The notes beneath the pieces were generated by a model. That model was not told the origin of the DNA. It did no database searches and saw nothing but the letters and a program-made list of their open reading frames with translations. From contig NZ_JACIDJ010000001.1 of NCBI RefSeq assembly GCF_014196305.1, positions 792,290 through 856,289 of the forward strand: a DNA stretch of 64,000 bases, read 5' to 3'. The position numbers were made by a program, and so were the translations under genes. Position 1 is the stretch's first letter. Every line of letters begins with the position of its first letter. The DNA is from Roseococcus suduntuyensis (GTDB lineage: Bacteria; Pseudomonadota; Alphaproteobacteria; Acetobacterales; Acetobacteraceae). Below, piece after piece: positions 1-64,000 of the stretch.

Positions 1-152
1 GATCCGCGAAGGCGGAATCGCCGGAGCGGTGAATCGCTCTCGCGGCAAAGCCAGCGCGATCCGCGAAGGCGGAATCGCCGGAGCGGTGAATCGCTCTCGC
101 GGCAAAGCCAGCGCGATCCGCGAAGGCGGAATCGCCGGAGCGGTGAATCGCT
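1..152 (+). repeat. Tandem copies of the GAT-hairpin-TGAATC palindrome (family A, locus 1)
   Basis: A 57-bp unit starts at 1, 58 and 115; the third copy stops near 152 and the first may continue beyond the window. Each unit carries GAT, then CCGC-gaa-GGCG-gaat-CGCC-gga-GCGG, then TGA-ATC, followed by a 22-bp spacer. The element lies just past the 3' end of the minus-strand glycosyltransferase that stops at 166. The same architecture recurs at 9496, 15667, 25504, 52505 and 58649. The repeats are open in several frames, but those reading frames have no protein-like character. Confidence 0.85.
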
Positions 153-165
153 CGCTCAACTCAGT

Positions 166-888
166 TCAGGTCATCTCCCGCGCGCCCGGCACCCGCTTCC
201 GTCGGCGGATCAGCCACATGACACCCAGCATGTCGTCAATGCCGACCCAGAGCCGGTCGAAGAAGCCGTATTTCGACACGCCCGCCTGGCGTGGCCGGTC
301 GCGCACATCCACGAAGACCACGCCCAGCCCCTCGCGCTTCACCAGCGCGGGCAGGAAGCGGTGCAGCCCGTCGAATTGCGGCAAAGCGAGGAACACAGCA
401 CGCGGCAGCAGCGCGAAGCCGCAGCCGGCATCGCGCGTCGCATCGCCCAGCATGCGCTTGCGCACCCCGTTGGCGAGACGCGACTGCCAGCGCTTGAAGG
501 CAGTGTCCTTGCGGCCGAGGCGCTGCGCCATGACCAGCACCGGCGCGCCCGCCGCGTCATGCGCGGCCAGGAGCTGCGGCACATAGGCGGGGTCGTTCTG
601 CCCGTCGCCATCCATCAGCGTGATCAGCTCGCCGCGTGCCGCCCGGGCGCCGGCCCGCAGCGCCTCGGCCTTGCCGGCATTCACGTCCAGGTTCAGCAGG
701 CGCAGATGCGGGCGCGTGCCGGCCAAAGCGAGGATTTCCTCCACCGTGCCGTCGGTCGAGCCGTCATTCACATAGAGGATCTCGAACTCCACCACGCCCG
801 TCAGCGCGGCCTCGATCTCCGCCACCAGGGGGGCGATGTTCCCGGCCTCGTTGCGAACCGGGATCAGGACGGTCAAGCGCGGGTTCAT
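166..888 (-). CDS. Glycosyltransferase family 2, polyprenyl-phosphate sugar synthase type
   Basis: This 240-residue protein probably transfers a sugar from a nucleotide donor to polyprenyl phosphate at the cytoplasmic membrane, as DPM synthase and ArnC do. The GT-A fold is clear: a first strand TVLIPVRNE at 6-14, NDGSTDGT at 41-48, and a metal-binding region MDGDGQND at 92-99. A DAGCGF segment lies near 153-158. No C-terminal membrane pair is obvious, although the tail is basic and aromatic. The ATG at 886-888 overlaps the TGA of the upstream ArnT-like gene as ATGA, which fixes the start; an ATG 33 bases further upstream is less likely. Coupling to an ArnT-type transferase suggests that this enzyme makes the lipid-linked donor used by its neighbour. 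The sugar cannot be read from the sequence. Confidence 0.88.
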   Translation of the reverse strand: MNPRLTVLIPVRNEAGNIAPLVAEIEAALTGVVEFEILYVNDGSTDGTVEEILALAGTRPHLRLLNLDVNAGKAEALRAGARAARGELITLMDGDGQNDPAYVPQLLAAHDAAGAPVLVMAQRLGRKDTAFKRWQSRLANGVRKRMLGDATRDAGCGFALLPRAVFLALPQFDGLHRFLPALVKREGLGVVFVDVRDRPRQAGVSKYGFFDRLWVGIDDMLGVMWLIRRRKRVPGAREMT

Positions 889-2585
889 GGCGCGCGCCGC
901 CACAGCACCATCTGGCGCCAATGCCCGCCATTCATGTTGCGGCCCTCCACGACTGTCAGGCGTTCGGCCCGCAGGCCCAGGGCTTCCAGCCGCGCCAGGA
1001 AGGCCACCTCCTGCGAGGGCTGGCCGCGCCGGCCGGGGGCGGCGTCCACGAAGGCCACGCGGCAGCCCTCCAGCGCCAGGAAATCCGCGGCCTCACGCCC
1101 GCCCGTCAGCAGGGCGTCGGTGCGGGTGAGGAAGGGGAAGCTCGGCTCCCGGTAGCCCCCCGAGGCGATGGCGGGGTCGGGGCAATGGGCCTGGGCGCGG
1201 ATGGCCTCGGCCATGCGGGGGGAAAGCCAGAGGCTGTCCATCCGCGCCACCATCGGCCAGGTGCCGAGCCAGGTGAACAAGGCGGCCGCCACCACCACCG
1301 GCACTGTCGCCACGGCGGAGCGATGCGCCACCATCACCGCCAACGCGCCCAGCCCCACGCCCCCCAGCAGCGCCAGGACGGAGAGGGGCGGCAGCCAACC
1401 CTCATAGAACCAGAAGGCCCCGCCGCCGGCCAGAAGCAGCGCCAGCGGCAGCAGCCAGAGCCCCTGCAGTGTCAAGCGCGACCACCAGCCGCGGGCCAGC
1501 ACGCCGATCTCGGTCACGGCCAGCGCCACCAGCGCGGCCAGGGCCGGGTAGGTGGGCAGGACGTAGTGGGGAAGCTTGGTGGCCACGATCTCGAAGATCA
1601 GCCACATCGGAACCACTAGGCACAGCAGCACCACCACCTCGCGCCGCCGCCGCTCGGCCCAGATCCAGGGCAGCAGCGCCGCGAGCAGCGAGGCCGCCGG
1701 CCAGAAGGTGACCCAGACCAAGGCGAGGTAGAAGCCCGGTGGGCCGCCATGGCCCTGGTGGGCGTCGGCCACCTTGCCCAGCGCGTTCCAGCCCAGCGCG
1801 GTCTCGAAGAAGGCGCCCTCGGTGCGGATCGTGATGGCCACATACCAGGGCAGGGCGATGGCCAGCAGCAGCAGCACCCCCGGCCAGGGGCGCAGCGCGC
1901 CCAGCCAGCGCACCCCGCGCGCGGGCAGGCACAGCGCCACGGCGGCCACCGCCACCACCAGCAGCCCGATCGGCCCCTTGATCATGCTGCTGACGCCGAG
2001 CGCGCCCCAGAACAGCCAGGGCAGCCAGGTGGCGCGGAGCTTCACGGGGTCGAGGAAGGCGCGGAGCAGCACGCCCGTCGCCGCCATGACGGTGGCAAAC
2101 AGGACGGCATCGGTCTTGGCGATGCGCGCCTCCACCCCCAGCAGCAGCGTCACCCCCATCAGCGCGCCCGCCAGCAGCGCCGCCCGCCGCCCGATCAGCG
2201 GCAGGAAGGCCCACCAGGTCAGCACCGTGCCCGTCACGGCGCCGATGAGCGAGGGGATGCGATAGACCCCGATAGGTGCCGCATCGCCCTGGCCGCTGAG
2301 ATGCACCGCCGCCGCCTGCAGCCAGTAGATGCCGGCGGGCTGCTTGTGCCGCGGCTCGTCCTGGTTGCGGATGTCGATGTAGTCGCCGCTGGCCACCATC
2401 TGGCGTGTGGCGAGGGTGTAGCGGCCCTCGTCGCGGTCAGTGGGGGGCAGGGTGGCATAGCCGGGCAGGAAGGCACCCGCCGCCACCAGCCCCACCAGCA
2501 AGGCGGCGCGCAGAGGCGCGCGGCTGGCCCAGGCGATCAGCTTCAGTGCGGCCGCGAGGGTGGCCGCCACGATTCGTTCCAGCAT
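885..2585 (-). CDS. ArnT/PMT-like membrane glycosyltransferase
   Basis: This 566-residue multi-spanning protein belongs to the GT83/PMT superfamily, which moves a sugar from a lipid carrier onto lipid A, protein or another periplasmic acceptor. The N-terminus has a membrane helix (about 20-42), then the first-loop acidic motif DRDE at 50-53 and DEPRHKQP at 76-83, both hallmarks of ArnT. About ten further hydrophobic segments follow, and the C-terminal third is a soluble periplasmic domain. The frame stays open upstream to 3083, but that part runs over the 30-bp repeats and rpmJ, so the start is placed at the ATG of 2583-2585. The gene is translationally coupled to the GT2 gene downstream. The acceptor is unknown; aminoarabinose transfer to lipid A is only one possibility. 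Confidence 0.87.
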
Positions 2586-2688
2586 CCGGTCATCAAGCGC
2601 GGCCCGAAGTAGGGAGGGCCCGCGGCATCCTTCCAAGGCGGGGGAGGGGCCGCATGGGAGCGCCAGACGGTCCGGGGGTGGTCCTAGC

Positions 2689-2778
2689 GCGGCGGCAGCC
2701 GCGCGGGAAGGGATGGTCGCGGCGGCAGCCGCGCGGGAAGGGATGGTCGCGGCGGCAGCCGCGCGGGAAGGGATGGTT
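2689..2778. repeat. Three tandem 30-bp repeats
   Basis: Three copies of a 30-bp unit lie at 2689-2718, 2719-2748 and 2749-2778. The unit contains GGCGGCAGCCGC followed by GCGGGAAGGGATGGT, and the copies are identical except at the last bases. They sit between the start of the ArnT-like gene and the rpmJ promoter region. The period of 30 keeps frames open on both strands, which explains apparent reading frames here. The element differs from the GAT-hairpin family. Confidence 0.85.
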
Positions 2779-2785
2779 GCGGGAG

Positions 2786-2815
2786 TTGACTCCAACCACC
2801 CCTCCCGCCTATCTG
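2786..2815 (+). promoter_or_regulatory. Candidate sigma-70 promoter of rpmJ
   Basis: TTGACT at 2786-2791 is followed after 18 bases by TATCTG at 2810-2815. This is a fair match to the -35/-10 consensus, 67 bases before the rpmJ start. The next best -10, CCTATC, is poorer. It is assigned by inspection only. Confidence 0.4.
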
Positions 2816-2881
2816 CCGCATCCCGGTGCGAGGGCTCCCTTCGCGCCGCCCTGTTTCCGTTTGCCGAGTGGGTCCCGTGCC

Positions 2882-3007
2882 ATGAAAATCCGCAACAGCC
2901 TGAAGTCCGCCAAGTTGCGGGACAAGAACTGCGTGGTCGTGCGCCGCCGCGGTCGCCTGTATGTCCTGAACAAGAAGAACCCGCGGATGAAGGCCCGCCA
3001 GGGCTGA
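2882..3007 (+). CDS. rpmJ: 50S ribosomal protein L36
   Basis: This 41-residue protein has the typical L36 sequence, with [11 protein letters not shown] at the N-terminus, RRRGRLYV in the middle and [12 protein letters not shown] at the end. It is a component of the large ribosomal subunit near the peptidyl transferase region. Only one cysteine (Cys17) is present, so the four-ligand zinc site of the C-plus form is missing; this is the C-minus form common in alphaproteobacteria. The gene stands alone with its own candidate promoter and a strong terminator, away from the ribosomal protein operons, as is usual for this form. Confidence 0.97.
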
Positions 3008-3042
3008 ACTTGCACGGCCTCCGGGCCTTGCGATGACAAGAC

Positions 3043-3075
3043 AGCGCCGCTGGGGAAGCCCGGCGGCGCTTTCTT
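3043..3075 (+). terminator. Intrinsic terminator after rpmJ
   Basis: AGCGCCGC at 3043-3050 pairs with GCGGCGCT at 3063-3070 across a 12-base loop and is followed by TTCTT. It lies 35 bases past the rpmJ stop. Confidence 0.8.
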
Positions 3076-3141
3076 GTGTGCAACCATTATCTCTCGCGGT
3101 GGTTCTCCTGGCATCGGCATTCACCGAACAGGAGACCGAAC

Positions 3142-3891
3142 ATGCGAACTCTTTGGATCGCCGGCCTCGGGGCCGTTCTCATCAGCGGCGGCGTGGCCGC
3201 GCAGGGCATGACCTCGCCCCATGGCACCGGCGTGGACCGGCATGGCGCCGCCATGCCGCGCGCGACGGAAAGCCCCTTCCAGCGCCAGCCGGGCGATGCG
3301 CCCGACAACGCGCTGCGCGCCCAGGACCCCCGTCTGACGCAGGGCCGCCTGCCGACCGGGCAGAATACGAACCAGCCCGCGCCGCTTCCGCCGGGCCTGC
3401 AGGCTTCGCCCAACCAGCAGACGCCTGACCGCACGCTGGAAGCGCAGGATCCGCGGCTGCAGCAGCAGCGTGGCACCTCCCGCCAGAATGTGACGGGCGG
3501 TTCCGGCCCGGGTGGGCGCGCTGATGCCATGCCGCATCGCCAGGCGGCCGGCGGCACCGCCGGCGCGCATGGCCGCACCGATGCGCCCCGCAACCCTGCC
3601 GACCGCGCCTATATGGGCGGTGGCATGATCCTGGAAAACGGCCGTCCTGTGCCGCTTCCGGGTGATGCGCCGGGCATGGCGTCCGACTTCCGCGCCGATG
3701 GCGTGCCGCAGTCCACCGCACGGGGTGGCCGCATGGGCGCCACGGGCATGGGCGACATGGCGCCGGACGGGCATCGCTCGCCGCAGACCAATGTCGGCCA
3801 GACCGGCATGCGTGACCAAGGCATGGTGGGCACGCCGCAGGGCGCCTTCCCCGCCAACCCCGGCACCCCGGCCGGTCGCGTGCCCAACTGA
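3142..3891 (+). CDS. Secreted low-complexity protein of unknown function
   Basis: The product has 249 residues. It begins with a clear signal peptide (MRTLWIAGLGAVLISGGVAA, cleavage probably after AQ near 22), so it is exported. The rest is rich in Gly, Pro, Gln, Arg and Met, with no predicted fold and no cysteines. Two similar blocks, NALRAQDPRL near 57 and TLEAQDPRL near 98, show internal duplication. The start is set by AGGAG at 3130-3134, eight bases before the ATG; an upstream in-frame start lacks both a signal peptide and a ribosome site. No family is recognised. A cell-surface or periplasmic role is the only thing the sequence supports. Confidence 0.75.
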   Translation: MRTLWIAGLGAVLISGGVAAQGMTSPHGTGVDRHGAAMPRATESPFQRQPGDAPDNALRAQDPRLTQGRLPTGQNTNQPAPLPPGLQASPNQQTPDRTLEAQDPRLQQQRGTSRQNVTGGSGPGGRADAMPHRQAAGGTAGAHGRTDAPRNPADRAYMGGGMILENGRPVPLPGDAPGMASDFRADGVPQSTARGGRMGATGMGDMAPDGHRSPQTNVGQTGMRDQGMVGTPQGAFPANPGTPAGRVPN

Positions 3892-3938
3892 TCCATGCCC
3901 TGGCCTGGCTTGAGGTCGGGGACATGATCGAGACGATT

Positions 3939-3970
3939 GGCCGCGTGCCCCGATCGGGCGCGCGGCCTTT
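3939..3970 (+). terminator. Intrinsic terminator before glcD
   Basis: GGCCGCGTGCCC at 3939-3950 pairs with GGGCGCGCGGCC at 3956-3967, with one G-U pair and a five-base loop, and is followed by TTT. It closes the transcript of the secreted protein gene. Confidence 0.7.
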
Positions 3971-4079
3971 CGCCGTTTGGACCCGTTGGGCGGCCCTGAA
4001 CCCCTGATCGCGCAGTTGCGCCTTGCGGCGGGCGGGGTGCGACGACATGTTGCGGCTGGACGTTTCGCGGACAGCCAGC

Positions 4080-5519
4080 ATGATCAGCCTGCCAGAGCCC
4101 AAGCCCGAAATCCTCGCCCGTCGCGCCTCCATCCTGGCGGACCTCGCGCGGCTGTTGCCGGCGGATGCCGTGATCGGCGAGGAGATCCGTCTGCGCCCCT
4201 ACGAGACGGACGGGCTCTCCGCATACCGCCAGATGCCGCTCGCCGTCGTGCTGCCGCGCACCACGCAGGAGGTGGCGGAGGTGCTGCGCTACTGCCACGC
4301 CAACGAAATCCGCGTTGTGCCGCGCGGCGCGGGAACCAGCCTTTCGGGCGGCGCGCTGCCGCTGGCCGATGCGGTGGTCATCGGCCTCATGCGCATGAAC
4401 CGCATCCGCGAGATCAATTTCGAGGACCGCTACGCCGTGGTCGAGGCGGGCGTCACCAACATCGGCATCACCAAGGCCGTGGAGGGCGAGGGCTTCTTCT
4501 ACGCACCAGACCCTTCCAGCCAGCTTGCCTGCATGATCGGCGGCAATGTGATGATGAACAGCGGCGGGGCGCATTGCCTGAAATACGGCGTGACGGCGAA
4601 CAATCTGCTGGGCGTCACCTTCGTCACCATCGAGGGCGAGGTGGTGGAGATCGGCGGCACGCACCTGGACGCCGCGGGCTATGACTGGCTCGGCCTCATC
4701 ACCGGCAGCGAGGGGCAGCTGGGCCTCGTCACCGAGGTGACGGTCCGCATCCTGCGCGGGCCGGAGGGCGCGCGTGCCATGCTGGCCGCCTTCGACAGCG
4801 TGGAGGTGGCGGGCCAGGCGGTGGACGCCATCATCGGCGCGGGCGTCATTCCGGTGGCGCTGGAGTTCATGGACAAGCCCTGCATCCATGCCTGCGAGGC
4901 CTTCGCCCATGCCGGCTATCCGCTGGATGCCGAGGCCATGCTGATCATCGAGGTGGAGGGCAGCCAGGCCGAGCAGGACATGCTGCTGGGCCGCATCCGC
5001 GACATCTGCGCGCAGTTCAAGCCCATCTCCATGAAATTGGCCGAGAGCGCGGAACAGTCGCTCGCCATCTGGAAGGGCCGCAAGGGCGCCTTCGGGGCGG
5101 TGGGACGCATCAGCCCGGACTACCTCTGCATGGACGGCACCATCCCGACGGGCGAGCTGCCCTTCGTGCTGAAGCGCATCGGCGAGATGAGCACCCAATA
5201 TGGCCTGGGCGTGGCCAACGTGTTCCACGCGGGCGACGGCAACCTGCACCCGCTCATCATGTTCGACGCGAACGACCCGGAAAGTTTCCGCAAGGCCGAG
5301 GCCTTCGGCGCCGACATCCTGAAGCTCTGCGTCGAGGTGGGCGGCTGCCTGACCGGCGAGCATGGCGTGGGTGTGGAGAAGCGCGACCTGATGACCGTGC
5401 AATTCACCGCGCGCGAATTGGACCTGCAGCGCGACATCAAGTCGGCCTTCGACCCCGGCTGGCTGCTGAACACGGCCAAGGTCTTCCCGCTGGAAGGCAA
5501 TGCGAGGATCACGGCTTGA
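4080..5519 (+). CDS. glcD: Glycolate oxidase FAD subunit GlcD
   Basis: This 479-residue flavoprotein oxidises glycolate (or a related 2-hydroxy acid) to glyoxylate as the catalytic subunit of GlcDEF. The PCMH-type FAD domain shows PRGAGTSLSG at 81-90 and the GSEGQLGLVTE segment near 211. The C-terminal FAD-oxidase domain has HAGDGNLHP and the final GEHGVGVEK. The start is uncertain: ATG at 4080 gives the usual family N-terminus, while ATG 4047 and TTG 4023 lie upstream. The stop overlaps the start of glcE. D-lactate or another hydroxy acid cannot be excluded as substrate from sequence alone. Confidence 0.93.
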   Translation: MISLPEPKPEILARRASILADLARLLPADAVIGEEIRLRPYETDGLSAYRQMPLAVVLPRTTQEVAEVLRYCHANEIRVVPRGAGTSLSGGALPLADAVVIGLMRMNRIREINFEDRYAVVEAGVTNIGITKAVEGEGFFYAPDPSSQLACMIGGNVMMNSGGAHCLKYGVTANNLLGVTFVTIEGEVVEIGGTHLDAAGYDWLGLITGSEGQLGLVTEVTVRILRGPEGARAMLAAFDSVEVAGQAVDAIIGAGVIPVALEFMDKPCIHACEAFAHAGYPLDAEAMLIIEVEGSQAEQDMLLGRIRDICAQFKPISMKLAESAEQSLAIWKGRKGAFGAVGRISPDYLCMDGTIPTGELPFVLKRIGEMSTQYGLGVANVFHAGDGNLHPLIMFDANDPESFRKAEAFGADILKLCVEVGGCLTGEHGVGVEKRDLMTVQFTARELDLQRDIKSAFDPGWLLNTAKVFPLEGNARITA

Positions 5520-6685
5520 TCGCGCCGCCTGACGAAGCGGGCGTGGCCGAGGCCGTCCGCGCCGCCCATGCGGCACGGGAGCCGCTTGCCATCGAGGGGC
5601 GTGGCACCAAGCGCGCCATGCTGCGGCCGGTGCAGGCCGCCCGCACCCTGTCCACGCGCGGGCTGACGGGCATCACGCTGTATCGCCCGACCGAGATGGT
5701 CATTTCCGCCCGCGCCGGCACGCCCATCCCCGAGATCGAGGCGGCGCTGGCCGAGCACAACCAGCAGCTCATCGCCGAACCGCCCGACACGCGCGCGCTG
5801 TTCGGCACCGAGGAGCCGGCCACGCTGGGCGGCGTGGTGGGCGCCAATCTCAGCGGGCCGCGCCGCATCACCTGGGGTGCCATGCGCGACCATGTGCTCG
5901 GCATCCGCGCCGTGAATGGCACGGGCGAGGTGTTCCGGTCCGGCGGGCGGGTGCTGAAGAACGTGACGGGCCTTGACCTCTGCAAGCTGCTGACCGGCGC
6001 GCATGGCACGCTGGGCGTGCTGACCGAGATCACGCTGAAGGTGCTGCCGCGCGCCGAATCCTCCGGCAGCCTGGTGCTGCGCGTGGCGGACATCGCTTCC
6101 GGCGTGCGCGCATTGAGCGCGGCGCTGGGCACGCCCTATGGCGTCAGCGGCGCGGCCCTGCTGCCAGATGGCCATGGGGCGATGCAGGGCTGCCTCGCCA
6201 TCGCGCGCATCGAGGATTTCGCGGAAAGCGTCACCTACCGGCTGGACCGGCTGCGCGCCGAACTCGCCGCGCAGGGCGAGGCCGCGTTGCTGGGCCGCGA
6301 GGCGTCCGAGGCGCTGTGGCGCGACATCCGTGACGCCGCGCCGCTGAACCCCGCGCCGGAGGAGGCGGTGTGGCGCCTCTACCTGGCACCCTCCCGCGCG
6401 CCCGCCGCCTGCGCCGCGCTGCGCCAGGCCTTCGACGCCCGCCTGCTGCTCGATTGGGGCGGTGGCCTGATCTGGGTGGCGGGCCCGGCGACCGAGGCGG
6501 CGCATGGCGCCGTCATGCAGGCCGCCGCCGGCGGCAGCTTCACCCTGTTCCGCGGCCCCGACGCGCTGCGCGCCGCCGTTCCCGTCCTTCCCGCCGAGCC
6601 CCTGCCCCTGGCCGCCATCGGCGCACGGGTGAAGTCGGTGCTCGACCCCGCCGGCATTCTCAACCCCGGGCGCCTGCGCGCCTGA
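5516..6685 (+). CDS. glcE: Glycolate oxidase subunit GlcE
   Basis: This 389-residue protein is the second FAD-binding subunit of glycolate oxidase. It has a PCMH domain with GGVVGANLSGPRR near 104 and the long GGRVLKNVTGLDLCKLL stretch near 143, which is typical of GlcE. The substrate domain is shorter than that of GlcD. Translation most likely begins at TTG 5516-5518, which overlaps the glcD stop TGA and keeps the conserved N-terminal helix; no ATG occurs in a suitable place. A GTG at 5543 is the alternative. The gene is coupled to glcD and followed by a small membrane protein and glcF. Confidence 0.92.
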   Translation: MIAPPDEAGVAEAVRAAHAAREPLAIEGRGTKRAMLRPVQAARTLSTRGLTGITLYRPTEMVISARAGTPIPEIEAALAEHNQQLIAEPPDTRALFGTEEPATLGGVVGANLSGPRRITWGAMRDHVLGIRAVNGTGEVFRSGGRVLKNVTGLDLCKLLTGAHGTLGVLTEITLKVLPRAESSGSLVLRVADIASGVRALSAALGTPYGVSGAALLPDGHGAMQGCLAIARIEDFAESVTYRLDRLRAELAAQGEAALLGREASEALWRDIRDAAPLNPAPEEAVWRLYLAPSRAPAACAALRQAFDARLLLDWGGGLIWVAGPATEAAHGAVMQAAAGGSFTLFRGPDALRAAVPVLPAEPLPLAAIGARVKSVLDPAGILNPGRLRA

Positions 6686-6703
6686 GCCCTAGGAGAGACG
6701 AGC

Positions 6704-7126
6704 ATGGGTTCCCTGGCTGATGGCCTGGCGCTGCTGGCGCTGGTGCTGGTGAGCGCGATCTACATCGCCGCCTTCTTCGACGAGGTGGACCCGGACTGGG
6801 CCACGCGCTCGCTGAAGGAGCGGGTGCTGGCCATGCCGGTGCTGACCGGCGTGCTCATTGCCGTCTGGCTCATCGGGCTGCTGGGCGGCGCGTCCTGGCC
6901 CGGGCAGCTCGCCACCTGGGTGGCGGGCTGGAGCTTCACGGCCGTGCTGATGATCGCCGCCCTGCTGGGCGCGGCCGTGGCGGTGGTGGGCCTTGCCCTG
7001 CTGCTGCGGCTGCGCTTCTCCGGTCCCGCACTGGCGCTGCCGCGCCAGGTGGCGGCCGCGCAGCTGGGACTGGCGTTGATGCTGGTGGGCCTGGGCATGG
7101 CGCAGGCGGGAATCGGGAGCCACTGA
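6704..7126 (+). CDS. Small membrane protein inside the glcDEF operon
   Basis: The product has 140 residues with four likely membrane helices, at about 5-24, 45-63, 69-95 and 115-134. Helices 1 and 2 are separated by an acidic cytoplasmic or periplasmic stretch containing FFDEVDPDW. A good ribosome site, AGGAG, lies 13 bases upstream of the ATG. The gene sits 18 bases after glcE and 3 bases before glcF, so it is cotranscribed and probably made together with the oxidase. No named family is recognised. It could anchor the oxidase to the membrane or pass electrons to quinone, but no haem or quinone motif can be seen. This is inference from position. Confidence 0.75.
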   Translation: MGSLADGLALLALVLVSAIYIAAFFDEVDPDWATRSLKERVLAMPVLTGVLIAVWLIGLLGGASWPGQLATWVAGWSFTAVLMIAALLGAAVAVVGLALLLRLRFSGPALALPRQVAAAQLGLALMLVGLGMAQAGIGSH

Positions 7127-7129
7127 ACC

Positions 7130-8425
7130 TTGCAGACCAGCTTCACCGCCGAGCAGCTCCGCGACCCCGACACCGCGGAGAGCAACAAGATTCTCCGCAG
7201 CTGCGTGCATTGCGGCATGTGCACCGCCACATGCCCGACCTTCCTGCTGCTGGGCGATGAGCTGGACAGCCCGAGGGGGCGCATCTACCTCATCAAGGAC
7301 ATGCTGGAGAACAACCGGCCGGCCACGGAGCTGGAGGCGCGGCATGTGGACCGCTGCCTCTCCTGCCTGTCCTGCATGACGACCTGCCCCTCGGGCGTGC
7401 ACTACATGCACCTGGTGGACCATGCGCGCCGCCACATCGAGGAGACCTACACCAGGCCCTTCCCCGAACGCATGCTGCGCCGCGTGCTGGGCGCGGTGCT
7501 GCCGCGTCCGGGCCTGTTCCGCGCGGCGCTGACGGCGGCGCGGCTCGCGCGGCCGCTGGCGGGGCTGGTGCCGGGCCAGTCGCTGACGGCGCAACGGCTG
7601 CGCGCCATGCTGAAGCTGGCGCCGGCCAGCCTGCCGCCGAAAAGCGCCGCGCAGGAGGCACAGGTGCATCGCGCCGAAGGCCCGCGCCGCGGCCGCGTGG
7701 GCCTGCTGACCGGCTGCGCCCAGAAGGTGCTGAACCCCACCATCAACGAGGCCACCATCCGCCTGCTCACGCGCATGGGCCTCGACGTCGTCATCACGCC
7801 GGGCCAGGGCTGCTGCGGCGCGCTGACGCACCACATGGGCCAGCACGACCCCGCCATGGCCGCCGCCCGCGCCAACATCGCCGCCTGGGGCGCTGAGATG
7901 GATGGCGAGGGGCTGGACGCCATCGTGGTGAACACCTCGGGCTGCGGCACCACCCTCAAGGACTACGGCTTCATGTTCCGCACGGAGCCCGAGGCCGATG
8001 CCGCCGCGCGCGTCTCGGCGCTGGCCATGGACGTGACCGAGGTGCTGGCGAAGTTCGACTATGCCCCCACCCGCGAGGCGCCGGGCTTGACGGTGGCCTA
8101 CCACTCCGCCTGCTCGCTCCAGCACGGGCAGAAGATCACGGCGCTGCCCAAGCAGTTGCTCGCCCGCGCCGGCTTCACGGTGAAGGAGCCGGCCGAGGGC
8201 CATATCTGCTGCGGCAGCGCGGGCACCTACAACCTGATGCAGCCGGCCATCGCGGCGCAGCTGCGCGCGCGCAAGCTGGAGAACATCCAGCGCACCCGCG
8301 CCGACCTCGTCGCGGCCGGCAATATCGGCTGCATGACGCAGCTGGGGGGCGATGCGCTGCCCGTGGTCCATACCGTCGAGCTGCTGGACTGGATGGCCGG
8401 AGGGCCGAAGCCCGCCTCTCTCTGA
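7130..8425 (+). CDS. glcF: Glycolate oxidase iron-sulfur subunit GlcF
   Basis: This 431-residue protein carries electrons from the flavin subunits to the respiratory chain. Two 4Fe-4S motifs are complete: Cys25, 28, 31, 35 and Cys76, 79, 82, 86. Two cysteine-rich CCG domains follow, with GCCGALTHHMG near 225 and ICCGSAGTYN near 362. The start is a TTG at 7130, three bases past the upstream membrane protein gene, and it gives the usual N-terminus; no ATG precedes the first cluster. All residues needed for both clusters are present. Confidence 0.95.
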   Translation: MQTSFTAEQLRDPDTAESNKILRSCVHCGMCTATCPTFLLLGDELDSPRGRIYLIKDMLENNRPATELEARHVDRCLSCLSCMTTCPSGVHYMHLVDHARRHIEETYTRPFPERMLRRVLGAVLPRPGLFRAALTAARLARPLAGLVPGQSLTAQRLRAMLKLAPASLPPKSAAQEAQVHRAEGPRRGRVGLLTGCAQKVLNPTINEATIRLLTRMGLDVVITPGQGCCGALTHHMGQHDPAMAAARANIAAWGAEMDGEGLDAIVVNTSGCGTTLKDYGFMFRTEPEADAAARVSALAMDVTEVLAKFDYAPTREAPGLTVAYHSACSLQHGQKITALPKQLLARAGFTVKEPAEGHICCGSAGTYNLMQPAIAAQLRARKLENIQRTRADLVAAGNIGCMTQLGGDALPVVHTVELLDWMAGGPKPASL

Positions 8426-8469
8426 GTGCTCCGCCGGGGCATGGACGACCGCCGCGCGCCGCGTCAATC

Positions 8470-8491
8470 TCCCGTGAAATCCATCACGGGA
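8470..8491 (+). promoter_or_regulatory. Perfect hairpin just before the Bug gene
   Basis: TCCCGTGA at 8470-8477 and TCACGGGA at 8484-8491 form an 8-bp perfect inverted repeat with a 6-base loop. The right arm runs into the ribosome site GGGAGA of the gene starting at 8500. It may act as an operator or as an RNA hairpin limiting translation; sequence alone cannot decide. Confidence 0.55.
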
Positions 8492-8499
8492 GAGAAACC

Positions 8500-9480
8500 A
8501 TGTTCCGTCGGTCCCTGCTCGCCGCGCCCGCGCTGCTGGCGCTGCCCGCCCATGCCCAGGCCAACTACCCCGAGCGCGCCATCAACGTCGTGGTGGGCTT
8601 CCTGCCGGGCGGCTCGACCGACACGGGCGCGCGGCTGCTGGCCGAGCGGATGGCGCCGCGCCTCGGCCCCAATGCCCGCATGATCGTGGAGAACCGGCCC
8701 GGCGCGGGCGGTTCCGTGGGCGCCGAATATGTCACGCGCCAACCGGCCGATGGCTATCTGCTGACACTCTCCACTGCCTCCGGCCACGCGACCAACCCGG
8801 CCGCGCTGCCCGCCACCGTGCGCTACAACCCGGTGGAGGACTTCACCCACATCGCCGTCATCGGCGGCGGGCCGCTGGTGGTGGCGGTGCCGCGCGCCTC
8901 GCCCCACCGCACCGTCGCGGAACTGATCGCCGCCGCGCGGGCGGCCAACCCGCCCATGCTCTGGGGCAGTTCCGGCGTGGGCGGCATCGGCCATCTGACG
9001 GGCGAGGCCTTCGCGCACCGCGCCGGCATCCGTGGCGAATACGTGCCCTATCGCGGCGGGGCGGCCGTGCTGGAGGCGATGATGAAGAACGAGCTGGGCT
9101 TCTCCTTCGAGGTGATGGCCAGCGCCCTGCCGCATTTGCGCGACGGTTCCTCCCGCCCGCTCGCCGTCACCAGCCGCGCGCGCCATCCGGCCTTGCCTGA
9201 CGTGCCCTCGCTGCACGAGACGGGCATGGAGGGCTTCGACATCATCACCTGGAACGTGCTGCAAGGCCCGCGCGGCATGCCCGCGCCCATCGTGGAGCGG
9301 CTGAACCGCGCGGCGGTGGAGGCGCTCGCCGAGCCCGAACTGCGCCGGCGCATGGTGCAGGCCGGCATCGACCCCGCCGACCCCGCCACGCCCGAGCAGA
9401 CGCGCGCATTCGTGGCGGCGGAGCTGGAGAAGTTTCGCGGGATCGTGCGGGATGCGAACCTTCAGCTGGGGCGAACCTGA
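8500..9480 (+). CDS. Bug-family tripartite tricarboxylate receptor
   Basis: This 326-residue periplasmic binding protein has a signal peptide ending near AHAQ (residue 20). The family signatures are present: INVVVGFLPGGSTD at 28-41, VENRPGAGGSVGAEY near 65, a GSSGVGGIGHLTGE ligand-loop stretch near 158, and VPYRGGAAVLEAM near 185. Bug proteins bind small carboxylates or amides and deliver them to TctAB-type transporters. This copy has no transporter beside it and would have to share one, perhaps tctBA 4 kb away. The ligand is unknown. Confidence 0.9.
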   Translation: MFRRSLLAAPALLALPAHAQANYPERAINVVVGFLPGGSTDTGARLLAERMAPRLGPNARMIVENRPGAGGSVGAEYVTRQPADGYLLTLSTASGHATNPAALPATVRYNPVEDFTHIAVIGGGPLVVAVPRASPHRTVAELIAAARAANPPMLWGSSGVGGIGHLTGEAFAHRAGIRGEYVPYRGGAAVLEAMMKNELGFSFEVMASALPHLRDGSSRPLAVTSRARHPALPDVPSLHETGMEGFDIITWNVLQGPRGMPAPIVERLNRAAVEALAEPELRRRMVQAGIDPADPATPEQTRAFVAAELEKFRGIVRDANLQLGRT

Positions 9481-9495
9481 AGCCTTCGCCCGCCG

Positions 9496-9537
9496 CTGAT
9501 TCACGCCTTCGGTGCTTCGACCGAAGGCGACCAGCCG
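9496..9537 (-). repeat. GAT-hairpin-TGAATC palindrome (family A, locus 2)
   Basis: On the minus strand the order is GCTGGT, then CGCCTTCGGT, loop, ACCGAAGGCG, then TGA-ATCAGC. The 10-bp hairpin at 9504-9529 is perfect with a 6-base loop. It lies between convergent genes (Bug ending at 9480 and the reductase ending at 9639), so it could terminate transcription from both sides. It directly abuts the second repeat family at 9538. Confidence 0.8.
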
Positions 9538-9637
9538 CTGGAGCATGCTGCGTTCACATGCGTTCACGCAGTCTGCTCTAACCTTTGTTGAGAGCGGGAT
9601 TCAGCGTTTTCGGTGATTCCACCTCAACGCATCCCGG
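9538..9637 (+). repeat. Interspersed 100-bp element (family B, copy 1)
   Basis: This segment aligns over its length with the reverse complement of 48009-48100. The best block is TTCAGCGTTTTCGG at 9600-9613, followed by CCTCAACGCA at 9622-9631. The left part begins CTGGAGCA and keeps a weakened form of the hairpin that is perfect in the other copy. It is intergenic and carries no credible gene. Confidence 0.75.
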
Positions 9638-9638
9638 T

Positions 9639-10580
9639 CTAACCCCGCCCCACCGTCTTCCGCGCCAGCGCCACAAGCAATTCCAGCGTGGGCGCGGAGA
9701 CGCCCGCGGCGCGGGCCAGTTGCAGCGGCACCTCCAGCAGCGCGTCGAATTCCAGCGCGCGCCCCGCCTCAAAATCCTGCAGGATGGAGGGGCGGTGCGC
9801 GAGCGTGACCGAGCGCAGCACGTTCTTCTCGATCTCCGGGCCGAGCGGGTGGCCCAGCGCGGCGGCGATCGCCATGCCCTCCTGCATCACGGCCCTCGCG
9901 GCGGCCATCACCACCGGGTCGTTGAAGGTGGTCCGCATGTCCTGCCGGGTGATGAGCGTGATGGGCCCGTTGGTCAGGTTGTTGAGTAGCTTGGTCCAGA
10001 TCTCGGTGCGGATGGCGGGGCTGACCACGCCGCCCATGCCGCCCGCCTCCAGCGCCGCCGCCAGGGCCTTCAGGCGCGGTGTGGCCTCGCCCGAGCGTTC
10101 CCCCATGATGAGGCGGTTGGCCGCCGTCTGCACCTGCACCACGCCAGGCTCGGTCACGGTGCAGGCGGACCACACCACGCCGCCCACGGCGCGATCGAGC
10201 CCCACCGCGGCGCGGGTGACGCCATCGGGGTCCAGCACGTCCGGCGCGTCCTCCCACCACCAGGGAATACCGTTCAGCACGAAGACCACGGGGGTGTCCG
10301 GGCGCAGCAGCGGGCTGATGGCGGCGGCGATGCCCGGCACGGCGGGCGCCTTCACCGTCACCACCACCGCATCCTGCGGGCCAAGGGCGGCGGCATCGGC
10401 CTCGGCGCGGGGGCGGGCGGTGAACTCCTCCTCCGGCGTGCGCACGGTGATGCCGCGCGCGCGGATGGCCTCCAGCTGCGCGCCGCGCGCCAGGACACTG
10501 ACCTCCGCCTGGCCGCCCTTGGCGAAGCGCGCGGTGATGTGGCTGCCGATGGCGCCGGGGCCGAAGACGCAGATCTTCAT
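9639..10580 (-). CDS. Ketopantoate reductase-family NADPH oxidoreductase
   Basis: This 313-residue protein is of the ApbA/PanE type. The N-terminal Rossmann fold has FGPGAIG at 6-12 and a conserved NGI segment near 108. The C-terminal helical domain keeps a lysine in the region TEIWTKLLNN near 195, which matches the catalytic lysine of the family. It could reduce 2-dehydropantoate, but similar enzymes act on other 2-keto acids. Its ATG (10578-10580) overlaps the stop of the creatininase-like gene, and it is the last gene of a three-gene coupled set with an amidohydrolase. That context favours a catabolic role over pantothenate synthesis. Confidence 0.85.
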   Translation of the reverse strand: MKICVFGPGAIGSHITARFAKGGQAEVSVLARGAQLEAIRARGITVRTPEEEFTARPRAEADAAALGPQDAVVVTVKAPAVPGIAAAISPLLRPDTPVVFVLNGIPWWWEDAPDVLDPDGVTRAAVGLDRAVGGVVWSACTVTEPGVVQVQTAANRLIMGERSGEATPRLKALAAALEAGGMGGVVSPAIRTEIWTKLLNNLTNGPITLITRQDMRTTFNDPVVMAAARAVMQEGMAIAAALGHPLGPEIEKNVLRSVTLAHRPSILQDFEAGRALEFDALLEVPLQLARAAGVSAPTLELLVALARKTVGRG

Positions 10581-11344
10581 GGCGTGTTCTCCAGGGCGGT
10601 GAGCATGGCCTGGCCCGCCTGCACCAGGCGTTCCACGATGCGCGCACCATGCGCCGCGTTCGCGCCGCGCGGGTCCGGGGCCTGGGTGCCGCCGGGGGCG
10701 ACCTCGTCCAGGTTCAGCGGCACACCGAATTCCGCGCCGGCGGTGGCCAGCGTTCCGAAGCCACTGATGGGCAGGCCGAGGAAGGGCGGCAGTGCCTCAC
10801 GCGGCGCGAGGCGCTCCGGCGCGCAGAGATCGGGCCGCAGGTGCAGCGCCACCGAGGCCACCGGGTCGCCCCCATGGCCCAGCGCGGCCGGCTCGCCGCC
10901 CAGCGCCTGCTGCCAGCCGCCCGCGTTCTTCCACAGGTGCAGCACGGGCGCGATGAGCCCGCGCGAGACCCGCAGGCCGCGCTGTGCCTCCTCGACGGCC
11001 GGGATGTTTCCGCCATGGCCGTTGATGATGAGGATGCGCGTGGCACCGCCCTCGGCCAGCGCCTCCAGCACCTCGCGCAGCAGGGCGGTCAGCGTGGCGG
11101 TGGAGAGCGCGATGCCCCCGGGCACGCCCCGGAAGAAATCCGCGCCGCCGAAGGGGATGGGCGGGGCCACCAGCGCGCGGCCATGGGCTTGCGCGATGCG
11201 CAGCGCGATGGCCTCGGCCAGCAGGTAGTCGCCCATGGGCAAGGCGGGGCCGTGGGTTTCCAGGCTGCCCAGCGGCAGCAGCACGGCATGGCCCTCGGCG
11301 AGGCGGTGCGCGACCTCGGGTGCTGACAGTTCCGCGAGTCTCAT
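10577..11344 (-). CDS. Creatininase-family metal-dependent amidohydrolase
   Basis: This 255-residue protein has the creatininase fold signatures: LGSLETHGPALPMGDY at 25-40, with metal ligands Glu29, His31 and Asp39, and INGHGGN at 107-113 with His110. The family hydrolyses cyclic or linear amides such as creatinine, or formamides in riboflavin and mycofactocin pathways. It is coupled on both sides: its ATG overlaps the M20 stop upstream and its stop overlaps the reductase start. The substrate is not predictable; with an M20 hydrolase and a Tct transporter nearby, breakdown of an imported amide is likely. Confidence 0.88.
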   Translation of the reverse strand: MRLAELSAPEVAHRLAEGHAVLLPLGSLETHGPALPMGDYLLAEAIALRIAQAHGRALVAPPIPFGGADFFRGVPGGIALSTATLTALLREVLEALAEGGATRILIINGHGGNIPAVEEAQRGLRVSRGLIAPVLHLWKNAGGWQQALGGEPAALGHGGDPVASVALHLRPDLCAPERLAPREALPPFLGLPISGFGTLATAGAEFGVPLNLDEVAPGGTQAPDPRGANAAHGARIVERLVQAGQAMLTALENTP

Positions 11345-12516
11345 CGCAGCATGTCCACCGCGATGCGGCTCAGCGCCTGCACGCCGAGCGCGATGCAGCG
11401 CTCATCCGGCTGGTAGTTGGCGTTGTGCAGGCGGTCGTCGCGGCCAGGCGCGCCGGCGCCGATGCCCAAATGGAAGGCGGGCGCGCGCTCGGCGAAGGCG
11501 GCGAAATCCTCGGCGCCCATGCTGGGCTGGCCCTCATGCACCACCTCGCCGAAATGCGCGCGGACGCTGGCGATGGCGGGGTCCAGCACGCGGTCATCAT
11601 TCACCAGCGAGGCCACCATGCGGCGGTATTCGATGGTCGCCTCCAGCCGCAGCGCGGCGGCGGAGTGTTCCACCAGGCGGCGGATGGCGGCCTCGGCCAC
11701 GTCGCGCGCCTCGGCGTGCAGGGTGCGGACGGTGCCCTTCAGGTGAACGCGCTCGGGGATGATGTTGTAGGTCGTGCCGCCCTGGAACATGCCCACCGTC
11801 ACCACGCAGGGGTGCAGCGGCTTCTGCTCGCGGCTGACGACCGTCTGCAATTGCGAGACGATCTGCGCCGCGCCCACGATGGGGTCCACCGCCGCATAGG
11901 GGTGGGCGGCATGGCCCGACTTGCCGCGCAGGTGGATGTCGAAGCGGTCGGAGGCGGCGAGCGACGGCCCGCGCACAAAGCCGAAGGTGCCGACCGGCTT
12001 GTCCGGGTGGTTGTGGAAGCCGATGGCCATGTCCACGCCATCCGCCGCGCCATCGGCGATCATGGCCGGCGCGCCTTCCAGCACCTCCTCGGCCGGCTGG
12101 AAGACCAGCACGATGCGCCCCGCCAGGTTCTCGCGCAGCCCGTTCAGGATTTCGGCGGCCCCCAGCAGCGTGACGGTGTGGATGTCATGCCCGCAGGCGT
12201 GCATCTTGCCGTCGTGCTTGCTCGCGAAGGGCTGGCCGGTTTCCTCATGGATGGGCAGGGCGTCCATGTCGGCGCGCAGCGCGAGCGTGGGGCCGGGCCG
12301 CGCGCCCTCGATCACGCCCAGCACGCCCGTGCGCCCCACGCCCGTGCGGTGCGCGATGCCCATGCGCGTGAGTTCGGCGGCGACGATGCCGGCCGTCCGC
12401 ACCTCTTCGAAGGCGAGTTCGGGGTGGGCGTGGATGTCACGCCGCATCTCGATCAGGCGCGGCTCCAGGGCGGCGGCCTGTTCGCGGATGCGCTGTTCGG
12501 GGTTGTTGGAGAGCAT
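11341..12516 (-). CDS. M20-family amidohydrolase (hippurate hydrolase type)
   Basis: This 391-residue zinc or manganese amidohydrolase removes an acyl group from an N-acyl amino acid or similar amide. HPELAFEE at 31-38, ADMDALPI at 82-89 and MHACGHDIHT at 105-114 (Cys108, His110, Asp111) mark the M20D active site. A dimerisation insert lies at about 180-300. The start is taken at ATG 12514-12516; an upstream ATG at 12571-12573 would add 19 residues with no family counterpart. It is the first gene of a coupled operon and is divergent from tctB. Confidence 0.9.
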   Translation of the reverse strand: MLSNNPEQRIREQAAALEPRLIEMRRDIHAHPELAFEEVRTAGIVAAELTRMGIAHRTGVGRTGVLGVIEGARPGPTLALRADMDALPIHEETGQPFASKHDGKMHACGHDIHTVTLLGAAEILNGLRENLAGRIVLVFQPAEEVLEGAPAMIADGAADGVDMAIGFHNHPDKPVGTFGFVRGPSLAASDRFDIHLRGKSGHAAHPYAAVDPIVGAAQIVSQLQTVVSREQKPLHPCVVTVGMFQGGTTYNIIPERVHLKGTVRTLHAEARDVAEAAIRRLVEHSAAALRLEATIEYRRMVASLVNDDRVLDPAIASVRAHFGEVVHEGQPSMGAEDFAAFAERAPAFHLGIGAGAPGRDDRLHNANYQPDERCIALGVQALSRIAVDMLR

Positions 12517-12715
12517 GTCGCGGTCTCTTTGACGTAATGTCGCATGGTCCTCGCTGGTGCCGCCCTTGTCCACACGGGCGGCCGGGCGCCGTGCCGCGGG
12601 TAGCTGTAAAGTAATTTAGGAATAAATTCGTTTTAATATTTTGTATGGGGCGGCCTCCATGTGACTTCACCATAAGTTCCCACTCTGGAAACGAATACAG
12701 GGTAGGGAGGTATAA
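12517..12715. promoter_or_regulatory. AT-rich divergent promoter region
   Basis: This gap separates the amidohydrolase operon from tctBA. Bases 12600-12650 are strikingly AT-rich for this genome and contain TTTTAATATTTTGTAT, which could supply -10 elements. The ribosome site of tctB, GGGAGG at 12705-12710, lies at its right end. No operator palindrome stood out. Confidence 0.5.
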
Positions 12716-13324
12716 GTGGGCCACAGGATCAATACGAGAGATGTATTGTCCGGACTAATTTTACTTGGGTTAGGTCTGGCAGGGCTGTATTTCAATCAGG
12801 AGCACGCCATCGGTACCGCCCGGCGCATGGGGCCAGGCTACATGCCCATGCTCGCGTTTGTTGGATTGACTGGTATTGGCGCCTTCGTGACATTTGCGGC
12901 CTTTTTTACGGGCCCAAATCCGGTGGGCAACTGGTCGCGTCGCAATTTGGTCAGCCTGTTCGGGGCGATCATTGTATCGGCTTTCGTCTATCTCGTTTCG
13001 CCTTCCGTCCTTCCTTTCTTCGGGATCGGCTACAACGCCGTCGGCATCGCGATCGTGGCGGGAATGCTGGTGCTGACGCTTGCGCCCGACCTCCGCTTCA
13101 TCGCGCTGATCTCGGCTTCCGTGGCGGTGTTCGGCCTGCTGCTGGAGCAGATCGGCTTCTTCGCGGCGCTGACAGGAACCATCCTGCTGTCCTGCGCGGC
13201 GGAGCGTGAACACTTCCGCAAGCCGCTCGGCGTCCTGGGCCTGATCGTCTTCATGCTGGCCCTGTGCTGGTGGGTCTTCATCCTCCAGCTCGACATCCGC
13301 GTCCACCTCTGGCCGACGATCTGA
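12716..13324 (+). CDS. tctB: Tripartite tricarboxylate transporter, small membrane subunit TctB
   Basis: This 202-residue integral membrane protein has the TctB pattern: a first helix DVLSGLILLGLGLAGLYF at 9-26, an RRMGPGYMPM stretch at 36-45, then four more helices. It pairs with TctA and a Bug receptor to import a carboxylate driven by ion gradients. Translation starts at GTG 12716, five bases after GGGAGG. The first 300 bases are less GC-rich than the rest, an odd shift within one gene. tctA follows after 12 bases. Confidence 0.88.
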   Translation: MGHRINTRDVLSGLILLGLGLAGLYFNQEHAIGTARRMGPGYMPMLAFVGLTGIGAFVTFAAFFTGPNPVGNWSRRNLVSLFGAIIVSAFVYLVSPSVLPFFGIGYNAVGIAIVAGMLVLTLAPDLRFIALISASVAVFGLLLEQIGFFAALTGTILLSCAAEREHFRKPLGVLGLIVFMLALCWWVFILQLDIRVHLWPTI

Positions 13325-13336
13325 GAGCCCGCCCAC

Positions 13337-14839
13337 ATGCAATTCCTCATCGAGAACCTGGCGCACGGGTTCACCATCGCCTTCGCGGGCCAGAACCTGC
13401 TCTTCGCCTTGCTGGGCGCCTTTATCGGCACCGCCATCGGCGTGCTGCCGGGCATCGGGCCGGTGGCGACCATCTCGCTCCTGCTGCCCATCACCTTCGG
13501 CATCCCGCCGACGACGGCCATCATCATGCTGGCCGGCATCTTCTACGGGGCGCAGTATGGCGGCTCCACCACCGCCATCCTGCTGAACCTGCCGGGCGAG
13601 GTCAGCTCCGTCGTCACCACGCTCGAGGGCTACAAGATGGCCCAGAACGGGCGGGCGGGGGCCGCGCTGGCCACGGCCGCCATCGCCTCATTCCTGGGCG
13701 GCACGGTCGGCACGCTGCTGGTCGCGGCCTCGGGCCCCGCGCTCTCGGCCGTGGCGCTGTCCTTCGGCCCGGCCGAGTACTTCTCCCTCATGCTGCTCGG
13801 CCTCATCGTCGCCAGCGTGCTGGCGCAGGGCTCGCCCATCAAGGCGGTCGGCATGGTGATCCTGGGCGTGGGGCTGGGCATGGTCGGCACCGACGTGCAG
13901 ACCGGGCAGCAGCGCTTCACCTTCGGCATCGCGGAGCTTTCGGACGGCATCAGCTTCGTGGCGATCGCGATGGGCATGTTCGGCATCGCCGAGATCGTGC
14001 TGAACCTGGAGCGGCCCGAGGCGCGTTCCCTGCTCAAGACCAAGGTGGGGTCCCTCTGGCTGAACCGCGAGGAGTGGAAGCGCGGCACCCCCTCGGCCGT
14101 GCGCGGCACGCTGCTGGGATCGGTGCTGGGCATCCTGCCGGGCGGCGGCGCCGCACTCGCCTCCTTCGGCTCCTTCATGATGGAGCGGAAGATGTCGAAG
14201 GGCCGGCACCTCTTCGGCAAGGGCGCCATCGAGGGCGTCGCGGGGCCGGAAGCGGCCAACAACGCCGCCTCGCAGACCGCCTTCATCCCGCTGCTGACGC
14301 TGGGCATCCCGTCCAATGCGGTGATGGCGCTCATGGTGGGCGCGCTGATCATCCAGGGCATCCAGCCCGGCCCGCAGATGATGGTGCAGCAGCCCGACCT
14401 GTTCTGGGGGCTGATCGCCTCCATGTGGATCGGCAACGTGATGCTGCTGGTCATCAACCTGCCCATGATCGGGCTGTGGGTGAAGCTGCTCCAGGTGCCC
14501 TACAAGTTCCTCTTCCCGGCCATCCTGGTGTTCTGCTGCATCGGCACCTACTCGATCAGCAACAACGTCTTCGACGTCTACATGACCATCGCGTTTGCCG
14601 TGTTCGGCTACATCTGCGCCAAGCTGCAGCTGGAGGCGGCGCCGCTGCTCATCGGCTTCGTGCTGGGCCCGATGATGGAGGAGCACCTGCGCCGCGCCAT
14701 GCTACTTTCGCGCGGCGACTGGTTCATCTTCATGGAGCGCCCCATCAGCGCGACCATGCTGGCGATCGGCCTGGTGGCGCTGGTGATGATGCTGCTGCCC
14801 GCGGTGCGGCGGGGCAAGGACAAGGCGCTGGCCGAGTAG
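13337..14839 (+). CDS. tctA: Tripartite tricarboxylate transporter, large membrane subunit TctA
   Basis: This 500-residue protein has about 11-12 membrane helices and the conserved TctA N-terminus, including GVLPGIGPVATISLLLP near 36 and GIFYGAQYGGSTTAILLN near 69. A second glycine-rich repeat, GILPGGGAALASFGS near 267, is the internal duplication typical of the family. It forms the transport channel with TctB. No receptor gene is directly attached, so one of the orphan Bug proteins in this window or elsewhere must serve it. Confidence 0.95.
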   Translation: MQFLIENLAHGFTIAFAGQNLLFALLGAFIGTAIGVLPGIGPVATISLLLPITFGIPPTTAIIMLAGIFYGAQYGGSTTAILLNLPGEVSSVVTTLEGYKMAQNGRAGAALATAAIASFLGGTVGTLLVAASGPALSAVALSFGPAEYFSLMLLGLIVASVLAQGSPIKAVGMVILGVGLGMVGTDVQTGQQRFTFGIAELSDGISFVAIAMGMFGIAEIVLNLERPEARSLLKTKVGSLWLNREEWKRGTPSAVRGTLLGSVLGILPGGGAALASFGSFMMERKMSKGRHLFGKGAIEGVAGPEAANNAASQTAFIPLLTLGIPSNAVMALMVGALIIQGIQPGPQMMVQQPDLFWGLIASMWIGNVMLLVINLPMIGLWVKLLQVPYKFLFPAILVFCCIGTYSISNNVFDVYMTIAFAVFGYICAKLQLEAAPLLIGFVLGPMMEEHLRRAMLLSRGDWFIFMERPISATMLAIGLVALVMMLLPAVRRGKDKALAE

Positions 14840-14864
14840 GCGGGCGCGACCGCTTCCGCAACTC

Positions 14865-14896
14865 ACGCCGCGGGGGGTAACCTCCGCGGCGTTCCT
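14865..14896 (+). terminator. Terminator after tctBA
   Basis: ACGCCGCGG at 14865-14873 pairs perfectly with CCGCGGCGT at 14884-14892 across a 10-base loop and is followed by TCCT. The T-run is weak. Confidence 0.6.
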
Positions 14897-14914
14897 CATG
14901 GGCGGGAGTTTGGC

Positions 14915-15667
14915 ATGGATCTGCAACTGACGGGCAAGGTGGCGCTGGTGACGGGCGCCTCGGCGGGGCTGGGCCGCGCCATCGCGAAGGAACTGGCGGC
15001 GGAAGGCTGCAAGCTGGCACTCCTCGCGCGGCGGCGCCCGCTGCTGGAGGAACTCGCCGCAGAACTGCCCGCGGGTGCGGAGCCACTGATCATCGTGCAG
15101 GACTTCACCGCGAAGGATGCCGGCGAGAAGGTGCGCGCCGCCATGCAGGCACGCTTTGGCCGCTGTGACATCCTGGTGAACAACGCCGGCAGCAGCCGCC
15201 CGCAGACCGACCTGGGCACCGACGAGGTCTGGATGGAGGCGATGGAGATCAACTTCCACGCCGGCCGCCGCATCACCCATGCGCTGGTGCCGATGATGCA
15301 GGAGAACCAATGGGGCCGCATCATCAACCTGACCGGCCAGGACGAGCCCTTCATGGTGAACGCCGCCAACGCGCCCAACGGCGCGGTGCACATCTGGGCC
15401 AAGGCGCTGTCGCGCGTGCTGGGCCGCGACGGCATCACGGTGAACAGCCTGCCGCCCGGGCGCATCCGCTCCGAGCAGATCGACCAGCGCATCATGCCCA
15501 CCGAGGAAGCACGCCGCGCCTGGGCCGAGCGCGAGGTGCCCGTGGGCTATATCGGCGAGGCGCGTGACATGGCCGTCATCGCCACGTTCCTGTGCTCACC
15601 GCTCGCGCGCTACATCACCGGCCAGGTCATCCATGTGGATGGGGGCACGCGGCGCTTCTCCCACTAG
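14915..15667 (+). CDS. SDR-family protein lacking the catalytic tyrosine
   Basis: The 250-residue protein has a complete Rossmann fold: TGASAGLG at 14-21, an NNAGSS motif near 89 and the C-terminal GQVIHVDGG. The catalytic YxxxK tyrosine is replaced: the lysine is present in VHIWAK, but His occupies the tyrosine position. The upstream serine region reads NLTGQDEP instead of the usual NxSS. The product may bind NAD(P) without normal dehydrogenase activity, or use histidine in place of tyrosine. The gene has GGGAG before its ATG and ends in TAG, the G of which begins the repeat array at 15667. Confidence 0.85.
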   Translation: MDLQLTGKVALVTGASAGLGRAIAKELAAEGCKLALLARRRPLLEELAAELPAGAEPLIIVQDFTAKDAGEKVRAAMQARFGRCDILVNNAGSSRPQTDLGTDEVWMEAMEINFHAGRRITHALVPMMQENQWGRIINLTGQDEPFMVNAANAPNGAVHIWAKALSRVLGRDGITVNSLPPGRIRSEQIDQRIMPTEEARRAWAEREVPVGYIGEARDMAVIATFLCSPLARYITGQVIHVDGGTRRFSH

Positions 15668-15831
15668 CGTCTGATCCGCGGAGGCCGGGAGGCCGGAGCG
15701 GTGAATCAGCCGCTGGTCATCCTGCGTCTGATCCGCGGAGGCCGGAAAGGCCGGAGCGGTGAATCAGCCGCTGGTCATCCTGCGTCTGATCCGCGGAGGC
15801 CGGGAGGCCGGAGCGGTGAATCAGCCGCTGC
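15667..15831 (+). repeat. Three tandem GAT-hairpin-TGAATC units (family A, locus 3)
   Basis: Units begin at 15667, 15724 and 15782, with lengths of 57, 58 and about 50 bases. Each has CGTCT, GAT, the hairpin CCGC-gga-GGCC-ggga-GGCC-gga-GCGG, then TGA-ATCAGCCGCTG. The array separates the convergent SDR and ChaC-like genes and supplies the last codons of the latter. The extra base in the second unit shifts the frame and creates the stop used by that gene. Confidence 0.88.
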
Positions 15832-16376
15832 TCCTCTTCCACCAGCCGCGCGAGTCGCTCCAGCCGCCGGTCCGGCAGCCCCATGGCGCGAAGATGGGCG
15901 GCGGTGTTCAGCAGGTATTCGCGGTTGGGTCCCGCCTGGCCATGGCCGCGCGCAATGGCGGCCACCGTGCTGTCCTCGCAGGGGCGGGCATAGGAGGGGT
16001 GGCGGCGGTCGGCCACATAGGCGATGCCGCGCACCTGCCGGCCGGAGGCCAGGCTCAGCGGCAGCAGCCGGCGTTCATAGACATAGAAGCCGTTCGGGTT
16101 CTCGCGCGCGTCCAGGTATTCCAGCACCGCGGCAGCGTGGGACGCCACGACGCGGAAGGCCACGCCCCGGCAGGCGCCGCCCCGGTCCAGGCCCAGCACC
16201 AGCCCCGGCACCTCCGGCGTGCCGCGATACATGCGCGACCACAGGCAGAACCTGCGGTGATAGCCACGCAACAGGGCGGGCTCGGCGCCCTGGTGGTCGA
16301 ACCCAGGCCGCCAAATGAGCGAGCCATAGGCGAAGACATACAGATGCCCATCGGCATCCAACGGCAGGTGTTGCAC
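15717..16376 (-). CDS. ChaC-like gamma-glutamylcyclotransferase with repeat-derived tail
   Basis: The core is a ChaC-type glutathione-specific gamma-glutamylcyclotransferase, which cleaves glutathione to 5-oxoproline and Cys-Gly. YVFAYGSLIWRPGF near the N-terminus is the substrate-binding loop, and an ENPNGFYVYERR segment follows near 110. The start is uncertain: GTG at 16374-16376 gives 219 residues, while the ATG at 16425-16427 would overlap the divergent DUF2125 start. The last 35 or so residues (two copies of QRLIHRSGL) are encoded by the palindrome array, so this tail is recent and unlikely to be part of the fold. Confidence 0.8.
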   Translation of the reverse strand: MQHLPLDADGHLYVFAYGSLIWRPGFDHQGAEPALLRGYHRRFCLWSRMYRGTPEVPGLVLGLDRGGACRGVAFRVVASHAAAVLEYLDARENPNGFYVYERRLLPLSLASGRQVRGIAYVADRRHPSYARPCEDSTVAAIARGHGQAGPNREYLLNTAAHLRAMGLPDRRLERLARLVEEEQRLIHRSGLPASADQTQDDQRLIHRSGLSGLRGSDAG

Positions 16377-16425
16377 CGCGGCGCGGCCTTTGCTTGTCGG
16401 ACGGGACCGGGTTAAGCCCAAACCC

Positions 16426-17346
16426 ATGGCAGGAAAATGGTGGGTGCGCGCCGCTGTCGCGCCGGTGCTGGTGGTGGGCCTGGTTGCGGGGGCCTGGCAC
16501 CTCGCGACCTCGCGTCTGGAGACGGAATTCACCGCCTGGCGCCAGGCGCGTGAGGCCGAGGGCTGGCACATCCGCCACGCCCCGCCCACGCGCGGAGGCT
16601 TCCCGTTGCAGGCGGAATTGCGGCTGCGCGACGTGGTGGTGGACGCGCCCTCGCGCCTGGGCTGGCAGGCCGAACGGGTGGTGCTGCGCATCGGCGTGAC
16701 GCCCTGGGGCGTGCTGCGGGCGGATGTCGCGGGGGCGCAGGCGCTGCGCCATGCCGGGGGGGTGACGCCGGTGGTGGCCGAGGGGCTGCGCCTCTCCGCC
16801 CGCCTGCCCTATGCCGGGACGGATGTGGTGGCCGAGAGCCTGGCCCTGCCCGGCATGGCGGCCGAGGCGGTCTCGGGGCGGATCGAGGGTGGGCGGATGG
16901 AGTTGGCGGCCGGCCGGGTCGAGGCCGCGGGCCTGCCGCCGGTGGAGCAGGCGGGGATCGAGGCCCGGGTGAACATCCCGCTGGAAGGCACGGCCGCGCA
17001 GTGGCAGGCAGCGGGCGGGCAGCTGCGCGTGGACCGTCTGGAATTTCGCAGCGGCCGCGTGGTGGCGCAATTCGCCGGCCAGTTCAGCCTGGACCGAAGC
17101 CTGCAGCCCGAGGGCTATGGCGGCCTTTCCGTGACCCATGCGGCCGAGGCGGTGGGCACCTTGTCCGAGTCCGGCCTTGTGTCCCCCGACATGGTGGGGC
17201 CGCTCAGGGCGCTGGTGCTGCTGACCTCGCGCATCCCGCCCGAGGGCGGGCCGCCGCGCCTCGACGTGCCCATCGAGCTGCGGAACCGGCGGCTGATGGC
17301 GGCGCGCATGCCGCTCGTCTCCCTGCCCGCGCTGGACTGGCGATGA
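16426..17346 (+). CDS. DUF2125-like membrane-anchored periplasmic protein
   Basis: The product has 306 residues. An N-terminal helix (about 7-24, VRAAVAPVLVVGLVAGAW) acts as an uncleaved anchor or signal. The rest is beta-rich with repeating WxxxRVVLRI and LRLSARLPYAG strands, as in alphaproteobacterial DUF2125 proteins related to the AsmA-type lipid-transfer fold. Its function is unknown; envelope lipid handling is a guess from that fold. The stop overlaps the ATG of the NTF2-like gene. Confidence 0.75.
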   Translation: MAGKWWVRAAVAPVLVVGLVAGAWHLATSRLETEFTAWRQAREAEGWHIRHAPPTRGGFPLQAELRLRDVVVDAPSRLGWQAERVVLRIGVTPWGVLRADVAGAQALRHAGGVTPVVAEGLRLSARLPYAGTDVVAESLALPGMAAEAVSGRIEGGRMELAAGRVEAAGLPPVEQAGIEARVNIPLEGTAAQWQAAGGQLRVDRLEFRSGRVVAQFAGQFSLDRSLQPEGYGGLSVTHAAEAVGTLSESGLVSPDMVGPLRALVLLTSRIPPEGGPPRLDVPIELRNRRLMAARMPLVSLPALDWR

Positions 17347-17729
17347 CGGCGCCCGATTGGGTGGAGGAGTTCCTCGCCGCCATCCGGCGCGGCGTGGCCG
17401 AGGCCGCGATGGACGCCTTCGAGGGCCGCTTCGCCGAGGAGGCTGAGTATTACACCTCGCCCCAGCTTGCCCCGCTGCGCGGGCGCGCGGCCATCCTGGC
17501 GCATCTGCAGAAGCAGATCGCGGGGCAGCGCGACATGCGGGGCATGACGGAGGTGCTGAACGTCACCGGCATGACGGCGCTGGTGCGCTGGCGGGCCAGC
17601 TATGTGCTGCGCGCCGATGACAGCGTGCAGCATTACGACGCCCTCATCCTCTACGACTTCGCCGCGCCCGGCGTGTGCTTGCGCCGCCGTTCCTGGGCCG
17701 TGCAATGGGCCGAGACGCCATTGCCCTGA
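17343..17729 (+). CDS. NTF2-like (SnoaL-type) small protein
   Basis: This 128-residue protein has the cone-shaped NTF2-like pattern: an N-terminal helix, an FAEEAEYYTSPQ strand near 29, an LRGRAAILAHLQ helix near 43, and three long beta strands. Members include isomerases, hydratases and simple binding proteins, so the activity is open. Its ATG overlaps the stop of the DUF2125 gene as ATGA, so the two are made together. Confidence 0.7.
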   Translation: MTAPDWVEEFLAAIRRGVAEAAMDAFEGRFAEEAEYYTSPQLAPLRGRAAILAHLQKQIAGQRDMRGMTEVLNVTGMTALVRWRASYVLRADDSVQHYDALILYDFAAPGVCLRRRSWAVQWAETPLP

Positions 17730-17782
17730 GGCCGCAACGGTTCCATCCTCCGCCCCAAGCAAGGCAATGATGGAGGAAGAGC

Positions 17783-18784
17783 GTGGCTTCTGTGCCAGTG
17801 TCCGGCGGGCGTTTCGTGATCATCGGCGGCGGCAGCCTGGTGGGGTCCGCCACGGCCGCCGAATTGTTGGATGCGGGTGCCGCCGAGGTGCGCCTCTTCG
17901 ACAATTTCTCCATGGGCGCCGAGACGGCGGTGGCGCATCTGCGCGACAACCCGCGCCTGTCCGTGGTGCGCGGCGACGTGATGCGGATGGCTGATTTGCT
18001 GGCCGCCATGGAGGGCATGGACGGCGCCCTGCCGCTGGCCGCCTACATGACGCTGAACATGGACCGCGACCCCTGGGGCGGCTTGGACGTGAACATCCGC
18101 GGCGTGCAGAACGCGCTGGAAGCCGCTTCCGCGCGCGGCGTGAAGAAGGTGGTCTTCGCCTCCTCCAACGCGGTCTATGGCTATGGGCCGGGCATCAAGG
18201 GTGACTTGATCGAGACCACGCCCTTCTTCAGCGAAGGGGCGCCGCCGGCCGCCATCCTCTACGGCGCCACCAAGATCATCGGCGAGCAGCTCTGCCGCAC
18301 CTACACGAAGAAGCACGGCCTGCCGCATGTCGTTCTGCGCTATTCGACCGTGTATGGCGAACGCCAGCACCACCGCGCCGCCAACGCGCTCTTCATCATC
18401 GAGACGCTGGAGAAGCTGGCGAAGGGCGAGCCGCCCGAGGTCTTCGGCGATGGCAGCGAGACGAAGCACTTCGTCTATGTGGGAGACCTCGCCCGCGCCA
18501 ACCGCATGGCCTTCGAGAGTGCCGCCAGCGACGTGGCGGTGAACTGCTCCGGCCCCGCGCCCATCACCACGAAGGAGCTGGTGGAACTGGTCACGGAACT
18601 GGCCGGCGGCGGCCCCGCGCCGCGCTTCGTGGGCGAGACGCCGGGCAAGGTGCGCCTCACCTCCGGCGGCGCCTTCCGCATCGCGCATGAGAAGGCGCAT
18701 GCCGCCATCGGCTGGAAGCCCGAGGTGGACATGCGCGAGGGGCTCGGGCGCCTCATCCGCTGGCTGCGCGAAGGCAACGCGTGA
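17783..18784 (+). CDS. NAD-dependent epimerase/dehydratase (extended SDR)
   Basis: This 333-residue protein has a glycine-rich loop IIGGGSLVGSATA at 13-25, an ASSNAVYGYG segment near 125 and the catalytic YGATK near 157, as in UDP-glucose 4-epimerases. The C-terminal domain keeps a DLARANRM segment and an IRWLREG end. The first glycine motif, GGGSLVG, departs slightly from GxxGxxG. The start is GTG 17783, five bases after GGAGGA. It overlaps the next SDR gene by one base. The pair may process a sugar or hydroxy acid; the substrate is unknown. Confidence 0.87.
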   Translation: MASVPVSGGRFVIIGGGSLVGSATAAELLDAGAAEVRLFDNFSMGAETAVAHLRDNPRLSVVRGDVMRMADLLAAMEGMDGALPLAAYMTLNMDRDPWGGLDVNIRGVQNALEAASARGVKKVVFASSNAVYGYGPGIKGDLIETTPFFSEGAPPAAILYGATKIIGEQLCRTYTKKHGLPHVVLRYSTVYGERQHHRAANALFIIETLEKLAKGEPPEVFGDGSETKHFVYVGDLARANRMAFESAASDVAVNCSGPAPITTKELVELVTELAGGGPAPRFVGETPGKVRLTSGGAFRIAHEKAHAAIGWKPEVDMREGLGRLIRWLREGNA

Positions 18785-19584
18785 TGGCTGGCCGTCTGGC
18801 GGGCAAGCGCGTCCTGATCCTGGGCGCGGGTTCGGTCGGTGTCGGCGTGGGCAATGGCCGCGCCATGGCCATTCTCTTCGCGCGCGAGGGCGCGCAGGTG
18901 GCCTGCGTGGATTACCGCATGGAGGCGGCGGAGGAGACCACCGCCATGATCGCGGCCGAGGGCGGGCAGGCCTTCGCCCTCTCTGCCGATGTGACGCAGG
19001 AAAGCGAGATCGCGCGCATCGTGGAGGCCACCATGGCCGCCTTCGGGCGCATCGACATCCTGGTGAACAATGTGGGCGGCAGCGTGCCCGGCGGGCCCGA
19101 GGAGCTGACGCCCGAGATGTGGCACAAGCAGTTCCACCACAACCTGCACTATGTGCATCTGTCCACGCGGGCGGTGCTGCCCATCATGGTGAAGCAGGGT
19201 GGCGGGGCGATCGTGAACCTCTCCTCGGTCGCGGCGCACCGGAACATCGGCAATGACCTGATGGCCTATGCGGCGTCCAAATCGGGTGTCACGGCGCTGA
19301 GCCGGATGATCGCGGTGCGCTACGCGCCGCAGGGCGTGCGCTGCAACATCGTGACGCCAGGGTTGATGCACACGCCGCTGGTGGAGGCGCGCCTCGCGGG
19401 CCAGCGCACGGGCGGCGACGTGGCGGGCATCATCGCCAGGCGCAACGCGCAGCCGCCGATGGGCCGCATGGGCGATGCCTGGGACATCGCCTATGCCGCG
19501 CTGTATCTCGCTTCCGACGAGGCGAAGTATGTCACGGGCGCCGAGATCATCGTGGATGGTGGGCTGACGCTGAAGACGCCTTAG
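18784..19584 (+). CDS. SDR-family dehydrogenase
   Basis: This 266-residue classical SDR has a glycine-rich coenzyme loop LGAGSVGVGVGNG near 14, NNVGG near 96, an NLSSVAAH serine and the catalytic YAASK near 162. The C-terminus YVTGAEIIVDGG is standard. The nucleotide loop is a few residues longer than usual, as seen in some enoyl-reductase-like SDRs. Translation may start at ATG 18784, overlapping the previous stop as TGATG, or at the GTG one codon earlier. It is cotranscribed with the epimerase-like gene. Confidence 0.88.
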   Translation: MAGRLAGKRVLILGAGSVGVGVGNGRAMAILFAREGAQVACVDYRMEAAEETTAMIAAEGGQAFALSADVTQESEIARIVEATMAAFGRIDILVNNVGGSVPGGPEELTPEMWHKQFHHNLHYVHLSTRAVLPIMVKQGGGAIVNLSSVAAHRNIGNDLMAYAASKSGVTALSRMIAVRYAPQGVRCNIVTPGLMHTPLVEARLAGQRTGGDVAGIIARRNAQPPMGRMGDAWDIAYAALYLASDEAKYVTGAEIIVDGGLTLKTP

Positions 19585-19919
19585 GTTTACAAACCGTTCG
19601 TCTCACTTGCCGAGTCGCCGCTCGCGTTTTGCTCGTAGGCGTGGCCGCCACCACAAGATGTGGTAATTTTCGGCGCACAGGCCCCAGATGTAGGGTAAGC
19701 CTTGACAGGGGCGGTCTGATTATGCGGAATAAGTGTGCACTTCAGGATATGGATGAGCCGCCAGGTGGTCAGACCTGGCGGCTCGGAGATGCCCTGATCC
19801 CGTCCTGACGTCAGGTCCGGGAGGAGACTGCACACTCGGAGTGTTCCTCCGAGACGTTTCTCAGTCAAGCCTGACGTCGCCGATCGGCAAATTTAGCGCC
19901 GTAGTGTGATAGGTGACCC
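19585..19919. other. Non-coding, less GC-rich stretch with strong hairpins
   Basis: No credible gene is seen in these 335 bases; a minus-strand open frame of 93 codons has no recognisable features. There is a perfect 12-bp inverted repeat, GAGCCGCCAGGT and ACCTGGCGGCTC, at 19755-19784 with a 6-base loop. A smaller hairpin, CTCGGA and TCCGAG, lies near 19834-19853, and the palindrome CTGACGTCAG lies near 19805. TTGACA at 19702 could be a -35 box but no good -10 follows. A small RNA or an old insertion remnant is possible. Confidence 0.5.
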
Positions 19920-20129
19920 ATGACTCAACGCACGTACCCCTCTTACTGGCTCTACAAGGACAACGCAGGCCAGTTCCGCTGGAGCTATGCGGCGTCAAAC
20001 GGCCGCGTCATCGCTGTCTCGAGCGAAAGCTATCTTCGTAAGGCTGACTGTCTTCGAGGGATCGAGATCATGAAGGGCTCTTCCTCCGCTCCTGTGTGGT
20101 TGCCGGAGGATCTTGTGAACGCTGCATAA
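19920..20129 (+). CDS. DUF1508 (YegP-like) small protein
   Basis: The 69-residue product is a single DUF1508 repeat: YWLYKDNAGQFRW at 9-21, an SNGRVIAVSSESY block near 26-38, then KADCLRGIEIMKG near 41. The family forms small beta-alpha units whose role is poorly known. The gene and the flanking 400 bases are less GC-rich than the surroundings, which suggests acquisition. A hairpin follows the stop. The ribosome site is weak (AGGTGA). Confidence 0.8.
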   Translation: MTQRTYPSYWLYKDNAGQFRWSYAASNGRVIAVSSESYLRKADCLRGIEIMKGSSSAPVWLPEDLVNAA

Positions 20130-20141
20130 GCGACTGCATAT

Positions 20142-20179
20142 GGGTCGGTACCTTCGGTTACGCGCGGGTGCCGACCTTA
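20142..20179 (+). terminator. Hairpin after the DUF1508 gene
   Basis: GGTCGG at 20143-20148 pairs with CCGACC at 20171-20176, with further inner pairing (TACC against GGTG), followed by TTAAAT. It is a plausible terminator. Confidence 0.5.
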
Positions 20180-20200
20180 AATCCATAAAGACAAGCCCGG

Positions 20201-20716
20201 TCAGGCCCAGTCCGTTTCCGCGACCACCCAGGGCAGGTCCGTATCGCCCGTGCCGGCGCCTAGCCGTGTCAGCAGCGCGTGCGCCTGCCCGCGATGGTGC
20301 GTCTGGTGGTTGAACATGTGCGTCACCAGCAGCCAGCGCGGGCGGCGCATCTCGCGCCCCGTGGCGCCGCTGAACCATGTCAGGTCGCCTTCGAGATCGG
20401 CCGGCGCCAGCGCGGCCGCCCAGCCCTGCATGCGCGCATCCATCGCGGCGCGGGCGGCGCGCAGCGCGTCCCAGCCTTCCACCAGCCGCGTGCTTTCCGC
20501 GATGCCGCCCGCCGGCCGTTCCCAGCCGGCGAAACGGTGCATCCAGATGCTGTCGCCCCAGAGCAGATGGCACAGCGTGGCGTGGATGGACCCGAAGAAG
20601 GCGCCGCCATCCGCGCGCCGCTGCGCCTCGGTCAGCGTGGCGGCGGCGTCGTAGAGGCGGCGGTTCATCTCGGCATTGTAGGCGGCCATGGCGCGGACAT
20701 GGGCGGGGCTGATCAC
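20201..20716 (-). CDS. DinB-family putative metalloenzyme
   Basis: This 171-residue four-helix-bundle protein has the DinB metal histidines: HATLCHLLWGD near 50-60 and FNHQTHHRGQ near 135-144. Relatives include thiol-dependent transferases such as mycothiol or bacillithiol S-transferases and many proteins of unknown function. The GTG at 20714-20716 overlaps the stop of the GNAT gene as GTGA, which sets the start. It is the last gene of an aspC-GNAT-dinB run. Confidence 0.85.
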   Translation of the reverse strand: MISPAHVRAMAAYNAEMNRRLYDAAATLTEAQRRADGGAFFGSIHATLCHLLWGDSIWMHRFAGWERPAGGIAESTRLVEGWDALRAARAAMDARMQGWAAALAPADLEGDLTWFSGATGREMRRPRWLLVTHMFNHQTHHRGQAHALLTRLGAGTGDTDLPWVVAETDWA

Positions 20717-21705
20717 GCGGGCACTTCCTTGAAGAAGAACACCACATCCTGCTTCTCGCGCCGCGCATCCAGCTCGCAGCGCGGAATGCGCCCGGCCTCC
20801 CGCCAACCCAGGCGGCGATACAGCGCCTCGCCCGCCGCGCCGCCGCGCGTGTCGAGCGTCAGCAGCTTGCGGCCCAGGCGTTCGGCCGCCTGTTCGGCCC
20901 GGCGCACCAGGGCGGTGCCCACGCCGCGCCGGCGGAGCGCGGGGTCCACCAGCAGCTTCTCGACTTCGACGCGGTGCGGCTGATTCTCCTGGCTCTCCAG
21001 GTGCAGCTGCACCGTGCCGGCCAGCACGCCATCCAGCCAGGCCACCAGCAGCAGCCGGTGGTTCTGCGCCACCTCGGTGCTGACGCGCTTCCAGAAGCCC
21101 CGCGCCTTCTCGCGCGACATGGGGGGCAGGAAGGAGACGGAGGCCCCCTCCGCCACGCAGCCGATCAGGATGTCCGCCAGGCGCCGTTCCGCGCTGGCGG
21201 CGGCGGCGGCGTCCAGCGCCTCCACCACCAGCCCACTGAGCGGCTTGCCGTAGCGGAATTCCAGCGATTTCGAGAGGTCGTCCAGGATGCGGATGGCACC
21301 CGACCGCACATAGCCGCGCTTTTCGTAGAAGGCGTGCGCGGCGTCGAAGCGCGTGTCGGTCCAGAGCACCAGGCGCTCGGCGCCGGCCGCGCGGGCATGG
21401 GCCTCGGCGGTGTCGAGCAACCGGTGCGCGAGGCCCGACCCCCGCGCCCCGGCATCCACATACAGCCGGCAGATTTCCCACGCGTCATCGGAGCCCAGCG
21501 GACGGGTGGCGACCATGCCCTGCCCGTCCTCGCTCAGCCACAGGGCCCCGCCGCTGCCGGCGAAGTAGGTGGCGAGCGCGCGAAGCTCCGGCAGCTCCGC
21601 GTCCAGGTCGAAGATGCAGCCGGGGAACTCCGCCCAGGCGTCGCGGATCAGGCGGATGAAGGCCTCGGCGTCGCCATCGCGGCCGGGACGGATGGCGACC
21701 CCCAT
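20713..21705 (-). CDS. Tandem GNAT N-acetyltransferase
   Basis: The 330-residue product joins two GNAT domains. The first (about 1-150) shows a YVDAGARGSGLAHRLL acetyl-CoA loop; the second (about 175-330) shows VDPALRRRGVGTALVRR. Both loops keep the Q/RxxGxG/A pattern, so both may bind acetyl-CoA. The acceptors are unknown. The start at ATG 21703-21705 lies two bases after the aspartate aminotransferase stop. Two-domain GNATs often have one catalytic and one regulatory half. Confidence 0.87.
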   Translation of the reverse strand: MGVAIRPGRDGDAEAFIRLIRDAWAEFPGCIFDLDAELPELRALATYFAGSGGALWLSEDGQGMVATRPLGSDDAWEICRLYVDAGARGSGLAHRLLDTAEAHARAAGAERLVLWTDTRFDAAHAFYEKRGYVRSGAIRILDDLSKSLEFRYGKPLSGLVVEALDAAAAASAERRLADILIGCVAEGASVSFLPPMSREKARGFWKRVSTEVAQNHRLLLVAWLDGVLAGTVQLHLESQENQPHRVEVEKLLVDPALRRRGVGTALVRRAEQAAERLGRKLLTLDTRGGAAGEALYRRLGWREAGRIPRCELDARREKQDVVFFFKEVPA

Positions 21706-21707
21706 GC

Positions 21708-22910
21708 TCAGCGCAGCGCCTCGCAGAAGGCCTTGATGCGGGCCATCGCCTCGGTCAGCTCGCCCATGTTGGTGGCGTAGCTGATGCGGATGTAGGGCGA
21801 CATGCCATAGGCGCTGCCCTGCACCACCGTCACATGCGCCTCCTCCAGCAGGGCCATGGCCAGCTCGGTGTCGGTCGTGATCCTGGTGCCGGCCTTGGTG
21901 GTCTTGCCCAGGCAGCCCGAGACGTTGGGGAAGACGTAGAAGGCGCCCTCGGGCTTGTGGCAGACGATGCCGGGGCACTGGTTCAGCGCGTCCACCACGA
22001 AGTCGCGGCGGGTGAGGTACTCGGCCGCGCGTTCCTTCACGAGGTCCTGCGGGCCGTCCAGGGCGGCGGCGGCGGCGGCCTGGCCGATGGTGGAGACGCC
22101 CGAGGTCGCCTGGCCCTGCATGTTGAACATGGCCTTGATGAGGTTCTTCGGCCCGCCGCAGAAGCCGATGCGCCAGCCGGTCATGGCATAGGTCTTGGAG
22201 GCGCCGTTCACCGTCAGCGTGCGGTCGCGCAGGCCGGGCTCGACCTCGGCGATCGTGCAGAACTCGAACCCGTCATAGACGAGGTGCTCATACATGTCGT
22301 CGGTCATGACCCAGACATGCGGGTGGCGCATCAGCACATCGGCCAGCGCCTTCATTTCGGCGCGCGAGCAGGCCGCACCCGTCGGGTTGTTGGGGAAGTT
22401 CAGCATCACCCACTTGGTCTTGGGGGTGATGGCGGCCTCCAGGTCCTCGGGGCGCAGCTTGAAGCCGTTGTTCTGCGGGCAGTTCACGGTCACCGGCACG
22501 CCGCCCGCCACCTTCGCCATGTCCGCGTAGCTGATCCAGTAGGGGGCGGGGATGACCACCTCGTCGCCCGGATCGAGGGTCGCCATCAGCGCGTTGTAGA
22601 TGGCCTGCTTGCCGCCATTCGTCACCAGGATCTCGTCATCGGAGAAGTCCAGGTTGTTGTCGCGCTTGAACTTCCGGCGGATGGCCGCCTTGAAGGCCGG
22701 CGTGCCGCCCTGGGGCGGATACTTGGTGTCGCCCTTCAGCGCCGCCTGGTGCGCGGCCTCGATGGCATGGGCGGGGGTGGCGAAATCGGGCTCGCCGGAG
22801 TTCAGCGCGATGACCTTCACACCCTGGGCGGCGAGTTCGCGCGCCTTCATCCCCATGACGACGGAAGCGGAGACCTGGACATCGGCGAGGCGACTGGCGA
22901 GGGTGGGCAT
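21708..22910 (-). CDS. aspC: Aspartate aminotransferase (class I, PLP)
   Basis: This 400-residue fold-type I aminotransferase interconverts aspartate and 2-oxoglutarate with oxaloacetate and glutamate. SGEPDFATP near 38-46, PNNPTG near 172-177 and the lysine loop GASKTYAMTGWRIGF near 236-250 (Schiff-base Lys in SKT) are all intact. It belongs to the AAT 1-gamma type widespread in alphaproteobacteria; many of these also accept prephenate. The ATG at 22908-22910 gives the standard N-terminus. Confidence 0.95.
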   Translation of the reverse strand: MPTLASRLADVQVSASVVMGMKARELAAQGVKVIALNSGEPDFATPAHAIEAAHQAALKGDTKYPPQGGTPAFKAAIRRKFKRDNNLDFSDDEILVTNGGKQAIYNALMATLDPGDEVVIPAPYWISYADMAKVAGGVPVTVNCPQNNGFKLRPEDLEAAITPKTKWVMLNFPNNPTGAACSRAEMKALADVLMRHPHVWVMTDDMYEHLVYDGFEFCTIAEVEPGLRDRTLTVNGASKTYAMTGWRIGFCGGPKNLIKAMFNMQGQATSGVSTIGQAAAAAALDGPQDLVKERAAEYLTRRDFVVDALNQCPGIVCHKPEGAFYVFPNVSGCLGKTTKAGTRITTDTELAMALLEEAHVTVVQGSAYGMSPYIRISYATNMGELTEAMARIKAFCEALR

Positions 22911-23058
22911 GGTCAATTCCTGAAGCGGTGTGAAAGGCGCGCGCATCCTATGGCCGGGCCGGGGCCGCGCCAATATGCGGGGGCATTGCGTCATCGGAAT
23001 GCAACCCACCGGGGTGGGCAGTTCTCGCGCCGCGGGGTTTCGGCTAAGCGGCACCACC

Positions 23059-24015
23059 ATGCGCCACTTCCTCGATTTCGAAAAACCCATCGCCGAGCTG
23101 GAAGGCAAGCTCGAGGAGCTGCGCCGCACCACGGATGCGGGCGGGCTCGACCTGCACGAGGAGATCGAGAAGCTCCGCGACAAGGCCGAGAAGCTGCTGG
23201 CGGCGACCTACGCCAAGCTCACCCCCTGGCAGAAGGCCCAGGTGGCCCGCCACCCCGAGCGGCCCAAATGCCTGCACTATGTGGAAGCCCTGATCGAGGA
23301 CTGGACGCCCCTGGCCGGCGACCGCGCCTTCGGCGAGGATGCGGCCATCATCAGTGGGTTGGGCCGTTTCCGGGGCCGCCCCGTGGCCGTGCTGGGCACC
23401 GAGAAGGGCCACGACACCGAAACCCGCGTGAAGCACAATTTCGGCATGGCCAAGCCCGAGGGCTACCGCAAGGCCCGGCGCATCATGCAGCTGGCCGGGC
23501 GGTTCAACCTGCCGATTCTCTCCTTCGTGGACACCTCCGGCGCCTTCCCGGGCATCGAGGCCGAGGCGCGCGGGCAAGCCGAAGCCATCGCCCGCTCCAT
23601 CGAGGCGGGGCTGGAGGCACCGGTGCCCTTCGTGGCCACCATCATCGGCGAGGGCGGTTCGGGCGGCGCCATCGCGCTCGCCACCGCCGATAGGGTGCTG
23701 ATGCTGGAGCACGCCATCTATTCCGTGATCAGCCCCGAGGGCTGCGCCAGCATCCTGTGGCGGGACGCGACCCTGGCGCCCCAGGCCGCCGAGGCGCTGA
23801 AGCTGACGGCCGAGGACCTGAAGCGCCTCGCCTTGATCGACACCGTCATCACCGAGCCGCTGGGCGGCGCCCACCGTGACACCGCGGCCACCCTGGCCAG
23901 CGTGGGCGATGCGGTGGCGGCGGCGCTGGACCCGCTGCTCAAGCTGGACGGACCCACGCTAAAGGCCCGGCGGCGCGACAAATTTCTCGAAATGGGGCGA
24001 AGCGCGGTAGCCTGA
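23059..24015 (+). CDS. accA: Acetyl-CoA carboxylase carboxyltransferase subunit alpha
   Basis: This 318-residue subunit, with AccD, moves the carboxyl group from biotin to acetyl-CoA in fatty acid synthesis. The N-terminal FLDFEKPIAELEGKLEEL coiled segment is typical, and the core holds FVDTSGAFPGIEAEARGQ near 155-172 and GEGGSGGAIAL near 196-206. Length and order match the family. It is divergent from aspC and stands five bases before an MFS gene. Confidence 0.97.
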   Translation: MRHFLDFEKPIAELEGKLEELRRTTDAGGLDLHEEIEKLRDKAEKLLAATYAKLTPWQKAQVARHPERPKCLHYVEALIEDWTPLAGDRAFGEDAAIISGLGRFRGRPVAVLGTEKGHDTETRVKHNFGMAKPEGYRKARRIMQLAGRFNLPILSFVDTSGAFPGIEAEARGQAEAIARSIEAGLEAPVPFVATIIGEGGSGGAIALATADRVLMLEHAIYSVISPEGCASILWRDATLAPQAAEALKLTAEDLKRLALIDTVITEPLGGAHRDTAATLASVGDAVAAALDPLLKLDGPTLKARRRDKFLEMGRSAVA

Positions 24016-24019
24016 CGGC

Positions 24020-25504
24020 ATGACCCCCCCGCCCGCCTTCTCCCCCGCCGAAGCCCGGCGGTCCTTCCTGCGGGCCTTTCCCACCATCGCGGTGGCCATC
24101 TTCATCCCGGCCATCGACACCACCATCACCGCCACCGCCCTGCCCGCCATGGCGGCGGAGTTCGGGGTGGTGGAGCGCATTTCCTGGGTGGTGGTGGCCT
24201 ATCTCATCGCCGCCACCATCGCCGCCCCGGTCTTCGGCCGGCTGGGCGATGCCTTCGGCCGCCGGCGCATGCTGCTGCTGGGATTCGCCATGCAGGGGCT
24301 GGGCATGCTGGCCGCGGGGCTCGCGCCCAGCTTCGAGGCCCTGCTGGCCGCCCGCCTGCTGCAAGGCTTCGGCGGCGGCGCCCTGCTGACCCTGGCCATG
24401 GCGCTGATCGGCGAAAGCCTGCCGCCGCGCGAACGCGGCCGTTACCAGGGCTACCTGGTGGCCTGCTTCATGAGCGCCTCGGCCACCGGCCCGCTGGCGG
24501 GTGGGTGGCTCACCCAGGCCTTCGGCTGGCCGGCGGTGTTCCTGGCCGGGCTGCCGCTGGTGATCCTGGGGGCGTTGGCCGCCTATACCTTGCCGCGCCG
24601 GCCCCTCTCCGGCGCTGGCTTCCGCTTCGACCTGCCGGGCACGCTGCTCTTTGCCGTGTTCGTGGTGACGCTGGTGCTGATGCTGGACCGCATCCAGGCC
24701 CTGCGCTGGGATGCGGCGGTCTGGGCCGCCGTGTTCGGCCTGATGGCGCTGGGCGCCCTGCTGGCGCTGGGCTTCGTCGAGCGCCGCGTGCCCGACCCGC
24801 TGCTGCCCCTGCCTTTGCTGGCCCACCCGGCCATCTGGCGCCTGTCCATCCTGTCGGCCTGCGTGCAGGGGGTGCTGGTGGCGCTGATCTCCTTCCTGCC
24901 GCTATATCTGTACGCGGTGCGGGACGTGCCGCTGGCCACCGTGGGCGTGCTGCTGCTGCCGATGAGCGTGGGCGGCGGGGTGGGCGCCTTGATCTCCGGG
25001 CAGTTCATGGCGCGCACGGGGCGGAACATGCTGCTGCCCTCCATCGGGCTCACGGCCTCGGCCGTGCTGCTGTCGGGGCTGGCCTTTGTGGCGCAGGACA
25101 TTCCCCTGGCCTGGCTGCCCTGGGTGCTGGGGGTGGTCAGCTTCTGCTTCGGCACCTCCTTCCCCGTGGTGCAGACCACGGTGCAGGTGGCGGCGGGGCC
25201 GGGGCAGCTCGGTGTCGCCACCGCCTCGGTGCAGTTCATGCGGAACCTGGGCTCGGCGGCGGGGACGGCCATCCTGGGCACCGTCATCTTCGGCAGCTTC
25301 GCCCTGGCCGATGCCGCCCTGGCCGAGCGTTTCGCCTCCGTGCTGCGCGGCGGGCGAGAGGCGCTCGCCGCGCTGCCGGTGCTGGAGAGGGCCGCCATGG
25401 CGGCGGGCCTCTCGGGCGGCTACCGCGCCATGTTCGCGGGGGCCGCGGCCATCATGGCCTTGGCCGCCGTGATGGCCTGGCGGGTGCCGCTGCGGCGGGT
25501 CTGA
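24020..25504 (+). CDS. MFS multidrug exporter, DHA2/14-TM type
   Basis: This 494-residue major facilitator has about 14 membrane helices. Motif A appears as GRLGDAFGRRRMLLLG near 73-88, and an acidic DTTITATALPAM in helix 1 (near 34-45) matches drug-proton antiporters of the EmrB/QacA group. A motif-C-like stretch is present in helix 5. The substrate cannot be told. It follows accA by four bases but probably has an unrelated role. Confidence 0.9.
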   Translation: MTPPPAFSPAEARRSFLRAFPTIAVAIFIPAIDTTITATALPAMAAEFGVVERISWVVVAYLIAATIAAPVFGRLGDAFGRRRMLLLGFAMQGLGMLAAGLAPSFEALLAARLLQGFGGGALLTLAMALIGESLPPRERGRYQGYLVACFMSASATGPLAGGWLTQAFGWPAVFLAGLPLVILGALAAYTLPRRPLSGAGFRFDLPGTLLFAVFVVTLVLMLDRIQALRWDAAVWAAVFGLMALGALLALGFVERRVPDPLLPLPLLAHPAIWRLSILSACVQGVLVALISFLPLYLYAVRDVPLATVGVLLLPMSVGGGVGALISGQFMARTGRNMLLPSIGLTASAVLLSGLAFVAQDIPLAWLPWVLGVVSFCFGTSFPVVQTTVQVAAGPGQLGVATASVQFMRNLGSAAGTAILGTVIFGSFALADAALAERFASVLRGGREALAALPVLERAAMAAGLSGGYRAMFAGAAAIMALAAVMAWRVPLRRV

Positions 25505-25552
25505 GCCTTGGCGCCTGATCCGTGGCGGTGAATCAGGCGCCCCGACAAGGCT
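25504..25552 (+). terminator. Bidirectional terminator of the GAT-hairpin-TGAATC family (family A, locus 4)
   Basis: GGCGCCTGAT at 25510-25519 pairs perfectly with ATCAGGCGCC at 25532-25541. The outer AGCCTTG at 25504-25510 can pair with CAAGGCT at 25546-25552. Inside lie CCG-tgg-CGG and TGA, giving the family order GAT, hairpin, TGA, ATC. It separates the convergent MFS and SDR genes, overlapping the SDR stop. Confidence 0.8.
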
Positions 25553-26855
25553 ACAACCCGACCCTGTTGCGCAGCCGCTGGGCGGCGTCGCGGGCATTGT
25601 CATAGCCACGCTCCCACCAGCTGCGGTTGTCCCAGCGGGGCAGCCAACCGCGCTGGCGGCCCAGCCCATGATCGGCCGCGGTGTCGCTCAGGTAGCGGCC
25701 GGCGTCGCGGGCGTGGGTGCTGGCATAGCGTCCGGCCTCACTGGCGTGGCTGCCGAGGTAGCGGCCCGCATCATGGCCATGGCTGCTGAGATAGCGTCCG
25801 GCGTCGCGCCCATATTCGTTCATGGTGCGGCGCGCCGTGTCCCAGTAGGTCTCCCGCGCCGTGCCGCGGCACAGCGCCGCGATGCCCAGCGCGCCCAGCG
25901 TCATCAGCGCCAGCGACGTGACGGGATACATCTTCGCCGTGGTGTAGAGGCTGTTGCTGAAGGTGTGCCCCTGGTCGCCATAGCGCTTGCCGTCCTCGCC
26001 CGCGCTGTGCAGGTTCTTGGGCGTGTCGCGCTTCGGCACACCCGCCTGCCTGGCCGTACGGAAGAAGGCGAAGCTGAACACCTGGTCCGCCAGCAGCGGC
26101 ACGGTGCGCGTCAGCGCGATCATGAAGCGGCCCCAGCCGCCCACCACCAGGTCCCGCGTCGGATGGACGGCGGCGTGCAGGATGGCCTTGGCCACCACCT
26201 CCGGCGCATAGACCGGCGGCGGCACCTGGCTCTTTTCCTCCATGTAGTTCACTGCGTGCTCGCCGAAGGGCGTGTCGATGCCCGAGGGCTGGATCAGCGT
26301 GATGCGCGCGGGGCTGCCCTCATGGATCATCTCCAGGCGCAGGCTGTCCGTGAAGCCCTTCACCGCGAACTTCGACGCCGTGTAGGCGCTGAGGATGGGC
26401 GAGGGCATTTCCGAGGAAATCGAGCCGATGTTGATCAGTGTGCCACCGCGCTTCTTCAGCGTCTTGAGCGCCTCGGTGGAGCCATAGACCACGCCCCAGT
26501 AGTTCGTCTGGAACAGCTTCTGGTGGTCCTCGTCGGACATCTCCTCGAGCTTCGCATAGGCGCCAATGCCGGCATTGTTCACCCAGGTGTCGAAGCCGCC
26601 ATAGGTGGTGTTGGCCACCTCCGCGATCTTCGCGACATCCTCGCGCACGCCCACATCGGCAACGACCGTGGTGCACTGCCCGCCGGCCGCCTTGATGGCG
26701 GAGCAGACGGTCTCGAGCGCTTCCTCGTTGCGGGCGGCCATCACGACCTTTGCTCCCCGGCGGGCCGCCATGCAGGCGGTGGTGAGGCCGATGCCGGAGG
26801 TCGCGCCGGTGATGACGATGACCTGCTGGTTCAGGGGTTTGGATTTCCGGGCCAT
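25551..26855 (-). CDS. SDR oxidoreductase with membrane helix and 11-residue repeat tail
   Basis: This 434-residue protein has an N-terminal classical SDR domain of about 260 residues: TGATSGIG at 16-23, NNAGIG near 92, an IGSISS serine and catalytic YTASK near 161. A long C-terminal extension includes a membrane helix (VTSLALMTLGALGIAALC, about 311-328). Then come four repeats of 11 residues at 349-392, such as GRDAGRYLSSH and ARDAGRYLSDT, and a basic aromatic end. The tail is unusual for an SDR and looks like an amphipathic, membrane- or surface-binding segment. The substrate is unknown. Confidence 0.88.
   Translation of the reverse strand: MARKSKPLNQQVIVITGATSGIGLTTACMAARRGAKVVMAARNEEALETVCSAIKAAGGQCTTVVADVGVREDVAKIAEVANTTYGGFDTWVNNAGIGAYAKLEEMSDEDHQKLFQTNYWGVVYGSTEALKTLKKRGGTLINIGSISSEMPSPILSAYTASKFAVKGFTDSLRLEMIHEGSPARITLIQPSGIDTPFGEHAVNYMEEKSQVPPPVYAPEVVAKAILHAAVHPTRDLVVGGWGRFMIALTRTVPLLADQVFSFAFFRTARQAGVPKRDTPKNLHSAGEDGKRYGDQGHTFSNSLYTTAKMYPVTSLALMTLGALGIAALCRGTARETYWDTARRTMNEYGRDAGRYLSSHGHDAGRYLGSHASEAGRYASTHARDAGRYLSDTAADHGLGRQRGWLPRWDNRSWWERGYDNARDAAQRLRNRVGL
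25680..25811 (-). repeat. 33-bp coding repeats (11 residues, four copies)
   Basis: Four units encode GRDAGRYLSSH, GHDAGRYLGSH, ASEAGRYASTH and ARDAGRYLSDT. Only AGRY is invariant. Divergence between units suggests that the repeat is old and kept for its protein sequence. Confidence 0.85.
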
Positions 26856-26914
26856 GTGGTGCCTCCGATGGATTGGCGCGACGGAGGGCCGCCGCATCCT
26901 CGGGGGCTAACCGA

Positions 26915-28096
26915 TCAGCCCGGGGCAGGTTGCCGGCGCAGCAGGAACAGCGCGCCCTCCACCGGCGCGCCCTTCTCCTGGCGCAGCACCGCAGGTTCCC
27001 GCCGGACGGGCGTGAGGCCCGCCGCCTCGGCCAGGGATGCCACATGCGCGGGGTCGTGCCGGAAGCGCAGCCCCTGGCCCAGCTCCACCTGCGCCGCGCC
27101 CGTCTCGATGCTGAACAGCGCCTCGCCCCCCGGCTTCAGCGCGGCTGCGATGGCGGCGAAGGCAGGGGCGAGGTCGCCCAAATAGTTCAGCACGTCGGCG
27201 GCCGTGATCAGGTCATAGGCCGCGGCGCGGCGGGGCAGGAAGTCCAGCAGATCCGCCTCGTGCAGCGCGTCATACAGGCCGCGCGCCCGGGCGCGGTCCA
27301 GCATGCGCGGCGAAAGGTCCAGCCCTTCCAGCCGCTTGGCGAAGGGCTTCAGCGCCACTCCCGAAAGACCCGTGCCGCAGCCCAGGTCCAGCACGCGGCC
27401 GCGCACGCCGGGTTCCAGCAGCGCCGCCAGCAAGGCGGGGGTCTGGTAGTCCAGCGCCTCGGCCAGGTCCTGGTCGAAGCGGGGGGCGAAGGCGTCGAAC
27501 ATCTCGCGCACGAAGGCGGGCGGCGCGCGCGGGGGCAGGGGGGCCTCGCCCAGCGCGGCCAGCAGGAAGCCGGCCTGGGCGGCCAGCGGTCCCTTCACGG
27601 CCTGGGCGGCGGCGCGCGCCTCCTCCGCCGCGCCCGCCTGGTGGGCGGCATGGGCAAGGGTCAGCGCCACCTCGGGCGAGGCGGGGGCCAGGCGGTGCGC
27701 CTCGCGCAACGGGCCCAGCGCCGCTTCCGGCTGCCCGCCCGCCGTCAGCACCTGGCCCAGGTTGCGCAGGCTGGTCACGTCATCGGGCTCGCGCTCCAGC
27801 GCGGCCTGGAGGGTGGCCACGGCCTCGGGCAGCATCCCATGGGCCGCCAGGGCCGCGCCATGGTTGGCCAAGTAGATGGCGCTGTCGGGCATCACGGCCA
27901 GCGCCCGGGCGGAATGCTCCACCGCCGCCGCCGTGTCGCCGCGCTGCAGGGCGCAGACGGAGAGCAGGTTCTCCGCATCCGGATGTCCGGGCGCGAGGCG
28001 CAGCGCGCGGCGGTAGAGGCTCTCCGCCTCCTCCACCTTGCCGGCACGGTGGCGCTCGGCGCCGCGGCGCAGCAGGTCTTGGGCCGTGATCTTCAT
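26915..28096 (-). CDS. TPR-repeat SAM-dependent methyltransferase
   Basis: The 393-residue product joins about four TPR units (residues 1-165) to a class I methyltransferase. The SAM-binding motif RVLDLGCGTGLSG lies at 234-246, followed by EGLDLSPRML near 258 and an ITAADVLNYLGD motif near 295. The TPR part probably recruits a protein or small-molecule substrate. Similar TPR-methyltransferases are common in Rhodospirillales but little studied. It is divergent from a Bug receptor gene. Confidence 0.87.
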   Translation of the reverse strand: MKITAQDLLRRGAERHRAGKVEEAESLYRRALRLAPGHPDAENLLSVCALQRGDTAAAVEHSARALAVMPDSAIYLANHGAALAAHGMLPEAVATLQAALEREPDDVTSLRNLGQVLTAGGQPEAALGPLREAHRLAPASPEVALTLAHAAHQAGAAEEARAAAQAVKGPLAAQAGFLLAALGEAPLPPRAPPAFVREMFDAFAPRFDQDLAEALDYQTPALLAALLEPGVRGRVLDLGCGTGLSGVALKPFAKRLEGLDLSPRMLDRARARGLYDALHEADLLDFLPRRAAAYDLITAADVLNYLGDLAPAFAAIAAALKPGGEALFSIETGAAQVELGQGLRFRHDPAHVASLAEAAGLTPVRREPAVLRQEKGAPVEGALFLLRRQPAPG

Positions 28097-28195
28097 GGGC
28101 CAACCTATGCGCGGCCAAACGCCCTATTGCAAACCGGGGGGGGCGAAACCAAAACATCCCCAGTCATCCTCAATATCCCCCCGGGAGAAACCTCC

Positions 28196-29176
28196 ATGTC
28201 GCATTTCACGCGCCGCGCCCTGCCGGCGCTCGGTCTTGGGCTGGCCGCCCCTGCCATCGCCTCGGCCCAGTCCTTCCCGACGCGCAACATCAGCATCGTG
28301 GTGCCCTTCGCGGCCGGCGGCCCGACCGACACGGTGGCGCGCCTCATCGCCCAGGGGATGACGGCCAATCTCGGCCAGAACGTGATCGTGGAGAATGTGG
28401 CCGGTGCCGGCGGCTCGCTCGGCGCGCAGCGCACGGCCCAGGCGCGGCCCGACGGCTATTCCCTGCTGGTGCATCACATCGGGATGAGCACCATCCCCAC
28501 CCTCTACCGCCGCCTGGCCTATGACCCGGTGAACGGCTTCGAGACCATCGGCCTCATCACCGAAGTGCCCATGACCATCGTGGCGCGGCGCGACTTCCCG
28601 GCGAACAACCTGCAGGAGCTGATCGAGGTGGTGCGCCGCGACCGTGAGCGCATCAACCTCGCCAATGCCGGTATCGGCGCGGCGTCGCATCTCTGCGGCC
28701 TGCTGTTCCAGTCGGCGCTGAACGTGCCGCTGACGACCGTGCCCTATCGCGGCACGGCGCCCGCCATGGCCGACCTGATGGGCGGCCGCGTGGACATCCT
28801 GTGCGACCAGACCACCAACACCACCCAGCAGATCGCGTCCAACCAGATCCGCGCCTATGCCGTGACCACGCGCGAGCGTGTGGCCTCGCTGAGCGACCTG
28901 CCCACCGCCGCCGAGGCGGGGCTGCCCAACTTCGAGGTCAGCGTGTGGCACGGTCTGTATGCGCCGCGCGGCACGCCCGCCCCCGTGGTCGAGCGCCTGT
29001 CCCAGGCGTTGCAGGCCGCGCTGCGCGAACCCTCGCTGGTCGAGCGCTTCGCCGCCCTGGGCACGGCCCCGGTGGCGCAGGCGCGTGCGACGCCCGCCGC
29101 CCACCGCGAGTTCTGGCAGGCGGACATCGCCCGCTGGCGCCCGGTCATCCAGGCCGCGGGCCAGTTCGCGGACTGA
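28196..29176 (+). CDS. Bug-family tripartite tricarboxylate receptor
   Basis: This 326-residue protein has a signal peptide ending ASAQ near 23. IVVPFAAGGPTDT at 33-45, a VENVAGAGGSLGA loop near 64 and an NAGIGAASHLCG ligand-loop stretch near 157 match the Bug family. The segment VPYRGTAPAMADLMGG near 182 is the best-conserved family block. GGGAGA lies eight bases before the ATG. It is an orphan with no transporter alongside; it faces another Bug gene. The ligand is unknown. Confidence 0.9.
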   Translation: MSHFTRRALPALGLGLAAPAIASAQSFPTRNISIVVPFAAGGPTDTVARLIAQGMTANLGQNVIVENVAGAGGSLGAQRTAQARPDGYSLLVHHIGMSTIPTLYRRLAYDPVNGFETIGLITEVPMTIVARRDFPANNLQELIEVVRRDRERINLANAGIGAASHLCGLLFQSALNVPLTTVPYRGTAPAMADLMGGRVDILCDQTTNTTQQIASNQIRAYAVTTRERVASLSDLPTAAEAGLPNFEVSVWHGLYAPRGTPAPVVERLSQALQAALREPSLVERFAALGTAPVAQARATPAAHREFWQADIARWRPVIQAAGQFAD

Positions 29177-29185
29177 TGTGACGAC

Positions 29186-29214
29186 AGGGGGCGGGGCGCC
29201 ATGCCCCGCCCTCG
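29186..29214. terminator. Bidirectional terminator between convergent Bug genes
   Basis: GGGCGGGGC at 29189-29197 pairs perfectly with GCCCCGCCC at 29203-29211 across GCCAT. It lies between stops at 29176 and 29221 and has no clear T-run. Confidence 0.6.
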
Positions 29215-29220
29215 CCGCCT

Positions 29221-30186
29221 TCAATCGGCGGTGATGCCGGCCTCGCGCACCAGCGAGGTCCACATGGCGCGGTCCTCGCGCAGCTTGGCATCCAGCTCGG
29301 CCCCCGGCGCGAAGCGCGGGAAGGTGCCCAGGCTGGTGAGCGTCCGCGGCAGGTCGGTGTTCTCGAAGACCCAGCGCAGGTTGTCCTCCAGCCGCTGCCG
29401 GATGGGCGCCGGTGTGGCGGTGGGCGCCGCGATGCCCTGCCAGCTGGTGAAGACCCAGTCCATGCCCTGCTCGCGCACCGTGGGCACGTCCGGCAGTTGC
29501 GGGTGCCGCTCGGCCGAGGTGATGCCGATGACGCGCACGCGCCCGCCCTCATGCGCCCCGCGCACCACGCTGTAGCCGTCCAGCATCATCTGCGTGCGGC
29601 CGCCCAGCAGGTCCTGGAAGGCGGGGGCGGAACCGCGATAGGGCACATGCACGATGTCCACGCCGGCCTGGCGCTTCCACACCTCGAAGGCCAGATGCGG
29701 CACGCCGCCCGACCCGCCGGAGCCGAAGTTCAGCTCGCCCGGCCGCGCCTTCGCCGCCGCGATCAGGTCCGGGATGGAGCGGATGGGGCTGTCGGCATGC
29801 ACCACGAAGACCAGCGGGCCCAGGGTGATCTGCCCCACGAAGCGGAAATCGCGCGAGGTGTCGAAGGTCAGGTTGGGGAAGAGCGCATGCGTCATGGCGA
29901 AATTGCCGACATTGCCCTGGAACAGGGTGTTGCCGTCGGGCGGCGCCTTGGCCACGAAATCCATGGCGATGTTGCCATTGTTGCCGGCGCGGTTGTCGAT
30001 CACGACGGGCTGGCCCAGCCGCTCGCTCCAGCGCTGCGCGATGGGGCGGGCCAGGGCGTCCACCCCGCCACCGGCGGGAAAGCCCACCACGACGCGGATG
30101 GTGCCCGACTGGGCGCGCAGGATGCCGGGGGCGGCAAGCAGGGTGGCGGCAGGCGCGATCAGCGCCGCGCGGCGGGTCAAGGACAT
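29221..30186 (-). CDS. Bug-family tripartite tricarboxylate receptor
   Basis: This 321-residue exported binding protein has a Tat- or Sec-like signal (MSLTRRAALIAPAATLLAAP, cleavage near RAQ). IRVVVGFPAGGGVDALA at 30-46, a DNRAGNNGNIA loop near 63 and VPYRGSAPAFQDLLGG near 182 are family signatures. GGAGG lies close upstream of the ATG. The convergent Bug gene is clearly different in sequence, so this is not a recent duplication. Confidence 0.9.
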   Translation of the reverse strand: MSLTRRAALIAPAATLLAAPGILRAQSGTIRVVVGFPAGGGVDALARPIAQRWSERLGQPVVIDNRAGNNGNIAMDFVAKAPPDGNTLFQGNVGNFAMTHALFPNLTFDTSRDFRFVGQITLGPLVFVVHADSPIRSIPDLIAAAKARPGELNFGSGGSGGVPHLAFEVWKRQAGVDIVHVPYRGSAPAFQDLLGGRTQMMLDGYSVVRGAHEGGRVRVIGITSAERHPQLPDVPTVREQGMDWVFTSWQGIAAPTATPAPIRQRLEDNLRWVFENTDLPRTLTSLGTFPRFAPGAELDAKLREDRAMWTSLVREAGITAD

Positions 30187-30349
30187 GATTTTTCCTCCGT
30201 TTTATTGTCCGGAAGGCTGGCCGCTGGCGGGGGCCGATGCAAGTCCGGCGCGGCAAGACGAATCCGCAAATTTCCGCGATGCTGGAACCGAACGCCTGGG
30301 AGCGATGGCATGACGCGACGACCCATACCCGTGCCGGCCCGATAGCTTG

Positions 30350-31765
30350 ATGGCGAAGGAACGCACCCGCTTCGTCTGCCAGTCCTGCGGCGCCGCCCAC
30401 CCGAAATGGCAGGGCCGCTGCGATGGCTGCGGCGAATGGAACACACTGGTGGAGGAGGCCGCCCGCACCGGCCCCGGCCCCGGCGGCAAGGCCCCGCCGG
30501 GCAAGGGCATCACCATCCTGGGCCTGCAGGGCGAGACCGCGCCGCCCCCCCGCCACCTGACCGGCATCGTGGAGCTGGACCGCGTGCTGGGCGGCGGCTT
30601 CGTGCCGGCCTCGGCGGTGCTGGTGGGGGGTGACCCGGGCATCGGCAAGTCCACCATCCTGCTCCAGGCCGCGGCGCGCATGGCGGGCGCGGGCAAGCGC
30701 GTGCTCTACATCTCGGGCGAGGAGGCCGTGGCGCAGGTGCGGCTGCGCGCCCAGCGCCTGGGGCTGACCGAGAGCCCGATGGGCCTCGCCTCGGCCAGCG
30801 CGCTGCGCGACATCACGGCCACGCTGGAGCATGAGCGCGAGGCCGCGCTGGTGGTGATCGACTCCATCCAGACCATGTGGCTGGACACGCTGGACTCCGC
30901 GCCCGGCACGGTCGCCCAGGTGCGCGCCTGCTCCAACGAGTTGATCCGGCTGGCGAAGTCGCGCGGCTTCGCCCTGGTGCTGGTGGGCCATGTGACGAAG
31001 GAGGGCACGCTGGCCGGCCCGCGCGTGCTGGAGCACATGGTGGACGCCACCCTCTATTTCGAAGGCGACCGCGGCCACCAGTTCCGCATCCTGCGCGCGG
31101 TGAAGAACCGCTTCGGCGCGACGGACGAGATCGGCGTCTTCGAGATGACCGAGGGCGGGCTGATGGAGGTGCCCAACCCCTCGGCCCTGTTCCTGGCGGA
31201 ACGGCGCGGCAACATCTCGGGCAGCGCGGTCTTCGCGGGGCTGGAGGGCACGCGGCCCGTGCTGGTGGAGGTGCAGGCGCTGCTGGCACCCTCCTCGGGC
31301 GGCTCGCCGCGCCGGCAGGTGGTGGGCTGGGATGGCGGGCGGCTCAACATGCTGCTGGCGGTGCTGGAGGCGCGCTGCAACCTCACCTTCGCCCAGGCCG
31401 ATGTCTATCTGAACATCGCGGGCGGGCTTCGCATCAATGAGCCGGCGGCGGACCTGGCCGTGGCCGCCGCCCTGGTCTCCGCCATGACCGACCGGCCCAC
31501 GGAACCGGATGCCGTCTATTTCGGCGAGGTGGGGCTTTCGGGTGAGGTGCGCCAGGTGTCCCAGGCCGAACAGCGCCTGCGCGAGGCGCAGAAGCTGGGC
31601 TTCGGCCAGGCCGTGCTGCCGCGCCGGGTGGCGCGCGGTTCCAAGCAGCCCGCGCCGGTGGAAGGGCTGCGGCTGACCGAGATCGGGCACCTGGCGGACC
31701 TGGTGGCGCCGTTTGCGGCGCAGACGGTGCGGCGCCGCTCCGGGGCCAAGGGTGACGCGGGGTGA
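30350..31765 (+). CDS. radA: DNA repair protein RadA
   Basis: This 471-residue RecA-like helicase helps branch migration in recombination. The N-terminal zinc finger has Cys10, Cys13, Cys24 and Cys27. Walker A is GGDPGIGKST at 93-102. The RadA-specific KNRFG is at 252-256, and a C-terminal Lon-protease-like domain holds LNIAGGLRINEPAADLAVA. ATG 30350 is preferred over the TTG one codon upstream. It leads a radA-cvpA-purF run. Confidence 0.97.
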   Translation: MAKERTRFVCQSCGAAHPKWQGRCDGCGEWNTLVEEAARTGPGPGGKAPPGKGITILGLQGETAPPPRHLTGIVELDRVLGGGFVPASAVLVGGDPGIGKSTILLQAAARMAGAGKRVLYISGEEAVAQVRLRAQRLGLTESPMGLASASALRDITATLEHEREAALVVIDSIQTMWLDTLDSAPGTVAQVRACSNELIRLAKSRGFALVLVGHVTKEGTLAGPRVLEHMVDATLYFEGDRGHQFRILRAVKNRFGATDEIGVFEMTEGGLMEVPNPSALFLAERRGNISGSAVFAGLEGTRPVLVEVQALLAPSSGGSPRRQVVGWDGGRLNMLLAVLEARCNLTFAQADVYLNIAGGLRINEPAADLAVAAALVSAMTDRPTEPDAVYFGEVGLSGEVRQVSQAEQRLREAQKLGFGQAVLPRRVARGSKQPAPVEGLRLTEIGHLADLVAPFAAQTVRRRSGAKGDAG

Positions 31766-31790
31766 CGCCCCGGCTATACCGCGCCGCATC

Positions 31791-32351
31791 ATGACCTGGG
31801 TCGACGGCGTCCTCCTCTTCGTGATGGTGATCTCCGCCATCCTCTCCCTCCTGCGCGGCTTCGTGCAGGAATTCCTCGGCGTGGCCGCCTGGATCGGCGC
31901 CGCCTTCACCGCCTTCGCGCTCCAGGAAAGCCTCACGCCCCTGCTGGCGGGCGTGGTGGAGCCCGACTGGCTGGCCGATGCCATCGTCATCGGCGGCACC
32001 TTCCTGGTGGTGCTGATCGTACTGAAGCTGGTCATCCACGCCATCGCCGGCCGGGTGCAGGACAGCGCGCTGGGCGGGCTGGACCGTTCGCTGGGCGCTC
32101 TCTTCGGCCTCGCCCGTGGCGCCTTCCTGGCGGTGCTGGCCTATGTCATCGCCGGGCTCTTCGTGCCGGCGGTGGACCGCTGGCCGGAGCCGGTGCGGGA
32201 CGCCATGGCCCTGCCCTATGTGGTCGAGGGCGCGCGCTGGCTTGCGGACAGGCTCCCGCAGGAGTATCGCCCGCGCATAGCAGAACCGCCCGAGCGCCGC
32301 ATGCCCACGCAGGATGACCTGTTGCGCCCGCCCGCCCGCGACCGCATCTGA
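31791..32351 (+). CDS. cvpA: CvpA family membrane protein
   Basis: This 186-residue protein has four membrane helices (about 4-24, 26-46, 60-82 and 98-122) followed by a soluble acidic-basic tail. CvpA was named for colicin V production and affects envelope stress resistance. The early RGFVQEFLGVAAWI stretch is the conserved part. It lies five bases before purF, the usual cvpA-purF order. Confidence 0.92.
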   Translation: MTWVDGVLLFVMVISAILSLLRGFVQEFLGVAAWIGAAFTAFALQESLTPLLAGVVEPDWLADAIVIGGTFLVVLIVLKLVIHAIAGRVQDSALGGLDRSLGALFGLARGAFLAVLAYVIAGLFVPAVDRWPEPVRDAMALPYVVEGARWLADRLPQEYRPRIAEPPERRMPTQDDLLRPPARDRI

Positions 32352-32356
32352 AGGTC

Positions 32357-33868
32357 ATGCGCATGCCCCAAGCCGACGCCCTCTCCACCCCCCACGGCCT
32401 CGGGCCCCACGGTCTTGGGCCCCACGGTCTTGGAAACGACGACGACCATTTCCACGAGGAATGCGGCGTCATCGGCGTCTGGAACGGCAAGGACGCCGCG
32501 GCTCTCACCGCGCTCGGCCTGCACGCGCTGCAGCACCGGGGCCAGGAGGCCTCGGGCATCGTGGCGCTGAGCGAGAAGGGCGAGTTCCATTCCCACCGTG
32601 GCCTCGGCCTGGTGGGCGACATCTTCGGCGATGCCAAGGTGATGGCGGGCCTCCCTGGTACCGCCGCCTGCGGCCACAACCGCTATGCCACCACGGGCGA
32701 GACGGCGCTGCGCAACGTCCAGCCCCTCTACGCCGATTTCGAGTTCGGCGGCCTGGCGGTGGCGCACAACGGCAACTTGACCAATGCCCTGCAGCTGCGC
32801 CGCGCCATGGTGCGCCGCGGCTGCCTGTTCCAGTCCAGCACGGACAGCGAGGTCTTCGTCCACCTCATCGCTATCAGCCTCTATTCCAACGTGGTGGACC
32901 GGCTGATCGACGCGCTGAAGCAGGTTCAGGGCGCCTATTCGCTGGTCGCGCTGCACAATGGCGCGCTGATCGGCGCGCGGGACCCGCTGGGCGTGCGCCC
33001 CCTGGTGCTGGGCAAGCTGCACGAGGGATGGGTGCTGGCCAGCGAAACCTGCGCGCTGGACATCGTGGGCGCCGAATTCGTCCGCGACATCGAGCCGGGC
33101 GAGATCGTCGTCATCAACGACGAGGGCATCCGCAGCCTCAGCCCCATGCAGCCCGCCCCGTCGCGCTTCTGCATCTTCGAATACATCTACTTCGCCCGGC
33201 CGGATTCCGTGGTCGAGGGCACGCCGGTCTACGAGACGCGCAAGCGCATCGGCGCCGAACTGGCGCGCGAAAGCCATGTGGCGGCCGATGTGGTGGTGCC
33301 CGTGCCCGACAGCGGCGTGCCGGCGGCCATGGGCTATGCCATCGAGGCGGGGGTTCCCTTCGAACTCGGCATCATCCGCAACCACTATGTGGGCCGCACC
33401 TTCATCGAGCCCACGGACCAGATCCGCCACCTGGGCGTGAAGCTCAAGCACAGCGCCAACCGCGCCATGCTGGAGGGCAAGCGCGTGATCCTGGTGGATG
33501 ACAGCATCGTGCGTGGCACCACCTCCAAGAAGATCGTGGAGATGGTCCGCAACGCCGGCGCGGCGGAGGTGCACATGCGCATCTCCTCGCCGCCCACCAC
33601 CCATTCCTGCTTCTACGGGATTGATACGCCGGAGCGCGCGCAGCTTCTGGCCGCCCAGCACGACCTCGCCGCCATGGCGAAGCTGATCGGCGTGGACAGC
33701 CTCGCCTTCATCTCGCTGGACGGGCTGTATCGCGCGCTGGGCCGGCCGGGGCGCGACGCCGCCAGCCCCGCCTATTGCGACGCCTGCTTCACCGGCGACT
33801 ACGCCATCCCGCTGACCGACTGGTCCAACGCGCCCGAATCCAAGGCCAAGGCCGCCATCCCCGCATGA
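32357..33868 (+). CDS. purF: Amidophosphoribosyltransferase
   Basis: This 503-residue enzyme makes phosphoribosylamine from PRPP and glutamine, the first step of purine synthesis. Nucleophile Cys36 (in EECGVIGV) must be exposed by removal of a 35-residue propeptide. The PRPP motif VILVDDSIVRGTT starts near 377. The propeptide is odd: it has three copies of a 5-residue repeat, HGLGP, encoded by 15-bp tandem repeats at 32393-32437. A C-terminal CDACFTGDY is normal. The start ATG has a modest GAAGG site. Confidence 0.96.
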   Translation: MRMPQADALSTPHGLGPHGLGPHGLGNDDDHFHEECGVIGVWNGKDAAALTALGLHALQHRGQEASGIVALSEKGEFHSHRGLGLVGDIFGDAKVMAGLPGTAACGHNRYATTGETALRNVQPLYADFEFGGLAVAHNGNLTNALQLRRAMVRRGCLFQSSTDSEVFVHLIAISLYSNVVDRLIDALKQVQGAYSLVALHNGALIGARDPLGVRPLVLGKLHEGWVLASETCALDIVGAEFVRDIEPGEIVVINDEGIRSLSPMQPAPSRFCIFEYIYFARPDSVVEGTPVYETRKRIGAELARESHVAADVVVPVPDSGVPAAMGYAIEAGVPFELGIIRNHYVGRTFIEPTDQIRHLGVKLKHSANRAMLEGKRVILVDDSIVRGTTSKKIVEMVRNAGAAEVHMRISSPPTTHSCFYGIDTPERAQLLAAQHDLAAMAKLIGVDSLAFISLDGLYRALGRPGRDAASPAYCDACFTGDYAIPLTDWSNAPESKAKAAIPA

Positions 33869-34569
33869 ACGACACGGTATTGAAGGGGCAGGTGGCGCTG
33901 GTCACCGGCGCCTCGCGCGGGATCGGCCGCGCCACGGCCATGGCGCTCGCCGCGCGCGGCGCCCATGTGGTGCTGACCGCCCGCACCCAGGGCGCGCTGG
34001 AGGAGGCGGATGACGCCATCCGCGCGATCGGCGGCACCGCGACCCTGCTGCCGCTCGACCTCATCCGCGAGGCCGACCAGATGGACGCCATCGGCCCCTC
34101 GCTGGTCGAGCGTTTCGGGCGGCTGGACATCTTGGTGCATGCGGCTGGGCACCTCGCGCGGCTGACGCCGGCCGCGCATATCGTGCCGAAGGATTGGTCG
34201 GACAGCCTGGCGGTGAACGCCACCGCCGCCTGGCGCCTGATCCGCACCTGCGACCCGCCGCTGCGCGCCGCCCCCGCCGGGCGCGCCCTGTTCCTCACGG
34301 ATGGCCAGGCGGACCAGGCCTATTGGGGCCTCTATGGCGCGGCCAAGGCGGCGGCGGCGCATCTGGTGGGCTGCTGGGCCGCCGAGGTGGCGCGCACCCC
34401 GCTGCGCGTGGCGCTGCTGGACCCGGGGCCGGTGAACACCAAGCTGCGCTCCTTCGCCTTTCCGGGCGAGAATCCCGCCTCCATCCGCCAGCCGGAATCC
34501 GTGGGCGAGGCCATCGCGGCCCTGGTCGCGGACGGTGACATCGCGCAGGGCGCGACGATCCGCATCTAA
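33865..34569 (+). CDS. SDR-family oxidoreductase
   Basis: This 234-residue protein has TGASRGIG at 14-21, an HAAG motif near 93 and YGAAK near 155. The serine position is occupied by threonine (LFLTDGQ). The ATG overlaps the purF stop as ATGA, so it is coupled to purine synthesis genes. Its stop overlaps that of the convergent opine-dehydrogenase-like gene (CTAA). Similar SDRs follow purF in related bacteria; the substrate is unknown. Confidence 0.87.
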   Translation: MNDTVLKGQVALVTGASRGIGRATAMALAARGAHVVLTARTQGALEEADDAIRAIGGTATLLPLDLIREADQMDAIGPSLVERFGRLDILVHAAGHLARLTPAAHIVPKDWSDSLAVNATAAWRLIRTCDPPLRAAPAGRALFLTDGQADQAYWGLYGAAKAAAAHLVGCWAAEVARTPLRVALLDPGPVNTKLRSFAFPGENPASIRQPESVGEAIAALVADGDIAQGATIRI

Positions 34570-35522
34570 CCCAGCGCGCGAGCCAAGGTCGGCCCGTCCA
34601 GCGCCGCCAGCACCGGGTGGGCGGAAGCCCCACCCCCCATGCCCGCCTTCAGGATGGCCAGCGCCCCACCCAGCAGCGGCAGGGGCGTGCGCGTGGCGCG
34701 GCCCAGCGCGGCCAGGAATTCCAGGCCGTGCAGGGTCTCGGCCAAAGGCGGGTCGGCCAAGGATAGGCTGGCCAGGGGGCCGGTGCCGGCCAGCAGGTCA
34801 TCGAGGCCCGGCAGCACCCGCCCACAGGCGGCGGCCAGCGCGTCGCGTTCCCGCCCGAAGGCGGCCAGCAGGCGGAGTGGGGCCTCCTCCATCCGCGCGG
34901 GGGCCAGCAGCCGCGCGGCGCCGAGCAAGGCCATCGGTTCGGCCAGCCCCGCCGCCAGCATGTCGGGCAGCGGGTCCACCGGCACGGCGAAGATGCGCGC
35001 GGTCAGTTCCGCGAGGGCCGGCGCCGCGGCGGCCGGCAGCCCGGCCAGCCAGAGGCGCGGCCGATGCCCCGTCACCAAAAGGCTGCCATCGCCATTGCGC
35101 TGCGCCAGCAGGGGCAGGGCGGGCAAGGCGCCGATGCGCGGCACGCCGCCCCGCGCCAGCAATTCCCGTTGCAGCAGCAGCGCGGCCAGCCCGCCCGAGG
35201 GCGCGAAGACCAGGTCCGGATCACCCCGCAGCGCGCCCGCGATCCGCACCACGCCGCCCGGCAGCACGGCGGGCGGCAGGCAGATCAGCACGGCATCCGC
35301 GCCTTCCATGGCCCGGCCGAGATCGGCCGCCACCCGCACCGGCCAGCGTCCGGCCAGGGCGCCGCGCGTCGTCACCGACCCCAGGATGTGCCGCGTGCCA
35401 CCGCCGCGCGGCGACCACAGCACCGCGTCATGCCCCCGCGCGGCCGCCAGGGCGGCCATGGCGGTGCCCGCCGGCCCCGCGCCCAGCACCGCGACTCGCA
35501 GGGTTTTCCCGGCCGTTTCCAT
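34566..35522 (-). CDS. NAD(P)-binding dehydrogenase, opine/glycerol-3-phosphate dehydrogenase-like
   Basis: This 318-residue protein begins with a Rossmann fold, RVAVLGAGPAGTAMAALAA at 8-26, followed by an ADAVLICLPP strand near 76. The rest is helical, like octopine or glycerol-3-phosphate dehydrogenases, but the catalytic histidine/lysine segment of those families was not found with certainty. ATG 35520-35522 gives the glycine loop at the normal distance; an ATG 36 bases upstream is the alternative. Function is unassigned. Confidence 0.65.
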   Translation of the reverse strand: METAGKTLRVAVLGAGPAGTAMAALAAARGHDAVLWSPRGGGTRHILGSVTTRGALAGRWPVRVAADLGRAMEGADAVLICLPPAVLPGGVVRIAGALRGDPDLVFAPSGGLAALLLQRELLARGGVPRIGALPALPLLAQRNGDGSLLVTGHRPRLWLAGLPAAAAPALAELTARIFAVPVDPLPDMLAAGLAEPMALLGAARLLAPARMEEAPLRLLAAFGRERDALAAACGRVLPGLDDLLAGTGPLASLSLADPPLAETLHGLEFLAALGRATRTPLPLLGGALAILKAGMGGGASAHPVLAALDGPTLARALG

Positions 35523-35639
35523 CGCACGACATTGCGGCCTGCGCGCCGGGCGCGACAACCCCGGGTTCGGCGGCAGGCTTCATCATCTTGTCGCCATGCC
35601 GTCATTGCCTTGACCCCATGGAAGCGGATAGCTGCCCAG

Positions 35640-36563
35640 ATGACCTCCGACGCCACGGCCTTCACCGGCGCCCCCGCCGGCACGCCAGCCCCGGGCGCGC
35701 GCCGGCTGCGGCGCGGCCGCCCCTTGCGCTTCCGCCCGCGCCTTCCCGGGCCGATCTGGAACGACGTGCTGGGCGAGCGGCCCGAAGGCGGCCGGCTCCG
35801 CGCCATGCGCCGGATGGCGACCGCGCTGGTCTTCACCCTGTTGTGCATGCCCATCCAGGCCGTGCTGCTGCTCCTGCCCGGTCCGGCCAAGAGCGCCTTC
35901 CCGCGCTTCTACCACCGGACCCTCTGCTGGCTGATCGGCCTGAAGCTGCGCGTCATCGGCCGGCCGACGGGGGCACCGCGCACCCTCTATGTGTCCAACC
36001 ACTCCTCCTGGCTGGACATCTTGGTGCTGGGCGCCACGCTCGACGCCCGCTTCGTCAGCAAGAGCGAGGTGGGCACCTGGCCCGTCATCGGCTGGGTGGC
36101 GAAGCTGGGGCGCACCGTCTTCGTCAGCCGCACCCGCGGCCGCACGGGCAGCGAGGCGCAGGAGATGCGCGCGCGCATGGAGGCGGGCGACAGCCTGATC
36201 CTCTTCCCCGAGGGCACCACCAGCGATGGCGCCCGCGTGCTGCCCTTCCGGTCCAGCTTCTTCGCCGTGGCCAATGCAGCGCAGCAGGTGCAGCCTGTCA
36301 CCCTGGTCTATGACCGGCTGGGCGGCCTGCCGGTGGGGCGGCGCGACCGCCCCCTCTTTGCCTGGTATGGCGACATGGAGACGGCGAGCCACGCCTGGCG
36401 CCTGCTGCGCCGCACCGGCACGCGCGTCACGGTGGTGATGCACGCGCCCTTCGCGCCCGAGACCGTGCCCGACCGCAAGCTGCTGGCCGCCCGGGTGGGC
36501 CGCGCCGTCAGCGAGACGGCGGCGACCCTGCGCCAGAACCGCGAGGTGACGATCGGCGTGTGA
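35640..36563 (+). CDS. PlsC-type 1-acyl-glycerol-3-phosphate acyltransferase
   Basis: This 307-residue membrane acyltransferase has NHSSWLD at 120-126 (catalytic His121 and Asp126) and FPEGTTS at 189-195, the two key motifs of the family. A helix at about 60-80 anchors it. It probably acylates lysophosphatidate or a similar lipid such as ornithine lipid; the long basic N-terminus is unlike classic PlsC. The ATG at 35640 has no strong ribosome site. The gene is convergent with the ABC exporter permease. Confidence 0.88.
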   Translation: MTSDATAFTGAPAGTPAPGARRLRRGRPLRFRPRLPGPIWNDVLGERPEGGRLRAMRRMATALVFTLLCMPIQAVLLLLPGPAKSAFPRFYHRTLCWLIGLKLRVIGRPTGAPRTLYVSNHSSWLDILVLGATLDARFVSKSEVGTWPVIGWVAKLGRTVFVSRTRGRTGSEAQEMRARMEAGDSLILFPEGTTSDGARVLPFRSSFFAVANAAQQVQPVTLVYDRLGGLPVGRRDRPLFAWYGDMETASHAWRLLRRTGTRVTVVMHAPFAPETVPDRKLLAARVGRAVSETAATLRQNREVTIGV

Positions 36564-36566
36564 GGC

Positions 36567-37370
36567 TCACTCGCCGATGTTCAGCAACGCGCCCCGCACC
36601 CGTGCGCCGCGCAACTGCCCCATGAACAGCGCCGCCATGCCCGCGAGCCAGATGAGGTTCAGGGCATAGGCGGCCGCCAGGTGGTCCCAGGCGATGACGC
36701 CCTGGGTCAGCGCCGCGCGCATCCCCTCGAACACATGCGCCGCCGGCAGGATGAGCGCCACGGGCTGCAACCACACCGGCAGCACCGCCACCGGATAGAA
36801 CACGCAGGCGAAGGGCGTGATGCCGAACAGCACCGACCAGGCCAGCGCCTCCGCCCCCGCGCCATAGCGCAGGATCAGCGATGTCACGCCCAGCGCCACC
36901 GCCCAGCCCATCAGGATCAGCGCGGCGAAGAAGGCCACCAGCACCGGCCCCATGGCGAAGATGTTGAAGGCGTAGAGTAGGAAAGCGAGCCCCATGGCCG
37001 GGATCACGCCCACCATGGCGCGCAGCAGGCTCATGGTCATCAGCGCCGCCACCATCTCGGCGGGCCGGATGGGCGAGACGAAGATGTGGCCGAGGTTGCG
37101 CGACCAGATCTCCTCCAGGAAGGAGATGGAGAAGCCCATCTGGCTCCGCAGCGCCGCCTCCCACAGCAGCACGCCGCCGATCAGCACGCCGGCCGCGATG
37201 GTGGTCACGTCATTCTGCAAGCCGGCCAGGTAGGCGGTGACGAAGCCCCAGACCACCATCTGCAGCGCGGGCCAGTACATCAGCTCGATGATGCGCGGCG
37301 GCGAGCGCCGGAACAGCGCCAGGTGCCGGTAGACCAGCCCCCAGACGCGGCGCAGCGAGGCGGCGTTCAT
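36567..37370 (-). CDS. ABC-2 type exporter permease
   Basis: This 267-residue protein has six membrane helices and the ABC-2 family layout. An amphipathic N-terminus (LALFRRSPPRIIELMYWPALQ) precedes helix 1, and a VSPIRPAEMV loop lies near 118. It resembles NodJ-like permeases. It is coupled by ATGA to the ATP-binding gene. The exported compound is unknown; polysaccharide, lipid or drug are all possible. Confidence 0.9.
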   Translation of the reverse strand: MNAASLRRVWGLVYRHLALFRRSPPRIIELMYWPALQMVVWGFVTAYLAGLQNDVTTIAAGVLIGGVLLWEAALRSQMGFSISFLEEIWSRNLGHIFVSPIRPAEMVAALMTMSLLRAMVGVIPAMGLAFLLYAFNIFAMGPVLVAFFAALILMGWAVALGVTSLILRYGAGAEALAWSVLFGITPFACVFYPVAVLPVWLQPVALILPAAHVFEGMRAALTQGVIAWDHLAAAYALNLIWLAGMAALFMGQLRGARVRGALLNIGE

Positions 37371-38116
37371 GCCAGGGCCTCCGCGCGGGTGCCGCGGGCG
37401 ATGTCCAGGAACACCTGCTCCAGGTCGTCGCGGCCATAGCGGGCGATGAGGTCGTTCGGGCTGCCCTGGTCCACCACGCGCCCCTGCTTGAGCATCAGCA
37501 CATGGCCGCAGAGACGCTCCACCTCGGCCATGTTGTGGCTGGCCAGCAGGATGGCGCAGCCCGTTTCGTCCCGGTAGCGCTCCAGCCGGGTGCGGACCCA
37601 GTCGCCGGTGTCGGGGTCGAGGCTGGCGGTGGGCTCGTCCAGCAGCAGCAAAGCGGGCGTGTTGATCAGCGCCTTGGCCAAGGCGACGCGCGTCTTCTGC
37701 CCGGCGGAGAGGTCGCCCGCCGGGCGGTCGATGAAGTCGGTCAGCTGCAATTCCTCGGCGAGGCGGGCGATGCGCGCATCCAGCCCGCGCACGTCGTAGA
37801 GATGCCCATAGACCTTCAGGTTCTCGCGCACCGAAAGCTTGTGCGGCAGGGAGATATAGGGGGACGAAAAATTCATCCGCGCCAGGGCGGCGAAGCGGTC
37901 CGTCGCCATGTCATGCCCCAGCGCCACCACCCGGCCGGATGTCGGCAGAAGCAGCCCCAGCAGCATGGCAATGGTGGTGGTCTTGCCCGCCCCATTGCCC
38001 CCCAGCAGGCCGAGCGTGGTGCCGGCTGTGAGGGTAAAGCTCAACCCATCCACGGCCGGGGGGCGGCCGGGGGCATAGCGCTTGACGAGGTTTTCGACGA
38101 CGAGGGCATGGGTCAC
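37367..38116 (-). CDS. ABC transporter ATP-binding protein
   Basis: This 249-residue ATPase drives the adjacent ABC-2 permease. Walker A is GGNGAGKTTT at 39-48, the signature LSAGQ at 136-140, Walker B LLLLDEPTASLDP near 156-168 and the H-loop ASHNMAEV near 194. The start is GTG 38114-38116, since no ATG lies before the first strand; the upstream frame has no family similarity. It resembles NodI and daunorubicin-type exporters. Confidence 0.92.
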   Translation of the reverse strand: MTHALVVENLVKRYAPGRPPAVDGLSFTLTAGTTLGLLGGNGAGKTTTIAMLLGLLLPTSGRVVALGHDMATDRFAALARMNFSSPYISLPHKLSVRENLKVYGHLYDVRGLDARIARLAEELQLTDFIDRPAGDLSAGQKTRVALAKALINTPALLLLDEPTASLDPDTGDWVRTRLERYRDETGCAILLASHNMAEVERLCGHVLMLKQGRVVDQGSPNDLIARYGRDDLEQVFLDIARGTRAEALA

Positions 38117-38189
38117 CCCCCAGATATGCCCCCGCACGCGCGCCAGCACACCCCCAGCCCTCCCCCTTGGGGCATGCTTGCCGCGCAGG

Positions 38190-39347
38190 TCAACGCCGCG
38201 CGTCCAGGACCTTTCCCATGAAGGCCGTGATGCCGCGCTGCCAGGCCCAGGCAATGGCCACCGGCGCATCGGCGCCCATCAGCACCACCCGATCGCGGTC
38301 CCTGGGCAGGCTCGCGTCGAGGGCGGCGCGTTCGGCCACGCTGCCCGCCAGCCATTCGGCCCGGAAACGCAGCCGGATCAGCCCGGGGTCGAGCGCACGC
38401 AGGTCCATCCGCGCGAGGTGCCATGGCTCCAGCTCATCCAGGCCGAGGGTCCAGCCGCGTTCCCGCGCCAGCCGTGCGGCCAGCGCCGCCCCCGCGGGGT
38501 CGGCCAGCACGTCGGAGAGCGGCACGCAGATCACGAGCTGCTCCCGCCCCGCGGGCCCCAGCGCGGCGTCGAAGCGCAGCCCCTCGGTCTCCGTCACGGA
38601 ACCGAGGCTCAGCGGCAGGCAGGCCGGGTCCATGGCGCGGGCCACCTGCGGCCGGGCGAGCTCGGCCAGCAGGCGGCGCTCCGCCGCGCGGCGGAACAGG
38701 CGCCCCAGCGCCGGCGCGCCCGCCAGCGAGGCGCCCGGCAGCAGCCGCTCCATCAGGTCCGGCAGGTGGACGCGCGTCTCGGTCCAGAGCGGGGTGGGCG
38801 TGGCCTGGCCATCGCCCAGGCGCCAGATGGGGTGGTTGCGGAGCGCGGCGGCGAGGTCCGCCGTCGCCAGGGCGCGCAACGCGGCCTCCAGCTCGGTGGC
38901 GGAGGGCAGCGGCAGGACGTCGGTGGGGGAGGCCGATTCGCGTTGCAGAACCAGCCCCATCGCGCCCTCGACCACGGAGAGCAGCCGCGCCCCCTCCGCC
39001 GGCAGGCGCATCGTGGTGGAGAGCGGCCCGTCCGTCGCCTCCGGCAGCAGGCGGGAGAGGGCGGCGTGCACCTCCTCCAGGTGCTGGCCGGGCGGGGGCG
39101 AGACGATGACGAGGTCCCCGCCCGGCAGTTCGAAGCGGCGGGCGCGGGTGGGGCGCATGACCGGGGCCAGCACCTCGTCGATCATCTGGCGGTGCCGGGT
39201 TTCGCGCAGCGCCTCGGGCAGGGCGGAGAGGCGCAGATGCAACGCCCGCCGCTCGACGCCCGAGGTCACGCAGTCGCGCACCAGGGCGGCCAGGGCCAGC
39301 GCCTCGGCCTGGGGCCCGACCTCGGGGCCGCTCAGGGCCATGCTCAT
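38190..39347 (-). CDS. Unknown protein with degenerate EAL-like C-terminus
   Basis: The 385-residue product matches no family with certainty. The N-terminal half has GVERRALHLRLSAL near 36, then FELPGGDLVIVSPP, a pattern seen in uncharacterised alphaproteobacterial proteins. The C-terminal half resembles an EAL domain: VICVPLSDVLADP, then LARERGWTLGLDEL, then LDPGLIRLRFR. The EAL triad and metal residues are absent, so c-di-GMP hydrolysis is not expected. The ATG overlaps the stop of the gene upstream as ATGA, and that gene carries a related C-terminal block. A structural or sensory role is inferred only. Confidence 0.6.
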   Translation of the reverse strand: MSMALSGPEVGPQAEALALAALVRDCVTSGVERRALHLRLSALPEALRETRHRQMIDEVLAPVMRPTRARRFELPGGDLVIVSPPPGQHLEEVHAALSRLLPEATDGPLSTTMRLPAEGARLLSVVEGAMGLVLQRESASPTDVLPLPSATELEAALRALATADLAAALRNHPIWRLGDGQATPTPLWTETRVHLPDLMERLLPGASLAGAPALGRLFRRAAERRLLAELARPQVARAMDPACLPLSLGSVTETEGLRFDAALGPAGREQLVICVPLSDVLADPAGAALAARLARERGWTLGLDELEPWHLARMDLRALDPGLIRLRFRAEWLAGSVAERAALDASLPRDRDRVVLMGADAPVAIAWAWQRGITAFMGKVLDARR

Positions 39348-40267
39348 GCCGGCACCTCCCACAACAGGCCCGGCGCGCGGCACCAGGCGGGGATGTCGCG
39401 GCCGAGGGCGATGAAGCGCGGCGCATCCCCCAGGGGTGGCAGGGCTGGCGGCGCCGCGGGTGGCGGGGCGGCCAGCACATATCCGCCGCCCACGAGCAGC
39501 CCCGCCGCCTCCGCATCCTTGCTGACGAAGCCCGTGTGCCAGCCCGCCGCCGCCAGCCCCTGCGCGAGGGCGGGAAAGCGCGGCTCCGCCAGGGCGGCCA
39601 GCGGCAGCAGCGCGATGGGGGCGTCGCGCCCGCCCCTGCCACCGCCCACCATCCGCCCGCCCGGCAAGCCTGCCAGCGGCAGGTCCAGAAGAAGGCGCAG
39701 CCCGGGGCGCATGGCTGGCAGCCGGCCCCGCAGCGCAGGGTCCGTCAGCGCCGCCAGCACGCGGCGGCAGAGCAGGGCGCGCGCCTGGGCGCGCAAATCG
39801 GGATCTTCCAGGGGCAGGTCGGCCGGCGCCAGCCGCTGCGCCACCGCCCGGGGGTCCGGCCCCTCGGCGAAGAAGGTGAGCCGCGCGACCTCCTCCATCG
39901 GCAGGGCGGCGCAATGCGCCTCCAGCGCCACAAGGGTCGTGGGCTGGGGCGCGGGGGCGGGCAGCCGGTCCAGCCAGTCGTCCAGCTCGGCGGCCTCGCT
40001 GGGCAGGGTCCAGGTGGTGGGGCGGGCGCCGATGAGCCGGTGAAGCGCCTCGCCGGCCCTGGCGGCGGCGCCGGGCGCGGCCCCCAGCAGCAACTGCGCG
40101 CGCGGCCATGGCATGACATGGCCACCCCCCTGCGCCGCCGCGTCCTCCAGGAAGGCGAGGGCGATGCGCCGCGCCATCGGGTCGGGCAGGTCGGGCATGG
40201 CCAGCACCAGGCTGTCCGGCGGCAGGGCGCGCAGCGTCGCCCGCACATCGCTGATGGCGGGTTTCAT
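39344..40267 (-). CDS. Unknown protein, probable paralogue of its downstream neighbour
   Basis: This 307-residue protein is not recognised. Its end region IALLPLAALAEP followed by LAQGLAAAGWHTG matches, position for position, VICVPLSDVLADP and LAARLARERGWTLG in the next protein, so the two appear to share a degenerate EAL-like fold. The N-terminal part is helical and rich in Ala, Leu and Pro. ATG 40265-40267 is chosen; earlier in-frame codons have no support. Coupling to the next gene suggests a complex. Confidence 0.55.
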   Translation of the reverse strand: MKPAISDVRATLRALPPDSLVLAMPDLPDPMARRIALAFLEDAAAQGGGHVMPWPRAQLLLGAAPGAAARAGEALHRLIGARPTTWTLPSEAAELDDWLDRLPAPAPQPTTLVALEAHCAALPMEEVARLTFFAEGPDPRAVAQRLAPADLPLEDPDLRAQARALLCRRVLAALTDPALRGRLPAMRPGLRLLLDLPLAGLPGGRMVGGGRGGRDAPIALLPLAALAEPRFPALAQGLAAAGWHTGFVSKDAEAAGLLVGGGYVLAAPPPAAPPALPPLGDAPRFIALGRDIPAWCRAPGLLWEVPA

Positions 40268-40474
40268 GGCAGCGACGCGCGGTGGGCGTCGCGCCCGGAT
40301 TTCGGTGGCGCCATGGTGGATGCCCCGTCGGTGGCGCGGCGGCTCATCCGTCGCGCGGGCCTTCTGCCCGCACCCTTTGTCTGCGAAAGTCGTTAAGGAA
40401 ACGTGCCGCCGCCCGGCGGACATGTTTCGTCACTATATGTTGCGCTGCCACCTCCCGGCGGGTTAGGAAAATCC

Positions 40475-41863
40475 ATGGTTTTTGACCCGATGTCCCAAGC
40501 CGGACGCGATGCGGTCAGCCCCGCCGAGCTGGCGGAGGCCGTGAACAACCTCTCCCGCACCGCCGTGCTGGTGGTGGGCGACGCCATGGTGGACCGCTAC
40601 ATCTTCGGCACGGTGAGCCGCGTCAGCCCCGAGGCCCCGGTGCCCGTCCTGAACATTGACCGCGAGGTGGCGCTTCCGGGCGGCGCGGGGAATGTGGTGC
40701 GCAATCTGACCGCGCTGGGGGCGGCCGTCGCCTTCGTCTCCCTGGTGGGCGACGACGCGGCGGGCAGCGACCTCACGGGCCTCATCGGCGGGCAGTTGCG
40801 GGTGGAGCCCTGGCTGCTGGTGCAGGGCGGCCGCACCACCACCACCAAGACGCGCTTCCTGGCCGGCGGGCAGCACATGCTGCGCGCCGACCGCGAGGAG
40901 GCCCAGCCCATCCACCCCCGCCTGGCCGACCGCCTGGTGAAGATCGCGACCGACGCGGTGGCGGCCACCAGCACCGTGGTCCTGTCGGACTATGGCAAGG
41001 GCGTGCTGGCGGGCGATATCCCCGCGCGGCTCATCGCCGCCGCCCGCGCCTCCGGGCGCCGCGTGGTGGTGGACCCCAAGGGCGGCGACCATGCGCGCTT
41101 CGCCGGCGCCGACCTCATCATGCCCGAACCGGCCGAGCTGGCGGGCGAGACCGGCATGGCCGTGACGGACGAGACGAGTGCGGCCATCGCCGCCTCCATC
41201 CTCAGCCGCAAGCACGGCTTCGGCGCGGTGCTGGTGCCCCGCGTGCCGGACGGGCTGACGCTGTTGCAGGTGGAGGCCGATGGCAGCGAGACGGTGCGCC
41301 ATTTCCGCGCCGAGGCCTCCGAGGTGCATGACCCCGCCGGCGGCGGGGATGCGGTGGTGGCGGCGGTGGCGGCGGGGCTGGCCTCGGGGCTGTCGCTCGC
41401 GGGCTGCGCGCGGCTGGCGGCGCTCTCGCTCGGCATCGTCAGCCGGAAATCCGGCATCGCGGTAGTCCGCACCGATGAGCTGCTGGAGGGGCTGACCCCC
41501 GGCCGGGGCGCGGCCCGCAAGCTGGTCTCCCTGCCATTGGCCGTCGAGGTGATCGAGCGCTGGCGCCATCGCGGCTGGCGCATCGGCTTCCTGCCCGCCA
41601 ATGGCAGCCCCTGTCCGCAGACCATCACGCAGGAGGCGCGCCGCTGGTGCGACCGCCTGCTGGTGGGCGTCGAGGATGAGAGCATCTGGGCTGGCGAGAT
41701 GGCCGAGCGGCCGGAGGTGGACCTGGTGGCCGTGGGCGCCGGGGCCGGCCATGAGGACACGCTGCGCCTGCTGCGCCCCGATGTGGTGATGGCCTCGGAT
41801 GCCGATCCGCGCCTGACCGCCCTGCTCAGCGAATGGGGCGGCCAGGTGAAGCTGCCGGGCTGA
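40475..41863 (+). CDS. HldE-like heptose kinase with degenerate nucleotidyltransferase domain
   Basis: The 462-residue protein follows the HldE layout. Residues 28-345 are a PfkB-type kinase that would phosphorylate heptose 7-phosphate for LPS core synthesis; GGAGNVVRNL at 69-78 and DPAGGGD at 286-292 (base Asp292) are present. The C-terminal part aligns with the HldE adenylyltransferase but has lost GxFDxxHxGH: GFLPANGSPCPQ replaces it. Other anchors such as CDRLLVGVEDES remain. A separate adenylyltransferase must exist if the pathway works. Ribosome site TTAGGA precedes ATG 40475. Confidence 0.88.
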   Translation: MVFDPMSQAGRDAVSPAELAEAVNNLSRTAVLVVGDAMVDRYIFGTVSRVSPEAPVPVLNIDREVALPGGAGNVVRNLTALGAAVAFVSLVGDDAAGSDLTGLIGGQLRVEPWLLVQGGRTTTTKTRFLAGGQHMLRADREEAQPIHPRLADRLVKIATDAVAATSTVVLSDYGKGVLAGDIPARLIAAARASGRRVVVDPKGGDHARFAGADLIMPEPAELAGETGMAVTDETSAAIAASILSRKHGFGAVLVPRVPDGLTLLQVEADGSETVRHFRAEASEVHDPAGGGDAVVAAVAAGLASGLSLAGCARLAALSLGIVSRKSGIAVVRTDELLEGLTPGRGAARKLVSLPLAVEVIERWRHRGWRIGFLPANGSPCPQTITQEARRWCDRLLVGVEDESIWAGEMAERPEVDLVAVGAGAGHEDTLRLLRPDVVMASDADPRLTALLSEWGGQVKLPG

Positions 41864-41880
41864 ACCCGGCAGCCATTTTC
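41851..41880. terminator. Terminator overlapping the heptose kinase stop
   Basis: GCTGCCGGG at 41851-41859 pairs perfectly with CCCGGCAGC at 41865-41873, with the TGA stop in the loop, followed by CATTTTCC. It also serves the convergent transglycosylase gene ending at 41882. Confidence 0.75.
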
Positions 41881-41881
41881 C

Positions 41882-43249
41882 TTACTCCGGTGCGACCACC
41901 GCGCAGCCGCCGCTGAGCCGCGCGCAGGCCTGCTGCGCGGCGGCCTGGTTCAGCCCCGTGATGCGCGCGCGGAACAGCGTGCCCTGTGACACCTGCACCG
42001 CCATCACCTGCACCATGCCGCCGCTGCGCGCCTGGGTCTGGGCGTTCGCGGCCGCACGGCGCGCCTGCTCGGGCGAGCGGAAGGCACCCACCTGCACACC
42101 CCAGCTCGCGGCCGGCGCGGAGGGGCGGGCCATCGCCACGGGCGTGGCGCGGGTGGGCGCTGCAAGGGTGGACGCGGTGCGGGTCGGCGCCGCCAGGACG
42201 GGGGCGACGAGGGCGCTGGCCGGGCGCGGCGCCTGGCGGAAGCTCGCCGGCAGGGTGCTGGCCTGGGCCGTGCCGATCAAGCCGAGGCCGCGCGCCGGTG
42301 CGGCGGCCACCGGCAGTTGCGGCGGCGTGGAGTCCGACAGCGGCGGCAGCGCGCCCTGCGACTCGGCCAGGCGCGCCGCGCCCTCGGGCGTGGAGCCGTC
42401 GGGGATGGGGTCCATGGCGGCGACGACGATGCGCCCATCGGGCAGCACCCGTCCGCCGCTGGGCGAAATCACCGGCGCGGGGGCCGGCGCCGAGGCCAGC
42501 ACCACCGGCGGCGCCGCGGCGGGCGCGGGCGCCGGGGCGGGCGTGCGGCTGGCAAACATGGCGCCCTGCTCGCGGATCTGGCGCTGCTCGGCGAGGGCGA
42601 GGCGCGTGGCGGCGTCCATCCGGCGCGGGCCAGGCGGCACCTGCAGCGGGATTTCGGCGGCGGCGTAGATCTCGGAGGGCGCGCGCCGGCTCGGGCTGTG
42701 GCGAATCACGCCGGGGCCCACGCGGGCGACATAGTTGCGCGTCTCGGGCGGCAGGCCGCGGCGGTTGTAGAGGAAGCCCTCCAGCCGGCCCGGCCCCGCA
42801 TTGTAGGCGGCCAGGAAGGCGGGCGAGCCGAAGAGGTCATACATCTGCCGGAGATAGGCGGTGCCGGCCATGATGCTGTCATAGGGGTGGTAGGGGTCAT
42901 CCCCCAGCCCGTGGCGGGCCTGCAGTTCGCGATAGGTGGCCGGCATCACCTGCATCAGCCCCATGGCGCCGGCGCGGGAGGTGACATGCGCGCGGCCGCC
43001 GGATTCCTGGCGCATCACCTCGCGGATCCAGGCCTCGGGCACGTCGAAGCGGGCCGATGCCTCGCGGATCCAGGGGCCCCAGGGGTCGCCGGGCGGGCCG
43101 GGCGGCGTGGTGCTGCGGATCTGCGTGGACGTCGCAGCCGGCGTGCGCGCCTGCTGCTGCGACCCGCAGGCCGCCAGCACGCCCAGCGCGGCCAGCGCCA
43201 ATACCGGCGCGGACAGGCGTCGAGCGCGTGCCATGGGTTGAAAGACCAT
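41882..43249 (-). CDS. Lipoprotein lytic transglycosylase with SPOR domain
   Basis: This 455-residue envelope enzyme cleaves peptidoglycan glycan strands. A lipobox LAAC with Cys28 predicts an outer-membrane lipoprotein. The SLT domain (about 58-175) has catalytic Glu82 in RQESGG and GAMGLMQVMP near 94. A long Ala/Pro linker leads to a C-terminal SPOR domain (about 380-455, WGVQVGAFRSPEQA) that binds denuded peptidoglycan at division sites. ATG 43247-43249 is chosen, with GGGGAG upstream; ATG 43232-43234 is the alternative. Confidence 0.92.
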   Translation of the reverse strand: MVFQPMARARRLSAPVLALAALGVLAACGSQQQARTPAATSTQIRSTTPPGPPGDPWGPWIREASARFDVPEAWIREVMRQESGGRAHVTSRAGAMGLMQVMPATYRELQARHGLGDDPYHPYDSIMAGTAYLRQMYDLFGSPAFLAAYNAGPGRLEGFLYNRRGLPPETRNYVARVGPGVIRHSPSRRAPSEIYAAAEIPLQVPPGPRRMDAATRLALAEQRQIREQGAMFASRTPAPAPAPAAAPPVVLASAPAPAPVISPSGGRVLPDGRIVVAAMDPIPDGSTPEGAARLAESQGALPPLSDSTPPQLPVAAAPARGLGLIGTAQASTLPASFRQAPRPASALVAPVLAAPTRTASTLAAPTRATPVAMARPSAPAASWGVQVGAFRSPEQARRAAANAQTQARSGGMVQVMAVQVSQGTLFRARITGLNQAAAQQACARLSGGCAVVAPE

Positions 43250-43554
43250 CCCCGAAAACTCCCCCAATCGGCCTTGCCGTCCCGGGCTTCACCCCGGCCC
43301 CCCGACACCGCCACCCCCATGGCACGCGCGGAAAGCGGCAAGATTACGAGTGTCCAACGCGGGGCGGTGCCCCATGCGGACATAGTTTCCAGCGTCCGGT
43401 CGGCCTGGGCTTCCACCCTGGCCGGCCAAGCGCCGGCGCGCGGACACTATGCCCGCAAGCCAGCCCCGCGCAAGCAAAGCCTTGCCGTAACGGTCGCGAC
43501 ACCCGACAAGGTGTGGCGCGCCTGCCATGGATGCGCGCGAAAGATGAGGGTCCC
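43250..43554. other. Divergent intergenic region with one hairpin
   Basis: This region of about 305 bases separates the transglycosylase from proA and should hold both promoters. A hairpin at 43351-43382 pairs TGTCC with GGACA around GGGGC-ggt-GCCCC. No convincing -35/-10 pair or gene was found. An in-frame ATG at 43531 could extend ProA by eight residues. Confidence 0.5.
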
Positions 43555-44820
43555 GTGAACGCCGTCACCGATGATGCCGCCCGCCTGTTCGACACCGCCG
43601 GCCGCGCCGCCCGCGCCGCCGCCGCGACCGTCGCGCGCGCGCCAAGCCCGGTGAAGGATGCGGCCCTGCGCGCGGCGGCGGCGCGGCTGCGGGCGGAGAG
43701 CGCGGCCATCCTCGCCGCCAATGCGGCCGACCTCGACGCCGCGCCCGGCCTCACGCCCGCCTTCCGCGACCGGCTGGTGCTGAACCCCGCCCGAATCGAG
43801 GCCATGGCGAAGGGGCTGGAGGAAGTCGCCGCCCTGCCCGACCCCGTGGGCCGCGTGCTGGCCGAATGGACGCGCCCCAACGGGCTGCGCTTCACCCGCG
43901 TGGCCCAGCCGCTCGGCGTCATCGGCATGATCTTCGAGAGCCGCCCCAACGTGACGGCGGATGCCGGGGCGCTCTGCCTCAAGGCCGGTTCCGCCGTGAT
44001 CCTGCGCGGCGGCAGCGAGAGCGCCCATTCCGCCCGCGCCATCGCCGCCTGCCTGCGCGCGGGCCTGGCGGAGGTCGGGCTGCCCGAGGATGTGATCCAG
44101 CTCGCCCCCACCCAGGACCGCGCCTTCGTGGGCGCCATGCTGCGGGGTTCGGGCTTCGTGGACCTCATCATCCCGCGCGGCGGCAAGGGGCTGGTGACGC
44201 GGGTGCTGGAGGAGGCGCGGGTGCCCGTGCTGGCCCATGCCGAGGGGCTCTGCCACACCTTCATCCATGCGGCCGCCGATCACGCCATGGCCCGCACCGT
44301 GCTGCTCGATGCCAAGCTGCGCCGCACCGGCGTCTGCGGCGCCACCGAGACGCTGCTGGTGGACGCCGCCGTGGCACCGACCCTGCTGCCGCTTCTGGTG
44401 GCGGACCTCGCGGCCAAGGGCTGCGGCTTCCGCGCCGATGACCGCGCCCGCGCCATCTGCCCCGAGCTTCCCGCCGCCACGGATGAAGACTTCGCGACGG
44501 AATGGCTGGACGCGATGCTCAGCATCGCCGTGGTGGATGGGGTGGAGGGCGCGCTGGCCCACATCCGCCGCTTCGGCAGCGAGCACACCGAGGCCATCAT
44601 CACCGAGGACGCGGCCGCCGCCGAGGCCTTCCTGTCCGGCATCGACAGCGCGGTGGGCCTGTGGAACGCCTCCACCCAGTTCTGCGACGGCGGCGAGTTC
44701 GGCTTCGGCGCCGAGATCGGCATCGCCACCGGCCGCATGCACGCGCGCGGCCCGGTGGGGCTGGAGCAGCTCTGCACCTATCGCTACCGGGTGGTGGGCA
44801 CGGGCCAAGTGCGTGGGTGA
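43555..44820 (+). CDS. proA: Gamma-glutamyl phosphate reductase
   Basis: This 421-residue enzyme reduces gamma-glutamyl phosphate to the semialdehyde in proline synthesis. FESRPNVTADAG near 123-134 and the catalytic cysteine segment RTGVCGATETLL are intact. The C-terminal FGFGAEIGIATGRMHARGPVG signature is present, shown here as the region near 380-400. GTG 43555 is preceded by GAGGG; ATG 43531 would also work. The stop lies inside a 16-bp tandem repeat. nadD follows. Confidence 0.95.
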   Translation: MNAVTDDAARLFDTAGRAARAAAATVARAPSPVKDAALRAAAARLRAESAAILAANAADLDAAPGLTPAFRDRLVLNPARIEAMAKGLEEVAALPDPVGRVLAEWTRPNGLRFTRVAQPLGVIGMIFESRPNVTADAGALCLKAGSAVILRGGSESAHSARAIAACLRAGLAEVGLPEDVIQLAPTQDRAFVGAMLRGSGFVDLIIPRGGKGLVTRVLEEARVPVLAHAEGLCHTFIHAAADHAMARTVLLDAKLRRTGVCGATETLLVDAAVAPTLLPLLVADLAAKGCGFRADDRARAICPELPAATDEDFATEWLDAMLSIAVVDGVEGALAHIRRFGSEHTEAIITEDAAAAEAFLSGIDSAVGLWNASTQFCDGGEFGFGAEIGIATGRMHARGPVGLEQLCTYRYRVVGTGQVRG

Positions 44821-44870
44821 ACAAGTACGTGGGTGAACAGGTACGTGGGTGAAAAGGTGCGGGGCTGAAC
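44807..44870 (+). repeat. Four tandem 16-bp repeats spanning the proA stop
   Basis: Units at 44807, 44823, 44839 and 44855 follow AAGTACGTGGGTGAAC, with the fourth most diverged. The proA stop lies in the first unit. Because 16 is not a multiple of three, the frame rotates and the copies past the stop are non-coding. Confidence 0.88.
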
Positions 44871-44923
44871 GCGCTTCCCTTCCGCGTGCCGACCGGTAGG
44901 CTGTGCGGGTGAGGAACGCCACC

Positions 44924-45565
44924 ATGACGCCCGCGCACCCCACGCGCGCCGCCCCCGGCCCGGCCGGCGATGGGCGCCGCGCGCGGATCGGCCTGCTGGG
45001 CGGCAGCTTCAACCCGGCCCATGCCGGGCACCGCCACGTGGCGGAGGTGGCGCTGCGGGCGCTGCGGCTGGACCAGGTGTGGATGCTGGTCTCGCCCGGC
45101 AATCCGCTGAAACCCCGCGCCGGCATGGCCCCCTTCGCCGAACGCCTGGCCAGCGCGCGCCGCGTGGCCGATGGCGTGCGCGTGATCGCGACCGATATCG
45201 AGGCCCGCCTGGGCTCGCGCTACACCTTCCGCACCCTGGCGCTGCTGCGTGCGCGCTTTCGCCGCGTGGCCTTCGTGCTGGTGCTGGGCGCGGACAACCT
45301 GCTGCAATTGCCGCGCTGGCGCCGCTGGCGGGAGATCGCGCGCCAAACGGCGCTGGCGGTCCTGCCGCGTCCGGGCTACAGCCGGATGGCGCTGCGTGGG
45401 CGCGCGGCCAGCGTGCTGCGCCACACCCGCCGCGACGCCGGCGGGCTTTTGGCGTTGACCCCACAGGACGGGTTGCTGCAAGCGGGGGAGGGGGCATGGT
45501 GCTTCATCCCGGCCGCCGAGCGATCCATTTCCGCCACCGCGATCCGCGCGGGGGCGAGGAGCTAG
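44924..45565 (+). CDS. nadD: Nicotinate-nucleotide adenylyltransferase
   Basis: This 213-residue enzyme joins nicotinate mononucleotide and ATP in NAD synthesis. GLLGGSFNPAHAGHRHVA at 23-40 holds the nucleotidyltransferase HxGH (His33-His36), and the C-terminal SISATAIRAG is the expected second motif. ATG 44924 has GAGG upstream; GTG 44903 is less likely. It precedes rsfS by 10 bases. Confidence 0.95.
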   Translation: MTPAHPTRAAPGPAGDGRRARIGLLGGSFNPAHAGHRHVAEVALRALRLDQVWMLVSPGNPLKPRAGMAPFAERLASARRVADGVRVIATDIEARLGSRYTFRTLALLRARFRRVAFVLVLGADNLLQLPRWRRWREIARQTALAVLPRPGYSRMALRGRAASVLRHTRRDAGGLLALTPQDGLLQAGEGAWCFIPAAERSISATAIRAGARS

Positions 45566-45575
45566 AGTTCAGGAC

Positions 45576-46850
45576 ATGGCGCGGACACCCGACGACACGA
45601 AGAAGCCCGCCCGCAAGCCCGCGGCCCGGACGGCGAAGCCCAGCACCCGGGCCAAGCCCCCGGTGCGCGAGGCGGCGGCGAAGGCTCCCCCGCGGGACGC
45701 CGCGAAGGCCCCCCCGCGGCACGCCGCGAAGGCCCCGCAGCGGGACGCCTCGAAGAAGGCGGCGCCGCGCGGCGATGCCAAGCCGGTCGCCCCGCGTGGT
45801 GGTGCCACGCCGGTCGCCCCGCGTGGCGGTGCCAGGACGGCAGCCCCGCGAGGCGCGGCAAAGCCGTCGGCCCCGCGTGGCGCGGCCCGGCCGACCGCCA
45901 CCCGGGATGGCGGCGACACCAAGCCTCGCGCCGGCGGCAAGGCGACGCCGACCCGCGCCCCGGCCGCCGGGAAGGCCCCCCGCGCCGCCGCCGCCGCGCC
46001 CCGCGCCGCGCGGTCCGAGGCACAGGCGCCCGCGCGCAAGCGTGCCGCCCCGGCCGAGGCCAGCCCCGCCCGCCGTGGCCGCGCCGAAGCGCCGGCTCCC
46101 GCCCGGCGCGCCGCCGCGACGCCGGGCGCCAAGCCCGCCCCACGTCGCCGTGCCGCGCCGCCCGAGCCCACGCCGGCCAAGCGCAGCACCACGGCCAATG
46201 TGCGCGCCACGCCGCGCGGCACCTCGGCCGCGACGCCGCGCGCTGCCGCCGGAACGGTGAAGCCGCGTGCCACTGGTGCCGCCTCGCGCGCTTCCAGCGC
46301 TGCGTCACCCAAGCGCTCTTCCTCCGGAACGGCCGCCCCGCGCACCTCCGGCGCGGCTTCAGCCCCGCGCGCCTCCAGCGCGACGTCCAAGCGCGCCTCC
46401 GGCGAGACCAAGCCCGACGCCGCCGCCAAGCCCCGCCCCATCGCCCCGCGCCGCAAGGCGGGCAAGCGCGTGCCGATGGACCGCGACCGCCTGGCCGCGC
46501 TGGTCGCCGTCGCGGTGAAGAGCCTGGAGGATGACAAGGCCGAGGATGTGGTCGTGCTCGACGTCACCGGCCGCGCCAGCTTCACCGACCGCATGGTGAT
46601 CGCCACCGGCCTCGTGGAGCGGCAGATCGAGGCGATGGCCACGCACCTCGTGGAAAACCTGGGCAAGGAAGGCCTGCGCCTGAAGCGCGACGCCATCCAG
46701 GGCAGCGAGGACTGGGTGCTGATCGACGCGGGCGACCTCGTCATCCATCTGTTCAAGCCCGAAGCGCGCCAGGCCTATGACCTGGAGAAGATGTGGGGCC
46801 CCGACAGCCCGCTGGGCGAAGCGGCACCCGGCGAGCAATCGCCCATTTGA
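45576..46850 (+). CDS. rsfS: Ribosome silencing factor RsfS with long basic N-terminal extension
   Basis: The last 124 residues (301-424) are RsfS, which binds L14 and blocks subunit joining: [21 protein letters not shown] near 323 and [16 protein letters not shown] near 378 are conserved. Ahead of it lie 300 residues of Ala, Arg, Pro, Lys, Thr and Ser, a disordered basic region like the tails of histone H1-like proteins. The frame opens 10 bases after nadD, which supports the long form. ATG 46476 would give a normal-sized RsfS, so both forms may be made. The extension could bind rRNA or DNA. Confidence 0.85.
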
Positions 46851-47311
46851 AGGCGCGGCTGCTGGCCATCGGCCGGTTCAAGTCGGGCGCGGAGGGCGCG
46901 CTCTTCGCGCAATACAACGCCCGGCTGCGCCCGCCGCTCGACCTTGTGGAACTGCCCGAGGCGCGCGGCAGCGCGGGCGAAATCCGCGCGCGTGAGGGCA
47001 CGGCGCTGCTGGCCGTGCTGCCGGCCAATGGCCTGCTGGTGGCGCTGGACCTGGGTGGCCCCGCGCCGACCTCCGAGGCGCTGGCCGCGCTGACCGAACG
47101 TTGGGAACAGGCGGCCCGCCCCATCGCCTTCGCCATCGGCGGCGCCGAGGGGCTGGATGGCGCCGTCACCGCGCGGGCCGAGCATGTGCTGTCGCTGGGG
47201 CCGCTCACCTGGCCGCATCTGCTGGTGCGGGCCCTGCTGGCCGAGCAGCTGTTCCGCGCCCAATGCATCCGCGCGAATCATCCCTACCACCGCAGGTGGA
47301 GACCCGCCTAA
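46847..47311 (+). CDS. rlmH: 23S rRNA pseudouridine1915 N3-methyltransferase RlmH
   Basis: This 154-residue SPOUT methyltransferase modifies the ribosome. [11 protein letters not shown] near 102 forms the SAM knot and the end [13 protein letters not shown] is diagnostic. Translation starts at TTG 46847, overlapping the rsfS stop as TTGA; this gives the standard N-terminus. The proA-nadD-rsfS-rlmH order is typical of alphaproteobacteria. Confidence 0.95.
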
Positions 47312-47320
47312 GCTGCGCGG

Positions 47321-48001
47321 ATGAGCATGTTCCTCCTGATTCTGGCCTCCTGCCTCTGGGTGGGGGTGCATTTCGGCATCGCGGGCACGGTGGCGCGGGC
47401 GCGCATCGTGGCGCGGGTGGGGGAGTTGCCCTTCACCATCGGCTATTCGCTGCTGTCGGTGGGCGCCATCATCCTCCTGGTGCAGGCCTGGGGCGCGGCG
47501 CCCTATGTGGGGCTGTGGCTCACGCCGGACTGGCTGCGCTGGGTGCTGGCGCTGCTGATGCTGCCGGCCTTCGTGCTGTTCGTGGCCTCGGTCGCCACGC
47601 CCAACCCCACCGTGGTGGGCGGCAAGCTGACCACGCCCGAGCCGCGCGGCATCCAGCGCATCACCCGCCACCCCATGCTGTGGTCCTTCGCGCTGTGGGG
47701 GCTGGTCCACCTGGTCGCCAAGGGCAGCCTGGGCGGCGTCTTCTTCTTCGGCGCATTCCTGGTGACGGCGCTGGTGGGCATGCCCTCCATTGACCGGAAG
47801 GTGGCGGCGCGGAGCCCGGAGATGTGGGCGCGGCTCGGCCCCGTCACCTCCATCATCCCCTTCGGCGCCATCCTGGCGGGGCGGAACCGGTTGGTGCCGG
47901 CGGAAATCCCGGTCCTCGTCTGGGCCGGGGGGGCGGTGGCGTGGCTGGTTTTCCTCATCGCCCATCCCTGGCTGTTCAGCTATCCGGCCGTTCCCCTCTG
48001 A
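47321..48001 (+). CDS. NnrU family membrane protein
   Basis: This 226-residue protein has six or seven membrane helices and the NnrU signature RITRHPMLWSFALWGLVHL near 113. NnrU was linked to nitrogen oxide reduction in some bacteria, and its relatives resemble isoprenylcysteine methyltransferase-like membrane proteins. No denitrification genes are nearby, so the name says little about its role. It lies 9 bases after rlmH. Confidence 0.87.
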   Translation: MSMFLLILASCLWVGVHFGIAGTVARARIVARVGELPFTIGYSLLSVGAIILLVQAWGAAPYVGLWLTPDWLRWVLALLMLPAFVLFVASVATPNPTVVGGKLTTPEPRGIQRITRHPMLWSFALWGLVHLVAKGSLGGVFFFGAFLVTALVGMPSIDRKVAARSPEMWARLGPVTSIIPFGAILAGRNRLVPAEIPVLVWAGGAVAWLVFLIAHPWLFSYPAVPL

Positions 48002-48008
48002 CCCCGGG

Positions 48009-48100
48009 GCGGGGTGCGTTGAGGCGGGCTCGCCGAAAACGCTGAACCCCGCCTTCCAGAAACGGCTGGAGCAGGCTGTGTGGACGCGGCCTGCTCCAGG
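48009..48100 (-). repeat. Interspersed 100-bp element (family B, copy 2)
   Basis: Read on the minus strand it aligns with 9538-9637. A perfect 11-bp hairpin, CTGGAGCAGGC at 48066-48076 with GCCTGCTCCAG at 48089-48099, has a 12-base loop. The block TTCAGCGTTTTCGG follows on that strand. It lies between two genes of the same direction and could act as a terminator for the NnrU gene. Confidence 0.75.
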
Positions 48101-48161
48101 GGCTTGATCCTGGCGCGGCGCGCGCCCATTCCATGCGCGCACCAACAGGACATTGCCCCAC

Positions 48162-49028
48162 ATGCAGGAAGCCCTCACCAGCGCCGATTCCGGCAGCGAC
48201 CTGCGCGCGCGCGCCGCGCGTCTGGTCATGGAGCCGCTGTTCCAGAAGATCGTGATCGGGCTGATCCTGTTCAACGCCGTGACGCTGGGGCTGGAGACCA
48301 GCGAGACCATCTCGGCGCGATGGGGCGGGGTGCTGGCGGTGCTGGACCGGGCGCTGCTGGTGATCTTCACGGCCGAGGTGGCGCTGCGCATCTACGCCTT
48401 CCGCGGCCGCTTCTTCCGCGACCCCTGGGGACTGTTCGACCTGGCCATCATCACCATCGCCTGGCTGCCGGCCACGGGGCCGCTGTCGGTGCTGCGGGCG
48501 CTGCGAATCCTGCGCGTGCTGCGCCTCATCTCGGTGGTGCCCAGCATGCGCCTGGTGGTCGAGGCGATGCTGCACGCCCTGCCGGGCATGGGCTCCATCG
48601 TCATGCTGATGGGGCTGATCTTCTACGTCTTCGCGGTGATGGCGACGAAGCTCTATGGCGAGATCCTGCCCGACCGCTTCGGCTCGCTGGGCTCAAGCCT
48701 CTACACCCTGTTCCAGATGATGACGCTGGAATCCTGGTCCGAGGCCAATGTGCGGCCCATCCTGGCGCAGCAGCCGCTGGCCTGGATGTTCTTCGTGCCC
48801 TTCATCCTGATCGCGACCTTCGTGGTGCTGAACCTGTTCATCGGCGTGATCGTGGACAGCATCCAGACGCTGCGGAAGCAGCGCGAGGCGAGCGACCCGG
48901 CCGCCGTGGCTGCCGACGCCCATACCCGCGAGTTGGAGGAAGAGCAGCACGCCCTGCTGCGCGAAATCCGCGCGCTGCGGGCCGAGGTGGCGGCCCTGCG
49001 GGAGGCTCAGCCGAAGACCACGCCATAG
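48162..49028 (+). CDS. Bacterial voltage-gated sodium channel (BacNaV/NaChBac type)
   Basis: This 288-residue six-helix channel subunit would form a homotetramer. S4 carries Arg112, 115, 118 and 121 at every third place. The pore holds TLESWS at 188-193, the sodium-selective filter of NaChBac-like channels. S6 ends NLFIGVIVDSI, and the C-terminus (about 255-282) is a heptad coiled coil, as in known BacNaV. ATG 48162 is used; a TTG at 48153 is possible. The last codons overlap the convergent DUF2306 gene. Confidence 0.93.
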   Translation: MQEALTSADSGSDLRARAARLVMEPLFQKIVIGLILFNAVTLGLETSETISARWGGVLAVLDRALLVIFTAEVALRIYAFRGRFFRDPWGLFDLAIITIAWLPATGPLSVLRALRILRVLRLISVVPSMRLVVEAMLHALPGMGSIVMLMGLIFYVFAVMATKLYGEILPDRFGSLGSSLYTLFQMMTLESWSEANVRPILAQQPLAWMFFVPFILIATFVVLNLFIGVIVDSIQTLRKQREASDPAAVAADAHTRELEEEQHALLREIRALRAEVAALREAQPKTTP

Positions 49029-49366
49029 AGGTAGCGGCCGGGGATGACGGTGGCGAAGATGCCGGCCGTCAGCAACCCGCCGGCCGTCGCCAGCATGGTG
49101 GTGCGGTGCGCCGCGATGCGCCCCTGCCGGGCATAGCGGATGCCCAGCGGCAGCATCACCAGCGTCAGCAGCGTCAGCGCGTGGATGGGGGTCAGGTGCC
49201 CCCAGGCCGGCAACCCGAAGGAGGAGGCCGCCGCCAGCGCCCAGGCCCCAACGGCGACCCTCCCCGCCAGCCGGTGCCGCGCCGTCCCCTTGGGCAGCAC
49301 CAGCACCGAGAGAATGAGCGCCGCCGCCAGCAGCGAGGACCAAAGATGCACTTGCAGCATGGACAT
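49007..49366 (-). CDS. DUF2306-like small membrane protein
   Basis: This 119-residue protein has four membrane helices and conserved HxxxG and RxH positions (HRLAGR near 31; AAHRTTMLATAGG near 85). The function of the family is unknown. It is divergent from the TetR gene, with a palindrome between, so it is the likely regulated target. Its 3' end overlaps the sodium channel gene by 22 bases. Confidence 0.78.
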   Translation of the reverse strand: MSMLQVHLWSSLLAAALILSVLVLPKGTARHRLAGRVAVGAWALAAASSFGLPAWGHLTPIHALTLLTLVMLPLGIRYARQGRIAAHRTTMLATAGGLLTAGIFATVIPGRYLYGVVFG

Positions 49367-49382
49367 GACGCCCAGACCCCTT

Positions 49383-49427
49383 ATGTTGACGATGTGAACA
49401 TAGCGGGAATGTGATCGGTGTCAACAT
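49383..49427. promoter_or_regulatory. Probable TetR operator
   Basis: ATGTTGAC at 49383-49390 and GTGAACAT at 49394-49401 form an 8-3-8 inverted repeat with one mismatch. A third half-site, GTCAACAT, the exact complement of the first, lies at 49420-49427 inside the TetR start. The position between divergent genes suits self-regulation and control of the DUF2306 gene. Confidence 0.65.
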
Positions 49428-49930
49428 CGGAAAAGCCCTATCACCACGGAGACCTGCGCGCCGCCCTGCTCGACGCCGCCGACACGCTGCTGGACCAGGG
49501 CGGCGATGGCGCTGTGTCGCTGCGCGAGGTGGCGCGGATGGCCGGCGTCTCCCCCACCGCCGCCTATCGCCACTTCGCGGACAAGGAGGCGCTGCTGGCC
49601 GCGCTGGCCGCGCGCCACTTCGCGGAATTCGGCGCGGCCCTGGGCGGGCGGCCGCTGGCCGAGATGGGGCCCGCCTACCTCCGCTTCGCTCTCGCCCGGC
49701 CAGGCCGTTTCCGGCTGATGTTCGGCCCCCTGCTTCAACGGTCGAAGCAGCACCCGCCGCTGGCCCAGGCCTCGGACGCGGCACTTGCGGGGCTCTACGC
49801 GGCCGCGCCCTCGCCCGATGCCGCCCTGCGCGCCTGGGGCCTGGTGCATGGCCTGGCGCATCTGATGCTGGACGGCGCGCTGCCGGCGGAGGAGGGCCTC
49901 ATCACCCGCCTGCTCAACCCCCCCGGCTGA
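49418..49930 (+). CDS. TetR-family transcriptional regulator
   Basis: This 170-residue regulator has an N-terminal TetR helix-turn-helix (about 13-60: ALLDAADTLLDQGG, then VSLREVARMAGVSPTAAYRHFADKE shown as region 33-57). A C-terminal effector domain of the WHG type is likely, from the WGLVHGLAHLML segment near 143. GTG 49418 is the only start that keeps the whole DNA-binding domain. It probably represses itself and the divergent gene. The effector is unknown. Confidence 0.9.
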   Translation: MSTSEKPYHHGDLRAALLDAADTLLDQGGDGAVSLREVARMAGVSPTAAYRHFADKEALLAALAARHFAEFGAALGGRPLAEMGPAYLRFALARPGRFRLMFGPLLQRSKQHPPLAQASDAALAGLYAAAPSPDAALRAWGLVHGLAHLMLDGALPAEEGLITRLLNPPG

Positions 49931-49980
49931 CAGCCCGCCCGTTCCGCCGTAAGGCCTTGGGCGCGGAGAGGGAGTTGCGC

Positions 49981-51501
49981 ATGACCAAGCCCGTGATGCT
50001 GGTGATCCTGGATGGCTGGGGCCATCGCGCCGAGAGTGTGGACAATGCGGTGGCGCTGGCCCGCACGCCGAATTTCGACGCGCTCTGGGCCGCCTGCCCG
50101 CGCAATCACCTCCGGACCTCGGGCCTCGATGTGGGCCTCCCGCCCGGCCAGATGGGCAATAGCGAGGTCGGGCACCTGAACATCGGTGCCGGCCGGGTGG
50201 TGATGCAGGATCTGCCGCGCATTGATGCCGCCATCGCCGATGGCAGCCTGGGTGCGATGCCCCCGCTTGCCGACTTCATCGCGCGCATGAAGGCGGGCGG
50301 CGGCACGGCCCATCTTGTCGGCCTGATCTCGGCGGGCGGGGTGCATTCGCACCAGCGCCATGCGCTGGCACTCGCGCGCCTCCTGGACGAGGCGGGCATC
50401 CCCGTGGCCCTGCACGCCTGGACGGATGGGCGCGACACCGCGCCGCGCGCGGCGGGGGATTCGCTGGCGGTGGTGGCGCAGGAATTCGGCGCACTGAAAC
50501 ACGCGCGCATCGCCACCATCACCGGCCGCTACTTCGCCATGGACCGCGACCACCGCTGGGAGCGGGTGGAGCAGGCCTGGCGCGCCATGGTCCTGGCCGA
50601 AGGCAACCAGGCCGAGAGCGCCGACGCCGCCATCCGCGCCTGCTACGCCGCCGACAAGCACGACGAATTCCTGCCCGCCTCCGTCCTGCCCGGCCACACG
50701 GGCATGGCGGATGGCGATGGCATTCTCTGCTTCAATTTTCGGGCCGACCGGGTGCGGCAAATTCTCGCCGCCCTGCTGGACCCGGCCTTCACGGGCTTCG
50801 CCCGTCCCCGCGCGCCGCGCTTCGCCGCCGCCCTGGGCCTCGTGGAATACTCCCGTGAGTTGAACCCGCTGATCGGCACGATCTTCCCGCCGCAATCCAT
50901 GGAGGACATCCTGGGCGCCGTGGTGAGTGCCGCCGGCCGCACCCAGCTGCACATGGCCGAGACGGAGAAATACCCCCACGTCACCTACTTCCTGAATGGC
51001 GGCGAAGAGGTGGCCTTCGACGGCGAGACGCGCATCATGGTGCCCTCGCCCAAGGTGGCGACCTATGACCTGCAGCCCGAGATGAGCGCACCGGAACTGA
51101 CGGCCAAGGCGGTGGAGGCCATCGCCTCCGGCGCGCATGAACTCATCGTGCTAAACTTCGCCAATGCCGACATGGTGGGCCACACCGGCAGCCTGAGTGC
51201 CGCCATCCGCGCCTGCGAGGCGGTGGACCGGGGCCTGGGTGCCATCGCGGACGCCGTCCGCGCCCAGGGTGGCGCCCTGATGGTGACGGCGGACCATGGC
51301 AATGCGGAACTGATGCGCGACCCGGCCAATGACGGCCCGCACACCTCCCACACCACCAACCCCGTGCCCGTGCTGCTGATGGGCGGGCCCGAGGGGGCGG
51401 TGCTGCGAGAGGGGCGCCTCGGCGACATCGCGCCCACGCTGCTGGCGCTGATGGGCCTGCCCCAGCCCGCCGCCATGACGGGGCGCAGCCTGCTGGCCTG
51501 A
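49981..51501 (+). CDS. gpmI: 2,3-bisphosphoglycerate-independent phosphoglycerate mutase
   Basis: This 506-residue enzyme interconverts 3- and 2-phosphoglycerate in glycolysis. Asp11 in LDGWG and catalytic Ser61 in [14 protein letters not shown] are present, along with NFRADRVRQ near 259 and the late metal motif [10 protein letters not shown] near 437. Length is normal. A GAGAGGGAG ribosome site precedes ATG 49981. Confidence 0.97.
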
Positions 51502-51547
51502 CGCGCCCGCGCGTGGCACATCACAGGAACCAATAAGGAGCTTGACC

Positions 51548-52492
51548 ATGGCGCTGCGCGTCGCCGTCCAGATGGACCCGATCGAGAGCATCAACATTGA
51601 TGGCGACAGCACCTTCGCCATGATGCTGGAAGCCCAGGCGCGCGGCCACACGCTCTGGCACTACCATGTGCGCCATTTGTCGCTGAACGCCGGCCGCGTG
51701 CTGGCGCAGGCGCATCCCGTCACGGTGCGGCGCGAGAAGGGCAACCACTTCACCTTTGGCGAAGCTGTGGAATTGGACCTGGCGCGCGACGTGGACGTGG
51801 TGCTGATGCGCCAGGACCCGCCCTTCGACATGGCCTACATCACGGCCACGCACATCCTGGAGCACATCCACCCCAGGACGCTGGTGGTGAACGACCCCGC
51901 CCAGGTTCGCAACGCGCCGGAAAAGCTGTTCGTCACGCATTTCCCGGAGCTGATGCCCGAGACGCTGGTGACGGCCGACACGCGCCAGATCGCGAAGTTC
52001 CGCGCCAAGCACGGCGACATCATCGTCAAGCCGCTGTTCGGCAATGGCGGCGCGGGCGTGTTCCACCTGCGGCCCGACGACCCCAACCTGAACTCGCTGG
52101 TCGAGATGTTCACCGAACGCTCGCGCGAGCCGCTGGTGGTGCAGCAATACCTGCCCGCCGTGCGCCTGGGCGACAAGCGCGTGATCCTGATCGACGGCGT
52201 GGCGATGGGCGCCATCAACCGCGTGCCGGCCGAGGGCGAGGCGCGCAGCAACATGCATGTCGGCGGTCGCGCCGAACCCACGCAACTCACCGACCGCGAG
52301 CGCGAGATCTGCGCGCGCATCGGGCCGGAGCTGAAGAAGCGCGGGATGATCTTCGTGGGCATCGACGTGATCGGCGGCTATCTCACCGAGATCAACGTCA
52401 CCTCGCCCACCGGCTTGCAGGAACTCGCGCGGTTCGACGGCATCCACCTGGAACGCGCCATCTGGGACGCGATCGAGGAAAAACGCCGGTAA
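51548..52492 (+). CDS. gshB: Glutathione synthetase
   Basis: This 314-residue ATP-grasp ligase adds glycine to gamma-glutamylcysteine. The N-terminus [18 protein letters not shown] near 5-22 is diagnostic, and [12 protein letters not shown] near 163 is the glycine-rich ATP loop. The end [10 protein letters not shown] is conserved. ATG 51548 has AAGGAG seven bases upstream; a TTG two codons earlier is weaker. It is convergent with trpE. Confidence 0.97.
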
Positions 52493-52504
52493 GCGGGGGT
52501 TTTT

Positions 52505-52599
52505 CGCCCGGCCGAATTACGCCGCCGGCTGCGCCGGGACGATCGGACGTGATCGCCCGGCCGATTTACGCCGCTGACTGCACCAGCGACGATCGGACG
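52505..52599 (-). repeat. Two GAT-hairpin-TAA-ATC palindromes (family A, locus 6)
   Basis: Two imperfect copies at 52505-52549 and 52554-52599. On the minus strand each reads CGTCC-GAT, a hairpin (CGCTG with CAGCG in one, CCGGC with GCCGG in the other), TAA, then ATC or TTC and GGCCGGGCG. TAA replaces the TGA of the other loci. The array lies between the convergent gshB and trpE genes, just past the trpE TAG. Confidence 0.8.
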
Positions 52600-52603
52600 G
52601 CGC

Positions 52604-54103
52604 CTACCCGCCCCCCGCCGCGAACCTCACCGCCTCCTCCGCCGCGCGGAACAGGGCGCGGGCCTTGGCGATGCATTCCTCATGCTCGGCCCGCGCGTCG
52701 CTGTCGGCCACCACGCCGGCGCCGGCCTGGACGTGCAGGCTGCCTTCCTTCACCAGTGCGGTGCGCAGCGCGATGCAGATGTCCATGTTGCCGTCCACGC
52801 CGAAATACCCGACGCCCCCGGCATAGAGGCCGCGGCGTGACGGCTCCAGCTCCTCGATGATCTCCATGGCGCGCACCTTGGGCGCGCCCGACAGCGTGCC
52901 GGCCGGGAAACCCGCCTGCAACGCGTCCAGCGCCGAAAGCCCCGGCCGCAGCCGCCCGCGCACCTCGGAGGCGATGTGCATCACCTGGCTGTAGCGCTCG
53001 ATGCGGAACTGCGCCGTGACGCGCACGGAGCCGATGGAAGCCACCCGCCCCACATCATTGCGCCCGAGGTCGAGCAGCATCAGGTGCTCCGCGCGCTCCT
53101 TCGGATCGGCCAGCAGTTCCGCTTCCAGCGCGGCGTCTTCCTCGGGCGTGGCGCCGCGGCGGCGCGTGCCGGCCAGCGGGCGGATCGTCACCTCGCCATC
53201 CTTGGCGCTGACCAGGATTTCCGGCGAGGCACCCACCACCGCGAAGCCGCCATGGTCGAAGAAGAACAGATAGGGTGCCGGGTTGATCCGCCGCAGCGCC
53301 CGATACAGCGCGAAGGGCGGCAGCGCGAAGGGCGCCGTGAAGCGCTGCGAGGGCACGATCTGGAACGCGTCGCCCGCGCGGATGTATTCGCGGGCGCGCT
53401 CCACCGCCGCCATGTAGCCCTCGGGCGTGAAGTTCGAGACGGGCGCGGGCTGCGGCGCCAGCTTCGCGGGCGGGGCGGGGCGGGGAAGGGGGCGGGCCAG
53501 GGCGGCCTCGGCCTCGTCCAGCCGCGCCTGCGCCTCGGCCCAGGCGGATTCTGCATTCCCGCCCGCCTCGGCCCAGACGGGCGTGGCCAGCGTCAGGGCG
53601 TCGCGCACATGGTCGAAGACGGCCACCAGCGTGGGGCGGATCATGATGGCGTCGGGGATGCCCAGCACATCGGGGTTGGTGCTGGGCAGCCGCTCCATCA
53701 GCCGCACCATGTCATAGCCCAGATAGCCGAACAGCCCGGCCGCGATGGGCGGGATGCCGGGCGGCAGGGGCATCCGCAGCGCCGCCACGCGCGCGCGCAG
53801 GGCCTCCAGCGGTGGCGCTTCCTCCGGCACGAAGGCGTGGGGAGCCGAGAGGGCCTGGGTGTTGCACTCGGCCACGCCATCCCGGCATCGCCAGACGAGG
53901 TCCGGCGCCATGCCCACCGCCGAGAAGCGGCCGCGTGCCGCCCCGCCCTCCACGCTCTCCAGCAGGAAGGAATGCGGCTTGCCATGCGCCAGCTTCAGGA
54001 ACACGCCGACGGGCGTCTCCAAATCCGCCACGCGCTCGCGCCAGAGAAGCTGGTTCTCGCCGCGCGCATAAGCGTCGCGGAAGGCGCTGTCCGGGCCGCT
54101 CAT
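52604..54103 (-). CDS. trpE: Anthranilate synthase component I
   Basis: This 499-residue enzyme makes anthranilate from chorismate with ammonia supplied by TrpG. A tryptophan-binding LLES motif lies near 47-50, and the chorismate core holds PLAGTRRRG near 315, LDLGRNDVGRV near 345 and TLSGAPKVRAMEII near 403. ATG 54101-54103 overlaps the stop of the ppiD-like gene. trpG would be expected downstream but is not here. Confidence 0.96.
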   Translation of the reverse strand: MSGPDSAFRDAYARGENQLLWRERVADLETPVGVFLKLAHGKPHSFLLESVEGGAARGRFSAVGMAPDLVWRCRDGVAECNTQALSAPHAFVPEEAPPLEALRARVAALRMPLPPGIPPIAAGLFGYLGYDMVRLMERLPSTNPDVLGIPDAIMIRPTLVAVFDHVRDALTLATPVWAEAGGNAESAWAEAQARLDEAEAALARPLPRPAPPAKLAPQPAPVSNFTPEGYMAAVERAREYIRAGDAFQIVPSQRFTAPFALPPFALYRALRRINPAPYLFFFDHGGFAVVGASPEILVSAKDGEVTIRPLAGTRRRGATPEEDAALEAELLADPKERAEHLMLLDLGRNDVGRVASIGSVRVTAQFRIERYSQVMHIASEVRGRLRPGLSALDALQAGFPAGTLSGAPKVRAMEIIEELEPSRRGLYAGGVGYFGVDGNMDICIALRTALVKEGSLHVQAGAGVVADSDARAEHEECIAKARALFRAAEEAVRFAAGGG

Positions 54104-56001
54104 GGCAGGGAATTCCCCGCCACGCGGTCCATCATGCGCGGGTTGATCCGCACATCGGCCCGCGCCCGCAGCGCCGCCTGGTACTGCACCTCGATGTCGT
54201 CGGCCATGCGCTGGGCGCCGGTGGCGCGGACGGCCGCGATGGGCTGCTCCTGCCCCGTCAGGTCGGCCGGCGTCACGCCCGTCATCTGCATCACGGCGAA
54301 GGATTGCGGCAGCTCCACCATGGTCACGCCCTGCGGGGCCAGTTCGAAGGCGGGCGCCAGCAGGTCGCGCGGCATGGGGTTGCCGCCGCCGGGCTCGCGC
54401 CCGAAGGGCCCGAGTTCCTCGGCGGTGATGCCCTCGGCCGCCGCGGCGGCGGTGAGCGTCTGCCCGCCCCGCACCGCGGCCAGCAGGGCGGCGGCGCGCG
54501 CATCCTGGGCGCGGCGGCGGGCATCGGCCATGAAGGCCGCCACCACATCCTCGCGCACCTGGTCGAGCGGGCGCAGCGCCGGGGCGATCACCTCGTTCAC
54601 CTGCACCGCCATGAAGCCCCAATCGCCTTCCTGGAGCCGCACATCGGCGTTCGGCGCCTGGGCGAAGATGGCGCGCACGGCGGCCTCGCGCGCCGCATCG
54701 GCCACGGGAAGCTCGGCAGGCTGGCCCTCGGGCGTCAGGCCGCTCGCATCCATCCGCACGCGGGCATAGGCCAGGTCATAGCGTTGGGCGATGTCGGCCA
54801 GGCCCACCCGGCCGGCCAGCGCGTCCTCGATGCGGTTGGCGCGCTCGAAGGCGAGGTCGGCCGCGCGCTCGGCCGCGATCTCGTTGCGGAGTTCGTCGCG
54901 CACCTCGGCCAGTTCGCGCCGGCTGGGCGGCGTCACCTCCACCACCCGCAGCACATGCCAGCCGAAGGGCGACTGGATGGGGGGCGAGATGGTATCGGGC
55001 GCCAGCGCGAAAGCGGCATCGCCCAGGGTGGCGATGGGCAGTTCCGCCTGGGTGGTCGGGGGCAATTCACTGGCGGCGGCGCCCTCGGCGCGGGCGGCGG
55101 CCTGGAAGGTGGCGAAGTCAGGGGCGGCCGCCCAGGCCTCGGCCAGGGTGCGGGCCTGCGCCTCCTCCTGCACGATCACCTGCTGGATGCGCCGGCGCTC
55201 GGCCACCTCGAAGCGTTCGCGGGCGGCGGCGTAGGCATCCTCGATCTCGCGCTCGGTCACTTCCACCGCGGCCATCAGCCGCTCGGCGTTCATGGTGATG
55301 ACGCTGACGTCGCGGTACTCCGGGGTGGAGAAGGCGGCAGGGTTGTTCTCGTGGAAGCGGGCGAGCTGCGCCTCGGTGGGCGCCTCGGGCTCGGGGGCCT
55401 GGGCGAAGGGCAGTTCCACCAGCGTCACGCTGCGGCGTTCCAGCGACCAGCCCAGCAGGCGGCGCCCGGCCGTCTCCGGCAGGGCGGCGCCCGCCCGCAC
55501 CGCGCCCGACATCTGCTGCCGCGCCAGGTCGGTGCGGAGCAGGCCCAGGAAGAAGGCCTCGCTCATGTCGTTGTTGCGCAGGAAGCTGTTGAAGACCTCG
55601 CGCGAGAAGCGCCCATCCGCCCCCTGGAAGCCCGGGATGCGGAAGACGTAGTCCCGCACCGCGTCATCGGGCACCACCACGCCCATCCGCGCCGCCTCCT
55701 GCTGCAGCACGCGGTCGAGGACCAGGCCCTCCACCACCTGCTCGGCCACGGCGCGGCGCATGGCGGCGTCCGGCTCGAAGCGGCCCTGGAGCGCGCGGCT
55801 GATGCGCTGCAGCTCGCGCCGCGCCGCCTCCTGCGCCTCGGGCGCCTCGATGGCCTGGCCCGAGACGCGGGCCACGCTGTCATCGCGCCCGATGCCGCGG
55901 ATCATGTCCTCGATCCCCCAGACCGCGAAGGACAGGATGAGGAGGATGAAGAGGAGCTTGGCGGCCCAGGTCGCGGCCAGCCGGCGCATGAAGGTGATCA
56001 T
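54100..56001 (-). CDS. PpiD/SurA-like peptidyl-prolyl isomerase
   Basis: This 633-residue chaperone is anchored by an N-terminal helix (about 13-32, AAKLLFILLILSFAVWGIED) with the bulk in the periplasm. A SurA-N-like region (about 40-190) precedes a parvulin domain near 265-365 (RRIQQVIVQEEAQA and SPFGWHVLRVVEV). It probably helps folding of exported proteins. The start ATG 55999-56001 is chosen; ATG 56011-56013 adds four residues. The ppiD-trpE order is common in alphaproteobacteria. Confidence 0.92.
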   Translation of the reverse strand: MITFMRRLAATWAAKLLFILLILSFAVWGIEDMIRGIGRDDSVARVSGQAIEAPEAQEAARRELQRISRALQGRFEPDAAMRRAVAEQVVEGLVLDRVLQQEAARMGVVVPDDAVRDYVFRIPGFQGADGRFSREVFNSFLRNNDMSEAFFLGLLRTDLARQQMSGAVRAGAALPETAGRRLLGWSLERRSVTLVELPFAQAPEPEAPTEAQLARFHENNPAAFSTPEYRDVSVITMNAERLMAAVEVTEREIEDAYAAARERFEVAERRRIQQVIVQEEAQARTLAEAWAAAPDFATFQAAARAEGAAASELPPTTQAELPIATLGDAAFALAPDTISPPIQSPFGWHVLRVVEVTPPSRRELAEVRDELRNEIAAERAADLAFERANRIEDALAGRVGLADIAQRYDLAYARVRMDASGLTPEGQPAELPVADAAREAAVRAIFAQAPNADVRLQEGDWGFMAVQVNEVIAPALRPLDQVREDVVAAFMADARRRAQDARAAALLAAVRGGQTLTAAAAAEGITAEELGPFGREPGGGNPMPRDLLAPAFELAPQGVTMVELPQSFAVMQMTGVTPADLTGQEQPIAAVRATGAQRMADDIEVQYQAALRARADVRINPRMMDRVAGNSLP

Positions 56002-56083
56002 GTCCGCGCGCATAGCGCGCCCACGGGCTGTTGCCAAACATCCGCCTCGGCTATCCCTCCCCCGCAAAGAAGGAAGCCCGCCC

Positions 56084-56833
56084 ATGACCCAAGGGATTCG
56101 TCCCCTCATCGCCGGCAACTGGAAGATGCACGGGACCGTGCGTGAGGCCGCGCGCCTCGCCGAGGCGGTGCGCGAGGGGGTGGAGGGCGTGGACCTGCTG
56201 GTCTGCCCGCCCTTCCCGCACCTGCATACCGTGTCGGTGGTGCTGCTGGGCGGGCGCGTCGCGGTGGGCGGGCAGGATTGCCACGCCGCCGGCAAGGGGG
56301 CCCATACCGGCGATGTGAGTGCCGCCATGCTGCGCGACGTGGGCGCCACCCATGTCATCCTGGGCCATTCCGAGCGCCGGGCCGACCACGCGGAGAATGA
56401 CGCCGCCGTGCTGGCCAAGACCAAGGCGGCGCTGGCCGCGGGCCTCATTCCCATCGTCTGCGTGGGCGAGACGGAGGCCGAGCGCCTGGGTGGGCTGGCC
56501 GAATCGGTGGTGCGCGGCCAACTGGAGGGCTCGGTGCCCTATGGCTTCGTGACCGCCGGCGGCATCGTGGCCTATGAGCCCGTCTGGGCCATCGGCACCG
56601 GCCGCACCCCCACCGAGGACGACATCGCTGCCATCCACGCCACCATGCGCGCGGCCCTGGTGGAACGCTTCGGCCCCGCCGCCCGCGCCACGCGGCTGCT
56701 CTATGGCGGCTCGGTGAAGCCTTCCAACGCCAAGCCCATCCTGGCCCTGCCCGAGGTGGATGGCGCCCTGGTGGGGGGGGCGAGCCTCGTCGCCGAGGAT
56801 TTCCTGGCCATCGCCCGCGCCGCTCCCGTCTGA
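56084..56833 (+). CDS. tpiA: Triosephosphate isomerase
   Basis: This 249-residue TIM barrel interconverts glyceraldehyde 3-phosphate and dihydroxyacetone phosphate. Asn12 and Lys14 (GNWKMHG), His95 (LGHSERR) and Glu165 ([11 protein letters not shown]) are all present, and the phosphate loop YGGSVKPSN is intact. AAGGAAG lies upstream of ATG 56084. It is divergent from ppiD and 11 bases before serC. Confidence 0.97.
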
Positions 56834-56844
56834 GAATCCCGCCC

Positions 56845-57969
56845 ATGCTGAAGCCCGAACGCCCGCATTTCTCCTCCGGCCCCTGCGCGAAGCGGCCGGG
56901 CTTCTCGCTGTCCGCGCTGGAGGGGGCGCTGCTGGGCCGCAGCCACCGCGCCCCCGCCTCCCGCGCGCGCATGGCGGAGGTGATCGAACGCTCCCGCGCC
57001 ATCCTCGGCATGCCGGCGGATTGGCGGCTGGGCATCGTGCCGGCCTCGGACACGGGGGCGGTCGAGATGGCGCTGTGGTCCCTGCTGGGGCCGCGCGGGG
57101 TGGATGTGCTGGCTTGGGAGAGCTTTTCCGCCGAATGGGCCAATGACATCACCCAGGCCCTGAAGCTGCCCGATGTGCGGCTGCTGAAGGCGCCCTACGG
57201 GAAGCTGCCGGACCTCGGCGCCGTGGACTGGGCGCGGGACTGCGTCTTCGTCTGGAACGGCACCACCTCCGGCGTGCGGCTTACGGATGGCGACTGGATT
57301 GCGCCCGACCGCGAGGGGCTGGCCATCTGCGACGCCACCTCCGCCGCCTTCGCCATGGAACTGCCCTGGGACAAGCTCGATGTCGTCACCTGGTCCTGGC
57401 AGAAGGTGCTGGGGGGCGAGGCCGCGCATGGCATGCTGGCCCTCTCGCCCCGCGCCGTGGCGCGGCTGGAAAGCCACACCCCGCCCTGGCCGTTGCCCAA
57501 GGTGTTTCGTCTCACCAAGGGCGGGAAGCTGATCGAGGGCATCTTCAAGGGGGACACCATCAACACCCCCTCCATGCTCTGCGTGGAGGATGCTTTGGAC
57601 GGGCTGCGCTGGGCGGAGAGCGTGGGCGGCCTGAAGGGGCTGGTGGCGCGGGCCGAGGGCAACCTCAAGCTGGTGGCCGACTGGGTGGCGCGCAGCAAAT
57701 GGGCGGAATTCCTGGCCGAGGACCCCGCCACGCGCTCCTGCACCTCCATCTGCCTGCGCTTCCGCGACCTGGCGCCTGACCACCAGGCCGAGATCGCGCA
57801 GCGAATGGTGACCTATCTGGAGGCCGAGGGCGTGGCGCTGGACGCCGCCCATTACCGCGATGCGCCGCCGGGGCTGCGCCTGTGGTGCGGGGCCACGGTG
57901 GAGGCCTCGGACGTGGCGGCGGTCCTGCCCTGGCTGGACGCGGCCTGGGGTGCCGCCAAGCGCGGCTGA
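56845..57969 (+). CDS. serC: Phosphoserine aminotransferase
   Basis: This 374-residue PLP enzyme makes phosphoserine for serine synthesis. [11 protein letters not shown] near 9-19 and the PLP lysine Lys187 in [10 protein letters not shown] match the alphaproteobacterial/archaeal-type SerC. Length is normal. serA was not found nearby. It lies directly after tpiA and probably shares its transcript. Confidence 0.95.
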
Positions 57970-58007
57970 ACCTTCCGGACAGGGCAGGGCGGCCCCATCT
58001 GCCGGGC

Positions 58008-58649
58008 ATGATCGTCCGCCGCGCCCTGCCCGCCCTGTTCTTCGCAACCCCGGCCCTGGCCCAGCGCCTGTCGCCGCTGGAGGCCACTTCGCCGGAGGCC
58101 GCGCCCCTGCTGGCCCGGCTACGCGCGGGCGGCCACACCCTGTTCTTCCGCCACGCCGATACCGCCGGCGAACCCTGTGACCGCAGCTACCGCGTGGGCG
58201 ACCGCGGCGGGCAGCGCAACATCTCCCCGCGCGGGCGCGCGCAATCGGCCCGCATCGGCGCAAGGCTGCGCGAACTGGGCGTGCCGGTGGCGCTGCCCGT
58301 GCTGGCCGGCCCCGTCTATCGCGCGCGCGACACGGCGGAGCATGCCTTCGGCGCGGAGAACGTGGTGGTGACGGACGAGCTGCTGGCCGATGACTATTCC
58401 GGCCCGCGCCTGTCCTGGGTGCTGGACCAGCACCGCCGCCTGCTGGCCGAAATCCCGCCGCCGGGGGTGAACCGCGTGCTGGTGGGCCACCGCACGCCCC
58501 CCATCATGATCATGGGCGACCCGGTGGCCGGGCGCGCCTTCCCGGAGGGCGGCGCGCTGGTGGTGGAACCCCTGGGGCCGGAGGGCTTCCGCCTGCACGG
58601 CATCGTGGAATTCGCCCCCATCCCCGGGGGCGGGTTTCATGCCTGCTAG
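58008..58649 (+). CDS. Exported histidine phosphatase-family protein
   Basis: This 213-residue protein has a signal peptide (cleavage near ALAQ, residue 19) and a histidine phosphatase core. The RHG motif is RHA here (Arg48, His49 in FFRHADT), and a second His lies in LVGHRTPP near 166. The third conserved residue of RHG varies in many exported relatives. The substrate is unknown. It ends in TAG, immediately followed by a GAT-hairpin-TGAATC element. Confidence 0.82.
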   Translation: MIVRRALPALFFATPALAQRLSPLEATSPEAAPLLARLRAGGHTLFFRHADTAGEPCDRSYRVGDRGGQRNISPRGRAQSARIGARLRELGVPVALPVLAGPVYRARDTAEHAFGAENVVVTDELLADDYSGPRLSWVLDQHRRLLAEIPPPGVNRVLVGHRTPPIMIMGDPVAGRAFPEGGALVVEPLGPEGFRLHGIVEFAPIPGGGFHAC

Positions 58650-58690
58650 CGTCCGATCGCCTTCGGCGGGATCGCCGAAGGCGTGAATCG
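58649..58690 (+). repeat. GAT-hairpin-TGAATC palindrome (family A, locus 5)
   Basis: CCGAT at 58653-58657, then CGCCTTCGGC at 58658-58667, a 6-base loop, GCCGAAGGCG at 58674-58683, then TGA and ATCGG at 58686-58690. The inner 10-bp and outer 5-bp stems are both perfect. It begins on the last base of the phosphatase TAG and lies between convergent genes. Confidence 0.85.
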
Positions 58691-58696
58691 GCCGCT

Positions 58697-59521
58697 TCAG
58701 GTCGAGGCTGAAGCGGCCGCCACCACCTGGCGCTCCAGATGCGCCACCAACTCGGCCGGAATGCCGAGGCGGTGGGCCAGCGCGTCCAGATAGACGCGCT
58801 CGGCCGGCTGGTCGGGGTCCATGGCGAGGCGCGAGGCCAGCCAGAGTTCCGCCGCCTGCTCGGGCGAATTGGCGGCGGCGGCCACCTCCTCCACGCCGAT
58901 GCGCTGGTTCAGCAGGGTGAAGACGAAGCCCTTGGCGGCGGGATCCAGCGAGGAACGCTCCACCTGCTCGAAGATCTTCGACCGTTCGGCGGCGTCGATA
59001 TGCCCATCGGCCTGGGCGGCGCCGACCATGGCGCGGATGAGGGAAAGCTCGAAGGGCTCGCCCGCCGCGGCCTCGGTGGCACCAGGGATGAAGGCGGTGT
59101 CGGCCGCGGCATCGGGCGGCGCGGCCGGGGGCGCCGAGGCCGGCTGCTGCCCCGCCTGCCAGTTCTGCCAGGCGCGATAGGCCAGCGCGCCCAGCGCCGC
59201 CGCCCCGCCATGGGTCAGCACGCTGCGGGCCGCGCCGCGCTTGCCGCCGAACAGCGTGCCCAGCAGGCCACCGGCGGCCAGCCCGCCCAGCGCCGCCCCG
59301 CCAGGCCCGGCGCCGGCCAGCAGGTCCCGCGCACGGTCGGTCAGGCTGCCCTGGCCTTGCGGGGCGGGCTTGGTCTGCGGAGGGGCGCTCGGCCATTGCG
59401 CGGGCCAGGGCGACTGCGCCTTTGCCGGCGGCTTGCCGGGCGGGAGCTGCCAGGGGCTGCCGCCGTGCGCGGTGCCGCCCCTTCCCAGGAATTGTTCGAG
59501 CAGCGACTTCGGATCCATCAT
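58697..59521 (-). CDS. DUF533 (TerB/YebE-like) protein
   Basis: The 274-residue product has a Gln/Pro-rich N-terminal region, a glycine-rich hydrophobic hairpin (about 73-100, GGAALGGLAAGGLLGTLFGG near 75), and a C-terminal helical TerB-like domain (about 160-270) with DGHIDAAERSKIFEQV near 185. DUF533 proteins are inner-membrane-associated and of unknown function, sometimes induced by envelope stress. Two ATGs lie together at 59516-59521; the first is used. Confidence 0.85.
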   Translation of the reverse strand: MMDPKSLLEQFLGRGGTAHGGSPWQLPPGKPPAKAQSPWPAQWPSAPPQTKPAPQGQGSLTDRARDLLAGAGPGGAALGGLAAGGLLGTLFGGKRGAARSVLTHGGAAALGALAYRAWQNWQAGQQPASAPPAAPPDAAADTAFIPGATEAAAGEPFELSLIRAMVGAAQADGHIDAAERSKIFEQVERSSLDPAAKGFVFTLLNQRIGVEEVAAAANSPEQAAELWLASRLAMDPDQPAERVYLDALAHRLGIPAELVAHLERQVVAAASAST

Positions 59522-59606
59522 GGCGGCGCAGATGGCCCTGCGCGCATGGCACCACAAGCCCACCCCATCTTGCCCCCACCCCGCCCCCCTGCCACACAGC
59601 CGGGGC

Positions 59607-60764
59607 ATGAACGACGCCTTCTCCCCTCCGCCCGGGCTGCTGCCCGCGGGCCTGATGGACGTGCTCCCGCCAGCCGCCGAGCGCGAGGCCGCGCTCGTCG
59701 AGGCGCTGATGGAGGGTTTCGCCCGCCACGGCTATGAGCGCGTGAAGCCCCCATTGCTGGAATTCGAGGACGGGCTGCTGGCCGGATCGGGGGCCGCCGT
59801 CTCCGAACAGATTTTTCGTCTCATGGACCCGGTCAGCCAGCGCATGATGGGTTTGCGGGCGGACACCACGCCCCAGGTCTCGCGCATCGCGGCGACGCGC
59901 CTCGGCGCGCAGCCCCGCCCGCTGCGGCTCTGCTACGAAGGCCCCGTGCTGCGCGTGCGCGGCAGCGAACTGGCCCCGGCCCGGCAACTGGCGCAGGCCG
60001 GCATCGAACTCATCGGCGGCGCGGCCCCGGAGGCGGATGCGGAAGTGGCCCTGGTGGCCGCCGAGGCCCTGGCGCGCGTCGGCGTCACCGGCATCACGCT
60101 GGACATCACCCTGCCGCGCATGGCCCAGGCCCTGCTGGAGGCGGCGGGGTTGGAGGACGCGGTGGCCCGGCGCCTGATCCGCGCGCTGGACCGCAAGGAC
60201 GCCGCCGCCGTGGCCACCCTGGCGCGCGACGCCGGCCCGGTGGCCGCGTTGCTGCCGCCCCTGCTCGCCGCCGCCGGCCCGGCCGAGGGGGCACTGGCCG
60301 TTCTGCGGGGCCTCGACCTGCCCGAGGCGGCCCGCGCCATCGCGGAGAACGCGGCGCTGGTCATCGCCGCCATCGCCGCCCGCGCGCCGGCGCTGCGCGT
60401 CACGCTGGACCCCATCGAGTTCCGCGGCTTCCGCTATCATGTGGGCGTGGCCTTCACGATCTACGGGCCAGGCGCCACGGGCGAGATGGCGCGCGGCGGC
60501 CGCTACCAGTCCGCGAATGACGAGCCGGCCACGGGCATGACGCTCTACCCCGACGCGGTGCTGCGCGCCGCACCCAAGCCCGCCAGCCGCCCGCGCTGCT
60601 TCCTGCCCATCGGCACCGCGCCCGCGGTGGGCGAGGGGCTGCGGCGCCAGGGCTTCGCCACCATCGCCGCGCTGTCCGCCGCCGACGCGCCCGCCGCGCT
60701 GCGGTGCAGCCATGTCTGGGACGGCACCGCGCCCGTTCCCGTTACCGAGGAAAGTTCCGTCTGA
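59607..60764 (+). CDS. hisZ: ATP phosphoribosyltransferase regulatory subunit HisZ
   Basis: This 385-residue protein is a histidyl-tRNA synthetase paralogue that activates the short HisG in histidine synthesis. [13 protein letters not shown] near 15-27 and a synthetase-like motif 2 region, [15 protein letters not shown] near 84, are typical. The anticodon-binding domain is missing, as expected for HisZ. hisG is not in the window. The stop overlaps the purA start as TGATG. Confidence 0.93.
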
Positions 60765-62053
60765 TGGCCAATGTCACCGTGATCGGCGCCCAGTGGGGCG
60801 ATGAGGGCAAGGGCAAGGTGGTGGACTGGCTGGCCAGCCGGGCCGACATCGTCGTGCGCTTCCAGGGTGGGCATAACGCGGGCCATACGCTCGTGGTCGG
60901 CAGCAACACCTACAAGCTGTCGCTGCTGCCCTCGGGCATCGTGCGCGGCAAGCTGGGTGTCATCGGCAATGGCGTGGTGCTGGACCCGGACGCGCTGCTC
61001 GCCGAGATCAGCAAGGTGCGCGCGCAGGGGCTGGATGTCGGCCCGCACAACCTCCGCATCGCGGAGAACGTGCCGCTGATCCTGCCGCTGCACCCGGCGC
61101 TGGACCGCGCGCGCGAGGCGGCGCGGGGCGAGGACAAGATCGGCACCACCGGGCGGGGGATCGGCCCCGCCTATGAGGACAAGGTGGGCCGCCGCTCGGT
61201 CCGCCTCTGTGATCTGTCCGAGCCGGAGACGCTGTCCGCCAAGCTCGATGAGCTGCTGCTGCACCACAACGCCCTGTTCCGTGGCCTCGGTGCGCCGGAG
61301 TTCGAGAAGGCGCCGCTGCTGGAGGCGCTGCTGGCGCTCGCGCCCAAGCTGCTGCCCTATGCGGAAGCCGTGTGGGAACGCCTCGACGCCGCCCGCCACG
61401 AGGGCAAGCGCGTGCTGTTCGAGGGCGCGCAGGCCGTGATGCTGGACGTGGACCACGGCACCTACCCCTATGTCACCAGCTCCAACACCGTGGCCGGCAG
61501 CGCGGCGGCGGGGGCGGGCGTGGGACCCGACCAGGTGGGCCTCGTGCTCGGCATCGCCAAGGCCTATGCGACGCGCGTGGGCAGCGGGCCGTTCCCCTCC
61601 GAACTGCATGACGAGACGGGCCGCCTGCTGGGCGAGCGCGGGCATGAATTCGGCACCGTCACCGGCCGGCCCCGCCGCTGCGGCTGGTTCGACGCCGCCA
61701 TGGTGCGCCAGGCGGTGAAGATCGGCGGCGTGCAGGGCCTGGTGCTGACCAAGCTGGACGTGCTGGACGGGCTGCCGGAACTCAAGCTCTGCACCGGCTA
61801 CCGCGTGGATGGGGAGGTGATGAAGCGCCTGCCCGCCGCCATGCGCGCCCAGGCCCGCGCCGAGCCCATCTTCGAGGTGATGGAAGGCTGGTCCGGCTCC
61901 ACCCGCGGCGCGCGCAGCTATGCCGACCTGCCGGCCCAGGCGGTGAAGTATGTGCGCCGCATCGAGGAACTGGTGGAGGCGCCGGTGATGATGCTCTCCA
62001 CCTCGCCCGACCGCGACGACACCATTTCGCTCAGGGATCCCTTCGCGGGATAG
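60764..62053 (+). CDS. purA: Adenylosuccinate synthetase
   Basis: This 429-residue GTPase joins IMP and aspartate on the way to AMP. GDEGKGK at 12-18 and GGHNAGHT near 35-42 form the active site. The late [14 protein letters not shown] segment is conserved. The hisZ-purA order is usual in Rhodospirillales. ATG 60764 shares its A with the hisZ stop. Confidence 0.97.
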
Positions 62054-62064
62054 GGGGACGTTAA

Positions 62065-62124
62065 CTCTCTGCCATCAAGGGTGCGGCGTTGGCGGCTGTA
62101 GCCGCGCCGACACCTGGCAGAGAG
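62065..62124 (+). promoter_or_regulatory. Long hairpin over the chemotaxis gene ribosome site
   Basis: CTCTCTGCCA at 62065-62074 pairs perfectly with TGGCAGAGAG at 62115-62124. Inside it, GGTG-CGGCG pairs with CGCCG-a-CACC, and CGGC-tgta-GCCG closes the tip, for about 23 base pairs in all. The last arm overlaps the ribosome site GAGAGG, so the folded RNA would hide it. No T-run follows, which argues against a simple purA terminator. Confidence 0.65.
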
Positions 62125-62130
62125 GCTTGT

Positions 62131-64000
62131 ATGCAGATTCGGAAGCTCGTTCCCGCGGTCATGGTCGTGGTTTTCGCCGTGACCTCGCTCATGGCGGGAC
62201 GCATGGCCTGGCAGGAATGGGGGCGCCGCGCGGAGGCCATCGAGGCCAGCCGCCAGATCGCCGCCGCGGAAAGCCTGCTGCGCCTCGCGGACGCCATGGG
62301 CTTCGAACGCTCCTTCGCCTTCATCCGGTCCAACTTGCCCGTCGCGGCCACGCCCACGCAGATCCAGGAACTGCGGGAGATGGCGACTGATACCGACCGC
62401 ACGCTCGCCGCGGCCATCGCCGCCCTGCGCGTCGCCGCCCTGCCGGAGGTGGCGGCCCAGCAGCAGGCGCTGGAGAACGCCGCCGCGCGGCTTTCGGCGC
62501 TGCGCCCCCTCCTGTATGCCGCGATAGCCCTGCCGCTGGCCGAGCGCCGCACCCCCGAGGCGGAGCGCCCCGTGCCCACCTTCGACGCCCTGCTGGCGCA
62601 GGTGCAGGAAGCAACGTCCACGGTTCATGCCCGACTGACCCAGCAGGCGCCCGAGCTGGGCAACCTGCTGCAGGTGGCGCGCGGCACCCGGGAACTGCGC
62701 TCCGCCACCACCCGCGGCCTGCTGCCCATCAGCGGCGCCATCCGCGGCGGCCGCCCGCTGAACCCCGGCGAGGTGGAGGCCGTGCAGATCCATGGCGCCG
62801 TGCGCGACGCCATCTGGCAGCGGCTGCGCGAGGAGGTGGCCCTGTTGGGCGCCCCGCCCCGCCTGGCCGCGGCCGTGGCCGAGGTGCAGCGGCGCTTCGT
62901 GGATGAGGGCCTGTCCCAGGTGCGCGCGCTGTTCGATGCGGGCCGGGCGGGCCAGCCCTATCCCATGAGCCTGGAGGCGTATTCGGCCTTCGGGCCCCCG
63001 CTCAGCCGCATGCCCGTGGTGTTGATGGACGCCGCGCTGGCCGAGGCCGAGGCGCGCGCCACGGCCCTGCGCGAGGCGTCCGGCCGGGGCGTCCTCCTGC
63101 TGGCCGGCCTCGTCATCCTTGTCGCGCTGCTGCTGGCCGGCGCCACCTGGCTGCTGCTGCGCCGGATCGTGGCGCCGCTGGGCCGGCTGACGCCGGCCGT
63201 GCGCCTCCTGGCCGAAGGCCGCCACGAGGCGCCGATCCCGCCCCATGGCCACCCGGACGAGCTGGGCGCGCTGGCCCAGGCGCTGGAGGTGCTGCGCCAC
63301 AACGCCCTGGCCGCGCAGGAGCTGGCCGCGGCGTCGGCGGCGGAACAGGCCGCGAAGATGGCCCGTGCCGAGCGCAACGAGGCCCTGATCCGCGACTTCG
63401 AGGACGAGCTGGGCCGCCTCCTTGCGGACCTTTCGAACGCCAGCATCCCGCTGGACGCGGCCGCGGAGTTGATCGGCCGCACCTCCGCCTCCGCGCAATC
63501 CCATGCGGAGGCCATGGCGGCGGCGGCCGGCACCGCCTCGCAGAACGTGCAGGCGGTGGCGGCCTCGACCGAGGAGCTGGCGGCCAGCGTCTCCGAGGTC
63601 GCCCGTCGTGTGACCGAGAGCGCCGAGCTCGCGGCCCGTGCCGAGCAGGAGGCGCGCACCACCAACACGGTGGTCGAGGGTCTGGTGAAGGTGACGGACC
63701 GCATCAACGACGTGAGCGGGCTGATCGGCTCCATCGCCGGCCAGACCAACCTCCTCGCGCTGAACGCCACGATCGAGGCGGCGCGGGCGGGCGAGGCCGG
63801 AAAGGGCTTCGCCGTCGTGGCGAGCGAGGTGAAGACCCTGGCGGCCCAGACCGGCCGCGCCACGGAGGAGATCGGGAAGCAGATCCAGGCCATGCAGGCC
63901 GAGACGGGCCAGGCGGTGGCCGCCATCCGCAGCATCGGCGGCTCGATCGAGGCGCTCAGCGCGCTCGCGACCCAGGTGGCCGGCGTGGCGGAGGAGCAAG
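62131..64000 (+). CDS. Methyl-accepting chemotaxis protein (3' end outside window)
   Basis: The first 623 residues of a transducer are present, and the stop is beyond the window. A first membrane helix (about 7-22) leads to a periplasmic sensor of nearly 300 residues with many helices. A second helix lies at 320-343 and a HAMP domain at about 344-395. The signalling domain begins near 455 and includes [20 protein letters not shown] in its hairpin tip region. The sensor type is not recognised. GAGAGG precedes the ATG inside a hairpin. Confidence 0.93.

Follow-up and report, generated by a model that had tools for sequence, protein, structure and literature searches.

The window, by which we mean the whole 64,000-nucleotide stretch of DNA analysed here, spans positions 792290 to 856289 of contig C1 of Roseococcus suduntuyensis, whose 4.14 Mb genome lies in 17 contigs (genome G000 in the comparisons below). 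At 58649-58695, on the plus strand, it holds a palindromic element that fills the gap between two convergent stops, a TAG ending at 58649 and a TCA starting at 58697. This copy, which reads GCG-T-CCGAT-CGCCTTCGGC-GGGATC-GCCGAAGGCG-TGA-ATCGG-C-CGC, belongs to a DNA repeat with a unit of about 47 nt that forms a hairpin with a bulge on one side. From 5' to 3', the element consists of the outer stem (t)AGCG, a mismatch of one base, two varying pairs, GAT, a hairpin, TGA, ATC and the outer stem CGCT. The outer stem (t)AGCG pairs with CGCT and GAT pairs with ATC, and between the 3' arm of the hairpin and ATC the TGA (rarely TAA) leaves three bases unpaired on the 3' side, which upholds the proposal of a preliminary description of this DNA that an unpaired TRA gives each copy a direction. 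The letters of the hairpin vary freely from copy to copy with the pairing kept.

The preliminary description had assigned one plan to six loci in the window, and all six are present, reading (outer stem)-GRT-hairpin-TRA-WTC-(outer stem) in element orientation. It had placed five of them between convergent genes and the sixth at the window edge; our home-made gene caller puts all six, the edge locus included, at convergent gene ends. The edge locus is a plus-strand tandem array at 1-155 with three visible copies and a period of 57 (cores 1-35, 58-92 and 115-149), which starts upstream of the window, before an N run; the TAG of the first unit, 105 bases before the window, ends a plus-strand gene, and a minus-strand gene ends at 166. 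The N run itself (96 N, L070 12194-12289) lies between the first array unit and the window start, interrupting the array, and is perhaps an assembly gap caused by repeats. A single minus-strand copy at 9492-9538, with the previously noted GGT replacing GAT, follows a plus-strand gene ending at 9480 and faces a minus-strand gene ending at 9639 (home-made gene caller). Three plus-strand copies (15667-15713, 15724-15771 and 15782-15828) make up the array at 15667-15831: the plus-strand gene 14915-15667 stops with a TAG whose last base is the first base of the array, and the array overlaps the 3' end of the minus-strand ORF 15717-16376 and encodes its C-terminal tail. The repeated peptide RLIHRSGL of this ORF comes from the array. 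A short plus-strand copy, CCG-TGG-CGG, with the long outer stem GGCGCCTGAT/ATCAGGCGCC, occupies 25507-25544 in the gap between convergent genes ending at 25504 and 25551. The 52505 locus has two minus-strand copies, a degenerate one at 52508-52550 with TAATTC, confirming the earlier report of TTC for ATC in one copy there, which folds no better than shuffled sequence, and one at 52557-52600 with a TAA bulge (GTAAATC) and the outer stem CCG/CGG replacing GCG/CGC. All nine GTGAATC heptamers of the window fall inside elements. Eight window copies gave RNA folding z-scores of -1.80, -3.74, -2.62, -3.71, -5.01, -2.39, -0.03 and -3.75, on account of which we regard the copies at 115 and 52544 as weak. 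The window also carries short tandem repeats at 2688-2782 (three copies, period 30) and 45675-45746 (three copies of a 24-base unit).

The element is abundant beyond the window. In the own genome the pattern GATCN{5,35}GTGAATC was found 296 times, with a few overlaps, against one match for the backward pattern; this control is lenient, since reversal puts CTAG, a tetramer uncommon in bacteria, into the pattern. Location, spacing and structure were counted in 1.18 Mb of contig C1, with a gene caller and a terminator scan that were both home-made. In this sample 124 of 161 GTRAATC heptamers keep a stem, giving 124 copies in 75 loci (123 or 134 copies under slightly different definitions), and 33 loci contain two to five copies each, in head-to-tail order in 33 of 33 cases. 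As expected of REP sequences by a general definition (PMC12306157), the copies are palindromic, mutually similar, short and numerous, the unit of about 47 nt being slightly longer than the 20-40 bp given in the excerpted REP survey (PMC3733652), and they are extragenic, only 3 of the 124 sampled copies being classed as genic by the home-made gene caller. A replication-polar (KOPS-like) reading was rejected: after 387 kb of C1 the matches listed are on the plus strand only, yet the sequence there holds many minus-strand copies. The element matches of the relative G004 are on mixed strands.

Consistent with the preference for convergent ends claimed in the preliminary description, copies in the sampled part of C1 concentrate at the 3' ends of genes and are not placed randomly with respect to them. 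Among gaps of at least 35 nt, an element is found in 35 of 75 convergent gaps; the figures are 29 of 326 for co-directional gaps and 5 of 141 for divergent ones (Fisher p 5e-13 and 2e-14, respectively, for convergent against co-directional and divergent gaps). In 21 of 36 convergent gaps no more than 15 bases are left on either side of the array. In 20 of 44 copies facing a gene end, a TAG of the element at one fixed offset serves as the stop of that gene, and a TAG stands at that offset in 10 of the 79 other copies. In co-directional gaps the element has the same orientation as the genes in 17 cases and the opposite one in 13.

We then compared the paired arms. For 57 gapless own-genome copies the covariation score over the 35-nt core was 0.402, as against 0.115 in shuffled and at most 0.120 in slid controls; 89.1% of cells were paired (72.6% when shuffled), 177 cells were doubly changed, and changes on both sides occurred in 14 of 20 pairs. 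Because only copies with a 35-nt core and three or more hairpin pairs were admitted, pairing in the lower hairpin is partly a product of that choice; the choice did not extend to the outer stem, which was 92.6% paired with 6 of 9 pairs doubly changed. In 29 copies from 11 genomes the covariation score was 0.474 versus 0.135. Thus covariation within the genome and across genera, with many compensatory changes in arms outside the window loci, bears out the earlier claim of selection on structure, and we conclude that the structure of the element is under selection. The nearly invariant parts form a foot made up of GAT/ATC, the adjoining C-G pair and the TGA bulge. A pyrimidine-pyrimidine mismatch separates the outer stem parts in 108 of 123 C1 copies (TC 66, CT 23, CC 17, TT 2); it is looser in other genera (37 of 72), where the commonest pair is C-G.

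Where one strand has a G-T wobble, its complement has an A-C clash, and wobbles can therefore be assigned to a strand. In the first four hairpin pairs, counting once per locus position, wobbles on the element strand and on the other strand stood at 14:1 in C1, 4:0 in G004 and 7:0 in G003, a total of 25:1 (p 8e-7) in which loci common to the three genomes are counted repeatedly. The asymmetry of the hairpin is not seen in other genera (4:4), the outer stem does not have it (3:4, 2:0 and 2:1), and copies opposite to co-directional genes gave 1:0, too few cases. By predicted folding energy, the element strand is the more stable one in four of six window copies, equal in one and less stable in one. 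What is read in this genus may be one of the strands in folded single-stranded form, as RNA or as DNA. The presence of both orientations in co-directional gaps inclines us towards single-stranded DNA, the form in which REPs moved by RAYTs act.

The preliminary description had also suggested REP-like mobility, and filled versus empty orthologous sites support it. Two close relatives, G003 and G004, were used, own-genome flanks being 88-99% identical to G004. Among 20 G000 loci with flanks in both relatives, the element was found in both at 6, in one at 7 and in neither at 7. At five of these last (807961, 926856, 943598, 990061 and 1034532) the empty site is nearly identical in both relatives; the other two show differing empty sites (984678) and a remnant in G003 (801786). 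In the reverse test with 12 G004 loci having flanks in both other genomes, the element was in both at 5, in one at 6 and in neither at 1. At 807961 and 943598 the stop codon is TGA in both relatives and the element's TAG in G000, the empty/filled junctions being CCCAC-TGA/TAG and GATC-TGA/TAG. No clean target-site duplication was seen at the G000 gain junctions and some target bases are often lost, which makes replacement by recombination possible. Array size also differs at common loci, for example 4 versus 2 or 3 versus 2 copies. In pairwise scoring at most 15 of 30 G000 loci were absent from G004 and 4 of 20 G004 loci from G000, counts which are upper limits because pattern scoring missed variant elements: at 921844, scored as absent, the G004 element has a TTA bulge. 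A remnant stands at 895162, and at 1101898 and 1133868 the alignment of the flanks is ambiguous. As for the window, the copy at 58649 is present in G004 and was not found in G003, and the orthologs of the 25507 copy are, in G004, an element with identical arms and a CCA loop and, in G003, a palindrome without the bulge. These differences in presence and array size are best read as recent gains, the direction of which rests on parsimony with two relatives.

Some further observations were made at orthologous sites. The element at 910811 of G000 C1 is on the plus strand, and the orthologous gap of G004 has an element on the other strand with a GTAAATC foot. At about 3254588-3254690 of C1 in G004, the element is followed by a second palindrome, GGAGCGGTGTTCAC-TTGT-GTGAACACCGCTC and then TAG, possibly a second repeat family. 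Locus 936417 was considered as a paired replacement of arms and rejected, its arms being only partly paired.

Following the proposal that the whole genome and related genera be scanned, we found copies in both. By the glutathione synthetase gene, the closest named genomes are Roseococcus thiosulfatophilus (96%), followed by Rubritepida flocculans (90%) and others. Our model R1 matched 32 of 60 relatives, comprising all 21 genomes of the genus, 9 of 15 other family members and 2 of 24 genomes outside the family; in a class-wide draw it matched 6 of 289 genomes, the own included, at E 1e-6. Over 200 family genomes the pattern counts were patchy, from 4 to 345, and element-poor genomes had about 4 to 50 pattern matches, those listed being mostly stemless. 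With model R2, at E 1e-5, at least 20 of 385 alphaproteobacterial genomes matched, the own included, a lower bound since no more than 14 candidates were scored per genome. The 19 other genomes belong to 17 families; four of them (G249, G362, G475 and G490) were part of the training of the model, which leaves 15 genomes in 14 families outside the training set. CTAGAG or TTAGAG stands in front of 18 of the 27 outside loci listed (counted by eye), and the arms of these loci are widely different and mostly paired. G490 has 216 pattern matches, a number inflated by overlapping starts. Neither CTAGAGC nor AGAGCATGAT occurred in the single 50 kb stretch inspected from pSymB of Sinorhizobium meliloti. 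G160 has repeated occurrences of the 19-mer GATCAGCATCCTGTGAATC, several of them at the start of a contig, and this 19-mer is probably the end of another repeat.

A RAYT-type transposase had been suggested as the enzyme to look for, and none was found in the own genome, which has no match to the Y1 transposase family PF01797. This family was present in 1 of 21 genomes of the genus (G016, which has 8 element matches), in 8 of 60 relatives and in 2 of 14 other element-rich genomes. With zero PF01797 matches, a RAYT origin was rejected for the own genome, and our search for a mobilising enzyme, in which PF01797 was the family sought, found none.

How does the element relate to known repeats? According to the sections of Di Nocera 2013 drawn on here (PMC3733652), REPs fall into a GTAG superfamily, which has RAYTs, and a CGTC superfamily, for which no transposase is known, both lying mostly at gene ends. 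The GTAG REPs (those of E. coli and Pseudomonas and the SMAG of Stenotrophomonas, associated with RAYTs) resemble the element as short extragenic palindromes at 3' ends, described in these sections as lying mostly between convergent or unidirectional genes with termini that often provide TAG stops (PMC3733652). The E. coli REP consensus GCCGGATGCGGCGTGAACGCCTTATCCGGCCTACGA, as quoted in the part of a second source used here (PMC12306157), admits the reading outer stem-GAT-inner stem-short bulge-ATC-outer stem, which is our own. Unlike GTAG REPs, however, only 13 of 134 C1 copies are preceded by GTAG, the commonest tetramer being CTAG with 16; CTAG precedes 37 of 72 copies in other genera. The multi-copy loci of the element are moreover head-to-tail only, and its genome is without a Y1 transposase match. 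The likeness to CGTC REPs consists in a mostly alphaproteobacterial occurrence, the lack of a known transposase and the gene-end preference common to both superfamilies, as far as the same sections go (PMC3733652), and in a CGTC before the foot of 62 of 134 C1 copies. In other genera, however, just 4 of 72 copies have CGTC. As these REPs are characterised in the sections used, they have an unpaired CGTC head, AT at the first two stem positions and a CCA tail and form mostly head-to-head dimers, whereas in the element the CG pairs within the outer stem, next to GAT comes mostly a T-A or C-G pair and then a C-G pair, only 11 of 134 C1 copies have CCA in their 3' flank, and all 33 multi-copy loci are head-to-tail. 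CGTC repeats were said there to be absent from Acetobacteraceae (PMC3733652), and in the same family 1,369 REPs were assigned automatically to Lichenicola cladoniae, according to the excerpt considered, which gives no motif for them (PMC12306157); NCBI taxonomy today places Roseococcus in Roseomonadaceae.

Among RNA families, no Rfam 15 entry scored above its gathering threshold in the window or in eight related loci. The best relevant match was RF02600 (Brucella sRNA CI27) to an element of G134 (L311 1409-1565), at 26.3 bits compared with a gathering score of 59.8, and we treat it as a lead only, because the score is below the curated cut-off. RF02600, presumably linked to Bru-RS repeats, resembles the element in its outer stem, inner hairpin, unpaired bases ahead of the closing arm and A-rich tail and differs from it in its GUC/GAC foot and longer bulge; rhizobial repeats may share the plan of the element. 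The earlier statement that this family had not been described holds as far as our searches of open PubMed Central papers go, which turned up no description of it (motif queries were sampled in part), with the qualification that REPs in general are a familiar kind of element and that RF02600 is similar below threshold. Since the element fails the defining features of both superfamilies and yet looks and sits like a REP, we class it among the REPs, perhaps as a third superfamily.

The preliminary description had also considered a bidirectional terminator, and the strong preference for convergent gaps would suit a dedicated terminator or mRNA 3'-end structure that is read as RNA and kept at convergent ends for that purpose. 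Like intrinsic (Rho-independent) terminators, the element is a G+C-rich hairpin shortly after stop codons, and G-U wobbles but hardly any A-C pairs occur in its arms within the genus. The only positive hint of terminator function is that, in our home-made scan, canonical hairpin-plus-T-run terminators occurred in just 3 of the 35 convergent gaps that hold an element, as against 16 of the 40 that do not (Fisher p 0.003). However, no T-run follows the hairpin in the 3' flank consensus of 123 copies; in co-directional gaps the element is orientation-neutral, and terminators are no scarcer with it (4 of 29 gaps) than without it (49 of 297, p 1.0); and intrinsic terminators have neither its bulge nor its mismatch. 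Element-filled gaps also leave little space for a second hairpin, orthologous gaps of close relatives are often element-free, five divergent gaps hold elements as well, and pattern counts within the family run from 4 to 345. The terminator part of the earlier proposal thus retains one weak hint, and we consider a dedicated terminator improbable.

Far less probable in our view is that the element is a double-stranded site, for instance for CcrM (GANTC) methylation or a nucleoid protein, placed clear of genes. CcrM is typical of Alphaproteobacteria, GAATC is contained in most copies, and 148 of the 895 GANTC sites of the sampled 1.18 Mb lie inside 123 element copies; copies with TAAATC or TAATTC, however, have no GANTC there, and a duplex site leaves the paired variable arms, the conserved TGA bulge, the frequent pyrimidine mismatch and the strand-specific wobble unexplained. 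For orientation, the 123 copies make up about half a percent of sampled C1, and the commonest NNGAATC heptamer is GTGAATC. Hairpin-templated mutation, by which palindrome arms would be repaired into complementarity without selection or mobility, fits locus 921844, where G000 and G004 have a common outer stem and both hairpin arms differ, still paired at 10 of 11 and 11 of 11 positions. Such repair should, however, also remove the bulge and the pyrimidine mismatch, which most copies keep (the bulge-less G003 ortholog of the 25507 copy is an exception), and it does not account for copies at sites empty in two relatives; we give it the least credence of all.

The element is thus apparently REP-like and mobile rather than a dedicated terminator, and we think it probable that it represents a family of non-autonomous palindromic DNA elements that would be moved by a trans-acting enzyme other than a RAYT of the own genome and would survive behind stop codons. 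In the mechanism that we propose, an enzyme acting in trans, different from any RAYT of the own genome, would recognise one strand folded as a hairpin through the parts that do not vary (T-A-G end, GATC/GTGAATC foot, TGA bulge), which would leave the arms free to drift as long as pairing is kept. New copies would survive where they are least harmful, just after stop codons and above all between convergent genes, often supplying the stop (TAG) themselves, and arrays would then grow and shrink through local duplication. Once placed, the hairpins may secondarily serve as 3'-end structures or weak terminators.

A wider proposal, which we put forward tentatively and hold to be somewhat less probable than its opposite, is that the family constitutes a third REP superfamily extending across the Alphaproteobacteria. 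Its marks would be a CTAG-type end, the GATC/GTGAATC foot, the TGA bulge, in this genus a retained pyrimidine mismatch, and freely changing arms; an enzyme reading one folded DNA strand would spread it and place copies behind stops. If true, palindromes would here be mobile without any dependence on RAYTs. The element family is abundant in a lineage close to one reported, in the sections of the survey drawn on above, to be without CGTC repeats (PMC3733652). The gains appear recent enough for their junctions to be read, with close relatives that do and do not have copies at the same sites, and the fixed bulge is a possible bait for the recognition protein. Finally, with its differing hairpins at the ends of genes, the family offers a natural collection of variants with which to study termination and the stability of mRNA in a G+C-rich alphaproteobacterium.
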